Below the pieces are notes generated by a model. That model searched no databases. It was given only the letters and a program-made list of their open reading frames with translations, and was not told the origin of the DNA. Shown piece after piece: positions 1-47,509 of a stretch of 47,509 bases of DNA. The position numbers and the translations under genes were made by a program. Source of the stretch: Thermodesulfovibrio sp. (GTDB taxonomy: Bacteria > Nitrospirota > Thermodesulfovibrionia > UBA6902). Position 1 is the stretch's first letter, and each line of letters opens with the position of its first letter. The DNA lies in NCBI GenBank assembly GCA_026982355.1, contig JALSHG010000096.1, positions 1 to 47,509 on the forward strand. The letters run 5' to 3'.

Positions 1-120
1 AGACCTATGAGTTGTTTTAACAACTCTCAGAGTATTGAGAGGATTGTTTATGCTGTACTAAATCACTTAAATGATAAATGGAGAATGACACCCTTAAAAG
101 AATTTACACAGAAATCTTGA
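1..120 (+). pseudogene. C-terminal end of an IS256/mutator-type transposase, cut by the window edge
   Basis: Reading frame 1 is open from the first base to a TGA at 118-120 and gives 39 residues. They contain MSCFNNSQSIERIVYAVL followed by a tail with KWRMTPLKEFTQKS. From knowledge of the family, mutator-type (IS256) transposases end with a Cys-Phe-x-Asn / Ser-x-x-Arg-Ile segment and a Trp-x4-Leu-Lys-x-Phe-Thr-Gln tail, which this matches by eye. The 5' part lies outside the window, so it cannot be told whether the element is intact. The AT-rich region after the stop (121-201) should hold the right end of the insertion sequence if the element is complete, but no terminal repeat can be identified with only one end visible. 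Confidence 0.6.
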
Positions 121-201
121 CATTACCTTTTCTCTCCCGTTATTTGACATCGCATTATCCATTCAATAGAATAAAAATAAGAACCGACAGGAGATTTCAT
201 T

Positions 202-753
202 ATGGCGCCGGCTGTTACGGAAAAGAAAAAACTCACTTACGAAGATTATCTTAAAACCCCAGAGGATGAGAGGTATGAGCTTATAGAAGGAGAACTGGTT
301 ATGACACCGTCGCCTGTCCCAAGACATCAAAGGATTTCGGGAAGACTTGAGTTTGAATTAAGAAAATTTACGACAGAAAATGACCTTGGAGAGGTATTTG
401 ATGCGCCATGTGATGTGTATCTTGATGATGAGAATGTTGTACAGCCTGACATCCTGTTTATCTCAAAAGACAGGTTGAATATCATAGGAGAAAAGAACAT
501 ACAGGGCGCCCCTGACATTGCCATAGAGATAATATCGGAAAGTTCCGCTTACAGGGATTTTGTGCAAAAAAAGAGATTGTATGCAAGGTTCGGTGTAAGG
601 GAATACTGGATAGTAATCCCCGAGGAAGAATCAATACAAATATACATTCTCAAGGACAACGCTTACACTCTTCATAGTACCTCTCGCAAGCACGAAACAC
701 TTGAATCATACACGCTGAAAGAATTGAAGATGGAATTGAAAAACATATTCTGA
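202..753 (+). CDS. Uma2 family protein (DUF820, restriction-endonuclease-like fold)
   Basis: This 183-residue protein starts at an ATG preceded by AGGAGA. It has the Uma2/DUF820 layout: an N-terminal LTYEDYLKTPEDERYELIEGEL segment (E at about 30), a central QPDILFI strand (D about 95), IEIISESS (E about 112) and KKRLYARFGVREYWIV (K about 126). In the family these acidic and Lys residues form a PD-(D/E)xK-like nuclease centre. Such genes are abundant in cyanobacteria and many environmental bacteria, often near mobile DNA, and their role is not known. Here it lies next to a transposase remnant and is more AT-rich than the following genes, which fits horizontal acquisition. The family assignment is firm; the function is not. 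Confidence 0.85.
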   Translation: MAPAVTEKKKLTYEDYLKTPEDERYELIEGELVMTPSPVPRHQRISGRLEFELRKFTTENDLGEVFDAPCDVYLDDENVVQPDILFISKDRLNIIGEKNIQGAPDIAIEIISESSAYRDFVQKKRLYARFGVREYWIVIPEEESIQIYILKDNAYTLHSTSRKHETLESYTLKELKMELKNIF

Positions 754-847
754 ACTTGAACATTCCTGAATTGTTTACCGCTTACCCCCGGCATTTCGAT
801 CATCGTAATGGCCTGCCCCATTTTCCTGCATGCCGTTATGGAATCTG

Positions 848-1300
848 TCAGATTGTTTTGCTTGTCTCATTGGAATAGTCGCTTTCATTCCCTGACGTGT
901 CATAAGCGGTTACTGCAAAATACCATGTTCCCGGGCTGAGGTTTTCAATGGTATAAGAACACTCTGTTTCATCTCCGTTGGTATCACAGGACGGGATACC
1001 AACATCTTTCACTTCTGTATAATTTCCGGATACCGTCCCGTAATAAATCCTGTACCCGGCAAGGTCGGTCAAAGCTGTTCCGTCGGCATTTGTTTTAGGG
1101 GCGGTCCATGTGAGTGTTACCGTGCCCGAAAGAACACTACCGGCGCCGGGATCGGGATCGGAAGCCACGCTGGTACTGGTACCGCCGCTTCCGCCGCCGC
1201 TTCCGCCGCCGCTTCCGCCGCCGCCGCATCCTGCCGTCACTGACATAATCACGACGGCCATCAGCAAGGGTATTATTGATACCTTCCGCAACTTAACCAT
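848..1300 (-). CDS. Predicted lipoprotein with a fibronectin type III-like domain
   Basis: The protein has 150 residues. Residues 1-24 form a signal peptide with a hydrophobic core (VSIIPLLMAVVIMSV) ending in VTAGC, a somewhat atypical lipobox with Cys25 as likely lipidation site. A Gly/Ser-rich linker (about 26-42) follows, encoded by GCCGCC-type repeats. Residues about 45-150 look like one FnIII domain (TVTLTWTAPK, AGYRIYYGT, YTIENLSPGTWYFAVTAYDTSGNESDYSN). Two Cys at about 103 and 112 could form a disulfide outside the cytoplasm. FnIII domains of this kind usually bind carbohydrates or proteins at the cell surface; no partner is indicated here. It is likely monocistronic. Confidence 0.75.
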   Translation of the reverse strand: MVKLRKVSIIPLLMAVVIMSVTAGCGGGGSGGGSGGGSGGTSTSVASDPDPGAGSVLSGTVTLTWTAPKTNADGTALTDLAGYRIYYGTVSGNYTEVKDVGIPSCDTNGDETECSYTIENLSPGTWYFAVTAYDTSGNESDYSNETSKTI

Positions 1301-1647
1301 CCCCTTATATGTTTATGATAACCACAACAGATGTACGGATATGTGATATGAATCACATCACCGGCACTATTCCCAAACAGCCTCCGGCGGCACTTCCCTC
1401 TCGTTGTAACAGTTGAAATGGGTTGTTTGATATAGACAGTTTCTCTGCTGTTGATAGTAACAGGTATTCCAGACGAAAATCAATATCAAACCCTCCGGAG
1501 CTGTTCGGAGGAGTTTTGCGGTATGAAAGTGAAACAAGATACAAAGATACAGGATATTGAAAATCGGAAAACAGGGTTACACGCCGTATGTGCCGGTATT
1601 CACCATCAGGGATAAAAGCCGCAGGGTGATCAGGCTGAAACCTGAGA
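1301..1647. other. Gene-free stretch upstream of the lipoprotein
   Basis: This is 347 bases between the lipoprotein start and the end of the 5-formyl-THF cyclo-ligase gene. It holds short open frames without convincing ribosome binding sites. A small palindrome (CTCCGGAGCTGTTCGGAG) at 1493-1510 may be a hairpin. A plus-strand frame ending at 1683 can be read as a short decayed protein piece (GYTPYVPVFTIRDKSRRV), but no family is recognised. No copy of the dispersed repeat is visible. Confidence 0.4.
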
Positions 1648-2241
1648 TTACGGGACGTGACAGCAAATCTCTCCCTTATCCGTAATAATCATATCCACTT
1701 TCACGTCATGTGGCTCAGCCGGAATTTTTCCGGTGATCTGCTCCTCAAAAGCCAGAGCAAGTGCCGTAATGCGCCTTTTTGCCCTTAACCGTTGTCCGGT
1801 TGTGCCGCCAAGGAGCCTGTCATAGTATCCGCCGCCGTATCCCAGGCGGTTGCATTCCCGATCGAATCCCACACCCGGTACTATTATGAGATCAATATCT
1901 CCGAGGGTGACCTGCCGGTTTTTCTTGATTACCGGCTCGGGGATTCCCATATAGCCCGGTTTGAGTTCTGAAACTTCCTTCACCTCATAAAGCTTCAATT
2001 CCCTGCGTCGGGAATCAACAGCTGGCAGTATAAGCCGTTTACCGAGCCTGATTGTTTCACTCATGCACCCTGTGGTATCCACCTCGGAGCGGAATGATGC
2101 ATATAATAACAGGCTCTTTGCCTTTTTGAAGGCATCCAGTGCAAAGAGCCTTTCCATGATGGCGGCATCCTTCCCGGCTTTCTGTTCCGGCGGAATGGAA
2201 TCCCGCTTTTTCAGCAGCGTTGCTCTGAGAGTCTTCTTCAA
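1648..2241 (-). CDS. 5-formyltetrahydrofolate cyclo-ligase (methenyl-THF synthetase)
   Basis: The protein has 197 residues, the usual size for the family. It converts 5-formyl-THF plus ATP to 5,10-methenyl-THF in the cytosol and so returns the storage folate to the C1 pool. The N-terminus has the conserved basic segment (LRATLLKKRDSIPPEQK). The signature nucleotide/folate-binding loop GYGGGYYDRL is at residues 134-143, after VPGVGFD (121-127). The start is a TTG at 2241 that overlaps the TGA of the upstream cooC gene (2238-2240), with AGAAGG six bases upstream, so the two are translationally coupled. Pairing a folate salvage enzyme with a CODH/ACS maturation ATPase fits an organism with heavy flux through the Wood-Ljungdahl methyl branch. 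Confidence in the function is high. Confidence 0.93.
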   Translation of the reverse strand: MKKTLRATLLKKRDSIPPEQKAGKDAAIMERLFALDAFKKAKSLLLYASFRSEVDTTGCMSETIRLGKRLILPAVDSRRRELKLYEVKEVSELKPGYMGIPEPVIKKNRQVTLGDIDLIIVPGVGFDRECNRLGYGGGYYDRLLGGTTGQRLRAKRRITALALAFEEQITGKIPAEPHDVKVDMIITDKGEICCHVP

Positions 2242-3011
2242 ACGGCCTTCTCTAAGTTTTTTCTGATTTTCAGAGCTTCCTCAAGGAGTTGGGGGGAAGC
2301 TTTATATGAAGGTATACCCCGGATATCGGATTCCATGACGGCATCGTCAAAGCCTATCGCCCCGAGGTATTCGATATCCCTGAGGCTGTCTTTGATAAAT
2401 GCAAGGTCCTCATCATTCCTGACCTTGTTGGCAATGACACAGACCCTTTTTACGCCGAGCCCTTTTGCAAGATTCTTTACAGCCTTCGCCGTCTGGATGC
2501 TTCTCAGCCCTGGCTCGACCACAACCATGAATGCGTCAACACCCCCGGCCGTCCCTCTTGTAAGGTGTTCGATTCCGGCCTCCATGTCTGCAATCACGAC
2601 CTCGCCTCTCTCTATCACCAGATGCCTCAGAAGCCGCCTGAGCAGCGCGTGTTCCGGGCAGAAACAGCCTGAGGCGGCGGGTTTTGATTTGCCCATTACG
2701 AGCAGGATGATATTGCCGGATTTATAGCCGAATCCTTCGGGTATATCGTCCACTGTGGGGTTAAGCCTGAATATGCCGCCGCTGCTGCCCGGTTTTGCGC
2801 CTGTTCTTTCTTCGATCAGCTCCGTAATTTCGGCTACAGGTTGTATCTTTTTTATTTCATCTTTTGAAATACCCAAGGCTGACGCAAGATTTGCATCAGG
2901 GTCGGCATCAACGGCTATGACTTTTCTGCCCTCTGACGCATATATATGAGCCAGGAGGGCGGAAATCGTGGTCTTCCCGACACCGCCTTTGCCTGTGATT
3001 GCGATTTTCAT
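2238..3011 (-). CDS. cooC: CooC-type carbon monoxide dehydrogenase maturation ATPase
   Basis: The protein has 257 residues and belongs to the MinD/SIMIBI ATPases. The deviant P-loop GKGGVGKTT is at residues 7-15, and VDADPDANLASALG (34-47) is typical of CooC. The metal-binding CxC motif appears as GCFC (Cys116, Cys118). The family binds nickel through this motif as a dimer and helps insert Ni into the C-cluster of CODH (or works as AcsF for ACS). Start ATG 3011 has only a weak, distant AGGTG upstream. The R end of repeat copy E1 lies 18 bases upstream. The gene is followed, with overlap, by 5-formyl-THF cyclo-ligase. A second CooC homologue is at 32303-33070. Confidence 0.9.
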   Translation of the reverse strand: MKIAITGKGGVGKTTISALLAHIYASEGRKVIAVDADPDANLASALGISKDEIKKIQPVAEITELIEERTGAKPGSSGGIFRLNPTVDDIPEGFGYKSGNIILLVMGKSKPAASGCFCPEHALLRRLLRHLVIERGEVVIADMEAGIEHLTRGTAGGVDAFMVVVEPGLRSIQTAKAVKNLAKGLGVKRVCVIANKVRNDEDLAFIKDSLRDIEYLGAIGFDDAVMESDIRGIPSYKASPQLLEEALKIRKNLEKAV

Positions 3012-3029
3012 TAATCAACCGTACACCTG

Positions 3030-3103
3030 TTAACCTTACGGTTGCATAAAATGCCGCCGGCGGAGCAGACTCCTCTGCACGTTTATGCAACATTAAGGTT
3101 TAA
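3030..3103 (-). repeat. Dispersed repeat copy E1 (short form), R end facing cooC
   Basis: On the minus strand the copy begins with TTAAACCTTAATGTTGCATA and ends with TTTATGCAACCGTAAGG then TTAA, so both terminal arms are complete. Between them is a small GC-rich imperfect palindrome (GCAGAGGAGTCTGC then CCGCCGGCGG). The R end is 18 bases before the cooC start at 3011, codirectional with that gene. Confidence 0.9.
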
Positions 3104-3205
3104 CATAGTAGCACCTGAAGATGAATTTTGTCAAAATCCGGTATCTCAGCCGGCATCATGGGTGCATTTCCTTGTCAAACTTGAGATTTTTGCCGGAATT
3201 TACGA

Positions 3206-3211
3206 TATAAT
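3206..3211 (+). promoter_or_regulatory. Likely -10 box (TATAAT) immediately before the diguanylate cyclase
   Basis: A perfect TATAAT occurs at 3206-3211. The best -35-like match is TTGAGA at 3181-3186, but the 19-base spacer is long. Transcription would begin around 3217-3219, only a few bases before the ATG at 3224, so the mRNA would be nearly leaderless. There is no Shine-Dalgarno sequence before that ATG, which supports this reading. Confidence 0.5.
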
Positions 3212-3223
3212 AAGCAATACGTC

Positions 3224-4876
3224 ATGACATACTCTGAATCAAAGGAAAAACCGGCAGGGAAAGCCAGAGACTTTAATCTGCGACGCTACTTCTCTGTTTT
3301 CAGCATCGGGATAATCCTGGTTTCAACGCTTCTGCTGAGTTATGTGGCCTACCTGTATCAGAAACAGGCTCTCATTGATTACTCCGTGTCAACAGTCGAG
3401 GTCGTGGCAAAGCGGTTTGAAAGCCGGATATACGACGATTTTATCGCCCCGGGCCTGAAGACCTACGGATATCTGTATATCGGGGAACACTCCGAGCAAC
3501 GCGAAAAGCTGGACGTAATCGCAGAGGCATTCCTGTCGGATCACAGCGATCTGCTGAAATTAAGAATTTTCGATCTGAGCGGAAGCATTGTGTATTCCAC
3601 CGAGCGCGAGGATATCGGGGTTGTGAAGACCTCGGAGGAGCTGATGTCCGCCTTATACGGCAGGACGGCTTCAAAACTGACGAAATTCAGGGTGCCCGCA
3701 AAAGAAACTTCGCAGGATAATAAAGACTCCACCGATATCGACGTGCTGGAGATATATGTCCCGATATACGGGGAACCCGGCAACTCATCCCAGGGCAACA
3801 TTATCGGCGCCTTTGAGGTTTACAAGGATATGACCTCGCTTTTCAGCCTGATGAAGAAGGAAATATACAAGATTCCCCTGATGTTGATATTCGCCATGAG
3901 CGTGCTCTTTACTTTTCTGCAGTTTGTCGTTAAAAAGGCCGACAGTATACTGAACAAGCAGAATATGGAGATAGAAAGGCACAACAAGGAACTCGAGGAA
4001 GCCCAGAAGAGGATAAAACACAGCATAGAACAGGTTATAGAGCACGGCAGTTTCCATGTCAGGGTTCAGGGCACGAACCTTATGAAATGCTGGGAGTTCA
4101 AAAACTGCAAGCAGACCGACTGTCCGAGTTATAAATCGCCGGACCTCAGGTGCTGGCAGATTGCCGGTACATTCTCCCGCGGGGGGGTGAAGGGACGCTG
4201 TGCCAAGGAATACGGGGACTGCAGGAAATGCGATGTATACCAGTACGCATTCAAGGACAGGATCAACCAGATAGGCGAGAGCTTCAACAACATGATGGCC
4301 CTTCTCGAGAGCAAGCACAAGGAACTGGGGTGCCTGAACGAGAAGCTTAACAGGCTCGTGGATATCGACCCCCTCACACAGATAGGCAACAGGCGCAGCT
4401 TTCAGAAGAGGATAGAGAATGTGCACCTGCTCTCCGTCAGGCATGAGCGCCCGTACAGCCTGATCCTCTGTGATGTTGACAATTTCAAGCTCTACAATGA
4501 CAACTACGGCCACCAGAAAGGAGACTATATACTCGTTTCAGTCGCCAATACCATAAATACCACGCTGAGAAAAACGGACGAGATATTCCGCTGGGGCGGT
4601 GAAGAGTTTGTCATAATCCTGCCCGAGCTGAACCTTTCGGACGCATTGAAGGTCGCAGAGACCCTCAGGGCCGCAGTGGAATCGCTCGGCCTCGAGCACA
4701 AGGCCTCGCCGTACAAGATCCTCACCATCAGTCTGGGAGTGGCATGCAACATCGCCGAAAATGTCAAATACATTTCATGGGAGAGCATCCTGAAACAGGC
4801 GGATGACGAGCTTTACAAGGCAAAATCAGCAGGCAGAAACTGTGTGTATCCGCCGATACTCAAGCCGACCGCGTAA
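3224..4876 (+). CDS. Membrane-bound diguanylate cyclase with an extracytoplasmic sensor and a cysteine-rich linker
   Basis: The protein has 550 residues. TM1 (about 22-46) and TM2 (about 215-236) flank an extracytoplasmic sensor of about 165 residues. A coiled segment (240-275) leads to a cysteine-rich module (Cys 289, 295, 300, 310, 326, 333, 336; CWEF...RCW) resembling the two-CW type domain seen in other signalling proteins. The GGDEF domain (about 378-545) has an intact GGEEF active site (458-462) and an RKTD I-site (449-452), so it should make c-di-GMP and be product-inhibited. The start lacks a Shine-Dalgarno sequence. A PilZ effector (15190-15519) is in the same window. The cysteine module could bind metal or sense redox state; that is inference. 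Confidence 0.92.
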   Translation: MTYSESKEKPAGKARDFNLRRYFSVFSIGIILVSTLLLSYVAYLYQKQALIDYSVSTVEVVAKRFESRIYDDFIAPGLKTYGYLYIGEHSEQREKLDVIAEAFLSDHSDLLKLRIFDLSGSIVYSTEREDIGVVKTSEELMSALYGRTASKLTKFRVPAKETSQDNKDSTDIDVLEIYVPIYGEPGNSSQGNIIGAFEVYKDMTSLFSLMKKEIYKIPLMLIFAMSVLFTFLQFVVKKADSILNKQNMEIERHNKELEEAQKRIKHSIEQVIEHGSFHVRVQGTNLMKCWEFKNCKQTDCPSYKSPDLRCWQIAGTFSRGGVKGRCAKEYGDCRKCDVYQYAFKDRINQIGESFNNMMALLESKHKELGCLNEKLNRLVDIDPLTQIGNRRSFQKRIENVHLLSVRHERPYSLILCDVDNFKLYNDNYGHQKGDYILVSVANTINTTLRKTDEIFRWGGEEFVIILPELNLSDALKVAETLRAAVESLGLEHKASPYKILTISLGVACNIAENVKYISWESILKQADDELYKAKSAGRNCVYPPILKPTA

Positions 4877-4884
4877 CCCCCGGT

Positions 4885-5712
4885 TTATCGTTTCATCCCG
4901 GACAGCAGGGCCTCGCGCATTACATCAACCGGTGGCTTTACCCCCGTCCACAGTTCAAACGCCAGAACACCCTGCCATAAAAGCATCCCCAGACCGTCTA
5001 CTGTCTTTGCCCCCCTTTTTTCTGCTTCCTGCAGGAGTCTTGTTTTCCTGTAGATGAAATCGCATACGGTCATATCCGGCGTTATTAAATCCGGATTTAA
5101 GGGCAGTGGGTCGTCCGGTGCAAGGCCGAGCGGGGTGGCGTTGATGATGATGTCGGAACCGCTGCTGTCTTCCACATTGCCCGGCAGGGAGATGTTGTTG
5201 CGGATCTTCCGGAGGTCCGCCGCCAGTTTTTCGGCCTTGGAAATGTCCGTGTCGTATAAAGAAAGCTTTGATGCCTTTTCACTTAAATAATAGGCAACGG
5301 CTCTTGAGGCGCCCCCGGCTCCGATTATGAAAATATTTTTTTTATCTATGGATATCCCCTCTTCCGAGAGGGAGTTTATAAACCCCCTTCCGTCCGTATT
5401 GTATCCTGTCAGGCGTCCCCTGGAGTTTACTATGGTATTAACCGCGCCTATAAATGAAGCTTCGCTGTCGATTTCATCGAGCAAAGGCATGACCTTTTCC
5501 TTGTGGGGGATCGTGGTGTTCACGCCGAGCAGGTTGAGGCAGCGGACGGCCCTGACAGCGCCCGGCAGGTCTTCAGGCGACACCCTGAAGGGGACGTAAC
5601 AGATATCAAGTCCCAGTGCATTAAATGCCGCATTGTGCATCAGGGGGGACAGTGTGTGTTCGATCGGGTATCCGAAAATACCTGTTATTTCAGTCTTGCC
5701 GGTTATATTCAT
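4885..5712 (-). CDS. aroE: Shikimate dehydrogenase
   Basis: The protein has 275 residues, the normal length. It reduces 3-dehydroshikimate to shikimate with NADPH in aromatic amino acid synthesis. Visible motifs are the substrate-binding GYPIEHTLSP (14-23), NTTIPHKEK with catalytic Lys71, NTDGRG with Asp107, and the Rossmann loop GAGGASRA (131-138). Start ATG 5712 has a strong AAAGGAG just upstream, which lies inside the 3' end of the preceding DUF512 gene (overlap 5690-5712), so the two are cotranscribed. It converges with the diguanylate cyclase gene, with only eight bases between the stop codons. Confidence 0.95.
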   Translation of the reverse strand: MNITGKTEITGIFGYPIEHTLSPLMHNAAFNALGLDICYVPFRVSPEDLPGAVRAVRCLNLLGVNTTIPHKEKVMPLLDEIDSEASFIGAVNTIVNSRGRLTGYNTDGRGFINSLSEEGISIDKKNIFIIGAGGASRAVAYYLSEKASKLSLYDTDISKAEKLAADLRKIRNNISLPGNVEDSSGSDIIINATPLGLAPDDPLPLNPDLITPDMTVCDFIYRKTRLLQEAEKRGAKTVDGLGMLLWQGVLAFELWTGVKPPVDVMREALLSGMKR

Positions 5713-6982
5713 TTTTTATCTCCTTTAATAATCCCTCGGGTGTGGGTTCTATGACCCTGACATCCATGCCGAGGCTTTCCTGCATGTCCTTCAGCGTGAC
5801 ATTGTCCAGGAAGACGTCGGTTCCGTCCCTGAGGGCGACGCTCGGCACCAGCAGGCGGTCGGCCCTGGTTTTCCCCACGATCGCCTTCAGTATGTCCTTG
5901 CCGGTAAGGAGCCCCGCTACAGTTACGGACGGCCCGAAGAATCTGTTTTCCACCTTGAACACATCCAGACTGAGCCCGTCTATCGCCCTTAATTTTTCCG
6001 CAAATTCCTCAAGATAGGGCATGAACGCGGTGCCCGTAAAAACGGCGATTTTTCCGGGCTTGATCTTTTTGGGAAGTTTGAGTTTTCTGGAGGAGTTCAG
6101 AAATGCAGGTATCAGGCCCACCCCGTTTTCCATCTGCGGCATGTCTCCGTAGTCTTTAAATGGAGGGAAGGGCGCTTCCGCTTTCAGGTAAAATTCATCG
6201 GCAAGATGCACTACGGGGTCTCCGTGGCGCCTCTTGAACCTTCGCCTGAATGCTTTGACGGTCTCAACGACTTTCACCGCATCATCCTTTCCAAACGGTT
6301 TGACATGTGATTTCCTGTATTTCGAAAGACCGACGGGCACGACCGCTATAGATGCCACATAGGGGTAGAATCTGCGGAGGTCTTTTATGGTTCTGGAAAG
6401 CTCCTCTCCGTCATTCACACCGGGACAGAGGACTATCTGGGCATGGATCCTTATTTTATGTGATACGAGAAACTCCAGCTCCTTGAGGATATCGCCGGCC
6501 TTCGGATTGCCGAGCATTTTCCTTCTCAGGTCGTTATTCGTCGTATGCACCGATATATAAAGGGGGCTCAGTTTCTGCTCCGCGATGCGCTTTTTTTCCT
6601 TTGCCGAGATGTTTGTCAACGTTATGAAGTTGCCGTAAAGAAAGGACATGCGGTAGTCGTCGTCCTTCATGTACAGCGTTTTTCTCAGGCCCTTCGGCAA
6701 CTGGTTTACAAAGCAGAAAGAGCACTTGTTCCTGCAAGACCTTGTCCTGAACGGCTTCAGCTCGAAACCGATATCGGACGCTTCCCGCTTCTTTATCCTG
6801 TAGGAATGTGTCTCTCCGCCGCGCCGTACCTCAAGGTTGATTATGCTGTCGCTGGAGTAGTACATGTAATCTATGATGTCTTTGACGGGATGACCGTTGA
6901 TGCTCAGGAGGATGTCACCCTTCCGCAGGCCGATTTCCTCGGCGATACTGCCCTCGGAAATATGGTTTATTACAGCTTGCAC
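5690..6982 (-). CDS. PDZ / radical-SAM-like DUF512 protein
   Basis: The protein has 430 residues. Residues 1-66 form a PDZ-like domain (EGSIAEEIGLRKGDILLSING). Next is a radical-SAM type cluster motif C-x3-C-x2-C (Cys83, 87, 90), followed by NQLPKGLRKTLYMKDDDYRMSF and a long DUF512 C-terminal domain. The family is widespread in anaerobes and Firmicutes, with no proven reaction. It may act on a protein or lipid substrate docked by the PDZ domain (inference). The GTG start at 6982 follows the pgsA stop by three bases; a run of G residues at the pgsA end (complement of 6991-6998) is the only Shine-Dalgarno candidate. The operon order is pgsA, DUF512, aroE. Confidence 0.88.
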   Translation of the reverse strand: MQAVINHISEGSIAEEIGLRKGDILLSINGHPVKDIIDYMYYSSDSIINLEVRRGGETHSYRIKKREASDIGFELKPFRTRSCRNKCSFCFVNQLPKGLRKTLYMKDDDYRMSFLYGNFITLTNISAKEKKRIAEQKLSPLYISVHTTNNDLRRKMLGNPKAGDILKELEFLVSHKIRIHAQIVLCPGVNDGEELSRTIKDLRRFYPYVASIAVVPVGLSKYRKSHVKPFGKDDAVKVVETVKAFRRRFKRRHGDPVVHLADEFYLKAEAPFPPFKDYGDMPQMENGVGLIPAFLNSSRKLKLPKKIKPGKIAVFTGTAFMPYLEEFAEKLRAIDGLSLDVFKVENRFFGPSVTVAGLLTGKDILKAIVGKTRADRLLVPSVALRDGTDVFLDNVTLKDMQESLGMDVRVIEPTPEGLLKEIKNEYNRQD

Positions 6983-6985
6983 CGA

Positions 6986-7546
6986 TTAATCCCCCCCCGA
7001 TTGTTTTGCATTCTCAGCGCCGGCTGTTTTCAGCCCGCTGTAAACATAACCGAGCCCCGACAGCGCGGTCAGCACGGCGACTCCAAGAAACAGAAACTCC
7101 GGCACCCTTGTTTCTTCATCCATATTGCGGGCAAGCAGGACCAGCCCTAAAAGGATGAACTGGCAGGCGCTTGTAACCTTCCCCAGCAGACTCGGCTCGA
7201 TTTTCAGATTGCGGGTGACAAGATAAAGTATAATACAGCCTGTAACGACAATCAAATCCTTGCTGATAACGATGATCGTAAGCCATTTGGGAATCAGTCC
7301 AAGGATGCTCATCACGACAAACGAGGTTATCAGGAAAAATTTGTCAGCAACAGGATCGAGTATCCTGCCGAAGTATGTTATCTGCCTTTTAATCCTCGCA
7401 ACAAGCCCGTCGAGAAAATCCGTAACAGAGGCTGCGATGAAAAGCAGCAGGGCATACCGATACTCTTCATAAATAAGAGTAGCTGCAAAGAACGGCAGGA
7501 GCAATATCCTTGCAAGGGTCAACAAGTTGGGAAGATTTCCAACCAT
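6986..7546 (-). CDS. pgsA: CDP-diacylglycerol-glycerol-3-phosphate 3-phosphatidyltransferase
   Basis: A start at ATG 7546 gives 186 residues beginning MVGNLPNLLTLARI, the family's normal N-terminus; a TTG at 7573 would add nine residues and is less likely. It makes phosphatidylglycerol phosphate in the inner membrane. The CDP-alcohol phosphotransferase signature D-x2-DG-x2-AR-x8-G-x3-D-x3-D is complete (Asp43, Asp46, Asp64, Asp68 bind Mg). About four to five hydrophobic segments are present. The gene ends in an eight-G tract (six C-terminal bases shared with the next gene's leader), which could slip. It is the first gene of the pgsA-DUF512-aroE group. Confidence 0.93.
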   Translation of the reverse strand: MVGNLPNLLTLARILLLPFFAATLIYEEYRYALLLFIAASVTDFLDGLVARIKRQITYFGRILDPVADKFFLITSFVVMSILGLIPKWLTIIVISKDLIVVTGCIILYLVTRNLKIEPSLLGKVTSACQFILLGLVLLARNMDEETRVPEFLFLGVAVLTALSGLGYVYSGLKTAGAENAKQSGGD

Positions 7547-7641
7547 AAAGAGAACCGTTCCATCAAATATCAAAGCAAAAAAATTTTTAAATTAACATGT
7601 TACAAATTAATTATTAATCAACAACATTAAGAAAATCAACA

Positions 7642-7674
7642 GCCCCTGCTACTGCATTCGGCAATAACAGGGGC
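7642..7674 (-). terminator. Rho-independent-like terminator after fhs
   Basis: On the minus strand a 14 bp stem is formed by GCCCCTGTTATTGC and GCAGTAGCAGGGGC (two G-U pairs) around the loop CGAAT. It is followed by TGTTGATTTTCTT, a T-rich but interrupted tail. It lies 16 bases after the fhs stop codon. Confidence 0.7.
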
Positions 7675-7690
7675 CGCCGGAAGTTCAATC

Positions 7691-9454
7691 TCAGAATAAT
7701 CCCTTGACCTTGCCCGTTTCCGTATCCACATCCACCCGTCTGTAAGCGGGGTCGGAGCTGGTGCCCGGCATGAGTTTTATCGCCCCTGCCACGGGAACGA
7801 TAAATCCTGCGCCTTTATAGGTGAGGATGTCCCTGACGAGCAGTTTCCACCCCTTGGGCACTCCCTTGAGGTTGGGATTGTCCGAGAGGCTCAGATGTGT
7901 CTTGACCATGCACGTGCCGAGCCTGGAAATCTCGGGGTCGGCTTCCATCCTCTCGGCCTTTGCAAGGGCCTCGGGCGTGTATTCAACGCCGTCCGCGCCG
8001 TAGACCTGCTCGGCTATCATCTCTATGCGCGTCCTGACAGGCGTATCAAGCTCGTAGAGGAATTTGAAGTCATTGGGCTCATTGCATGCATCTATTACGG
8101 CGTCTGCAAGTTCAAGCGCTCCCTCACCGCCGTACTGCCAGTGCTTTGATACCGCCACGCGCGCGCCGGCTTCCTCGGCGATTCTTCTTACGGCATTGAT
8201 TTCGTTGTTTGTGTCCGTGTAGAATGCGTTTATGCAGACAACGGGGTTGATTCCCGCCTTTTTCACCGTGTTGATATGGTGGACGAGGTTCCTGCATCCT
8301 TCCTCGACCCAGCCGACGTTTTCTTTCATGTATTCCCCGGGCATCGGCCTTCCCGGTACCGGGATAGGCGCACCTCCGTGACACTTCAGCGCACGGATTG
8401 TGGCGACGAGGACCGCGGCGTTCGGTTTGAGTCCGGAGAACCTGCATTTCAGGTTCCAGAACTTTTCAAAACCTATGTCCGCGCCGAACCCGGATTCGGT
8501 AAGATGGTACTCACCGAGTTTGAGGCCGACCCTGTCCGCGATTATTGAGGACTGTCCTATCGCGATGTTTGCAAAGGGGCCCGCATGCACCAGCACAGGC
8601 TGCCCCTCGAGGGTCTGCATGAGGTTGGGATTAAGGGCCTCGACCATCCAGGCGGTCATTGCGCCTGCAACCTCAAGGTCCTCGGTTGTCACTGGATTGC
8701 CCTTTTTGTCGTAAGCGACAACGATTCTGCCCATGCGCTCCCTCATGTCCTTCAGGTCTGTTGCGACGGACAGTATTGCCATGACTTCCGACGAGACAGC
8801 GATTGCAAAACCCGACCTCATCATGAACCCGTCCATCTTCCCGCCGTGGCCTATGGTTATATCCCTCAGTGCCTGGGCGCAGAAGTCTATTATCCACTTC
8901 ATCTCCACATTGCGGGGGTCTATGTTGAGGCGTTTCTGCTTGCGTTTGGCCCATTGCTCGTCATCGTAATTGAACTCGTGCTGTATTCTCGAGGTAAGGG
9001 CCACCATTGCGAGATTGTGCGCATTCATGATCGCATTGATATCACCGGTGAGACCAAGCGAAAAAGGGGTCAGCGGTATGCACTGGCTGAGCCCCCCTCC
9101 CGCGGCGGAGCCCTTTATGTTCATGGTGGGACCGCCGGAAGGCTGCCTGATAGCGGCTATAACGTTTTTGTTTCTCTTGCCGAGCCCCTGCGTAAGCCCC
9201 ATCGTGGTCGTGGATTTACCCTCGCCCAGCGGTGTGGGTGTGATGGCGGTGACGTCCACATATTTGCAGTCGGGTTTATCCTTCAGGCGTTCGAGTATCC
9301 TCTTGAAATCCAGTTTTGCCACATAATGGCCGTGGGGCAGAAGTTCTTCCTTCTCAAGCCCCAGTTCTTCCCCTAACCGGTAGACCGTCTTCATGTCGGC
9401 TTCTGCAGCTTCAGCAATTTCCCAGTCGGCATGTTTGGTTGGATCAAGCGGCAT
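7691..9454 (-). CDS. fhs: Formate-tetrahydrofolate ligase
   Basis: The protein has 587 residues, slightly longer than the usual 555-560. It activates formate to 10-formyl-THF with ATP in the cytosol, an early step of the Wood-Ljungdahl methyl branch, or runs in reverse in C1 oxidation. The P-loop TPLGEGKST is at residues 74-82; further conserved blocks include [19 protein letters not shown] (about 103-121), TGDINAI, and the C-terminal [11 protein letters not shown]. The start ATG has AAAGGAGG upstream. It is monocistronic, with its own terminator, and divergent from the P-type ATPase. FolD (28859-30208) supplies the next enzymes of the pathway. Confidence 0.97.
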
Positions 9455-9877
9455 TTTAGTTTTTCCTCCTTTTGTTGTGTTTCGAAGTTATTTTGCCCCG
9501 CAGTCAAAGGACAAAGCATTAAGTTTTGTTACAGGGCGATGATGTTCGGTGTCAGTCGGAGCTTAAACCCTGCTCTCTGTTCTGGTGTGGGCTGATGGCA
9601 ACACCGGGCTACGAAGTATAAAACAGTAGCATAGAGCATACTTTGCTGTCAAACGAAATATCTCAATATATGAATAATTTCTCCTGTTTGTATTAAAATC
9701 ATTATTGCGGAAAGGAGACGGAGATAACGGGGAAGAGATAACCTGTTGCGAAACAAATGAAAATTCCGTTGCATAAGCGGGCATGGGAGTCCGCCGCAAA
9801 ACCCGCGGACTCCCATGCCCGCCTGCGATGCTTTCATGCAACTGCAAGGCAAACAACAAAGAAAAGAGAGGTATAAA
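9455..9877. other. Divergent intergenic region between fhs and the P-type ATPase
   Basis: This is 423 bases that must hold both promoters. The fhs side has a strong AAAGGAGG ribosome binding site near 9462-9475. The right part (9762-9854) is repeat copy E2. No -35/-10 pair of good quality is obvious for either direction. A minus-strand open frame over 9563-9889 is not credible as a gene. Confidence 0.5.
9762..9854 (+). repeat. Dispersed repeat copy E2 (medium form) before the P-type ATPase
   Basis: The L end is degenerate (TTCCGTTGCATAAG). The core is a perfect 18 bp inverted repeat, GCGGGCATGGGAGTCCGC at 9777-9794 and its complement at 9805-9822. The R end reads CATGCAACTGCAAGGCAAAC. The TTG start of the ATPase is 23 bases downstream. 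In this copy the usual TAA in the R end has become CAA, so a reading frame runs through the repeat into the ATPase. Confidence 0.9.
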
Positions 9878-12556
9878 TTGAACTGGCACCAGAAGGATAT
9901 CAAAGAGGTTTTCGAGTATCTGAAATCATCCTCCGAGGGACTGTCCTCCGATGACGCTGCGAAAAGGCTTGATGAGTACGGTCCCAATGTACTGCAGGAG
10001 TCCAGGAAAAAAACCCCTTTCATGATGTTTCTCGATCAGTTCAGGGATTTCATGATCATGATCCTTATGGCTGCTGCCGTGGTCTCGGGTATGATGGGAG
10101 AAGTCTCCGATACGATTGCCATCGTGGTTATAGTTATCCTCAACGCAATTATCGGTTTTGTCCAGGAGTACCGAGCCGAGAAGGCAATGAGGGCATTGAA
10201 GGAAATGGCGGCGCCCACGGCGCTGGTCTTTAGGGACCGGAAACCAGTGGATATCAATGCATCCGAGCTTGTACCCGGGGATGTGGTTCTGCTTGAAGCC
10301 GGCAGGATAGTGCCCGCTGATATGCGTCTTACAGAGGCCGCGCAGATCAGGATCGAAGAGGCCGCGCTCACGGGCGAATCCGTTCCGGTTGATAAAACCG
10401 CCGAGACACTCAGCGGCGGATCCATACCGCTCGGGGACAGGAGGAACATGGCCTTTAAAGGCACAACCGTTTCGTACGGCCGGGGCAGCGGCATAGTGAT
10501 TTCAACGGGCATGAAGACCGAACTCGGAAAAATAGCCGCCATGCTCCAGGGTGAGGAGGAAGTGAAAACCCCCCTTCAAAAGAGGCTTGCCAGATTCGGC
10601 CAGCGGCTCGGGCTTGCGGTCCTTGCAATCTGCGCCGTTGTTTTCATAACCGGCCTGTTAAGGGGTGAGCAACCGCTGATAATGTTTCTCACCGCGGTCA
10701 GCCTTGCCGTGGCCGCCATTCCCGAGGCCCTGCCCGCTGTTGTGACCATATCTCTTGCACTCGGCGCCAAGAAAATGGTCAGGCAGAACGCCCTCGTGAG
10801 AAAACTTCCGGCGGTCGAGACACTCGGTTCCGTTACCTATATATGCTCGGATAAAACAGGCACGCTTACCCTGAACAGGATGACCGTCGAGGAGATATAT
10901 GTAAACGGAAAAACACTCAAGAGCCCGGATGAACAGGAACTATCCTCGCCCGGCCCTCAACCGGCGGAACTTTTTTACGCCATGGCGCTTAACAATGATG
11001 CGGTTCAGAGCGGGGACGGCCGGATAATGGGTGACCCCACTGAAACAGCGCTTTTTGAAATTGCGGAACGGAGAGGGTTTAATAAAAACAGGCTCGAACG
11101 CGATTTTCCGAGAACAGCCGAAATCCCTTTCGACTCCGGCAGGAAATGCATGACCACATTTCATGAAGTCCGTGACAGGGCCGCGATTCCAAACACCCGG
11201 ATCATCTCCTTTACGAAAGGTGCCCTCGAATCGGTCCTCGACAAATCCACACATATTCTCTACATGGGAAAAACTGTGGAACTTACGGATACGTTCCGGC
11301 GGGAACTCATATCCGCAAACGACAGGATGGCCGGCGACGGATTAAGGACACTTGCCTTTGCGGAGAGACGCTGGGAGGCGCTGCCCGGAGAGATTACACC
11401 TGAGACTGCGGAGAACGCTCTTACCTTTCTCGGCCTTGCAGGATTGATGGATCCGCCCAGGGAAGAGGCAAAAGAGGCGGTCAGTATGTGCAGGACCGCT
11501 GGAATAAAGCCGGTGATGATAACGGGTGATCATCCGCTTACGGCAAAGAATATAGCAAAGAGACTCGGGATAATAAGCGACGGCGACGGCGTGATGACGG
11601 GGGCCGACCTCGACAGGCTTTCCATAGATAAATTCAAGGAGCGTGTGGAGAAGATAAGGGTCTATGCAAGGGTGGCTCCCGAGCAGAAGATTAAGATAGT
11701 CAGGGCGCTTCAGGACAAGGGAGAGTTTGTTGCAATGACGGGAGACGGTGTCAATGACGCACCGGCCCTGAAAAGGGCGGACATCGGGGTCGCCATGGGC
11801 GTTACCGGCACGGATGTGGCAAAGGAATCATCCCACATGATACTCCTTGACGACAATTTCGCAACCATTGTAAAGGCGGTCAGGGAGGGCAGGAGGATTT
11901 TCGACAATATCCGCAAGTTCATAAAATACACCATGACGAGCAATTCGGGTGAGATATGGACGATATTCCTGCCGCCTTTCCTGGGGCTGCCCATTCCCCT
12001 TCTGCCGATCCATATACTGTGGATCAACCTTGTAACGGACGGCCTGCCCGGACTTGCCCTTGCAGTGGAACCGGAGGAAAAGGGGATTATGAACAAACCG
12101 CCCAGGCACCCGAAGGAGAGCATATTCGCGCACGGCCTCGGCTACCATTTGTTCTGGGTGGGTCTTCTTATGGGTAGCGTGTCGATATTTACCCAGGCAT
12201 GGTTCATGAAGACGGGAGAGACCCACTGGCAGACCATGGTGTTCACTGTGCTGTCGCTGAGCCAGATGGGACATGTGCTTGCCATCAGGTCCGAGACGGA
12301 GTCTCTGTTCAAACAGGGGCTGTTCTCCAACAGGCCGCTCCTCGGCGCGGTCCTGCTGACTTTCCTTCTGCAGATGGCGACAATATACGTGCCTTTTCTG
12401 AATCCCGTCTTCAAGACAGCCCCGCTTACCGCCGGCGAACTGCTTGTCTCACTGGCGCTTTCCTCCATCGTATTCTTTGCTGTTGAGACTGAAAAATGGG
12501 TCAGAAGGAGAAGAGGCAGGTCAAGATTGAACATTAATGCAGAACCGGACAGGTGA
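9878..12556 (+). CDS. Calcium-transporting-type P-type ATPase (PacL/SERCA-like)
   Basis: With the TTG start at 9878 (AGAGAGG just upstream) the protein has 892 residues. A longer frame from 9815 would be translated from repeat DNA and is rejected. Motifs: TGES of the actuator domain (165-168), PEALP in M4 (282-286), phosphorylation site DKTGT (Asp325), TGDGVNDAPAL hinge, and the M6 segment NLVTDGLP (717-724), which carries cation ligands. These are the features of P2A pumps, which export Ca2+ (or Mn2+) from the cytosol with ATP. An N-terminal cation-ATPase domain and about ten TM helices are present. The substrate is inferred from family only. It is followed by a repeat-rich gap and priA. Confidence 0.93.
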   Translation: MNWHQKDIKEVFEYLKSSSEGLSSDDAAKRLDEYGPNVLQESRKKTPFMMFLDQFRDFMIMILMAAAVVSGMMGEVSDTIAIVVIVILNAIIGFVQEYRAEKAMRALKEMAAPTALVFRDRKPVDINASELVPGDVVLLEAGRIVPADMRLTEAAQIRIEEAALTGESVPVDKTAETLSGGSIPLGDRRNMAFKGTTVSYGRGSGIVISTGMKTELGKIAAMLQGEEEVKTPLQKRLARFGQRLGLAVLAICAVVFITGLLRGEQPLIMFLTAVSLAVAAIPEALPAVVTISLALGAKKMVRQNALVRKLPAVETLGSVTYICSDKTGTLTLNRMTVEEIYVNGKTLKSPDEQELSSPGPQPAELFYAMALNNDAVQSGDGRIMGDPTETALFEIAERRGFNKNRLERDFPRTAEIPFDSGRKCMTTFHEVRDRAAIPNTRIISFTKGALESVLDKSTHILYMGKTVELTDTFRRELISANDRMAGDGLRTLAFAERRWEALPGEITPETAENALTFLGLAGLMDPPREEAKEAVSMCRTAGIKPVMITGDHPLTAKNIAKRLGIISDGDGVMTGADLDRLSIDKFKERVEKIRVYARVAPEQKIKIVRALQDKGEFVAMTGDGVNDAPALKRADIGVAMGVTGTDVAKESSHMILLDDNFATIVKAVREGRRIFDNIRKFIKYTMTSNSGEIWTIFLPPFLGLPIPLLPIHILWINLVTDGLPGLALAVEPEEKGIMNKPPRHPKESIFAHGLGYHLFWVGLLMGSVSIFTQAWFMKTGETHWQTMVFTVLSLSQMGHVLAIRSETESLFKQGLFSNRPLLGAVLLTFLLQMATIYVPFLNPVFKTAPLTAGELLVSLALSSIVFFAVETEKWVRRRRGRSRLNINAEPDR

Positions 12557-12592
12557 AATTGCCGTAACACCTTCTACAATAATGCAATAAGA

Positions 12593-12728
12593 TGAGACTC
12601 CTGCAAAAGTGTGAAAATGCCCGCATGTGTCATTTCGACCGGAGGGAGAAATCTTCCGGCGGCGATGAATTATAAAGACCTCTCTATCCGTTCGGGGTGA
12701 CGGGGAGACGACTTTTGCAAGAGCCTCA
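12593..12728. repeat. Second palindromic repeat type (about 136 bp), one copy
   Basis: Outer arms TGAGACTCCTGCAAAAGT (12593-12610) and ACTTTTGCAAGAGCCTCA (12711-12728) match at 16 of 18 positions as inverted repeats. An inner arm starting GTCATTTCGACCGGAGGGAG (12629-12655) pairs imperfectly with 12674-12701. The motif TGTCATTTCGACCG(A/G)AGGGAGAAATC is, from memory, common as a dispersed palindrome in several environmental phyla. It abuts a copy (E3) of the main repeat whose left half is missing. Confidence 0.75.
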
Positions 12729-12738
12729 GATATCTGAA

Positions 12739-12779
12739 ATAAGCGGTTGGCGATGTTTTTATGCAACTGTAAGGTAAAC
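12739..12779 (+). repeat. Dispersed repeat copy E3 (L end lost) before priA
   Basis: Only ATAAGCGG plus GGCGATGTTTTTATGCAACT and GTAAGGTAAAC remain. The L arm appears to have been replaced or deleted where the second repeat type sits. The R end lies 10 bases before the priA start. Confidence 0.85.
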
Positions 12780-12789
12780 AGGGAGTCTC

Positions 12790-14769
12790 ATGCTTGCAAA
12801 TATCCTGTTCCCGATAAATGCGGAGGCCTTTACTTATATCGTCCCTGAAGAACTCGAGTCTGAGATAAGGCGTGGTTCGCGTGTGACGGCGCCTTTTAAA
12901 AAGAGCCTCAGGACAGGGGTCGTCACCGGGTTTGCCGCCGAACCGGCGGATAAGTCAAAGACCCTCAGGCCAATAAAATCCCTCCTTGATGATGAGCCTC
13001 TGGTTCCTGGGAACATACTCAGGCTTATCAGGTGGGTGGGTCAGTATTATATGTCCACTACAGGCCTCGCCCTCAGGAATGCCGTGCCCTCGGCTCTTTT
13101 TTCGGGGAAAACGCCGGGGAAACCGAGGATTACTTATGCCGGTGATATAAAGAAGCAGGAAACGCCCGTCCTTACACCGGGGCAGCGGAGGGTGTTGAAG
13201 GAGATAAACAGAGCGGACAAGGGCGTCTTTCTCCTTCACGGGGTCACGGGAAGCGGCAAGACGGAAGTCTATGTTAATGCCATAGAATCATTGCCTCCCG
13301 GCAGGCAGGCCATAGTCCTCGTGCCTGAAATCGCCGTCACCGTGCAGATAATCGACAGACTGCGGAGCTGCTTCGGCGATAAGGTTGTTTTTTTCCACAG
13401 CGGCCTCTCGCCGGGGGAACGGATAACATACTGGCGTAAAATGAGGAACGGAGAGGCGAGGGTGGTTATCGGGGTCAGGAGCGCGGTGTTCGCCCCCTTT
13501 GAAAACGCCGGTCTTATCATCATAGATGAAGAGCAGGAGACGTCATACAAACAGTCTGACGGCCTGCGGTACAATGCGCGGGACGTGGCCCTTGCAAGGG
13601 CCAAACTCGAGGGGCTGAAGGTGATTCTCGGCTCCGCAACACCGTCCATGGAGGCATTCCATGCCGCCCGGCGGGGGAAATTCAGGTATCTTGAAATCAA
13701 AAACAGGGTGGACCATAAATCCATGCCGCGCATTGAGATCATAGACATGACCGTTGAAGAAAAACAGACGTTTTCCCTCTCTAATAAACTCATAAACAGC
13801 CTGAAAGAAAACACCGCCGCGGGGTACCAGTCACTGATAATGCTTAACAGGAGGGGATACTCGCCTTTCTGCATCTGCGCGGACTGCGGCCATTCATATA
13901 AATGCCCTGCGTGCAGCATAACGCTTATATATCATAAAGATACAAAGACCCTGAACTGCCATTACTGCGGTTCACACCTGAAACCGGGCGATCTGTGCCC
14001 GAACTGCGGGGGCGCAAAAGTAAGGTATCTCGGCACCGGCACTCAGAGAATCGAGGAGGAACTCAATGCCTTGATACCGGAGCTTGCGGTCAGGAGAATG
14101 GACGGGGATACGACACGCAGGAAATTTTCACACTACAGCATCATCAAGGAGATGGAGGACAAGAAAATCGACCTGCTCCTGGGCACCCAGATGGTGGCGA
14201 AGGGCCATGATTTCCCGAATGTCACCCTTTCCGCCGTCGTATCCGCTGATATCGCGCTGAACATGCCTGACTTCAGGTCCGCGGAAAGGGCGTTTCAGCT
14301 CTTCATCCAGCTTGCGGGACGCTCAGGCCGGGGTGATACGCCCGGAAAGGCATACATACAGACCTACGAGGCAGGTCACTATGTCTTCGATTATGTGAGG
14401 AAGCACGATTACAAGGGATTTTACGAGAGGGAAATGATCCAGCGGAGAGAACTGTCATATCCGCCTTCCGGCAGGCTGTTGAGGATTATTTTAAGCTTCA
14501 GGAACAGGGATGCAGGTGAAAAAACCGTTGCCGCTGTTTCAAAGAAGATAAAAAAAATACGGCACACTCCTGCCGGTAAAGAAGCGGATATACTCGGTCC
14601 CGCCCCGGCTCCGATTGAAAAGATCAGGAATTTCTGGAGGTGGCATATCATACTGAAGGGGAAAAATTCCAGGAAGCTGCGTGAGCGTGCATCGGTTCTG
14701 CTGGAGGAAATGAAAGGGTGCAGGGGAATAAAAATCGATATCGATGTGGACCCGGTGAATCTTATGTAA
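12790..14769 (+). CDS. priA: Primosomal replication restart helicase PriA
   Basis: The protein has 659 residues, shorter than the roughly 730 of E. coli PriA but normal for many phyla. It reloads the replisome at stalled forks. The N-terminal DNA-binding domain covers about 1-100. The helicase core has Walker A GVTGSGKT (151-158) and Walker B DEEQ (246-249), where most homologues have DEEH. The zinc-binding insert has Cys 363, 366, 372, 375, 390, 393, 403 and 406. Later motifs (GTQMVAKGHDFP, QLAGRSGRG) are intact. Start ATG 12790 follows GGGAG. Its TAA stop (14767-14769) is the first codon of repeat copy E4. Confidence 0.95.
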   Translation: MLANILFPINAEAFTYIVPEELESEIRRGSRVTAPFKKSLRTGVVTGFAAEPADKSKTLRPIKSLLDDEPLVPGNILRLIRWVGQYYMSTTGLALRNAVPSALFSGKTPGKPRITYAGDIKKQETPVLTPGQRRVLKEINRADKGVFLLHGVTGSGKTEVYVNAIESLPPGRQAIVLVPEIAVTVQIIDRLRSCFGDKVVFFHSGLSPGERITYWRKMRNGEARVVIGVRSAVFAPFENAGLIIIDEEQETSYKQSDGLRYNARDVALARAKLEGLKVILGSATPSMEAFHAARRGKFRYLEIKNRVDHKSMPRIEIIDMTVEEKQTFSLSNKLINSLKENTAAGYQSLIMLNRRGYSPFCICADCGHSYKCPACSITLIYHKDTKTLNCHYCGSHLKPGDLCPNCGGAKVRYLGTGTQRIEEELNALIPELAVRRMDGDTTRRKFSHYSIIKEMEDKKIDLLLGTQMVAKGHDFPNVTLSAVVSADIALNMPDFRSAERAFQLFIQLAGRSGRGDTPGKAYIQTYEAGHYVFDYVRKHDYKGFYEREMIQRRELSYPPSGRLLRIILSFRNRDAGEKTVAAVSKKIKKIRHTPAGKEADILGPAPAPIEKIRNFWRWHIILKGKNSRKLRERASVLLEEMKGCRGIKIDIDVDPVNLM

Positions 14770-14862
14770 ACCTTAATGTTGCATAAGCCGACAGGGGAGT
14801 CCGGCGTAAAACCTCCGGACGCTCCTGCCCGCAGGCGGTGTTTTTATACCGCTGTAAGGTAA
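14767..14862 (+). repeat. Dispersed repeat copy E4 (medium form) starting at the priA stop codon
   Basis: The L end TAAACCTTAATGTTGCATAA begins with the priA stop codon itself. The inner palindrome is CAGGGGAGTCCGG and CCGGACGCTCCTG. The R end is TTTATACCGCTGTAAGGTAA. Confidence 0.9.
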
Positions 14863-14959
14863 AGTTGTGGCATAATTTGTTATAATTGAAAAATCGGCTT
14901 TTTATTTAGCGGCGGCGGGGCATGACCGCGGATGATGTTTTGATGCAACTGTACGGTTA
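14863..14959 (+). repeat. Degenerate repeat copy E4b
   Basis: A worn L end (GTTGTGGCATAA, 14865-14876) and a fair R end (GATGTTTTGATGCAACTGTA then CGGTTA, 14934-14957) enclose a middle with no preserved palindrome. It sits in tandem between E4 and E5, same orientation. A TATAAT at 14881-14886 within it has no suitable -35 partner. Confidence 0.55.
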
Positions 14960-14963
14960 GCGG

Positions 14964-15180
14964 TACCTTAATGTTGCACAAGCCGGCAGGGGAGTCCGCC
15001 GGAAAACCTTTATAAAGCGATTGGATATCGGAAATATGTCTTTATTGCAGGACGTAACGGAGAGTGAAATTCCAAAGGATGTCGATATGCCGTGCGGAAT
15101 ACTTCCTGAAGGTATCGCAGATAAAGCTTTTCCGCCTGACTCCCCTGCCCGCGGGCGGCATTTTTATGCCACTGTAAGGG
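14964..15180 (+). repeat. Dispersed repeat copy E5 (long form with core) before the PilZ gene
   Basis: L end TACCTTAATGTTGCACAA, arm GGCAGGGGAGTCCGCC, then a roughly 130 bp core (about 15004-15131) bounded by AAAACCTTTATAAAGC and GATAAAGCTTTT, then the arm GACTCCCCTGCC and the R end TTTATGCCACTGTAAGG. The R end is nine bases before the PilZ start and its AAGGGG serves as the ribosome binding site. The core is shared with copies E14 and E16. Confidence 0.93.
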
Positions 15181-15189
15181 GTACTCAGT

Positions 15190-15519
15190 ATGGGAAAGAG
15201 ACGATATAAGAGAATTGTCGACAGTCTGAATGCGGAGCTGATTCTGGACGGGGTTAATTATTCGGGCATTATAATGAATTTTTCCGAAAACGGCCTGTAT
15301 ATGGTATCAGCTACTGTATACAGCGGCATTGATATCCCCTCCAATTCAATAGTCGGACTAAAGTCCACCCTCCCTTCCGGGGATGTGCTCATGATGGACT
15401 GCGAGGTGAAATGGCTTCAGACCAAGCCTTCACCCTTCGGCGTTACATTCAGTATGGGGATGGAAATCAAATCGCCACCTGAAAAGTACAAGGAATTTCT
15501 CAAAACCCTGCGTCAGTAG
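15190..15519 (+). CDS. PilZ-domain c-di-GMP-binding protein
   Basis: This 109-residue protein is a single PilZ domain. The N-terminal R-x3-R-like motif is seen in GKRRYKRIVD (residues 2-11), and the D/N-x-S-x2-G motif in NFSENG (about 33-38); both are the c-di-GMP contacts in the family. The C-terminal part (VTFSMGMEIKSPPEKYKEFLKTLR) completes the barrel and helix. It is likely an effector that binds another protein after sensing c-di-GMP made by cyclases such as the one at 3224-4876. Start ATG 15190 is served by AAGGGG, which is the terminal part of repeat E5, so the repeat forms its immediate 5' leader. Confidence 0.88.
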   Translation: MGKRRYKRIVDSLNAELILDGVNYSGIIMNFSENGLYMVSATVYSGIDIPSNSIVGLKSTLPSGDVLMMDCEVKWLQTKPSPFGVTFSMGMEIKSPPEKYKEFLKTLRQ

Positions 15520-15612
15520 CAGCGGCAAAGAGCCTCCCGCTTTTACGGCGCGGTCTCCTGACCGGGGTTTATGACAACATCGGCGGCGACCTGAAGATAT
15601 CGCAGGGGGACG

Positions 15613-16167
15613 TTATTTTACGGGTTTCATATCCGCCGCGAGCCTGGCCGCTTCTCTCTCTTTTTCGGCGATTGCCTCTTCTATCTCATCGACTTTCTGG
15701 AAATCGTATTTCAGCTTCTCCTTGATGTTTCTCAGCCTGTTTGATTTGTATAAATTTCTTAGCTGCTCGCCCATGAGGAGCAGGAACTTTTCACGCTCTT
15801 TCTGCAGGTTATGCAGTTCAATCTTTAACCTGGTAAGCTCCGTCGCTTCGCCTGCAAACTGATGTATCCTGCCGGCAGCCTCCCTGATTGCGTGTACGCC
15901 CTTGTCCGCGGCTTCGCTTAATCTGTCTTTCAGCTTCCTTAGCTGGTCACGGGTTGTCTCGTCATAGAGGCCTTTCTCGGCGGACTTGGCGAGCTTGTCT
16001 CCCAGTTCCTTGAGGCGGTCCATTGTCTTGTCCAGATCCAGGACCGGTGTTTTCTTCCGAGAACTTCTACCGCATTTTGACTTTGCAGACCGTTTTGCCG
16101 TCGCCTTTGTTTTCGATGATGGTTTTTTTGTCTTCGGATCGGAGGAAGAGGATTTTTTATTTGCCAT
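15613..16167 (-). CDS. Basic-tailed coiled-coil protein, unknown function (paralogue of 42428-42853)
   Basis: The start at ATG 16167 (GGGAGG just upstream) gives 184 residues; a longer frame to 16359 has no ribosome binding site. Residues 1-45 are rich in Lys, Ser, Ala and Thr (histone H1-like: KTKKPSSKTKATAKRSAKSK). The rest is almost wholly helical and probably coiled-coil, with heptad-like Leu/Ile (DRLKELGDKLAKSAEKGL, LKIELHNLQKEREKFLLLMG). Residues from about 103 on align without gaps, by eye, to the 141-residue protein at 42428-42853, whose basic tail is at the other end. It could bind DNA, polyphosphate or membranes; no function is known. Confidence 0.8.
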   Translation of the reverse strand: MANKKSSSSDPKTKKPSSKTKATAKRSAKSKCGRSSRKKTPVLDLDKTMDRLKELGDKLAKSAEKGLYDETTRDQLRKLKDRLSEAADKGVHAIREAAGRIHQFAGEATELTRLKIELHNLQKEREKFLLLMGEQLRNLYKSNRLRNIKEKLKYDFQKVDEIEEAIAEKEREAARLAADMKPVK

Positions 16168-16249
16168 GTCGGCCTCCCGGGTTGAAACGTTATAAGTTAT
16201 AAATTGAATAATATGAAGTATAGCAGAACGGCGTGAAAAATCAATACCG

Positions 16250-16315
16250 GTTGAAATGCAATGCGTTATAAGTGTCTTTCCTGCAGCCTGCAATGTCCGT
16301 TCAACTGTAAGGTTA
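16250..16315 (+). repeat. Degenerate repeat copy E6 before a small membrane protein
   Basis: A worn L end (TGCAATGCGTTATAAG) and a recognisable R end (TTCAACTGTAAGGTTA) enclose TTTCCTGCAGCC. The R end lies 54 bases before the ATG at 16370, codirectional with it. Confidence 0.6.
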
Positions 16316-16369
16316 TGAACGGATTGTGATATACTACAAATAGTCAGACGCAGAGACAAAGGAGATTTT

Positions 16370-16570
16370 ATGGATTACAATAAGATTCTTCAGGATGCTC
16401 TGAACTACGCCCGGGAGAACATGACAGCCTCCGTATCCGCAGCGGTTATCCTTCTTTTCCTGCTCTTCAAAAGACCGAAGATATTCTTTTTACTGGTTCT
16501 GATTGCCCTTGCCGCTGTTGGAATCATGCAGCTTTTTCATCAGCTTGACACCATGATGCTGAAGCATTAA
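16370..16570 (+). CDS. Small membrane protein, unknown function
   Basis: This 66-residue product has a strong ribosome binding site (AAAGGAGA six bases before the ATG). Residues 1-19 are polar. There are two hydrophobic stretches, about 20-33 (SVSAAVILLFLLF) and 37-55 (IFFLLVLIALAAVGIM), separated by KRPK, so a helical hairpin is likely. A TATACT about 40 bases upstream (16329-16334) may be a -10 box. It is divergent from the basic coiled-coil gene at 15613-16167. No family is recognised. Confidence 0.6.
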   Translation: MDYNKILQDALNYARENMTASVSAAVILLFLLFKRPKIFFLLVLIALAAVGIMQLFHQLDTMMLKH

Positions 16571-17049
16571 TCAGCTGCTCATGCACGGGCAAATGTCAAT
16601 CGCTTGACAGTGTTTGCCGCTGTAAAAGACCGCAAACCGGTTCTCACGCATCAACAGACTTAAAGTCACCACTCCTTCCAATACATACATTCCGTTTTTA
16701 TTTCCTGTGGTTATAAACAGAAGGCCGTCCGCCGTCCGTCCCTGTATCCCGTCAACGGAAAACCGTATGTTCTGCGGATGATAACGGGCATACTATTTGC
16801 AGTGAGGACATGAATGAACATCTATGTTCCGAATTGCGCAAGCGGCGGTCAGACGAGCATGCCGCACGGGAGATATTTTGTTCCGTGTATCCGCCGTCGG
16901 CGTGCGGAACGGGGAAATCGGTCATGTTTATTTTAATGTCGCATAAGCGGGCAGTGGAGTCCGCCGTAAAACGTGCCGCACGCTCCCCTGCCCGCAAGCG
17001 ATGTTTTTATGCAACTGTAAGTTTAAACAACCTGGATACCTGACCATTT
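16571..17049. other. Long intergenic region before the glycosylation cluster
   Basis: This is 479 bases without a convincing gene. Near the start, GCAAATGTCAATCGCTTGAC followed by AGTGTTTGC (about 16600-16628) makes a hairpin that may end the small membrane gene's transcript. Its last hundred bases are repeat copy E7. The promoter of the plus-strand glycosylation cluster should lie in 16640-16930, but no clear -35/-10 pair is seen. A 77-residue frame at 16810-17043 runs into the repeat and is not supported. Confidence 0.45.
16930..17027 (+). repeat. Dispersed repeat copy E7 (medium form) before neuC
   Basis: L end TTTTAATGTCGCATAAG, arms GGGCAGTGGAGTCCGCCG and CGCTCCCCTGCCCGC, then GCGATGTTTTTATGCAACTG and TAAGTTTAAAC. 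The R end lies 22 bases before the neuC ATG. Confidence 0.9.
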
Positions 17050-18306
17050 ATGACGCCGTATGCAAAGAAAAAAATCTGCTTTATAACCGGCACGAGGGCA
17101 GAATATGGATTGCTGTATCCGCTCTTAAAGAGAATAAAAAACGACGAATGTTTCACTCTGCGGATAATCGCCACCGGAATGCATCTGTCTCCGGAGTTCG
17201 GCCTTACCTGCCGGGAAATAGAGGAAGACGGTTTCACTGTAAATGACAGGGTGGAAATGCTCCTCTCAAGTGATACGGATGCCGGCATTTCAAAATCCAT
17301 CGGAATCGGGATCATATCCTTTGCTGATGTATTTAAAAAAGAAAGGCCTGACATCATGACGGTACTGGGTGACAGATTTGAAACATTTGCAGCAACCCTC
17401 TCTGCTTTTATAACCAAAATCCCGGTCGCCCATCTGCATGGCGGGGAACTGAGCGAAGGTGTTATTGATGACGCAATGAGACATTCCATCACCAAGATGT
17501 CCTATCTTCATTTTGCATCCACCGAAACGTACCGGAAACGTATTATCCAGCTGGGAGAGTCTCCCGACAGGGTTTTCAATGTCGGCGCCCTGTGCATTGA
17601 CACTATAAAAGAAACCAACCTTCTTGAAAAGAATGAACTGGAAGACATGCTGGGGTTTGAATTCAATGGAAAAACCGCCCTGATTACATACCATCCGGTT
17701 ACACTGGAATCCGGCGCCCCGGGAAGACAGTTCAAGGAGCTGTTGAAGGCCCTTCAGGACACGAAGGAATTAAAGTGTATCCTTACAAAACCGAACGCTG
17801 ATAACGGAGGAAGGGAGATCGCGGGCCTGATGGATGAATTCCGGAGAAGCCATCCCGGCAGAACCGCATGTTTCACATCCCTTGGAAGAGTGAAATATCT
17901 GTCTGCAATGAAGTATGCCGATGTAGTCGTTGGAAACTCCTCCAGCGGAATCATGGAAAGCCCTGCCTTCAGAAAACCGGCCGTGAATATCGGGGACAGG
18001 CAGAGGGGAAGGATAAAGGCTGAAAGCATAATCGACTGCAGGTGCGTCAGTGAAGAAATAGCGGCTTCAATCAGGAAGGCGCTGTCACCTGATTTTCAGA
18101 GGTTGTGCAGGAATATAAAAAACCCTTATGGAGAGGGCGGGGCCTCGGAAAGGATAGCCGGCATTCTGAAAGAGATGTTATCCGGCCCCATAAACCTGAA
18201 AAAGGAGTTCTTTGATATCGGAAACATTTTGCCGGATAAAATGCCACGGGCTGAGACTGCAGGCCCGGGAAAGCCTGCCGATGCAGAAAGATATATTCAT
18301 TGCTGA
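17050..18306 (+). CDS. neuC: UDP-sugar 2-epimerase, hydrolysing (NeuC/LegG type)
   Basis: The protein has 418 residues. It matches the hydrolysing UDP-GlcNAc (or UDP-diacetylbacillosamine) 2-epimerases that free ManNAc or its 6-deoxy-diamino analogue for nonulosonic acid synthesis. Motifs: GTRAEYGLL near the N-terminus (14-22), VLGDRFETFA (about 105-114), HLHGGELSEG (about 129-138), a core HPVT and VGNSSSGIMESP (about 297-308). The C-terminal tail of about 30 residues is extra. There is no clear Shine-Dalgarno sequence before ATG 17050; repeat E7 is the leader. It is the first gene of the plus-strand glycosylation locus; whether the product is sialic, legionaminic or another acid cannot be decided because no synthase (NeuB/LegI) is present. 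Confidence 0.9.
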   Translation: MTPYAKKKICFITGTRAEYGLLYPLLKRIKNDECFTLRIIATGMHLSPEFGLTCREIEEDGFTVNDRVEMLLSSDTDAGISKSIGIGIISFADVFKKERPDIMTVLGDRFETFAATLSAFITKIPVAHLHGGELSEGVIDDAMRHSITKMSYLHFASTETYRKRIIQLGESPDRVFNVGALCIDTIKETNLLEKNELEDMLGFEFNGKTALITYHPVTLESGAPGRQFKELLKALQDTKELKCILTKPNADNGGREIAGLMDEFRRSHPGRTACFTSLGRVKYLSAMKYADVVVGNSSSGIMESPAFRKPAVNIGDRQRGRIKAESIIDCRCVSEEIAASIRKALSPDFQRLCRNIKNPYGEGGASERIAGILKEMLSGPINLKKEFFDIGNILPDKMPRAETAGPGKPADAERYIHC

Positions 18307-19348
18307 AACAGAATCCATCAAGGATGTATTGAAAAAACTCGACAGGACGGCCGAGAAACTCCTCCTGGTCACTGACCGGGACAACAGGCTTCTCGGGACC
18401 ATAAGCGACGGAGACATAAGGCGCTACCTGTTAAAGGGCAACAGTCTCGACGACAATATCGGAAATGTCTATCACAGGAAGCCCACGTTTCTCAGAAAAG
18501 GCGGGTTTTCCATGGAAGCCGCAAGGAAAATATTTCTGAAGAAAAAAATCAATCTTATCCCCCTCATAGATGAACAGGGCATTGTGGTTGATTATATAAC
18601 CTGGAACCGGGCACTTTCGGAACATGCACGGCCGCCGAAGAACGGCAGGATAAGAGTGCCGGTGGTTATCATGGCAGGCGGCAGAGGGACAAGGCTGGAG
18701 CCTTTCACCAAGATTCTTCCCAAGCCGCTGATACCCGTAAATGACAAGCCTGTTATTGAACTGATCATTGAAGAGTTCAAGAGTCAGGGCGGAAGGAGGT
18801 TTTATCTTATCCTGAACTCAAAGGGGGAGATGATAGAGGCTTATTTCAACGGCGTTGAAAAGGATTACGAAGTACGGTTTGTCAGGGAAAAAGATTTTCT
18901 CGGCACGGCAGGCGGGCTGAAGCTGCTCAAGAGGATGAACACGGATATCTTTATCGTCACCAACTGTGACGTTATTGTCAAGGCCGATTTCCAGCAGGTG
19001 ATAACCCTGCATAAAAGGCACAACGCCGTGATGACGGTATTGTCTTCAATCCAGCATCACAAGATACCCTATGGCGTCATAAGTTTCAGGGAAAAGGGTC
19101 TGGTGACCGATATACACGAAAAACCTGAATATACCGTGACGATAAATACAGGCGTATATGTGTTGAGCAGGGAGGCGGTACGCTTTATCCCCGAAAATAC
19201 ATTTTTTGACATGACCGACCTGATCAAAAAATTGATCAAAAACAACAGAAAAGTGGCAACATACCCGGTGAATGAGAATGACTACATCGATATAGGCCAG
19301 TGGGAGGAATACAAAAACGCCGTTGAAAAACTGGGGGTGTTCAGATAA
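18281..19348 (+). CDS. CBS-domain sugar nucleotidyltransferase (PtmE-like)
   Basis: The start at ATG 18281 gives 355 residues and overlaps the end of neuC; a longer frame from 18212 is unlikely. Residues 1-115 form a CBS pair (IAETESIKDVLKKLD, VTDRDNRLLGTISDGDIRR). Residues about 125-350 form a nucleotidyltransferase with the signature MAGGRGTRLEPFTKILPKPL (131-150). The layout equals Campylobacter PtmE, which makes GDP-glucosamine at the start of the legionaminic acid route. It would therefore feed the adjacent NeuC/LegG-type epimerase only if the GDP route is used; the nucleotide (GDP or other) cannot be read from the sequence. The CBS pair suggests control by adenine nucleotides. Confidence 0.88.
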   Translation: MQKDIFIAETESIKDVLKKLDRTAEKLLLVTDRDNRLLGTISDGDIRRYLLKGNSLDDNIGNVYHRKPTFLRKGGFSMEAARKIFLKKKINLIPLIDEQGIVVDYITWNRALSEHARPPKNGRIRVPVVIMAGGRGTRLEPFTKILPKPLIPVNDKPVIELIIEEFKSQGGRRFYLILNSKGEMIEAYFNGVEKDYEVRFVREKDFLGTAGGLKLLKRMNTDIFIVTNCDVIVKADFQQVITLHKRHNAVMTVLSSIQHHKIPYGVISFREKGLVTDIHEKPEYTVTINTGVYVLSREAVRFIPENTFFDMTDLIKKLIKNNRKVATYPVNENDYIDIGQWEEYKNAVEKLGVFR

Positions 19349-19360
19349 GAACCGCAAGGA

Positions 19361-19425
19361 TTAACCTTAACGTGGCATAAACGGGCAGAGGAGTCCGCCG
19401 GTGTTTTATGCAACTTTGAGGCAAA
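19361..19425 (+). repeat. Dispersed repeat copy E8 (short form) before the radical SAM gene
   Basis: L end TTAACCTTAACGTGGCATAA, a single arm GGGCAGAGGAGTCCGCCG without its partner, then TTTTATGCAACTTTGAGGC. The R end lies 20 bases before the TTG start at 19446. Confidence 0.9.
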
Positions 19426-19445
19426 GCGATGTCCGGAGGCAGCTT

Positions 19446-20834
19446 TTGAGAATACTGCTTGTCGTCTATGACAATGGCTCATATATCAGTTGGTTTCCGC
19501 AGGGTCTGGCTTATATAGCAGCGGTCTGCAAGAAGGCGGGACATGATGTGGTCATATATAACCAGGATGTTTATCACTACCCGGATGCTCACCTGACGGA
19601 ATATCTTGCGGAGAACAGGTTTGATGTCGTTGGAGTAAGCGTTATAGCAGGATATTACCAGTACAGAAAGCTCCTGAAAATCTCCGATGCGATAAACGCT
19701 GTTCCGGAGCGCCCCTTTTACATCATAGGCGGTCACGGTCCCTCACCGGAGCCCGGCTATTTCCTCAAGAAGACCCGTGCAGACATGGTGATCACAGGTG
19801 AGGGGGAAAACACGATAATCGAGGTGATGGAGGCGCTCCAGGAGAAAAAAGGTTTTCAGGATATCAAGGGTATTGCGTATATCGAAAACAACAGGCTGGT
19901 AACGACCGGCCGCCGGCCTCTCATAAGGGATATCGACAGCATCCCTTTCCCTGCTTATGAAATGTTTCCCATGGACCACTACACGTTGTTAAGAATGCCG
20001 AATATAAGAGGCACCGAGCGCTGCATACCGGTCCTTTCCGGAAGAGGCTGCACCTTTAAGTGCAGCTTCTGCTACCGCATGGACACCGGCTTCAGGCCAC
20101 GTTCGGCAGACAGCATAATAGAGGAGATAAAACTGCTGAAAAGAGACTACCATGTCGGTTACATAGCATTTTCCGACGAACTCCTGATGAGTTCGGTGAA
20201 ACGCACGGAGGAACTGTGCAGGGCCTTCTTAAAGGCCAAGCTGAATGTCAGGTGGGACTGCAACGGCCGCCTCAACTACGCCAGGCCCGACGTGCTCAAA
20301 CTCATGAAGGAGGCAGGGTGTGTTTTTATTAATTACGGCATTGAGGCCGTGGACGACACCGTGCTGAAGAATATGAACAAGGCCCTGACGGTCAAGCATA
20401 TAACAACCGGTGTGGAGAATACACTGGCTGCGGGTATCAGTCCGGGACTCAATATTATATTCGGCAACATAGGCGATAACAGGGAAACGCTGAAAAAGGG
20501 GGTGGATTTCCTGCTGAAATATGACGACCATTCACATCTGAGAACCATCCGGCCCGTCACACCGTATCCGGGCTCGCCGTTATACTACCACGCAATCAGG
20601 GAAGGTTTTTTAAGGGATGTTGAAGATTTCTACGAAAACAAACACCTCAACTCCGACCTGCTGGCCGTGAATTTTACGGATATGACGGATGAGGAGTTCC
20701 ACCGGGAGTTGCTGCAGGCCAACAAGACACTGATGAAACATTATTACGGCAGCAAGCTGCGCAAGGGGATACAGGACGCCGAAAAACTCTACCTTAACAT
20801 GGACACATCCTTCAGGGGGTTCCGTGATGTATAA
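19446..20834 (+). CDS. B12-binding-domain radical SAM enzyme
   Basis: The TTG at 19446 is chosen because GGAGG lies six bases upstream and the product then begins MRILLVVYDNGSYISWFPQGLAY-like, the normal start of the family; the GTG at 19401 lies inside a repeat. The protein has 462 residues. An N-terminal cobalamin-binding Rossmann domain (about 1-140) contains DVVGVSVIAGYYQYRK and GGHGPSPEP. The radical SAM domain has the cluster motif C-x3-C-x2-C at Cys202, 206 and 209 (GRGCTFKCSFC). Such enzymes methylate unactivated carbons or catalyse other radical changes. In this locus a sugar or lipid substrate is likely; that is inference. It overlaps the downstream neuA by a few bases. Confidence 0.88.
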   Translation: MRILLVVYDNGSYISWFPQGLAYIAAVCKKAGHDVVIYNQDVYHYPDAHLTEYLAENRFDVVGVSVIAGYYQYRKLLKISDAINAVPERPFYIIGGHGPSPEPGYFLKKTRADMVITGEGENTIIEVMEALQEKKGFQDIKGIAYIENNRLVTTGRRPLIRDIDSIPFPAYEMFPMDHYTLLRMPNIRGTERCIPVLSGRGCTFKCSFCYRMDTGFRPRSADSIIEEIKLLKRDYHVGYIAFSDELLMSSVKRTEELCRAFLKAKLNVRWDCNGRLNYARPDVLKLMKEAGCVFINYGIEAVDDTVLKNMNKALTVKHITTGVENTLAAGISPGLNIIFGNIGDNRETLKKGVDFLLKYDDHSHLRTIRPVTPYPGSPLYYHAIREGFLRDVEDFYENKHLNSDLLAVNFTDMTDEEFHRELLQANKTLMKHYYGSKLRKGIQDAEKLYLNMDTSFRGFRDV

Positions 20835-21612
20835 CAACAGGAGCGTTCTCGGTATTATTCCCGCACGCGGCGGTTCAAGGGGATTGCCGGGGAAGAATAT
20901 ACGCGAGATGTGCGGAATGCCCCTGATAGCATGGACTGTGGAGCAGGCCCTGTCCTCCAGATACCTCGACAGGGTGATTGTAAGCACGGATGACAATGAG
21001 ATTGCAGAGATATCGGAAAGGTACGGAGCGGAAGTGCCTTTTTTAAGGCCGGAGGAACTCGCAGGTGACTGCACTCCCATGATAGACGTGATTTTACATG
21101 CAGTGGATTTTTATAAAAACAAAGACATGACGTTTGACTGTATAGCCCTGATGGAGCCCACTTCACCCCTGAGGAGGATTGACGATATCGACCGTGCCAT
21201 AGAAAAATTAATCCGCCATGAAGCGGAAGCCGACAGCCTTGTGAGCGTCGGTGAAGTGAGCCTGGAGCATCCGTCCATAATGAAGAGGATAACGCGGGGC
21301 TATGTAAAACCCTATGAAGCCGGCACAGGAATCATAACGAGAAGGCAGGAGCTTGACAGGGTGTTTTTCCCCTATGGGGTCATCTATCTTTCAAAGACGG
21401 AGACGTTGCTTGAATGCAGGACATTTTACCAGCAGCGGACCATTCCGTTTTTCATAGAAAGGTGGCAGAACTATGAAGTGGACGATATATATGACTTTGT
21501 ATGCATTGAAGCCGTCATGAGCCTGATGCTGAATAAGCAGGCGGCAGGCCCTGCCGCAACAGCCTTGAAAAGAGTTTCAAAAGCTGAACCCCGGGCGGAA
21601 GGAGTCTTATAA
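20827..21612 (+). CDS. neuA: CMP-nonulosonate (N-acylneuraminate) cytidylyltransferase
   Basis: With ATG 20827 (AGGGGG seven bases upstream, start overlapping the previous stop) the protein has 261 residues. It activates a nonulosonic acid with CTP to the CMP-sugar donor. The signature IIPARGGSRGLPGKN (10-24) is complete, followed by STDDNEIAEIS (about 57-67), LRPEELAGD and LMEPTSPLR (about 115-123). It is close to LegF/NeuA/PseF; substrate preference cannot be assigned. The next gene begins immediately after its TAA. Confidence 0.92.
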   Translation: MYNNRSVLGIIPARGGSRGLPGKNIREMCGMPLIAWTVEQALSSRYLDRVIVSTDDNEIAEISERYGAEVPFLRPEELAGDCTPMIDVILHAVDFYKNKDMTFDCIALMEPTSPLRRIDDIDRAIEKLIRHEAEADSLVSVGEVSLEHPSIMKRITRGYVKPYEAGTGIITRRQELDRVFFPYGVIYLSKTETLLECRTFYQQRTIPFFIERWQNYEVDDIYDFVCIEAVMSLMLNKQAAGPAATALKRVSKAEPRAEGVL

Positions 21613-22608
21613 ATGAAAGCCTTGCAGATCGGCCTTGGCTCCATGGGTAAAAGGAGGATAAGAAACCTCTTGTCGCTGGGTATAAAGGATATAACCGGCT
21701 TTGATAAGAGGAAAGACCGGCGCAAGGAAGCGGAGGACAGGTATCATATCCGGACATCCGCCGGGCTTACGCCTGATATGTTATCGGCAAGCGATGTCTT
21801 TATTGTCTCAACCCCTCCGGACAGCCACCTTGAATATCTGAAACTGGCGGTGGAGTACGCCAGACCCGCCTTTGTCGAGGCCGGCGTCATCATGGATGGA
21901 CTCAAGGAAGTTTCAGAAGAGGCAAAGAAAAAAAACACACTGATTGCGCCTTCATGTACTTTCAGGTTTCATCCGGGTGTGAGGACGGTCAGGGATATCG
22001 TACTGGGTGGAAAATACGGCAGGTTGTGCAATTTTGTTTACGTAATGGGCCAGTATCTTCCGGACTGGCATCCATGGGAGGACATAAGGGATTTTTATGT
22101 CAGCAAGAAACAGACCAGCGCCACCAGGGAAATGGTGCCTTTTGAACTGACATGGCTTCTTGACATCACGGGATATCCCGAGGAGGTCTTTGCATTCTAC
22201 GGCAGGACCCGCGACATGGGTGTTGACATAGATGATACTTACAATGTGAATCTTAAATTCAACGGTTTCCTGGGGACTCTCGTGGTGGATGTCGTTTCGC
22301 GTTTTGCCACAAGAAGCCTTACCATGAACCTTGAAAAGGCACAGATAAGGTGGAACTGGGAAGACAGGGCCGTCAGGCTCTATGATGCCGGAAACAGGAT
22401 ATGGGAGTATTTCCACGAACCCGGGGGCAGGGCGGAATCGGATTACAATGACAATATCATAGAGGAAATGTATGTTGATGAGATGAGAGCGTTTATCGAT
22501 GCGGCAAGAGGGGTCAGGCCGTTCCCCAATACGCTTGATGAAGACATCAGGATACTGAATATCCTTGAGAAGGCGGAGCGGACCAACAGGGGCGCGGGCC
22601 TGTTGTGA
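21613..22608 (+). CDS. Gfo/Idh/MocA family sugar dehydrogenase
   Basis: The protein has 331 residues. An N-terminal Rossmann fold with GLGSMGKRR (7-15) is followed by the C-terminal alpha/beta domain of the family. VSTPPDSHLEY (about 60-70) and the CTFRFHPG block (about 114-121) match sugar-oxidoreductase members. It probably oxidises or reduces a nucleotide sugar or free sugar using NAD(P). Start ATG 21613 has AAGGAG upstream and sits directly behind the neuA stop. Similar genes occur in nonulosonate and flagellin-glycan clusters, where a role before aminotransfer is common; here an aminotransferase follows after repeat E9. Confidence 0.85.
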   Translation: MKALQIGLGSMGKRRIRNLLSLGIKDITGFDKRKDRRKEAEDRYHIRTSAGLTPDMLSASDVFIVSTPPDSHLEYLKLAVEYARPAFVEAGVIMDGLKEVSEEAKKKNTLIAPSCTFRFHPGVRTVRDIVLGGKYGRLCNFVYVMGQYLPDWHPWEDIRDFYVSKKQTSATREMVPFELTWLLDITGYPEEVFAFYGRTRDMGVDIDDTYNVNLKFNGFLGTLVVDVVSRFATRSLTMNLEKAQIRWNWEDRAVRLYDAGNRIWEYFHEPGGRAESDYNDNIIEEMYVDEMRAFIDAARGVRPFPNTLDEDIRILNILEKAERTNRGAGLL

Positions 22609-22610
22609 AC

Positions 22611-22667
22611 TTAACCTTAACGTTGCATAAGCAGGCAGGCGATGTTTTTATGCAAATGTAAGGTTAA
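22611..22667 (+). repeat. Dispersed repeat copy E9 (shortest complete form)
   Basis: L end TTAACCTTAACGTTGCATAA begins two bases after the stop of the dehydrogenase gene. Only GCAGGCAGGCGATGTT separates it from the R end TTATGCAAATGTAAGGTTAA. At 57 bp this is the minimal element. The R end is 27 bases before the aminotransferase ATG. Confidence 0.95.
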
Positions 22668-22694
22668 TTCGACTGTAAGCGGAAGGAACGACCG

Positions 22695-24014
22695 ATGAAT
22701 TGTCATACAGGCATTGATTTATATGAACGGGCCGGGAACATTATTCCGGGCGGCGCGCATCTTCTCTCGAAGAGGCCGGAAATGTTTTTGCCGGGACAGT
22801 GGCCTGCATACTACAGCAGGAGCAGGGGTGTCGAAGTCACCGACCTTGACGGCAACCGGTTTATTGATATGAGCATCTGCGGAGTAGGCGCGTGTATTCT
22901 CGGTTACGCGGACCCGGACGTTGATGCAGCGGTCAAGTCGGCTGTTGACAAAGGTACCATGAGCACCCTCAACTGCCCGGAGGAGGTTGAGCTCGCGGAG
23001 CTGCTGTGCGAACTCCATCCATGGGCCGACATGGTGAGATTCGCCAGGGGAGGCGGTGAGGCAATGTCCGTTGCCGTCCGTATTGCACGCGCCGCAACAG
23101 GCAGGGACAGGGTCGCCTTCTGCGGCTATCACGGCTGGCATGACTGGTATCTTGCAGCCAACCTTGCAGACCACAGCAATCTGGACGGCCAGTTGCTTCC
23201 CGGCCTCGACCCTGCAGGCATACCGCGTTGCCTGCAGGCCACGGCAGTGCCTTTTAACTACAATCAGACCGAGTCACTCGATGCGGCCGTCCAGGAACAT
23301 GATGGGAAACTCGCCGCAATCATAATGGAACCGGTGAGGCACTCGGAGCCCGGGAGGGGATTCCTGAGACATGTCAGAAAGACCGCCGACAAGACAGGCG
23401 CCGTCCTGATTTTCGATGAAGTCACATCCGGCTGGAGAATGAACATCGGGGGCATACACCTGTCCTATGGCATAAACCCCGACATCGCGGTCTTTGCAAA
23501 GGGCTTGAGCAACGGCTATCCGATGGCGGCGATAACCGGGATCCGTCCTGTGATGGAAGCCGCACGGAAGACGTTTATAAGCAGCACTTACTGGACTGAA
23601 AGGATCGGTCCGGCGGCGGCACTTGCGGCAATAAGAAAGATGAGCTCGCATAATGTGCCGGAACATCTGAACCGGACGGGCAAATCCGTCCGGAAGACGT
23701 GGAGGCGGGCTGCGGATGAATACGGCCTGAGGATAAGCATTAAAGGCATACCACCCCTCAGCATACTCTCATTTGATTACGGGGAAATGTCACGGGAAAT
23801 ACATACGCTCTTCACGCAGGAAATGCTGAACATGGGATTTCTGTCGTCAAAGGCTTTTTATGCAACCTACGCCCACAGGGAAGAGCACCTTAATGCCTAT
23901 GAAAGGGCTGTCGGGGAAGCTTTCAGGACAATTGCCGGCGCGATAGATAAAAACAGCATACATGAATTATTGCGCGGACCTGCAGCCCACACCGGGTTTA
24001 AAAGGCTGGCATGA
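22695..24014 (+). CDS. Class III aminotransferase (GSA aminotransferase-like)
   Basis: The protein has 439 residues with GGAAGGA before ATG 22695. It has the fold-type I PLP layout of glutamate-1-semialdehyde 2,1-aminomutase relatives: GGAHLLSKRPE, FIDMSICGVGACILGYADPDV, a PLP-phosphate block (RFARGGGEAMSVAVRIARAA), FDEVTSGWR with the PLP-binding Asp, and the Schiff-base Lys269 in VFAKGLSNG. The true HemL would sit in a haem cluster. In a sugar locus a role in amino-sugar or amino-acid side-group formation is more likely (inference). Its TGA overlaps the ATG of the TPR gene. Confidence 0.87.
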   Translation: MNCHTGIDLYERAGNIIPGGAHLLSKRPEMFLPGQWPAYYSRSRGVEVTDLDGNRFIDMSICGVGACILGYADPDVDAAVKSAVDKGTMSTLNCPEEVELAELLCELHPWADMVRFARGGGEAMSVAVRIARAATGRDRVAFCGYHGWHDWYLAANLADHSNLDGQLLPGLDPAGIPRCLQATAVPFNYNQTESLDAAVQEHDGKLAAIIMEPVRHSEPGRGFLRHVRKTADKTGAVLIFDEVTSGWRMNIGGIHLSYGINPDIAVFAKGLSNGYPMAAITGIRPVMEAARKTFISSTYWTERIGPAAALAAIRKMSSHNVPEHLNRTGKSVRKTWRRAADEYGLRISIKGIPPLSILSFDYGEMSREIHTLFTQEMLNMGFLSSKAFYATYAHREEHLNAYERAVGEAFRTIAGAIDKNSIHELLRGPAAHTGFKRLA

Positions 24015-25933
24015 TAAAGGATGAGACAATACGGCAGGGGCTCCCGGAAGCACTGGCGGATGCCCTCAGACTTCACCGGGCCGGAAATCTGGCGGAGGCC
24101 GAGTCGCTTTACCTCGGGATACTGGCTGTTGCGCCGGAATGTGCGGATGCGCTGCACCTGCTTGGATTGATTGCCTACCAGAGGGGCAACAACATGCTGG
24201 CGGTTGAATATATTGAAAAGGCCGTTGCAATAAACCCGTCCGTATCCATCTACCATAATAACCTCGGCAGTGCGTTCATGAATCTGGAGCAAACCGAAAC
24301 GGCCATGCGGTGTTTCAGGAAGGCCGTCGGTTTAGACCCTGATTATGCCGAGGCATACAATAACATGGGCAATGCCCTGAGGAGACGGGGTGAGAACAAG
24401 AAGGCCGCGAAACAGTATATGAAAGCCTTGGAGCTGAATCCCGGCCATGTCCCGGCACTCAACAACCTTGCCAACCTGCTGAAAGGAGAGGGCAGGGTGG
24501 ATGATGCAATCATGCATTACCGCAGGGCCATAAAACTGCAACCGGATATTGCGGAGACGCATTTCAATCTCGGCAATGCCCTGAAAGAAAGGGGTGACTT
24601 ACAGGGGGCCGAGGAGCATTACCGCAAGGCGGTATCGATCAGTCCTGATTTTGCAGAGGCATACAACAACCTCGCCAACATCCTCAAGAAACAAAAAAGA
24701 TATGATGAAGCCGCAGCCCTTTACCGCCGGGCAGTAAGCATCAACCCGGATTTTGCAGAGGCATATGCCAATCTGGGCGACACTTGCAGGGAGCAGGGGG
24801 CGCTTGAAGAGGCTGTCCGTCAGTGCCGCAGGGCCATAGGCCTGAATCCGGATTCCGAACACGCATATATCAATCTCGGCAATACATTTCTTGATATGGG
24901 AGACTTGCAGAAAGCCGTGGAACAGTATAACAGGGCTATTGCGCTTAAGCCTGATTCGGCCGATGCCCATTACAACAGGGGGCTTGTATTGCTCATGAAA
25001 GGCGAGTTCGGGGAAGGCTGGAAAGAATATGGATGGCGCTTTAAGAGCGCTGAAATATCCGGGGATATCGGCTGCAGCAATGCGGATGTACCCGAATGGG
25101 ACGGCTCACCGCTTAACGGCAGGAGTGTGCTGGTAAGGGCCGAACAGGGACTGGGCGACCATATCCAGTTTGTCCGTTATATCCCGCTCATAAAGGCATT
25201 GGGCGGCAGGGTTATATATGAATGCGGCAGGAGCCTTATCAGGCTGTTTGAAAACTTCAAAGGAATAGACGTTCTTTCGGAAACACCGTACGGCCCCGGG
25301 CGCGGAGAAAAACCCGACGCGTACATCAGCCTTTTGAGCCTTCCCGCCGTGTTCGGCACAACCATTGACACGATCCCCGCCGACATCCCGTATCTGTCCG
25401 TTGACAGGTATGCGGCAGGGCAATGGAAACACCGGATCAACAGTAATGCATTTAAGGTCGGGCTGGTGTGGGCAGGCAATCCGGAACACAGGAACGACCG
25501 CAACAGGTCGTGCCGGCTCCGGGATTTTGAACCGCTGGCGGCCGTCCCGGGGATTGAATTCTTCAGCCTGCAGAAAGGCGTAACAGTGACGGAGGATGAC
25601 CATACAGCCGCTGCATCACTGCATCTTGTCGATATAGCGGAGTCCCTGGGGGATTTTTATGATACAGCCGCTGTGATGGAAAACCTCGACCTTGTGATAT
25701 CGGTTGATACAGCCGTTGCCCACCTTGCCGGGGCGCTGGGCAGACCTGTATGGACCCTGCTGCCCTTTGTCCCGGACTGGAGGTGGATGCTGAAACGCGA
25801 AGATACCCCATGGTATCCGACGATGCGCCTGTTCCGCCAGGAGAGACGCGGGGAGTGGGCGGCTGTAATGAAAAGAATCGCCGTTGAATTAACCTTAATG
25901 TTGCATAAGCGGGCAGGAGGTATGTGCCGCTGA
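24011..25933 (+). CDS. TPR-repeat glycosyltransferase (GT9/GT41-like C-terminal domain)
   Basis: The protein has 640 residues. Residues about 10-345 hold some nine TPRs, each with the A-x4-NLG-NALK pattern (for example AEAYNNLANILKKQKRYDEA). Residues about 370-626 form a glycosyltransferase-B-like domain: RAEQGLGDHIQFVRYIP, KVGLVWAGNPEHRND, and DLVISVDTAVAHLAGALG near the end. Such proteins glycosylate proteins or glycans in the cytosol, with TPRs holding the acceptor. The natural protein seems to end at IAVEL; the last 14 residues (TLMLHKRAGGMCR region) are encoded by repeat copy E10, which has displaced the original stop. Start overlaps the aminotransferase stop. Confidence 0.88.
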   Translation: MIKDETIRQGLPEALADALRLHRAGNLAEAESLYLGILAVAPECADALHLLGLIAYQRGNNMLAVEYIEKAVAINPSVSIYHNNLGSAFMNLEQTETAMRCFRKAVGLDPDYAEAYNNMGNALRRRGENKKAAKQYMKALELNPGHVPALNNLANLLKGEGRVDDAIMHYRRAIKLQPDIAETHFNLGNALKERGDLQGAEEHYRKAVSISPDFAEAYNNLANILKKQKRYDEAAALYRRAVSINPDFAEAYANLGDTCREQGALEEAVRQCRRAIGLNPDSEHAYINLGNTFLDMGDLQKAVEQYNRAIALKPDSADAHYNRGLVLLMKGEFGEGWKEYGWRFKSAEISGDIGCSNADVPEWDGSPLNGRSVLVRAEQGLGDHIQFVRYIPLIKALGGRVIYECGRSLIRLFENFKGIDVLSETPYGPGRGEKPDAYISLLSLPAVFGTTIDTIPADIPYLSVDRYAAGQWKHRINSNAFKVGLVWAGNPEHRNDRNRSCRLRDFEPLAAVPGIEFFSLQKGVTVTEDDHTAAASLHLVDIAESLGDFYDTAAVMENLDLVISVDTAVAHLAGALGRPVWTLLPFVPDWRWMLKREDTPWYPTMRLFRQERRGEWAAVMKRIAVELTLMLHKRAGGMCR

Positions 25934-25938
25934 AGGTT
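25889..25938 (+). repeat. Dispersed repeat copy E10, inside the 3' end of the TPR gene
   Basis: L end TTAACCTTAATGTTGCATAA is perfect, followed by GCGGGCAGGAGG and a worn R end (TATGTGCCGCTGAAGGTTGA). The TPR frame passes through the L end in the one frame that has no stop codon. The R end is 31 bases before the DUF115 start. Confidence 0.9.
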
Positions 25939-25969
25939 GAAAAAATATGCAAATCAAAAGGAGCCCGAT

Positions 25970-28852
25970 ATGAATGATGACAGCAGGCTTGACATGGATT
26001 TTGTAGACCTGGATGAATTCATCCCCATCCCCGGACAAAGCAGGACCGAAGCCTCCGTCATGGAGAAATTTTACCGCGGTAATCTGGAGAAACTCTCCAG
26101 ACGTCATCCTGAACTGGTGGAAATCGTGGAGTCGGCAACCATTGACGGGGAAAGGATCAAAATATTTGATTCGGAAAGCGGCAATCCCAGGATAGTCTAT
26201 AAAAGAAATGACGGGGAAGAGATAAATATCCACAGCTCCGGGGATCCGATTGAATGCGCAAGACAGGCGATCGACCTGCTCGGCAGGATCGAAAAAGAGG
26301 GGATAGTCGTCCTTTTTGGATTCGGCCTGGGATATTTTGCAGAGGAGGTGTTTAAAAGATTTGAAAAGGGGCATATTCTTCTTGTATACGAGGCTGCACC
26401 GGAGATATTCAGGCTGGCCCTGAGTATAAAGGATTTTTCCGCGCTGCTGGATTCCGACCGGGTCAAAATCGTTCTGGGAGAAAATGCGGAAAATTTTTCA
26501 GTGCTCCACAGCCACCATCATCTTATCACCAACGGGAAATTCTGGATAGTCAGGCACGAGCCGTCGGTCAAAATAAACCCTGCTGCATTTGACAATTTCC
26601 TGAACAGATTAAATGAAGAAAAGCGGGTGAGCGATCTCGGGGTCGCCACTATTTTAAGCCGCGGCAAGGAATTCATAGATGCATTTATTGAAAACGTTCC
26701 GTCAATAATAAGAAAGCCCGGTGTAAGGAATCTCCGCAATATATTCAAGGGCAGACCGGCGGTTATAGTATCTGCGGGACCTTCTCTCGACAAGAATATT
26801 CATTTGCTGAAAAAGACAAAAGGAAGGGCGGTCATTGTTGCAACGGACGCCTCGCTCCCCGCGCTCCTCTCTGCGGATGTTATTCCCGACCTGGCGGTGG
26901 CGATAGACCCGGTCTCGGATAATATAGATGACAAATTCAAGGATATCCCCGTCCTGAAGGAAGTGCCCTTTATCTGTCTTGCGCAATACACCCCCGCCCT
27001 CATCCGCATGTACCCCGGTCCGTTGTTTATTAACAGTGTCCCCCAGAATATGGCCTTTCAGTGGCTTGCAAGGTTCTGGGAAGACAACGGTTATATTGAA
27101 TGTTTCGGGGGGTCCGTTGCACATTTTGCCTTTGCCGTATCCGAGTTCCTTGGTGCGGATGTTATAGCCTTTATAGGACAGGACCTTTCCTACAGCGGCG
27201 GGAGGGTCCATGCCACTGGTTATACGGACAATCTTGACAGGATACTGGAAAAGAAGACCAGAAACGGCCCCGGCAATATACCGGGAGCAATGCCGGCCGT
27301 GGATATTTTCAATGAACGTGTATATACCATCAGGCAGTTCCTGACCTTTAAAACGGCCTTTGAAAGCAGGATCAGGACATTTACCGGCATCGTCGTCAAT
27401 GCCACGGAGGGAGGATTGCCGATTGACGGGGCAGTCAATATGAGGTTTGCCGATTTTATAGACGAATACTGCGACAGTTTACATGAAACGGATACATTTT
27501 CACTGTTATCCGCTCTCTCCGACAGCCGGCCATTCTACCGTCTTGATCACCTGATAAGTGAAGTGACATCAGTAAGAAATAAATTTCGGGATATCAAAAG
27601 GGCGTCGGCACAGGTATTGAGACATATAAAAAAGGCGAAAAAATTGAAAGGCAACGAAAACAAAGATTCCCGTGAGCTCAGCAGTATACTGAAAAGGATC
27701 GAGGGGCTTATCGAAAAAGTAAGACATCCTTCGCTTAACCTGCTGGTCGGATATCATTACGGACTTGAACTCTATCTGAAAAAACACGAGATACAGGCGA
27801 TAGACGAGATACGGGATAAATGGGAAATGCTTGATAAACAACTGGAAAGGGGGCGGTTCTATTACAGCGAGATAATAAAGGCAATAAATCTTTTCAACAA
27901 GCAGCTGGACAGGCTCATAAACGCGCTCAGGAGGGAGAGAGAGATTGATTCGATACTCAACGATAATTCGACGGGAGAAGGCATAAGATACTACAAGGCC
28001 GGCATGGCATATAAAAAGGCCGGCATGACCGCCCTTGCTGTAAAGTATCTGACATCAGCGTTGAACAGCCATGGTGACGATGTTCAGGACATGTCCCTTG
28101 ACGGCATTCACAACTCTCTCGCCGGGATGTACATAAAGCAGTGCAGATTTTATGAGGCGCGGGAAATACTGGAAGGCATGCTTGCCCGAAAAGGCGCAAC
28201 TGATGAGAAAAAAGAGAAGGTTCTCGATATGCTCAAGGTGTGCAATATGAAAATCCGAGTCTGGGAGAGCAAAAGAACAGAGATGGCGAAACAGCTTGAA
28301 AATGCGGAGGCGAACTACGGTTCTCACCTGGAATCAGGGTACTTCTATTTCAGGATAAAAGACTTCAGGAGAGCTGAGAAGGAATACCGGAAGGCGGTCG
28401 CGTGGCGGCGGCAGCGACAGGAACCGCCGATAATAACCGCCCCTGCTGCTTCAGAAAAGGCAGATGAACAGAAAATGCTGCTTGAGGCCTTTTACGGCCT
28501 TGCTCATACTTACCTGGCCATGGACGATCCTGAACAGGCCGTGGATGCCCTTGAGGAAGCCGTCAAGATCGCCCCCGACAACCCTGTTCTGTACCGTGAT
28601 CTCGGCCTGATAGCTTTCCAGAATAATGACATTTCATCCGCCGAGATATTTTTTTCCAGGGCCATAGAGCTGGCGCCTCACGCGGTGGAGCTGTATAAGA
28701 CTTTAGCCGGTCTTTACATTGGTTCGGCACGGACGGAAAAGGCCATTGCGCTTTACGACAGGGCGCTTCGCATAAACCCCGGCAATCCGTCTATCCAGCA
28801 GGACCTTGCAATGCTTCTGAAGCATGAAGTGACAAGGATGGAAAAACGCTGA
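25970..28852 (+). CDS. DUF115 / Maf-type motility-associated glycosyltransferase with C-terminal TPRs
   Basis: Start ATG 25970 has AAGGAG six bases upstream; 960 residues. The central domain (about 255-430) is the 6-hydroxymethylpterin-pyrophosphokinase-like DUF115 fold, with GRPAVIVSAGPSLDKN, VATDASLPALL and DLAVAIDPVSDN. Maf proteins of this family transfer nonulosonic acids (pseudaminic or legionaminic) onto flagellin Ser/Thr in the cytosol. Upstream residues 60-240 match the Maf N-terminal domain (FGFGLGYFAEEV). A helical region (540-680) and several TPRs (about 660-960, for example ALEEAVKIAPDNPVLYRDLG) follow, an extension beyond ordinary Maf proteins. It ends the nonulosonate gene set and probably uses its CMP-sugar. 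No flagellin gene is in the window. Confidence 0.88.
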   Translation: MNDDSRLDMDFVDLDEFIPIPGQSRTEASVMEKFYRGNLEKLSRRHPELVEIVESATIDGERIKIFDSESGNPRIVYKRNDGEEINIHSSGDPIECARQAIDLLGRIEKEGIVVLFGFGLGYFAEEVFKRFEKGHILLVYEAAPEIFRLALSIKDFSALLDSDRVKIVLGENAENFSVLHSHHHLITNGKFWIVRHEPSVKINPAAFDNFLNRLNEEKRVSDLGVATILSRGKEFIDAFIENVPSIIRKPGVRNLRNIFKGRPAVIVSAGPSLDKNIHLLKKTKGRAVIVATDASLPALLSADVIPDLAVAIDPVSDNIDDKFKDIPVLKEVPFICLAQYTPALIRMYPGPLFINSVPQNMAFQWLARFWEDNGYIECFGGSVAHFAFAVSEFLGADVIAFIGQDLSYSGGRVHATGYTDNLDRILEKKTRNGPGNIPGAMPAVDIFNERVYTIRQFLTFKTAFESRIRTFTGIVVNATEGGLPIDGAVNMRFADFIDEYCDSLHETDTFSLLSALSDSRPFYRLDHLISEVTSVRNKFRDIKRASAQVLRHIKKAKKLKGNENKDSRELSSILKRIEGLIEKVRHPSLNLLVGYHYGLELYLKKHEIQAIDEIRDKWEMLDKQLERGRFYYSEIIKAINLFNKQLDRLINALRREREIDSILNDNSTGEGIRYYKAGMAYKKAGMTALAVKYLTSALNSHGDDVQDMSLDGIHNSLAGMYIKQCRFYEAREILEGMLARKGATDEKKEKVLDMLKVCNMKIRVWESKRTEMAKQLENAEANYGSHLESGYFYFRIKDFRRAEKEYRKAVAWRRQRQEPPIITAPAASEKADEQKMLLEAFYGLAHTYLAMDDPEQAVDALEEAVKIAPDNPVLYRDLGLIAFQNNDISSAEIFFSRAIELAPHAVELYKTLAGLYIGSARTEKAIALYDRALRINPGNPSIQQDLAMLLKHEVTRMEKR

Positions 28853-28858
28853 GTGGCC

Positions 28859-30208
28859 CTACTTGTTCTTCATCAGCGCCGGGAAAACGGCCTCCAGCGC
28901 ATCCACTGCGTGCACGGGATGGCTGTCTGGATGTATTGCCCTGTTGCAGAGCTTTTCGGCGTTGTCTTCAGCATCGGCTTTGCTTGCACCGGCATAGGAC
29001 GCCAGAAGGCCGGTGAAGGTTGATTTGACGAGTGACTTGTTGTCTTCAAGGGCCTTTCTCACTTTGTCAATGTTCTGGTACAGCATTCCGCGCCAGCCCT
29101 GGTGCACGAGCTTGGTGACCGTGGCGGGGCCGACCCCCCCGGTCTCCAGCGTATACGCCGCGGCCCTGGAACGCGCGGAAGGATCGACATCACCGTAAGG
29201 TTTCCTGCCGTCTTTTCTGAACGACGTGGATGCGTCGATTATCAGGCAGCCTTCCTTGAGCATGTCCGCGGTGAAGAAGTATTCAGTGTCAGCGTGCAGC
29301 CTGTACGGATGAAACCCCATGCAGGAAAATATTATGTCCGCACGCCTTGAGAGTTCGGTATATACCCTTAACTGCGTCTCCCTGTCCGTTGAACCGCCCG
29401 TGCCTGTGCGCGTGTGCAGCGGGCCGAGGGCCGTTGCATCAAAGCGCTTCAGGAGGTTAAACAGCGGCTCACCCACGATGGCGCTCCTGCCGGAGACCAG
29501 CACCTCGAAACCTGCAAAACCCGCGATCCCGTCCGGACGCAGCCTCACGCCCTTTTCCCTGTACAGGTAGACGCTGGCGAGGTCTATTATACCCCCGGGC
29601 GTGCAGCAGTCGTAATAACGTTCGGCGCCGAGGGACATGAGGCCGAGTGTCACCTGGTTGAGCCCGTCGCCGTCCTTGGCGATATTGATGCGGTTGCAGA
29701 GCGCGGTTGTGTCGATTGTCTCCCCCGCTCTGCCGCCGAAAGGCAACTGGAACATCAATATGGAGATGGTCTCGTCATTGTTCCATTTGTCGAGTTTTTC
29801 GTAAAGCTCAGAGGCCGTTATCGTGGAAGGCAGTTCTTCGACCATGCCGGACAGGCCGGTGAGCCTGGTAGTGGCGGACTTCATGCCCACATAGCTGCGT
29901 GAAGCCGCCACCGTGGGGTCGTCCCTGTCACCGACCAGCACGGTCAGCACCTTGTGCCCGGCAGGCCTGATATCCTTGAGCGCGGGAACCTCGCTGAAAA
30001 AATCCGCCCTGCGCCTCAGCTCGGGTATGATGACATCCTGATAACCCTTCGGGTATTTCTGCTCCCCCTTTACAACACCTGAGCCGTTTATGACACTGGA
30101 ATATTCTTCCCCCCTGAACGGGCGTGTGATGATATGCCTGAATTCTTCCTGGTTAAACAGCCAGTGGTTTATGCCGCCTATGCGGTCATTGTATTCTCTG
30201 TAACCCAT
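28859..30208 (-). CDS. folD: Divergent, long FolD-like methylene-THF dehydrogenase/methenyl-THF cyclohydrolase
   Basis: The protein has 449 residues against about 285 for ordinary FolD. Conserved features are in order: Y-x3-K catalytic pair in SYVGMK (Tyr106, Lys110), FQLPFG (153-158), KDGDGLN (178-184), CTPGG (202-206), the cofactor loop VSGRSAIVGEP (238-248) and ETGGVGPATVTKLV (about 357-370). About 80 residues at the N-terminus and insertions elsewhere are extra. It should interconvert 5,10-methylene-, methenyl- and 10-formyl-THF, directly after Fhs in the C1 pathway. AGGAGG precedes ATG 30208. It converges with the DUF115 gene. Cofactor use (NAD or NADP) cannot be read off. Confidence 0.85.
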   Translation of the reverse strand: MGYREYNDRIGGINHWLFNQEEFRHIITRPFRGEEYSSVINGSGVVKGEQKYPKGYQDVIIPELRRRADFFSEVPALKDIRPAGHKVLTVLVGDRDDPTVAASRSYVGMKSATTRLTGLSGMVEELPSTITASELYEKLDKWNNDETISILMFQLPFGGRAGETIDTTALCNRINIAKDGDGLNQVTLGLMSLGAERYYDCCTPGGIIDLASVYLYREKGVRLRPDGIAGFAGFEVLVSGRSAIVGEPLFNLLKRFDATALGPLHTRTGTGGSTDRETQLRVYTELSRRADIIFSCMGFHPYRLHADTEYFFTADMLKEGCLIIDASTSFRKDGRKPYGDVDPSARSRAAAYTLETGGVGPATVTKLVHQGWRGMLYQNIDKVRKALEDNKSLVKSTFTGLLASYAGASKADAEDNAEKLCNRAIHPDSHPVHAVDALEAVFPALMKNK

Positions 30209-30249
30209 GATATTCCTCCTGATGGTATATTTTTCAAGCGGATGTTTTA

Positions 30250-30310
30250 ACTTAAAGCCTTGCAGCGGCGTAAAATCCCCCCTGCCGGCTTGTGCAACAT
30301 CAAGATTAAG
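30250..30310 (-). repeat. Dispersed repeat copy E11 (short, worn) before folD
   Basis: On the minus strand: CTTAATCTTGATGTTGCACA, GCCGGCAGGGGGG, then TTTTACGCCGCTGCAAGGC and TTTAAG. The R end lies 41 bases before the folD ATG. Confidence 0.75.
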
Positions 30311-30426
30311 ATAAAGTCATATAATCTAAATAGTGGGAATGTCCGATGTCAAGGCCGCGAATTGCCTTCAATTACCTTAATGCCTTGGCCTCATTCTTTC
30401 CTCTGGGAGGCGGTTATACATATGCT

Positions 30427-30825
30427 CTACCATTTATACAGCCTGAGACTCGTGACTTTCGCTATTTTTTCAAAATCGGAATCATTATGAAAAAGCACGG
30501 CGTCATTCTCTAATGCAACCGCGCTTATAAGGCAGTCTGCCGGCTTTTTTACAGTAAAACCTCTTTTTCTGCAGCGCCTGTAAATATCAGCGCCGCGAAC
30601 ATAAGACTGAACCGGCGTATTCATTAAAACCGGCAATGCAGACAGGTAGTCCTTGATCTCAACGAACTGATTATCATCCCTGATACCCTGCAGTATCTCC
30701 ATAAGTATTATCTCCGAGATACATATCTCTTCATCGTCTTCCAAAAGGGCATGGAGAGTTCTGCGGGATTTAGTATTCCGTCCGTTGAGGAAATCGATCC
30801 AGACAGATGTATCTACCAATATCAA
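30427..30825 (-). CDS. vapC: VapC-family PIN-domain toxin
   Basis: The protein has 132 residues, a full PIN domain. Acidic residues of the RNase centre are seen: Asp5 (VDTSVW), Glu43 (LMEIL), Asp97 (KPADCLI) and Asp115/117 (HNDSDF). VapC toxins cut tRNA or rRNA when free of the antitoxin. Its start overlaps the stop of vapB by four bases (30822-30825), the typical coupled arrangement. It lies between folD and the SGNH gene in minus-strand order, with no repeat copy in front. Confidence 0.93.
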   Translation of the reverse strand: MILVDTSVWIDFLNGRNTKSRRTLHALLEDDEEICISEIILMEILQGIRDDNQFVEIKDYLSALPVLMNTPVQSYVRGADIYRRCRKRGFTVKKPADCLISAVALENDAVLFHNDSDFEKIAKVTSLRLYKW

Positions 30826-31022
30826 AACCGGCTCTTTCTCATTTCAGAGAGGTCACCCTCCCATTTCACGGCGCCTTCAAGCCTCAGGAGTCTCTTCCTT
30901 TTTTCTTTCTTTATAAGCTCTTCTATGGCAGTGTTAATAAGCTCTTTTTTGGTTTTGCATTTTGTTAATCTAAATCCTTCTTCAAAGAGCGCATCATCCA
31001 CCACTACGTTTGTTCTTCCCAT
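30822..31022 (-). CDS. vapB: VapB-family antitoxin
   Basis: Start ATG 31022 (GGGGGTG upstream) gives 66 residues: MGRTNVVVDDALFEEGFRLT. An N-terminal ribbon-helix-helix of the VapB type II group (VVVDDALFEEGFRLTKCKTKKELINTAIEELI region, residues about 6-38) is followed by a charged tail with KWEGDLSEMRKSRF, which should fill the VapC active site. It binds its own promoter in the family. An alternative start seven codons upstream is less likely. Confidence 0.88.
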   Translation of the reverse strand: MGRTNVVVDDALFEEGFRLTKCKTKKELINTAIEELIKKEKRKRLLRLEGAVKWEGDLSEMRKSRF

Positions 31023-31049
31023 AACAACACCCCCAATACACAAATATTA

Positions 31050-32183
31050 TCATAACAATGTGTATAAATCAATCGAACGAATCGCCTCTGTTTTGCGACC
31101 TCGGGGTTTTCCTGCAATCTGCTCCAGCACGGGCAGCAGGTCCCGGGCGAGCTTTGCGGCTAAAATCTCGTGGCCGGGGTCTGAAAAGTGCCACTGGTCG
31201 GCGAATGTCGTCACCTTCTCGTTATTGAAAATCCCCGAGCAGTCTATAAAGAAACTTGACGGCGACCTGTCTGCAAGCGCCTTCAATCCTTTTCTTATCC
31301 TGTCATAATGCGGATTCACAGTCTCTTCGTATTTTCTTACGCTGAGGTCAAGGATTCTCTCCTCAAGCGCTGTTTTGACCTTCTTTTCCCCTAAAAAAGG
31401 CTGAAGCGCAAAGACGACGGGGATGTTGTGCTCTGCGGCGATATGCTGTGCAACCTCCATGTTGCCCAGGTACTGCCGCGCATAGGCGCTGAAGTCGTCC
31501 CCTCCTGGATTGACAAGGTCGTTCAGCCCGTTGAGAAATATCACAAGGTCCGGCCTGATGTCCAGTCCCCGCAGGACAAACGCAGCAAGGTCATTGGAGC
31601 TGAGGGCCGAGCCCACGCCGAAGACCGATATGCCTATGTCCGGGAACCGGGATTTCAGCAGGCCGGCGAGGCGGTGGAAATAGGTTTTATCAATACCCGA
31701 TGCATACGCGCCGAATGCCACGCTTCCACCGATAATCAGGATATGCGGAGAGGGGTTTTCCAGGCGGCCCGCATGCTGAAAGCCCCCCCGGTCGATTTCG
31801 ATGAGGCCGGGTATTACCTGAGGGCGCTCGCATACCAGGTCTCCGATCAATCCGCAGGCCGTATCCTTGGGCTTGATCCCGAAGCCCCAGAATCCTTCAC
31901 GGGGCTCTCCGCGTTCCGGCACCTGGAGGCCGCGCTCGGTGTAACTGGATTCCCACGCCGTGCGGTTCAGTTCAAGTCCCGACAGGCCGAAGGGCCTCGG
32001 GCCGTTGATGAGATGATCCAGGGCATAGGAGACTGCCAGACGGTACGGGCCGTACCTGTCATAATAGTGCCAGCGGAGGCCTGCCTCCAGGATAAGAAAG
32101 GAAACCAGCAGCGACAGGGCGAGCAGGGCCGTGTTTGCAAGCCGGGTTCTCCGTTTTCCTTCACCTTTCATCTGAATCTTCAA
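31050..32183 (-). CDS. Membrane-anchored SGNH/GDSL-family hydrolase
   Basis: The protein has 377 residues from TTG 32183; an ATG at 32171 would remove four. Residues 16-37 form an N-terminal membrane anchor. The SGNH blocks are present: GGSVAFG with nucleophile Ser154, a Gly at about 189-191, NGLND with Asn218, and DQWHFSDPGH with Asp329/His332. Such enzymes are O-acetylesterases or lipases that act outside the cytoplasm; an acetyl-sugar substrate would fit the glycan genes but is only inference. A ribosome-binding GGAGGT at 32195-32200 lies closer to an out-of-frame ATG (32190; nine codons then TGA) than to this start. Repeat E12 ends 29 bases upstream. Confidence 0.85.
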   Translation of the reverse strand: MKIQMKGEGKRRTRLANTALLALSLLVSFLILEAGLRWHYYDRYGPYRLAVSYALDHLINGPRPFGLSGLELNRTAWESSYTERGLQVPERGEPREGFWGFGIKPKDTACGLIGDLVCERPQVIPGLIEIDRGGFQHAGRLENPSPHILIIGGSVAFGAYASGIDKTYFHRLAGLLKSRFPDIGISVFGVGSALSSNDLAAFVLRGLDIRPDLVIFLNGLNDLVNPGGDDFSAYARQYLGNMEVAQHIAAEHNIPVVFALQPFLGEKKVKTALEERILDLSVRKYEETVNPHYDRIRKGLKALADRSPSSFFIDCSGIFNNEKVTTFADQWHFSDPGHEILAAKLARDLLPVLEQIAGKPRGRKTEAIRSIDLYTLL

Positions 32184-32212
32184 ATTTCATTCTGCACCTC
32201 CCCCGAACCCCG

Positions 32213-32306
32213 CCCCTTACAGCGGGATAAAAACACCGCCTGCGGGCAAGGGGGCCGGAGGTTTTAGGGCGGACTCCCCTGCCGGTTTACGCAACATTAA
32301 GGTTAA
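32213..32306 (-). repeat. Dispersed repeat copy E12 (medium form); provides the cooC2 stop codon
   Basis: On the minus strand the L end TTAACCTTAATGTTGCGTAA contains the TAA stop of the second cooC gene (32303-32305). The inner arms are GGCAGGGGAGTCCGCC and GCCCCCTTGCCCGC. The R end is TTTATCCCGCTGTAAGGGG, 29 bases before the SGNH start. Confidence 0.92.
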
Positions 32307-33070
32307 GGAATATCCGCCGAGTCCAGAATCTCAAAGACCGTCCTCACCGCGACCGAATCAGGGGGAAGTTCAAAAACCGGCCTGCCTTCCATGTCGAGAC
32401 GGAAGATGTTGCCGTCTTCGGGAACATTGCAGATTTCTTCAAAGGGGATATCCATGCCGCTGTTTTTCAGCCTGGTGAAATTCTCACCTGACACCCTGTT
32501 GACTATGAGCTTCCTCCTGCCTATATTGAGATTCAGCTCGTCGACAAGGCTGTTGATCCTTGCGGCGGTCCTGATGCCCTTCTGAGTGGGATCGCTGATT
32601 ACAAGCAGCAGGTCGACCTCGTGAGTGGTTCTCCTGCTGAGGTGCTCCATGCCGGCTTCATTGTCTATCACAACATAAGGATACCTGGCGGAGAGCTTGT
32701 CCGTATATTTACGGATTATGTTGTTGGCCGCGCAATAGCAGCCCGGGCCTTCGGGCCTGCCCATGACCATCAAATCAAACCCGTCCGACTCGATAAGCGA
32801 CTGCTGGACCTGGTAGTCAAAAAGCTGCTCCATGCTCATGCCCCCCGGCCGCTCGGCGCCGCTGCGGACCATGGCAAGGGATTCCTCGCGCAGGCCGCCT
32901 ATTGTTGCGTGAACAGGGACGCCGAGAGCCTCATTGAGACAGGAATTGCTGTCGGCATCAACTGCAAGCACCGGCTTGCGCCTCTTTTCAACAAGGTACC
33001 GGATAGTTAATGCCGCAATGGTTGTCTTGCCTGTGCCGCCTTTGCCTGCAAATGCTGTTACGTATGCCAT
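32303..33070 (-). CDS. cooC: Second CooC-type nickel-insertion ATPase
   Basis: With ATG 33070 (AGGAGG upstream) the protein has 255 residues; a longer frame to 33148 is not needed. The P-loop is GKGGTGKTT (9-17), followed by VDADSNSCLNEALG (37-50), and the metal-binding motif is GCYC (Cys111, Cys113). This is the CooC/AcsF group that inserts Ni into CODH or acetyl-CoA synthase. It differs clearly from the copy at 2238-3011. It is the last gene of a thyX - degenerate protease - cooC set. The stop codon lies in repeat E12. Confidence 0.88.
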   Translation of the reverse strand: MAYVTAFAGKGGTGKTTIAALTIRYLVEKRRKPVLAVDADSNSCLNEALGVPVHATIGGLREESLAMVRSGAERPGGMSMEQLFDYQVQQSLIESDGFDLMVMGRPEGPGCYCAANNIIRKYTDKLSARYPYVVIDNEAGMEHLSRRTTHEVDLLLVISDPTQKGIRTAARINSLVDELNLNIGRRKLIVNRVSGENFTRLKNSGMDIPFEEICNVPEDGNIFRLDMEGRPVFELPPDSVAVRTVFEILDSADIP

Positions 33071-33078
33071 GGAAAAAG

Positions 33079-34071
33079 CTATCTCCTCCTGTGTCTGACC
33101 TTCGCCGGACTGCCGCTGAACAGATTCCTTGCCTTGCCGTAAAGCCACTGGATGAATGATATGAATACTATAATCAGAAATACATAGAACAGCAGCTTGG
33201 GGAACCCGATCAGATACAGCGTCATAAAACCTTCAATGGCTGCTGTTTCCATCCGCTTAAACAGCCACTTCGACCAGACCTTTGATTTTGCAGGCTTAAG
33301 GGGCCGTGGTGCTTCCCCGGGGCTCAGGATGAAATCCCTCACTGACCGCATACTGACCGCATTTAAGACGGACATGTCGGGGATTCTCCCAAACACGTCT
33401 CTCTCCTGTTCCGGTGATATCCGGGCGGTTGTAATCCCGACAACCTCTCCGTCCATGTCCAGCACAGGGCCCTGCCTGGCGGGGGGCAGCAATGATATCG
33501 GGACGGCGGTTTTTATCCTGAACACCTCCAGTCCCTCCCTGGTTATATCTACGGATTTGACCACACCTTCCGATACGGTTTTTTCGTCGCCGGCTGATTT
33601 GCCGGTGATCATGACCTTGTCCCCCGGTTTTATGAGGCGGTCGAAATCTATCCCGAGGGGAACCTCATTGTCCGTGCCGACCCGGATCATTGCGAGGTCT
33701 TTATCGCTGTCAAGGCGGACAATTGCAACATCCGTGTAATGGTTCCCCCGGCTGAACACTTCTGCTGAATACGCATTCTCCATGATCTCCGCATTGGTTA
33801 CGATTGTTCCCTCGCGGTCCATGAAGAAGCCGCTTCCCCTCGCACTCTCCGTCCCTGTGATGTCATAGGCAATGATCATCACTATCCCGGGGGCGGCCTG
33901 TTCCACCCTTGAGTTCAACTGCCTGAGGGATTCCTCCAGGTCCATGTATAAGAAACCCTTCGAATCCCGGGCAGGAGGGGCGCTGTGCGAGGCGGTGGTG
34001 AGAACCAGTGCAAAAGACAGGATTGCCGTGATTATGATAAATCCGGCAAAGGCTTTTCTTTTCACGATCAT
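33079..34071 (-). CDS. Trypsin-like (DegP-type) protein lacking two catalytic residues
   Basis: The protein has 330 residues: signal/anchor (about 8-28), a trypsin-like domain (about 55-215), and a C-terminal membrane segment (about 285-310) followed by a basic tail. The scaffold is recognisable: GSGFFMDREGTIVTN (79-93), KDLAMIRV (Asp125 retained), GDKVMITGKSAG, DGEVVGI. But the catalytic His position in the usual NNHV reads NAEI (Glu95), and the usual GNSGGP reads ARQGPV (Gln200 for Ser). It cannot work as a serine protease and may be a binding or regulatory protein at the membrane. It is five bases after thyX and nine before cooC2. Confidence 0.85.
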   Translation of the reverse strand: MIVKRKAFAGFIIITAILSFALVLTTASHSAPPARDSKGFLYMDLEESLRQLNSRVEQAAPGIVMIIAYDITGTESARGSGFFMDREGTIVTNAEIMENAYSAEVFSRGNHYTDVAIVRLDSDKDLAMIRVGTDNEVPLGIDFDRLIKPGDKVMITGKSAGDEKTVSEGVVKSVDITREGLEVFRIKTAVPISLLPPARQGPVLDMDGEVVGITTARISPEQERDVFGRIPDMSVLNAVSMRSVRDFILSPGEAPRPLKPAKSKVWSKWLFKRMETAAIEGFMTLYLIGFPKLLFYVFLIIVFISFIQWLYGKARNLFSGSPAKVRHRRR

Positions 34072-34075
34072 GTGC

Positions 34076-34828
34076 TCATCTCCGTGCTCTTGGTTTGTTT
34101 TTCATCACGCCGTACTTTTTCCGGACTTCATCTGCTTTTCCGCATGAATAATCGCCCTCGGGACACGGCGCATAAAGACACGCCGGCCCGGCGGCATGAA
34201 AGATTGTCGGAGCCGTCTTTTTAACGAGTCTCAACATCCGTTCAGCCATACGCCTTATCTCCCATTGTGCGCGGTTGCAGCACCTCTGCCTGAAGAAATG
34301 AAGAAGCTCTCTTGCGTTCATGGTTATCATGATTTTGGTCTCCGCTGCATTGGGAAGGACAAATCGGGCATCCTGGTTGGCCGATTCGCCCTTTATGCCT
34401 TTTTCATTCAGTTTGCGCACCATCAGGTTGTAGGTCTCCTGGGACGCTTTCATAAAGCCTGTAAATGTTTTTTTCAGTTCCTTATCCTCTCTTATGAGCG
34501 GCGGGATGATATAGTCAAAACCCGCCTCTTCATTCACGTAGCGCTGCGACTGCTGGGAATATGAGGCGAGCCTGTGCCTTACGAGCTGGTGCGAGCATGC
34601 CCTTGAAATGCCTTCAACGGCGAATGTAAAGGATGCATGCTCTATGGGGGTCATGTGCCCCATTTTTACGAGCTTCTCGACAAAGGCCTTCTGGTCCCCG
34701 GCCTCTATCCTGCCCTTAAGGGATTCGATATCCGCAGGGCTGTAGCACAGCTTTGCGGCCATTGCCACGGTTTCTTCCGGATCCGGCGTGTGCCGTAAGA
34801 GGATTACCTTTAATTTCGCCTCGGGCAT
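34076..34828 (-). CDS. thyX: Flavin-dependent thymidylate synthase
   Basis: The protein has 250 residues, normal for the family. It makes dTMP from dUMP with methylene-THF and FADH2. The ThyX signature RHR-x7-S is at 84-94 (RHRLASYSQQS), followed by QR; RQRCCNRAQWEIR (about 192-204) is the second conserved block. Using ThyX spares THF from oxidation to DHF, in keeping with a C1-focused anaerobe. Repeat E13 ends 22 bases before ATG 34828. The two downstream genes are tightly spaced. Confidence 0.95.
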   Translation of the reverse strand: MPEAKLKVILLRHTPDPEETVAMAAKLCYSPADIESLKGRIEAGDQKAFVEKLVKMGHMTPIEHASFTFAVEGISRACSHQLVRHRLASYSQQSQRYVNEEAGFDYIIPPLIREDKELKKTFTGFMKASQETYNLMVRKLNEKGIKGESANQDARFVLPNAAETKIMITMNARELLHFFRQRCCNRAQWEIRRMAERMLRLVKKTAPTIFHAAGPACLYAPCPEGDYSCGKADEVRKKYGVMKNKPRARR

Positions 34829-34850
34829 GAAGATTCCTTTTCAAAAACCG

Positions 34851-34919
34851 ATATTACAGCGGCATAAGAACATCGCCGGCGGGCAGCCTCTCCCGCCCGT
34901 TTTATACAACATTAAGGAT
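34851..34919 (-). repeat. Dispersed repeat copy E13 (short form) before thyX
   Basis: On the minus strand: CATCCTTAATGTTGTATAAA, then GGGCGGGAGAGGCTGCCC and GCCGGCGATG, then TTCTTATGCCGCTGTAAT. The R end is 22 bases before the thyX ATG; the L end is 53 bases after the ClC stop. Confidence 0.9.
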
Positions 34920-34972
34920 GAATTATTTATTTTATAATATTTACCGGCTAATAGTCAGCAATTCACCTGTTT

Positions 34973-36727
34973 TCAGGCCCTTCTTCGCAGCAGTTCCTTG
35001 TTGTAGGCTGTTACAACATCGCCCCTTTTCAGCATTCCCACAACCCTCCGCCTGTTGAACATGTCCACCACCGGGATTTCCTCCAGGTCCTTTACGGCGA
35101 ATTTTTCAATGGCCGTGTTGAGGTTGTCGTCAGGGGTAAGAACTATGACTTTACGCGAGACAATGTGTTTGACCTTGAGAATCTCCTTGAGGTCCTCTTC
35201 AAACAGGACGCTCTTTATGTCCTGAAGGGAGATTATCCCGGTTAACAGGCCCTGGCTGTCAACCACCGGGAAATAAAAACTCTCTCCCGCAACAACCTTG
35301 CGGAGAAGCTCGTGCATCCCCGCATCTTCATGCACGGTTGTGAAGTTCTTCCTCATTACATCGCCCACCCGGATGGAGCTCAGGACCGTGGCCTCCCTGC
35401 CGTCATGTATGTTGATCCCTTTTCTTGAAAGTTCCACCGTGTCTATGGAATCATGATGCAGGCGTCGCGCGGTCAGGGTCCCCACTATGCTTGCAAACAT
35501 TATGGGGATGATTATTTTGTAATTGCCGGTCATTTCAAACAGCAGGAATGTGCCTGTCAGGGGCGCGTGCGTGGCCGCCGCGAGAAATGCGCCGACGCCG
35601 ACCGTGGCGTAGGCGCCGGGATGGGCCGTATATGCAGGAAACAGGGAGTGCACGACCCAGCCGAAGGCGCCGCCTGCCATCGCCCCTATGAAAAGCGCGG
35701 GCGCGAACACACCGCCCGCCCCGCCTGAGCCGAGCGTGAATGATGTGGCGACTATCTTCAGGAATATCAGCGCAAACATGACGAGGAATATAACCTTGCC
35801 GTCAAGGGCCTGCTCGATGAATTCATAGCCGTCACCAAGCACGTGGGGGAAGAATATCCCGATTGAACCCACGATAAAGGCGCCTATGACGGGTTTCAGC
35901 TGGGGATGAATCCTCAGCCTGTCAAACGCATCCTTCACCCTGTAGAATACCACGATGTACATGACGGCTATAACCCCTATGAAAATGCCGAACAATATAT
36001 AAAGCGGGATCTCGTAAGCAGTCACTTCATATGCCGGCACGGTGAAGATGGGATTTGCGCCGTAATACATCCGCGATACAACGGTGGCTATTCCCGAGGA
36101 AATGATAATGGCCGCAAAAGATGTGAGTTCATAGTTGCCCAGGAGCACTATCTCGCTTGCAAACATGACCCCAGCAATCGGGGCGTTGAATGTGGCCGCA
36201 ATGCCTCCTGCAGAACCTGCCGCAATGAGGAGCTTCATCCTGTTGCCCGAAACCCTGAATATCTGCCCCACAAAAGAGCCCACCGCCCCGCCTATCTGCG
36301 CGATCGGGCCTTCAACGCCGGCGGAGCCCCCTGTGCCTATTGTAAAGGCCGCGCTGAGTATCTTCAGGGGCACGGTCCTTTTCCTGATCCTTCCGCCCCT
36401 TATATTCACCCTTTCAAGAAAGCGGGGAAAACCGTAGCCGTTTACATCTTCACGGAATGCAAGAGACAGGGGGATCAGAAGCAGGGCGCCGCATACGGGC
36501 AGCAGCGGCAGTAATAATTTATAATAACCGCCTTCACCGATGCGGAGCAGGGCGGAGCCGCCGACAAACACTATTTCGTGGACAAAGTTCATTGTCGCGC
36601 GAAACAGCATGTTGGCGAAACCGCTCAGCAGGCCGATGATTATCGACATGGCGATAATTATCGTATGCTCCCCCATGCCGACCTGTAAAAGCCTGCCTGA
36701 TATTTTTTCTTTTTTCCCGGGTTTCAT
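34973..36727 (-). CDS. ClC-family chloride channel/transporter with CBS domains
   Basis: Start ATG 36727 gives 584 residues; an eight-codon longer frame to 36751 is translated from repeat DNA and is rejected. The ClC core (about 25-430) has the anion-filter blocks GTGGSAGVEGPIAQIGG (about 136-152), GSAGGIAATFNAPIAG and GSGGAGGVFAPALFIGAMAGG. A CBS pair occupies about 455-584 (VGDVMRKNFTTVHEDAG; SRKVIVLTPDDNLNTAIEKF), which usually binds adenine nucleotides. The glutamate of GVEGP is retained, as in H+/Cl- exchangers. The repeat R end (GTAAGG) is two bases upstream and is the only ribosome-binding candidate. Confidence 0.92.
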   Translation of the reverse strand: MKPGKKEKISGRLLQVGMGEHTIIIAMSIIIGLLSGFANMLFRATMNFVHEIVFVGGSALLRIGEGGYYKLLLPLLPVCGALLLIPLSLAFREDVNGYGFPRFLERVNIRGGRIRKRTVPLKILSAAFTIGTGGSAGVEGPIAQIGGAVGSFVGQIFRVSGNRMKLLIAAGSAGGIAATFNAPIAGVMFASEIVLLGNYELTSFAAIIISSGIATVVSRMYYGANPIFTVPAYEVTAYEIPLYILFGIFIGVIAVMYIVVFYRVKDAFDRLRIHPQLKPVIGAFIVGSIGIFFPHVLGDGYEFIEQALDGKVIFLVMFALIFLKIVATSFTLGSGGAGGVFAPALFIGAMAGGAFGWVVHSLFPAYTAHPGAYATVGVGAFLAAATHAPLTGTFLLFEMTGNYKIIIPIMFASIVGTLTARRLHHDSIDTVELSRKGINIHDGREATVLSSIRVGDVMRKNFTTVHEDAGMHELLRKVVAGESFYFPVVDSQGLLTGIISLQDIKSVLFEEDLKEILKVKHIVSRKVIVLTPDDNLNTAIEKFAVKDLEEIPVVDMFNRRRVVGMLKRGDVVTAYNKELLRRRA

Positions 36728-36729
36728 AT

Positions 36730-36950
36730 TTACCTTACAGCGGCATAACATCCAGCCGGCGGGGCACAGGGGTCCGCCGGAAAAGCTTTATCCGCGATAT
36801 CTTGGAGAGTATTCCGCACGGCATATCGACATCCTCTGGAATTTCACTCTCCGTTACGTCCTGCAATAAAGACATATTTCCGATATCCCGTCGCTTTATA
36901 AAGGTTTTACGGCGGACTCCTGTGTACGTTTATGCAACATTAAGGTTTAA
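36730..36950 (-). repeat. Dispersed repeat copy E14 (long form with core) between the MscS-like and ClC genes
   Basis: On the minus strand the L end TTAAACCTTAATGTTGCATA contains the TAA stop of the MscS-like gene (36947-36949). The arm GGAGTCCGCC is followed by the shared core (about 36781-36909) and GTAAAACCTTTATAAAGC ... GATAAAGCTTTTCCGGCGG, then TTATGCCGCTGTAAGGTAA. The core carries the same 27-base invariant block as E5 and E16. Confidence 0.93.
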
Positions 36951-37645
36951 AGATGCTGTATATCGTCTTTCTCGTCCTCGCCCTTGATCCTCTTCTCCAG
37001 ATACTCCCTTGCCGCATTGCTGCCCCCGAGACCGAAGGCTATGGCAAGCGCCAGCACAACCCCGCCGTATATAATCCCGAATGAAAGCAGCACCGTCTCT
37101 TTCCCTATGCCGAGCTGCTCCAGGGCCATTGCGATGGACAGGAAAAACACCGTGAACTGGACGAACTTGCCGATGATGCCGGACATTTTGAGCCCTGCGT
37201 TGACAGAGGCTATAAGGGCGGTCCTTCCGAGAAAGTTGCTCAGGATGTAACCCATGAAAACTATAAAGAGCGCCACGAACACGTTCGGCAGATAGAGAAA
37301 GAACTTCTCCAGCAGCCTTTCGACGGTGGTTACATTCAGGGCGTTCAGCGAGATGATGAGAAATATAAGCAGCGTGAGCCAGCATATCATCTTGGAAAAT
37401 ATAAACGATACGGGCTCCTTTATCCCGCCCCTGCGCAGTATTTCGGGAATGCCGTATTTCTCGGAGACCCTGTCGAGATTCACCGCCCTGAACAATTTCG
37501 TGAACATTTTCTCGAGGGCCAGCGCAATAAGCCCGCCCAGGAGCAGAATAAGCAGGGATGTCAGGAGGTGCGGCAGGAAATCAAGGACGTTTTCAAAAAA
37601 GCCCCTGAAAGGGTCTAAAAATATCTTTTGCAGAGCGTCGTTCAT
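36947..37645 (-). CDS. Mechanosensitive-channel-like membrane protein (conserved TM-helix repeat family)
   Basis: The protein has 232 residues with about five hydrophobic segments (for example FLPHLLTSLLILLLGGLIA and VFVALFIVFMGYILSNFLG). The C-terminal block GVVLALAIAFGLGGSNAAREYLEKR matches the conserved TM-helix (CmpX/MscS-related) family. The usual MscS beta domain is absent. Start ATG 37645 overlaps the stop of the upstream GT2 gene by four bases, so it is the last member of the DUF5752-GT4-GT2 operon. A role in osmotic response fits the sugar-solute genes, by inference. The stop codon is part of repeat E14. Confidence 0.8.
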   Translation of the reverse strand: MNDALQKIFLDPFRGFFENVLDFLPHLLTSLLILLLGGLIALALEKMFTKLFRAVNLDRVSEKYGIPEILRRGGIKEPVSFIFSKMICWLTLLIFLIISLNALNVTTVERLLEKFFLYLPNVFVALFIVFMGYILSNFLGRTALIASVNAGLKMSGIIGKFVQFTVFFLSIAMALEQLGIGKETVLLSFGIIYGGVVLALAIAFGLGGSNAAREYLEKRIKGEDEKDDIQHL

Positions 37646-38958
37646 TTTGGTTGTTCCCCCTTTGAATCAGTTTTTCCCTCCCAGTTTTTAACCAACAGTT
37701 CCTTTTTATTCTCAAAGCTTATGCACAGGTTTTCTATTTTTTCTTCGACCTCCGCGGCGCTGCTGTTCCACGTGTCTATGACAAAAGAGGCGACGCGCCC
37801 GATGTAAAGCGGGGTCAGCGATTTCAGAAGGTGCTCCCTGTTGATCTTTTTCCCGTGACAGGCGAGCGCAAAATAGTAGACAATCGCGGCCCACACATCA
37901 TCCGGGATGTTAAACGACCGTACCGGGACCCTGCTCAACTCATTGTGTATGAAGTCGTGAAGGTCGTCCGGCATGAAGGTCTTCCATATGGTGGAGAGTT
38001 CCTTTGCGCCGAGCCTGAACTTTTCGATCATCTTTTCATAATTGACAATGACAGGCTCCAGACCGACCGCGTACCTGAAACCGAAGGTGGGCACGGGCTC
38101 GGAGCCTTTTATGTTTTTCCATACGTCATGATATATTTCCATAAGGTCGAACGTTGAGCCGATAACCTGGTAGAGCATGCCGCTGAGGTCCGTGGCCGGG
38201 TCCTTGGCATCGTGTATCTTTGCGCCCAGGAAGGACTGGCATACCCTGAAATGGTTGGCGACGGCGGTTGTCGTCATCCATATGTCTATTCCGTATTTCG
38301 CGACATCGGTGTCCCAGACATCTTTTTCCAGGAAGAAAGATGCGAGATCGCCGGAAAAAGCAAAGTCCCCGCCTATGGGCTGCCTGATCCTTTTGCCGTA
38401 AAGGGCGCGCGTCACGGGGTATATTAAACTGTTTGTTATCGTGCCGTCATACTTGTGCCTCAGGTAATACGGGGCGACATAGTCATAATTCAGCTCAATC
38501 ACGGGCCTCAACAGCAGATCAATCCATTCGGGCGTGATGCTCCGGAGGTCCGAATCCACAACAGCGCAGGCCCTGACATTGAGTCTCCTTGCAATCTCGA
38601 ATATTGTCCTGAAGGCGCTTCCCTTCCCGGGTATCCCGTGGTAGGGAATGGATATTTTGAAAAAGTCCCTTTTGTTGTGCGTGACAAAGATGGAATGAAA
38701 ATCCTCGATGGAAGCCCTGTGAACCGCTTCAACGGTTCCGTCCGTGGACCCTCCGTCCGAATTGATCAGGACCGATTTCTTGCCGGGGAAATATTTTGCC
38801 AGCCCCGCCTGGACGGCCCTTACAACATGGCCTATGGTGCCTGCATTGTTGTAACTCGGAATCCCGACGAGTATGTCGGCTTCCGTTATCACGGCCAGTC
38901 TTTCCTGGACCTCATCGGCGATTTTCGTGTTGGTCACATCTTCCATCCTCCCATCCAT
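37642..38958 (-). CDS. Family 2-type glycosyltransferase (GpgS/GT81-like)
   Basis: The protein has about 438 residues if started at ATG 38958; a GTG at 38937 has the better ribosome binding site (GGGAGG nine bases upstream), so the start is open. The GT-A domain has ILVGIPSYNNAGTIG, the SDGGSTDGT block (67-75), and the metal-binding DSD (135-137), followed by GGDFAFSGDLA and DIWMTTTAVA. This resembles glucosyl- or mannosyl-3-phosphoglycerate synthase relatives. It is translated with a downstream MscS-like gene and an upstream TreT-like glycosyltransferase. The product may be a glycosylated compatible solute or a storage glycan; donor and acceptor cannot be determined. Confidence 0.8.
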   Translation of the reverse strand: MDGRMEDVTNTKIADEVQERLAVITEADILVGIPSYNNAGTIGHVVRAVQAGLAKYFPGKKSVLINSDGGSTDGTVEAVHRASIEDFHSIFVTHNKRDFFKISIPYHGIPGKGSAFRTIFEIARRLNVRACAVVDSDLRSITPEWIDLLLRPVIELNYDYVAPYYLRHKYDGTITNSLIYPVTRALYGKRIRQPIGGDFAFSGDLASFFLEKDVWDTDVAKYGIDIWMTTTAVANHFRVCQSFLGAKIHDAKDPATDLSGMLYQVIGSTFDLMEIYHDVWKNIKGSEPVPTFGFRYAVGLEPVIVNYEKMIEKFRLGAKELSTIWKTFMPDDLHDFIHNELSRVPVRSFNIPDDVWAAIVYYFALACHGKKINREHLLKSLTPLYIGRVASFVIDTWNSSAAEVEEKIENLCISFENKKELLVKNWEGKTDSKGEQPK

Positions 38959-39005
38959 TGCATGAGGTTTCCGGCTTCCGGGGTGGAGGGGTGAATTCCT
39001 TGCCC

Positions 39006-40235
39006 TCACAGCTCAAGCACATGCCTGCCCCTGTTCATGGTGCAATACCATATGGACAGGTAATCCCTTATCTGCCTCGTTATGAGAAAATTGTTCCTTA
39101 CATACTCCCTTCCTTCCTGTCCCATGCGCTTTGCCATATCCGGATTATTGAGGAACTGCCTGATCCTGAAGGCGGCTCCCTCGACCGAATAGACCACAAA
39201 GCCCGTAAGCCCGTGCACTATCTGTAATGGAATTCCCCCGACTGCACCGCCGATCACGGGTTTCTCCTTCCACATGGCCTCGGATACCGTAAGACCGAAT
39301 CCTTCCTTGATGGACTTCTGGAGGATCACGTCCGACATCCTCTGCAGGGCGTTTATCTCCTTGTGCTTGTCCGGGGGCAGCAGGAGGATGTGTATATCAG
39401 GGTCGTTGCCGGCGTAATCCCTCACTTCATTCAGGATCGCCTCACCCTCGGGGTCGTCTGTTGCGGGGCTGCCCGCGAGTATGAGCCTGCAGTCATTGTA
39501 TTTTTTCACAATCTTATATGCATTGATAACCCCGATCGGGTCCTTGAACCTGTCAAACCTCGAGACCTGCAGTATGATGGGCTTGTCACGGGGTATGCCG
39601 AACTGATCCCCGACCTCGTTTATCTCCCTGTCCGTTAATTCCCTGTTTTTATCGCTGAGCGGGTCTATGGAGGGCGTTACTATGAACTCGTCTATGGGCA
39701 GTGATTTTGCGAATTTTGATACCGAGAATATGGCGGAATTGTACTGTACTATGTATTTCCTGAGATTCGACCACACGCCGGATACCGGATGCGCCACGTC
39801 TATATGGCATCTCCATATCCATATTTTCTTGCCGGACCTCGCGGATTTCCGCCTGAAATCTATGAGGGCGGCAGGCTGCGGGTCGTGTATGAGCACTGCG
39901 TCGGCATTGAGGTTGATATTCCTTTTGTTCTTCCTGTTGACTTCATAGTAGTATTCCCACATCTTTTTCGTGAACTTCTCCCTGTTGCCCTGCAGTGCAT
40001 TGTGAATCTTTTTTGTAATTTCGAAAAACGTTGCGTCGCCCTCCAGCACTTCCCACCGCGCGTCGATTCCGAGGTCCTTCAGGAGGGGAATCATGCGCTG
40101 CAGTATCTCCGCGACCCCCCCGCCTTCACGCGTGGAATTGACATGTATAAACGACCTGCCCTTTAATTTGTCACATAATTTCTGAATGAGCAGCAGGTCC
40201 CCCTTGGGGACAATGCCTGAATATTGTCTGATCAA
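39006..40235 (-). CDS. GT4 glycosyltransferase, trehalose synthase (TreT)-like
   Basis: The TTG at 40235 has AAGGAG seven bases upstream and overlaps the DUF5752 stop; it gives 409 residues. The longer ATG frame to 40382 runs over DUF5752 and is rejected. The GT-B fold shows HVNSTREGGGVAEIL near the N-terminus, HDPQPAALI, VSRFDRFKDPIGVINAY (donor side), and KEGFGLTVSEAMWKEKPVIGGAVGGIP at the nucleotide-sugar site. The order of these blocks is that of TreT, which makes trehalose from NDP-glucose and glucose. Given the GT2 partner it could also act in a mannosyl/glucosylglycerate-like route; that is inference. Confidence 0.85.
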   Translation of the reverse strand: MIRQYSGIVPKGDLLLIQKLCDKLKGRSFIHVNSTREGGGVAEILQRMIPLLKDLGIDARWEVLEGDATFFEITKKIHNALQGNREKFTKKMWEYYYEVNRKNKRNINLNADAVLIHDPQPAALIDFRRKSARSGKKIWIWRCHIDVAHPVSGVWSNLRKYIVQYNSAIFSVSKFAKSLPIDEFIVTPSIDPLSDKNRELTDREINEVGDQFGIPRDKPIILQVSRFDRFKDPIGVINAYKIVKKYNDCRLILAGSPATDDPEGEAILNEVRDYAGNDPDIHILLLPPDKHKEINALQRMSDVILQKSIKEGFGLTVSEAMWKEKPVIGGAVGGIPLQIVHGLTGFVVYSVEGAAFRIRQFLNNPDMAKRMGQEGREYVRNNFLITRQIRDYLSIWYCTMNRGRHVLEL

Positions 40236-40906
40236 TCCTCCACTCCTTCCATGTCCGCACGCACGCACTCTTCCACGATTTCCTTGATGTGCTCTCTTAT
40301 GCTCTCTATGCTGTGCATGAACGGATCGATTGCCCTTATTTTGTCTGCGACCTTTTTCCTGTAAAGCGTGTGTTCGATCCATCTCGAGAAATCATCCACC
40401 ACCCCCTCTCCGAGGCGTACCCTCGAATCGTAAAAATGGTAATAGATGCTCCCTGCGTCAATATGGCCTATGGCCACGAGAAATTCGGCGAGATTCCTGG
40501 TCTTTACACCTACGGGGAATACCAGGCTGACGGTCTCATTGAAATAAAACTCGCCGCCGGGTGCAACATCGCGCGGTTCGGGGAAATGTGACAGAAAGTC
40601 GTCTATCTCGCGTATCAGTTCCTTTCTGACCTCGCTGACCGATTTGAGGGTATAAGGGTCAATGCTTGAAAGACGCTCCGCCAGCGCCCTTTCCTCAAGG
40701 TGTTCTCCTGCCCAGTGCGCGAAATCATTGGTGTATTCAAGCATGTGCCCCTTGAGGAAGTACTGGTAAACGTGATGAAATATGGACTCGTCCCCCACGC
40801 GGGAGATCAGTTTTCTGAGTTCGCTGAGATTCGAAGCGTATCTGCCGGTTGATTTGACGATACTGACACACTGCTTGAATTCAAAAGGCTCTATGTTGTT
40901 TTCCAA
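40232..40906 (-). CDS. DUF5752-type protein with an internal duplication
   Basis: The protein has 224 residues and no membrane segment. Two halves repeat the same pattern: residues 8-105 and 120-214. Matching positions include FEFKQCVSIV / FYFNETVSLV, SNLSEL / RNLAEF, SIFHHVYQYF / SIYYHFYDSR, DFAHW / DFSRW, and RLSSIDPYTLKSVSEVRKELIREI / KIRAIDPFMHSIESIREHIKEI. The conserved His and Trp could bind a ligand. This family is found beside TreT-like glycosyltransferases; its role is unknown. It is the first gene of the four-gene operon, preceded by repeat E15. Confidence 0.78.
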   Translation of the reverse strand: MENNIEPFEFKQCVSIVKSTGRYASNLSELRKLISRVGDESIFHHVYQYFLKGHMLEYTNDFAHWAGEHLEERALAERLSSIDPYTLKSVSEVRKELIREIDDFLSHFPEPRDVAPGGEFYFNETVSLVFPVGVKTRNLAEFLVAIGHIDAGSIYYHFYDSRVRLGEGVVDDFSRWIEHTLYRKKVADKIRAIDPFMHSIESIREHIKEIVEECVRADMEGVED

Positions 40907-40944
40907 TCTTTCTCCTCCCTGTTCAAAGATACAGGTCCTGCAAG

Positions 40945-41002
40945 TAAACCTTACAACGGCATAAAAACACCGCCCGCCGGCTCATGCAACATTAAGGCAA
41001 AC
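40945..41002 (-). repeat. Dispersed repeat copy E15 (short form) before DUF5752
   Basis: On the minus strand: TTTGCCTTAATGTTGCATGA, GCCGGCGGGCGGTG, TTTTTATGCCGTTGTAAGGT and TTAC. The R end is 38 bases before the ATG at 40906. Confidence 0.92.
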
Positions 41003-41097
41003 CCTGCGGTGGTATGAAAATATCGCCGGCGGAAGAGGAACGGCCGCTGTTTTCCGGCAGGCCTTCCATCCGTTTTGCCATGCCATCTTTAAGGATA
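41000..41097 (-). repeat. Degenerate repeat copy E15b, in tandem with E15
   Basis: On the minus strand, a worn L end (TTATCCTTAAAGATGGCATG) and a worn R end (GATATTTTCATACCACCGCA then GGG) flank GGCCTGCCGGAAAACAGCGG. It abuts E15 in the same orientation and lies right after the M23 gene. Confidence 0.5.
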
Positions 41098-41116
41098 ATT
41101 GTAATTATTTAACAAC

Positions 41117-42421
41117 TCAGCTTGAGGTCTTCTTCTTTCTCACGGTGAATGCAATAACCGGACGTTTCAACAGCGCAAGCCTTGAATCCAGGCTGCTTAC
41201 GGTTTCCCTGAACTCCGCCATCAAATCTTCCGGGACGGATTTGCCCTGCGGCAGATGTATCGTCAGGGGATTGACAAATCTCCCGTTAAGCTTGATCCTG
41301 TAGTCGAGATGCGGGCCGGTGGCAAGCCCTGTTGACCCCACGTATCCGATAATATCACCCTGTTCAACCCCGGCGCCTCTTTTTATATTCCGGGGGATTT
41401 TTGATAAGTGACCGTAATAAGTCTCGAAACCCCCGCGGTGCCTGATCCTCACCATCTTCCCGTTCTGGCCCCTGTATCCCGCGAATACGACGGTGCCGCT
41501 TCCGGCGGCAGAGACAGGTGTTCCCGTCGGCGCTGCATAGTCAACCGCAAGATGGGCCCTGTAAGTCTTGAGTTTCGGATGAAAACGCCTCCTGCTGAAA
41601 CGCGAGCTTATGTACTTGAATTTCAGCGGCGACCTCAGCAGGGTCTTCTTCACGGATTTTCCCTCCGGGTCGTAGTAATCCGCATACCCGCCGTACTCGA
41701 ACCTGTATGCTGTATGCACCCGTCCGTTGTTGACAAACTCGGCGGCCAGGATGTTTCCGTAACCCTTGAAGGCCTCCCCGACCCACAGTTCCTCAACGAT
41801 TATCTTTACGGAGTCGCCGTTCCTGATGTCGCTTGAGAAGTCGATATCCCAGGCGTATATTTCTGAAAGTTTGTGGGCAAGGCGGCGGTATTCCCTGTGA
41901 TTGCCGGGCATTGAATTCATGAGATTGCCCTTTATATATATGTATAGAGAACCTGTTCGTTTATCAACAGGGATTTTGACATTCTCGGCGCTGAACCCTT
42001 CCGGCTTCCTGGTCACATTCAGGAATGTCAGATCATTTATCCCGTACTGCATGCTCAGGATCCTGTTCTTCTCCCTGTCTATCTCGAATGAATAGACGCT
42101 TCCCACGGAAATCCTCGACAGATTGTACTGTTTCATTGAACTGCGGTATATCGCCGACAGGTCCGCCTTGTTCAGGTTATGCTTATCAAAAATAGCCTCC
42201 ATGGTATCCCTGGGCCGGACAATGCCTGTTATGGTAAGAAATCTCTTCCGTGAAACGGGAGGATTCACCGTCTCTTCCGGCGGCACGGTCTTTGCGGGAT
42301 TCATTACCGCAGGAGCCGGCTTTTTCTCCGGGGGCCTGTTTCGGCCGTCTCCTTTCAGGAGGTTGATCAGAAATAATATTGAGATGGAAGCTGTAATAAC
42401 GCAGAACAGGAGCCGTTTCAT
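41117..42421 (-). CDS. M23-family peptidase (LytM-type), membrane-anchored
   Basis: The protein has 434 residues. An N-terminal anchor (about 5-22) is followed by a Pro-rich linker, an OapA/LysM-like module (about 60-160) and a C-terminal M23 domain (about 275-400). Metal-site residues: His290 and Asp294 in HLAVD, His338 in YGHLS and His371 in GPHLDYR. The usual second His of HxH is Asp373; this HLD variant is, from memory, known in M23 relatives, so activity is possible. It would cut or remodel peptidoglycan cross-bridges. AGGAAA overlaps the end of the upstream 141-residue gene, so they form an operon. Confidence 0.88.
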   Translation of the reverse strand: MKRLLFCVITASISILFLINLLKGDGRNRPPEKKPAPAVMNPAKTVPPEETVNPPVSRKRFLTITGIVRPRDTMEAIFDKHNLNKADLSAIYRSSMKQYNLSRISVGSVYSFEIDREKNRILSMQYGINDLTFLNVTRKPEGFSAENVKIPVDKRTGSLYIYIKGNLMNSMPGNHREYRRLAHKLSEIYAWDIDFSSDIRNGDSVKIIVEELWVGEAFKGYGNILAAEFVNNGRVHTAYRFEYGGYADYYDPEGKSVKKTLLRSPLKFKYISSRFSRRRFHPKLKTYRAHLAVDYAAPTGTPVSAAGSGTVVFAGYRGQNGKMVRIRHRGGFETYYGHLSKIPRNIKRGAGVEQGDIIGYVGSTGLATGPHLDYRIKLNGRFVNPLTIHLPQGKSVPEDLMAEFRETVSSLDSRLALLKRPVIAFTVRKKKTSS

Positions 42422-42427
42422 ATTTTC

Positions 42428-42853
42428 CTATTCTTTCGTCTCGAGGGGCCGTGGTTCAGTCCTCGTTTTGGAGGCGCATTTCCGTTTGCGCGTGGTTTTT
42501 TTCTTTGCGGTGGTTTTCTTCGCAGCGGTTTTTACCGGCTTTTTGTCTTTTTTCTGTTCCAGTTTTGTTATCTGCGCCTCCAGCTTGTTTATCTTCGAGA
42601 TGATTGAAACCACCTTCCTGTTGCGCAGCGGGTTTTTGGATTTCCTGGTTGTGAGGTCGTAAATTTCACCGCCTAATTTTGCGAACTCATCCTGTACCTT
42701 CATGTTGAGATTAAAGACCCTGTATTTCTTTTTGCCTTCGTTTGTAAGCATGCCTATCCTTTGTGAGACGGCCTCTCCCCCTTCCTTTACAAAGGAAAGA
42801 CCTTCCTGGATATTTTTCTTGAGGTCCTCCTGAATCTTTTCCCAGAATTTCAT
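42428..42853 (-). CDS. Basic-tailed helical protein, unknown function (paralogue of 15613-16167)
   Basis: The protein has 141 residues. Residues 1-95 are helical (WEKIQEDLKKNIQEGLSFVK; KINKLEAQITKLEQKK), and residues about 98-128 form a Lys/Thr/Ala-rich tail (KTAAKKTTAKKKTTRKRK). The helical part aligns ungapped with the C-terminal half of the 184-residue protein at 15613-16167, where the basic stretch is at the N-terminus instead. It lies directly before the M23 peptidase in one operon. The tail could bind DNA or anionic polymers; function is not known. Confidence 0.8.
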   Translation of the reverse strand: MKFWEKIQEDLKKNIQEGLSFVKEGGEAVSQRIGMLTNEGKKKYRVFNLNMKVQDEFAKLGGEIYDLTTRKSKNPLRNRKVVSIISKINKLEAQITKLEQKKDKKPVKTAAKKTTAKKKTTRKRKCASKTRTEPRPLETKE

Positions 42854-42936
42854 CCGCCCCTCCTTTTTTGGTATTACTGAATTATATTAATTATAAAAAT
42901 ATCCGATTGTGATCCGGCGCACATTTGATGTTTATC

Positions 42937-43159
42937 ATAACCTTATCAGTTGCATAAAAACACCGCCCGCCGGCTGTGGAGTCCGGCGGAAAAGCTTTAT
43001 CTGCGATACATCTAGGACATATCCCGCACGGCATATTGCCGTCCTTTGCAATTTCACTCTCCGTTACGTCCTGCAACAGGGACATATTTTCAATATCCCA
43101 TCGCTTTATAAAGGTTTTACGCCGGACTCCACAGCCGGCTTATGCAACATTAAGGATAA
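42937..43159 (-). repeat. Dispersed repeat copy E16 (long form with core)
   Basis: On the minus strand: TTATCCTTAATGTTGCATAA, GCCGGCTGTGGAGTCCGGCG, the shared core (about 42989-43119, with AAAACCTTTATAAAGC and GATAAAGCTTTT ends), GGACTCCACAGCCGGCGGGC, and TTTTTATGCAACTGATAAGG. An extra AT is present in the R end compared with the consensus. The R end lies 83 bases before the ATG at 42853. Confidence 0.93.
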
Positions 43160-43192
43160 CTATATCTTATATTTACGGCAAATTATTGATTT

Positions 43193-43225
43193 TTCCTTAC
43201 AGTGGCATAAAAAATATCGCCGGCT
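43193..43225 (-). repeat. Dispersed repeat copy E17 (R half only) at the GpgS-like stop codon
   Basis: On the minus strand, directly at the TAG stop (43224-43226), GCCGGCGATATTTTTTATGC followed by CACTGTAAGGAAAA forms an R end with no L end. It is codirectional with the neighbouring minus-strand genes and lies 33 bases from E16. Confidence 0.8.
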
Positions 43226-44435
43226 ACTTGTTGTCTTCATCGACCGCGTCCTTTACCATATCCAGTATGTCGGGCAAGGCGGACTCGATCCTGTCCCAGC
43301 TTGATATCAGGGGCACGCCCAGGGGGTCCTTCATGATGATCTCCGCTGCAATCCTTATCCCCTGAGTGAATGTTTCGACAGCCAGGCTTTCCTCGTGCCT
43401 GTCGAATGCCAGGCCGTTTATGGCGGCGTCGTCCTCATAGCGCTTGAGCATATCCTGGGCCGTCCTTACATATGTTGCTATCAATGTCTTGAAAAAACCG
43501 TCGGAATAGACTATCCCCTCGGAGGCGAGTGTCCTGAAGATCGATTTGCTGATGTCTATGCACATCTTGAGAAGACCCCTGGACGCGTCATCCGGCGACA
43601 GGGCCTGGTGCTTGTGCTCGTAATTGTCGGCGATATCAACCTGGCACACCCTGCGCACCGCGCAGTTCCTGTAAACCTCCGCCAGTATCCCGACCTCAAG
43701 CCCCCAGTCGCCCGGTATCTTGTTTACCCGTGCAATGTCGACGGTCATGGAGAATTCCCCTGCCAGGGGATACCTGAAGCTGTCGAGGAATTCAAGTAGG
43801 GGGACGTAGCCGTAAATTTTTTTCAGGGACCTTATCAGCGGTGTCACGAGCAGCCTCGTGACCCTTCCGTGCATTCTCTCGGTAACGCGGCTGTAGTATC
43901 CCTTGCAGAATTCATATTCAAGTATGGGGCTTGTTGTGGGGTAACAGAGTTTGGCAAGCATTTCACGGTTATATGTAAGGATGTCGCAATCGTGAAGCGC
44001 GATGACGCTTATATTCTTCTGCGCAATGACGTAACCGTAGGCCATCCATGCGGACTGTCCTTTCCCCGTGTCGCCAAGCTGAAGCCCGGCTGACTTTATG
44101 GTCTTGTATACCTCGCTGACCCTCCTGCCGTTGTTCCATATGATCTTGGTAGTCTGGGGAAGGACGGAGAAGAATTTCTTCGCATGGTTGAATTCCTCCT
44201 CTGTGCACGGGCCGAGTGTGACGATCACTTCTTTCAAGTAGCGGATTTTTTTCAGCTCATGTATTATGTTCCTGAGTGCCCTGCCCTCCAGTTCGGAATA
44301 GAGGGACGGCAGCACCAGGGCGATGGGACGCTCCTTTGAATACCACAACAGTTCGTTTTCAATCTTCTCCAGCTTTGCCCTGCCGAGTTTATGAAATGTG
44401 GCTATAACGCCTGTCTGGTGAAAGTCGGCCATCAC
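43224..44435 (-). CDS. Glucosyl-3-phosphoglycerate synthase-like glycosyltransferase (GT81)
   Basis: The protein has 403 residues (ATG pair at the start, so it may begin one codon later). The GT-A fold contains IALVLPSLYSELEGRALRNII, VIVTLGPCTEEEF, GKGQSAWMAYGY (125-135) and the metal-binding DCD in ALHDCDILTYN (149-151), then the acceptor-side block FRYPLAGEFSMTVDIAR and GDWGLEVGILAEVYRN. This is the GpgS pattern, which joins glucose from NDP-glucose to 3-phosphoglycerate. The divergent neighbour is a glycerate kinase, in agreement. No matching phosphatase is seen in the window. Confidence 0.85.
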   Translation of the reverse strand: MMADFHQTGVIATFHKLGRAKLEKIENELLWYSKERPIALVLPSLYSELEGRALRNIIHELKKIRYLKEVIVTLGPCTEEEFNHAKKFFSVLPQTTKIIWNNGRRVSEVYKTIKSAGLQLGDTGKGQSAWMAYGYVIAQKNISVIALHDCDILTYNREMLAKLCYPTTSPILEYEFCKGYYSRVTERMHGRVTRLLVTPLIRSLKKIYGYVPLLEFLDSFRYPLAGEFSMTVDIARVNKIPGDWGLEVGILAEVYRNCAVRRVCQVDIADNYEHKHQALSPDDASRGLLKMCIDISKSIFRTLASEGIVYSDGFFKTLIATYVRTAQDMLKRYEDDAAINGLAFDRHEESLAVETFTQGIRIAAEIIMKDPLGVPLISSWDRIESALPDILDMVKDAVDEDNK

Positions 44436-44457
44436 GGTCTCCGGCTGCTCTTGTTTG

Positions 44458-44553
44458 ATAACCTTACAGTTGCATAAAACACCACCCGCGGGCAGGAGAG
44501 TCCGGCGGTTTTCCGCCGGACTCTCCTGCCGGCTTATGCAACATTAAGGATAA
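44458..44553 (-). repeat. Dispersed repeat copy E18 (medium form, perfect inner palindrome)
   Basis: The inner arms GGCAGGAGAGTCCGGCGG (44491-44508) and its exact complement (44513-44530) enclose a TTTT loop. L end on the minus strand is TTATCCTTAATGTTGCATAA, R end TTTTATGCAACTGTAAGGTT. The R end lies 22 bases before the GpgS-like start. The L end faces the divergent glycerate kinase. Confidence 0.95.
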
Positions 44554-44649
44554 CTCCCGCCTCAAGGGAGAGAATAATAAAAAAAATATATAATATCAAG
44601 TAAGATAAGTATAAATGCTGAAAAATAAATGGTCAAGGAAAACACCCTC

Positions 44650-45942
44650 ATGAATCCGGAAGAAACAGCCGGGAGAATATTCCGCGAGGCGCTGCGGGCA
44701 GTTGATCCTTCATTGATCGTAAGGAACTGTGCGGATGAAATCCGTTCACGCTGCCTGGACTGGAACTTTACGGACCTTATTGTAACGGGTTTCGGCAAGG
44801 CGTCCTGCCGGATGGCCGCAGCCGTGGAGGAAACGCTGGGCACCGACATGATAAGCAGGGGACTTGTCGTTACAAAGTACGGGCATATCAATGGCCGGCA
44901 CGGGGGCCTTAAAAAGATAAAGGCCTGCGAGGCCGGCCATCCCATACCCGATGAAAACGGTCTCAGGGCGGCGGGCGAGATAATAAATCTCCTGAGGGAC
45001 GCGGATGAGAGGACGCTGGTCCTGTGCCTTGTCTCCGGCGGCGGCTCGGCCCTTTTCGTATCGCCGTACAATGGAATAACACTGCACGAGAAACAGGAGA
45101 TCACAGACCTGCTTTTAAGGGCCGGGGCAGACATAACGGAACTGAATGCGGTACGCAAACACATATCCGCGGTCAAGGGGGGCAGGCTTGCCGAGATCGC
45201 ATACCCGGCCGGGATTGTCAGCCTCATGATATCGGATGTAATCGGGGACAAGATCGATGTAATAGCATCAGGCCCTACAGCGCCTGATACGTCGACATAC
45301 CGGGATGCGCTGGATGTCATCAATAAATTCAATCTTGCGGGCAGGGCCCCGGCCGCCGTCATGGATGTTCTGAACAGGGGCGGGGCAGGGGAACTGCCCG
45401 AGACGCCGAAAGAGGGCAACCCCGTATTCAGCAAGGTCGTGAACACCGTCATCGGCAGCAACCGCAGGGCCCTTGAAGCCGCGGAAAGAAAGGCCCTGTC
45501 CCTCGGCCTGGACGCGGAGATCATATCTTATGAACTGACGGGCGAGGCAAGGGAGGCGGGGAAACGGCTGGCTGAAAAGGCCGTGCAGTACAGCGGCCCG
45601 AAATGTCTGATCTCGGGCGGCGAGACAACCGTGACGGTAAGGGGGAAAGGCAAGGGCGGGCGCAATACCGAGCTTGCGCTCAGTTTCGCGATGGAGATAG
45701 AGGGCATTGACGGGATAACACTCCTTTCAGCAGGAACCGACGGCACCGACGGACCGACGGATGCGGCGGGAGCGATTGTCGACGGGCGTACCGTTGCAAA
45801 GGCAAAGAGCATGGGGCTGGACCCGGCGGAATTTCTTGAGAACAATGATTCCTACAATTTTTTCAGAAAGACAGGGTCATTGCTGATCACCGGCCCTACC
45901 GGTACAAATGTAATGGATGTGCAGATAATCTGCAGGACATAA
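44650..45942 (+). CDS. Glycerate 2-kinase (MOFRL family)
   Basis: The start at ATG 44650 (AAGGAAA about ten bases upstream) gives 430 residues; an ATG at 44629 has no ribosome binding site. The N-terminal kinase domain has VTGFGKASCRMAAAVE, LCLVSGGGSALF and DVIGDKIDVIASGPTAPD. The C-terminal MOFRL domain has ISGGETTVTVRGKGKGGRNTELAL and the SAGTDGTDGPTDAAGA block. It phosphorylates D-glycerate to 2-phosphoglycerate with ATP. It may recycle glycerate from glucosylglycerate (GpgS-like neighbour) or from serine/glycine breakdown (gcvH downstream). Confidence 0.92.
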   Translation: MNPEETAGRIFREALRAVDPSLIVRNCADEIRSRCLDWNFTDLIVTGFGKASCRMAAAVEETLGTDMISRGLVVTKYGHINGRHGGLKKIKACEAGHPIPDENGLRAAGEIINLLRDADERTLVLCLVSGGGSALFVSPYNGITLHEKQEITDLLLRAGADITELNAVRKHISAVKGGRLAEIAYPAGIVSLMISDVIGDKIDVIASGPTAPDTSTYRDALDVINKFNLAGRAPAAVMDVLNRGGAGELPETPKEGNPVFSKVVNTVIGSNRRALEAAERKALSLGLDAEIISYELTGEAREAGKRLAEKAVQYSGPKCLISGGETTVTVRGKGKGGRNTELALSFAMEIEGIDGITLLSAGTDGTDGPTDAAGAIVDGRTVAKAKSMGLDPAEFLENNDSYNFFRKTGSLLITGPTGTNVMDVQIICRT

Positions 45943-45966
45943 TCCTTTGGAATATAGTACAGACCT

Positions 45967-46024
45967 CAACCTTGACGCTGTATAAGCGGGCAGGGCGGCC
46001 CGCCGTAAAAGCAGCGGTGTATGA
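45967..46024 (+). repeat. Dispersed repeat copy E19 (R end lost) before gcvH
   Basis: L end CAACCTTGACGCTGTATAAG, arms GGGCAGGGCGG and CCCGCCG, then GCAGCGGTGTATGATT where the R end should be. The gcvH promoter begins directly after it. Codirectional with gcvH, 83 bases from the ATG. Confidence 0.75.
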
Positions 46025-46027
46025 TTC

Positions 46028-46056
46028 TTGACAAAAAAAATTTCTATGTTTAGAAT
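46028..46056 (+). promoter_or_regulatory. Sigma-70-type promoter of gcvH-lpdA
   Basis: The -35 box TTGACA (46028-46033) is perfect, the spacer is exactly 17 bases (A-rich then TTTCTATGTT), and the -10 is TAGAAT (46051-46056). Transcription should begin near 46063, leaving a leader of about 45 bases with AAGGAGG before ATG 46108. This is the clearest promoter in the window. Confidence 0.85.
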
Positions 46057-46107
46057 TTCACTCACACCCGAGATAATCCTGATATCAATAATTTTAAGGA
46101 GGATGAA

Positions 46108-46500
46108 ATGTATCCTGATGATCTCAAGTATCACAAAGAACATACGTGGGTAAGAGTTTCAGGCGACAAGGCCGTTGTAGGAATCTCATTTTATGCGCAG
46201 GAATCCCTCGGTGATATTGTTTACATTGATGCACCTGAAATAGACTCCACCGTGGAGGCGGGAACGGAACTTACGCAGATAGAGTCCACAAAGGCCACAT
46301 CCTCGGTAATAAGCCCTGTCAGCGGAACAATCGTCGAATTCAATGAGGACCTGATTGATGCACCGGAGATAATAAATGAAGACCCTTATGACAAGGGCTG
46401 GATCGCGGTTATCGAGATGGAGGACGAGACGGAACTCGACAACCTCATGGATGCCGAAGATTATGAAAAATATCTTGAGGAAGAGGTGAAACTGAAATAA
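46108..46500 (+). CDS. gcvH: Glycine cleavage system H protein
   Basis: The protein has 130 residues, normal length. It carries the lipoyl arm that shuttles the aminomethyl group between the P, T and L proteins of glycine cleavage. Lipoylation site Lys62 is in QIESTKATSSVISPVSG; the family pattern is ESxKA. HTWVRVSGDKAVVGISFYAQESLGDIVYI is the standard N-terminal block. AAGGAGG precedes the ATG, with a strong promoter upstream. Its TAA overlaps the ATG of lpdA by one base. P and T proteins are not in the window; an organism with a reductive glycine or Wood-Ljungdahl pathway would use it. Confidence 0.95.
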   Translation: MYPDDLKYHKEHTWVRVSGDKAVVGISFYAQESLGDIVYIDAPEIDSTVEAGTELTQIESTKATSSVISPVSGTIVEFNEDLIDAPEIINEDPYDKGWIAVIEMEDETELDNLMDAEDYEKYLEEEVKLK

Positions 46501-47509
46501 TGAAACTTGCAATCCTGGGGGCCGGCCCCGGAGGCTACGTGGCCGCTCTGAGAGCGGCGCGCCTGGGCGCTGAAGTCACCGTCATAGAAGAGAGCGAGGT
46601 AGGCGGAACATGCCTCAACCGCGGATGCATACCGACAAAGACGCTCATAGCCTCCGCAGAGGTGCTGCACAAGGCAAGAAACGCCGGCAGCTTCGGTCTG
46701 AAGCTTGACGGAACGGTTTCCCCCGACATCCGGAAAATCGTCGATAGAAAAAACAAGGTCGTCGCAACGCAGGTCAAAGGCATAAGAAGCCTTTTCAGGT
46801 CATGGGGCGTCAGGCTGCTGGAGGGGAGGGGGGTGATTACAAGCCCCCGTAGCATAAAAGTGACCCTCGGGGACGGATCGACAGAAGAAGTCAACACCGA
46901 CAGGATAATCATATCGACCGGCTCCAGGCCGGCGCGTATCCCGGTCTTTCCATTTGACGGGGAGAGGATTCTGTCCAGTGATAACGCGGTAAATCCGGAT
47001 TCCATTCCCTCAAGCCTCCTTATTGTGGGCGCCGGCGTGATAGGGTGCGAGTTTGCATTCATCTACAGGGAATTCGGTTCTGAAGTGACCCTCGTGGAGA
47101 TGATGCCGAATGCAGTATCAACGGAAGACGCCGAGATATCCGCGATCCTTGAAAGGGAGTTGAAGAAAAAGAAGATCAGGCTCCTGACAAACACCAGTGT
47201 CGAAAAAGTCGATGTAAAGAATGACGGCGTCTCGGTGCAGCTTTCCGGGGGCAGCGTCATAGAAGCTGAAAAGGTGCTGGTATCCATAGGAAGAGCCGTC
47301 AACAGTGAAGGCATAGGGCTTGAAGAGATAGGCGTCAAAAAGGGCGGCAGGGGTGAGATCATCGTGGACAGCAGGATGCGGACAAATGTTGAGGGTGTCT
47401 ATGCAGTCGGCGATGTGGTCGGCGGCATTATGCTCGCCCACCTTGCATCAAAAGAAGGGATTGTTGCGGCAGAGAATGCCCTGGGCGGCGACTCGGAGGT
47501 GAACTATGA
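46500..47509 (+). CDS. lpdA: Dihydrolipoyl dehydrogenase (3' end beyond the window)
   Basis: ATG 46500-46502 overlaps the gcvH TAA by one base (TAATG). 336 codons are visible and the frame is open at the window end. The FAD-binding GAGPGG (7-12) is followed by the redox-active disulfide in GGTCLNRGCIPTK (Cys38, Cys43), the NAD-binding GAGVIGCEF (about 177-185) and the second FAD block YAVGDVVGG (about 301-309). It reoxidises the lipoyl arm of GcvH with NAD. The dimer/His-Glu C-terminal domain is outside the window. Confidence 0.95.
   Translation, partial: MKLAILGAGPGGYVAALRAARLGAEVTVIEESEVGGTCLNRGCIPTKTLIASAEVLHKARNAGSFGLKLDGTVSPDIRKIVDRKNKVVATQVKGIRSLFRSWGVRLLEGRGVITSPRSIKVTLGDGSTEEVNTDRIIISTGSRPARIPVFPFDGERILSSDNAVNPDSIPSSLLIVGAGVIGCEFAFIYREFGSEVTLVEMMPNAVSTEDAEISAILERELKKKKIRLLTNTSVEKVDVKNDGVSVQLSGGSVIEAEKVLVSIGRAVNSEGIGLEEIGVKKGGRGEIIVDSRMRTNVEGVYAVGDVVGGIMLAHLASKEGIVAAENALGGDSEVNY

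Follow-up and report, generated by a model that had tools for sequence, protein, structure and literature searches.

What does a locus make if it carries genes for nonulosonic acid and protein glycosylation, no nonulosonate synthase, and a B12-type radical SAM enzyme (rSAM)? Nonulosonic acids, i.e., the sialic-acid group of sugars, influence motility, surface recognition and the attachment of phages, and we know of no established nonulosonic acid route that contains a radical SAM step. The locus lies in a stretch of 47,509 nucleotides from Thermodesulfovibrio sp. (the window), and the original prediction took it for a Maf-type glycosylation system without a nonulosonate synthase. Considering gene content, the split locus in relatives, the associations of the rSAM clade, purifying selection and the predicted fold, the window probably carries one half, the second, of a legionaminic-type CMP-nonulosonate pathway that is split between loci, combined with Maf flagellin glycosylation and one non-standard tailoring enzyme, the contig with the leg genes being most likely unrecovered.

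The features of the locus are collected in Table 1. All eight genes are intact open reading frames on the + strand, and their order is the one originally predicted. The starts of two genes were set by alignment with homologues: ptmE at ATG 18281 (the listed frame began at TTG 18212) and the rSAM gene at TTG 19446, which is preceded by an AAGGAGG-like site, rather than at GTG 19401.

Table 1. Features of the glycosylation locus, with positions in the window and the profile matches on which each assignment is based
Feature	Position	Strand	Evidence
Repeat-element arms	16933..17021	.	just upstream of neuC
neuC/legG, hydrolysing GDP/UDP-sugar 2-epimerase	17050..18306	+	TIGR03568 470 bits (cut-off 236)
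ptmE-like, CBS + sugar-1-phosphate nucleotidyltransferase	18281..19348	+	NTP_transferase 116 bits; CBS 46 bits
B12-type radical SAM enzyme (rSAM), 462 aa	19446..20834	+	Radical_SAM 79.5 bits; B12-binding 62.5 bits (cut-off 32.1)
neuA/legF-like CMP-nonulosonate cytidylyltransferase	20824..21612	+	CTP_transf_3
Gfo/Idh/MocA-type oxidoreductase	21613..22608	+	GFO_IDH_MocA_C3 36 bits, over cut-off
Class III (glutamate-1-semialdehyde-aminomutase-like) PLP aminotransferase	22695..24014	+	Aminotran_3 141 bits
TPR protein, C-terminal glycosyltransferase-like region	24011..25933	+	TPR arrays at residues ~20-335
Maf-type (MptE-like/DUF115) glycosyltransferase + C-terminal TPRs, 971 aa	25937..28852	+	MptE-like 135 bits (cut-off 34.6); Maf_flag10_N weak, 25.0 bits (cut-off 23.5)

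Solved structures and further models refine several of these assignments. The solved structure nearest to the neuC product is 5zlr, a GDP/UDP-diNAc-bacillosamine 2-epimerase (E 2e-105), and the ptmE-like product would belong to the GDP branch of the legionaminic route. For the neuA/legF product, the best NCBIfam model is PseF (151 bits, under its cut-off of 206) and CMP-NeuAc synthetases come nearest among solved structures (E 3e-34); on these matches, the assignment is clear at the level of the CMP-sialate synthetase family. The class III aminotransferase reaches 267 bits with a PRK06209-like model, under the cut-off, and a 58% identical copy lies inside a NeuB cluster of another genome (G020). 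The gene families originally named were upheld by profile matches, with the exception of one half of the TPR-glycosyltransferase: its TPRs are found, whereas no glycosyltransferase domain is among the 25 Pfam families listed for it, and that label is the one given originally. The TPR gene also stands before maf in a genome of the same genus (G001) and in one of the same family (G003). No RNA families were found in the window. More repeat arms, like those upstream of neuC, lie at gene boundaries of the operon (19364-19401, 22614-22642 and 25892-25917).

The absence of a synthase, and of a dehydratase, from the window is as had been noted, and it extends to the whole 2.62-Mb assembly. No NeuB-family synthase (LegI, NeuB or PseI) was found in either; a synthase hidden elsewhere in the assembly is ruled out, as the only match to the family is a DAHP synthase. 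For the LegB dehydratase, the best protein match in the assembly is 33% identical, compared with 95-100% in the two genomes of the same genus (G001 and G002, the congeners). A first DNA search with the congeners' leg block was flooded by a dispersed repeat; repeated without it, the DNA searches gave only short or repeat matches among the part of the candidates that was scored, so that the absence is carried by the protein-level searches.

The situation in relatives is different. Both congeners have legB-legC-neuD-legI, together with a second rSAM gene, at a separate locus on another contig, the available pieces of which carry no neuA or maf. In G002, where these genes form one operon, LegB (499 bits, cut-off 475), NeuB (510, cut-off 400) and NeuD (196, cut-off 161) exceed curated cut-offs, and LegC is narrowly under its own (396.5 versus 420 bits). 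The split layout is repeated in G003 and in a further Nitrospirota genome (G061), each of which has a separate leg locus, while other relatives have the whole set in a single run (legB-legC-neuD-neuB-neuC-ptmE-SDR-Gfo-rSAM-neuA in G018). A genome-wide search for neuB-like and legB genes is negative in this assembly and positive in its congeners, and the description of the system as one without a nonulosonate synthase is not confirmed and, given the second locus, overstated. Most likely, the missing synthase is explained by a split locus, one part of which is absent from this assembly.

Why is the other half absent? A true loss of the legB-legC-neuD-legI block in this strain, leaving the rest as a recent remnant or as genes serving a scavenged or otherwise supplied sugar, is unlikely, although the block and the dUTPase gene adjoining it in congeners are wholly missing from an assembly rated 100% complete. 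A remnant is at odds with the eight intact genes, which have dN/dS values of 0.05-0.25 (0.05-0.06 for the rSAM gene) and are under purifying selection; loss is also at odds with the relatives, as all those sampled that share the cluster (G001, G002, G003 and G061) retain NeuB somewhere in the genome. We infer that an unrecovered contig, i.e., an assembly gap rather than a loss, is the most likely explanation. In a synteny comparison bearing on deletion versus gap, the congeners' contigs end upstream of neuC. As a marker of a missing contig, the dUTPase gene is suggestive but weak, because G003 also has no dUTPase gene yet keeps NeuB.

The presence of NeuC and NeuA homologues in an assembly from which NeuB is absent could also be accounted for by a synthase-independent route, in which the acid is built by the rSAM or some other enzyme in place of NeuB. 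This is extremely improbable: NeuB is present in 30 of the 32 sampled genomes that have an rSAM orthologue (all but this genome and G079), for the most part within one cluster, so the rSAM does not replace NeuB, and the congeners, whose rSAM is 94-95% identical, have LegI.

What, then, does the rSAM do? Its neighbourhoods were compared across 84 loci of orthologues with at least 60% identity, of which 38 are flanked on each side by 8 kb or more. In 31 of these 38 well-flanked loci, NeuB is found no more than about 10 kb from the rSAM gene, compared with 1 of 141 cases for paralogous B12-type radical SAM genes (less than 35% identity) in the same relatives' genomes, NeuB being detected by its SAF domain in this control and by BLAST clusters in the survey. 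At least two nonulosonate genes are found in 34 of the 38, and at least one in 75 of all 84 loci; ptmE is found in 52 of the 84 and related Gfo genes in 23. The comparison proposed in the original prediction thus identifies the rSAM clade as a specific associate of nonulosonate clusters, its homologues sitting with nonulosonate genes rather than with unrelated ones. At some loci there is a short NeuB and neither neuC nor legB, which implies that legionaminic acid in the strict sense is not the only substrate.

The direct neighbours of the rSAM gene vary, numerous further glycan genes are present in the islands, and lipid enzymes, HpnJ for instance, are among the nearest NCBIfam models. These features would suit a passenger in surface-glycan islands whose substrate is a different glycan or a lipid rather than the nonulosonate; such a role is decidedly doubtful given the contrast with the paralogues and the persistence of the association across many bacterial phyla and some archaea on a patchy gene tree. 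From these sequence comparisons, we conclude that the rSAM would be dedicated to nonulosonate tailoring, in a largely standard pathway of legionaminic type with Maf-linked glycosylation of flagellin.

As to its chemistry, the rSAM has the cluster motif CTFKCSFC (CxxxCxxC), with C202, C206 and C209 invariant in 64 orthologues, and it passes the cut-off of no NCBIfam model. Its AF2 model has a pLDDT of 94, and the closest solved folds are AprD4, MgmA, TsrM, CysS and OxsB. Of these, AprD4, which acts on a sugar, is the best solved-structure match by sequence (82.6 bits) and has the top TM-score (0.77/0.79). An AprD4-like radical dehydration/deoxygenation or epimerisation competes with cobalamin-dependent C-methylation as the tailoring reaction, and is given slightly less than an even chance: the match to AprD4 begins only at residue 193, whereas in the N-terminal domain the sequence can be aligned with OxsB, MgmA, CysS and TokK, which are known to bind cobalamin, and not with AprD4, and B12-binding scores 62.5 bits.

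For the tailoring pathway as a whole, we infer the substrates, reactions and order of steps as follows. LegB, LegC and NeuD, encoded at the other locus, would make a 2,4-diamino-trideoxy sugar linked to GDP or UDP, with PtmE supplying the GDP-sugar. NeuC/LegG would release the 2-epimerised sugar, LegI (other locus) would condense it with PEP, and NeuA/LegF would activate the nonulosonate with CMP. The rSAM would modify the nonulosonate, either as such or in its CMP form, at an unactivated carbon through a radical reaction, which may be C-methylation or else an AprD4-like deoxygenation or epimerisation, and the Gfo oxidoreductase and class III aminotransferase probably perform a lineage-specific redox or amino step. 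The Maf-like protein, aided by the TPR protein, would then transfer the sugar to flagellin.

The window contains no flagellin, as originally noted. The three assemblies of the genus have one Flagellin_N match each, and no true flagellin was found in them; judged by its sequence, the match is FlgL in G001 and in this assembly, the two that were inspected, which rules it out as a flagellin candidate here. In G003, the maf orthologue is followed by flagellin, and at locus L059 flagellin is near maf. A nonulosonate and Maf-type protein-glycosylation locus, as first proposed, agrees with the gene families, and in two relatives the locus continues into flagellin.

Carriers of the rSAM probably decorate their surfaces with an undescribed sugar variant. 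Among the publications searched, mostly as titles and abstract openings, no paper was found that brings radical SAM together with legionaminic acid or nonulosonic acid, and the enzyme was not described in those on nonulosonate, sialate or flagellin glycosylation together with radical SAM or cobalamin. That a radical enzyme is conserved among the nonulosonate clusters of many phyla suggests a sugar that is common but undescribed. The chances somewhat favour a broader proposal, in which this unrecognised cobalamin-type clade acts on standard nonulosonic acids to give a new class of them, altered at an unactivated carbon by C-methylation, deoxygenation or epimerisation; a substantial part of the nonulosonate clusters in the environment would then make undescribed sugars. 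The enzyme is directly testable, as carriers of orthologues are in culture (Heliobacterium chlorum, Geomonas silvestris and Desulfoscipio geothermicus).

Of known systems, the Campylobacter-type legionaminic pathway (LegB, LegC, LegH/NeuD, LegG/NeuC, LegI/NeuB, LegF/NeuA, PtmE/PtmA/PtmF) shares LegG-, LegF- and PtmE-type genes with the window, and its LegB, LegC, NeuD and LegI have counterparts in the congeners; here, however, there are an additional rSAM and class III aminotransferase, the genes are divided between two loci, and the leg half is absent from the assembly. With the Maf flagellin glycosyltransferases (DUF115/MptE-like), the window protein shares the MptE-like core, a weak Maf N-terminal match and, in relatives, flagellin beside maf, but it is fused to C-terminal TPRs and matches the PseD model (NF050051, 122 bits) under the cut-off. 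The rSAM resembles AprD4, the apramycin radical SAM diol dehydratase, in fold, but has 16% identity over that fold, a dissimilar N-terminal sequence, and 67 of the 500 bits at which the AprD4-type model NF033070 has its cut-off. With the cobalamin-dependent radical SAM enzymes (BchE, HpnJ, OxsB, MgmA, CysS and TokK) it has in common the combination of a B12-binding and a radical SAM domain; the BchE and HpnJ models, however, give 145 and 138 bits, far under their cut-offs, and in a quick gene tree the rSAM forms a long-stemmed clade of its own.

The original prediction named eight genes at 17050-28852, i.e., neuC, ptmE-like, a B12-type radical SAM gene, neuA, Gfo/Idh/MocA, a class III aminotransferase, a TPR-glycosyltransferase and a Maf-type DUF115-TPR gene, and this naming is upheld: all are intact and lie on the + strand. 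Homologue alignments place the start of ptmE at 18281 and that of the radical SAM gene at TTG 19446. NeuC scores above its NCBIfam cut-off, and its nearest solved structure is diNAc-bacillosamine 2-epimerase, a likeness that would suit a LegG role. NeuA is a CMP-sialate-synthetase-type enzyme, whose substrate the sequence does not reveal.

The locus was also described as having no nonulosonate synthase. This stands for the whole assembly (119 contigs, 2.62 Mb, completeness rating 100%), in which a NeuB search matched DAHP synthase only and LegB was not found (top match only 33% identical), but not for the relatives, which carry LegI at a second locus. The congeners G001 and G002, whose radical SAM proteins are 95% and 94% identical to that of the window, respectively, encode legB-legC-neuD-legI together with another radical SAM gene, on small contigs of their own; LegB, NeuB and NeuD of G002 exceed curated cut-offs and its LegC falls slightly below. 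In the family member G003, legC and neuD are accompanied by a LegI-radical SAM fusion, next to flgK/flgL/fliW-like genes, and a further Nitrospirota genome, G061, has a legB-legC-neuD-legI-radical SAM set; in both, the rSAM-neuA-maf locus sits apart from the leg locus. Thus, a two-locus pathway is usual in this group, and the second locus is missing from this assembly. The genes remaining in the window have dN/dS of 0.05-0.25 and no stops or frameshifts, so the pathway probably works and the other contig was probably not recovered. Recent loss is the less likely alternative; the congeners' contigs end at the point where synteny would separate loss from gap.

The G003 fusion (L164:9679-11655) joins synthase and radical SAM domain in one 659-aa frame. 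In G001, G002, G005 and G061, this domain has a gene of its own next to the synthase gene; it represents a second radical SAM family linked to legionaminic synthase.

Scanning one genome per species for orthologues of the window enzyme yielded 80 loci from many bacterial phyla and archaea. The orthologues (mean column identity 74%, n=64 aligned proteins) form, in a quick tree, their own clade with a long stem and patchy taxonomic spread, apart from other B12-radical SAM proteins. Comparison of gene neighbourhoods bears out the proposed link with nonulosonates: at least one nonulosonate gene accompanies 75 of all 84 loci. Where at least 8 kb flanks both sides (n=38, including the window itself and one place counted twice, L025 = L070), at least two such genes occur in 34 and NeuB in 31, or independently in 30/36. 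Among B12-radical SAM paralogues of <35% identity from this genome and relatives, only 1/141 lies within 11.5 kb of a SAF-domain NeuB (Fisher p ~1e-26); this contrast is strong but not exact, because NeuB detector and genome sets differ between the arms. With the same detector and genomes, the comparison is 3/9 orthologues, several at contig ends, versus 1/141 (p 6e-4). NeuB is present in 30 of 32 sampled genomes carrying the enzyme, the exceptions being this genome and G079. A protein of ~400 aa that matches neither Pfam nor NCBIfam is encoded in 12/84 loci (e.g., L066:8633-9838), in several of them adjoining the radical SAM gene.

The last gene of the locus encodes an MptE-like/Maf core with C-terminal TPRs. 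The search for fliC gave a divided answer: no true flagellin was found in the assemblies of this genus (G000, the present one, G001 and G002), whereas in G003 a flagellin follows the Maf orthologue 3′, then FlaG- and FliD-like genes (these two by eye), and in L059 a flagellin gene is close to maf. We infer, soundly, that flagellin is the acceptor for the group. The three assemblies contain flagellar genes and one Flagellin_N protein each; those inspected, from G000 and G001, are both FlgL judging by their sequence. A true flagellin may be missing from them or divergent.

The window also holds a dispersed element, the end region of which is common to at least 39 genomic places in a DNA search; boundaries between genes of the glycosylation operon also carry single arms.

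Dispersed element, and intergenic DNA upstream of neuC, in the window
Feature	Positions	Description
Full element	14965-15179, 36733-36946, 42941-43155	~215 bp, ~29-bp inverted arms, REPIN/MITE-like
Arms	14770-14859, 16933-17021, 32215-32303, 44462-44549	
Upstream of neuC	16634-16829	~200 bp, 72% to L160:247-443

The L160 segment, from G001, precedes an unrelated TPR gene; possibly, the two share a promoter region.

The radical SAM loci have no universal partner: amidation genes of the HisF/HisH/WbpG type are confined to a minority of them, as are, individually, SDR, Gfo and class III aminotransferase. In some loci, NeuB is short (271-293 aa) and both neuC and legB are lacking. This suggests a substrate common to NeuB products, e.g., the nonulosonate or its CMP form. 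In another NeuB cluster (L166:5233-13979, G020), a different B12-radical SAM protein (32-34% identity) has a Gfo gene on one side and, on the other, a class III aminotransferase that shares 58% identity with the one in the window; the trio may be a recurring module.

The window enzyme has B12-binding and radical SAM domains and reaches no NCBIfam cut-off, with BchE, HpnJ and others far under theirs. Literature searches pairing "legionaminic acid" or "nonulosonic acid" with "radical SAM" found nothing, within a coverage that excludes most subscription papers. The pathway itself is of a known kind; what is new in it is the putative radical SAM tailoring enzyme. In Foldseek searches with its confident AlphaFold2 model (pLDDT 94), MgmA ranked top by E-value and AprD4 had the highest TM-score (0.77/0.79), with TsrM, CysS and OxsB next. 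AprD4 was also best by sequence profile (82.6 bits), but over the radical SAM part only, with no match over the B12-binding part, whereas OxsB, MgmA, CysS and TokK align to the B12-binding part as well, which makes cobalamin binding likely, a prediction compatible with methylation or other radical steps.
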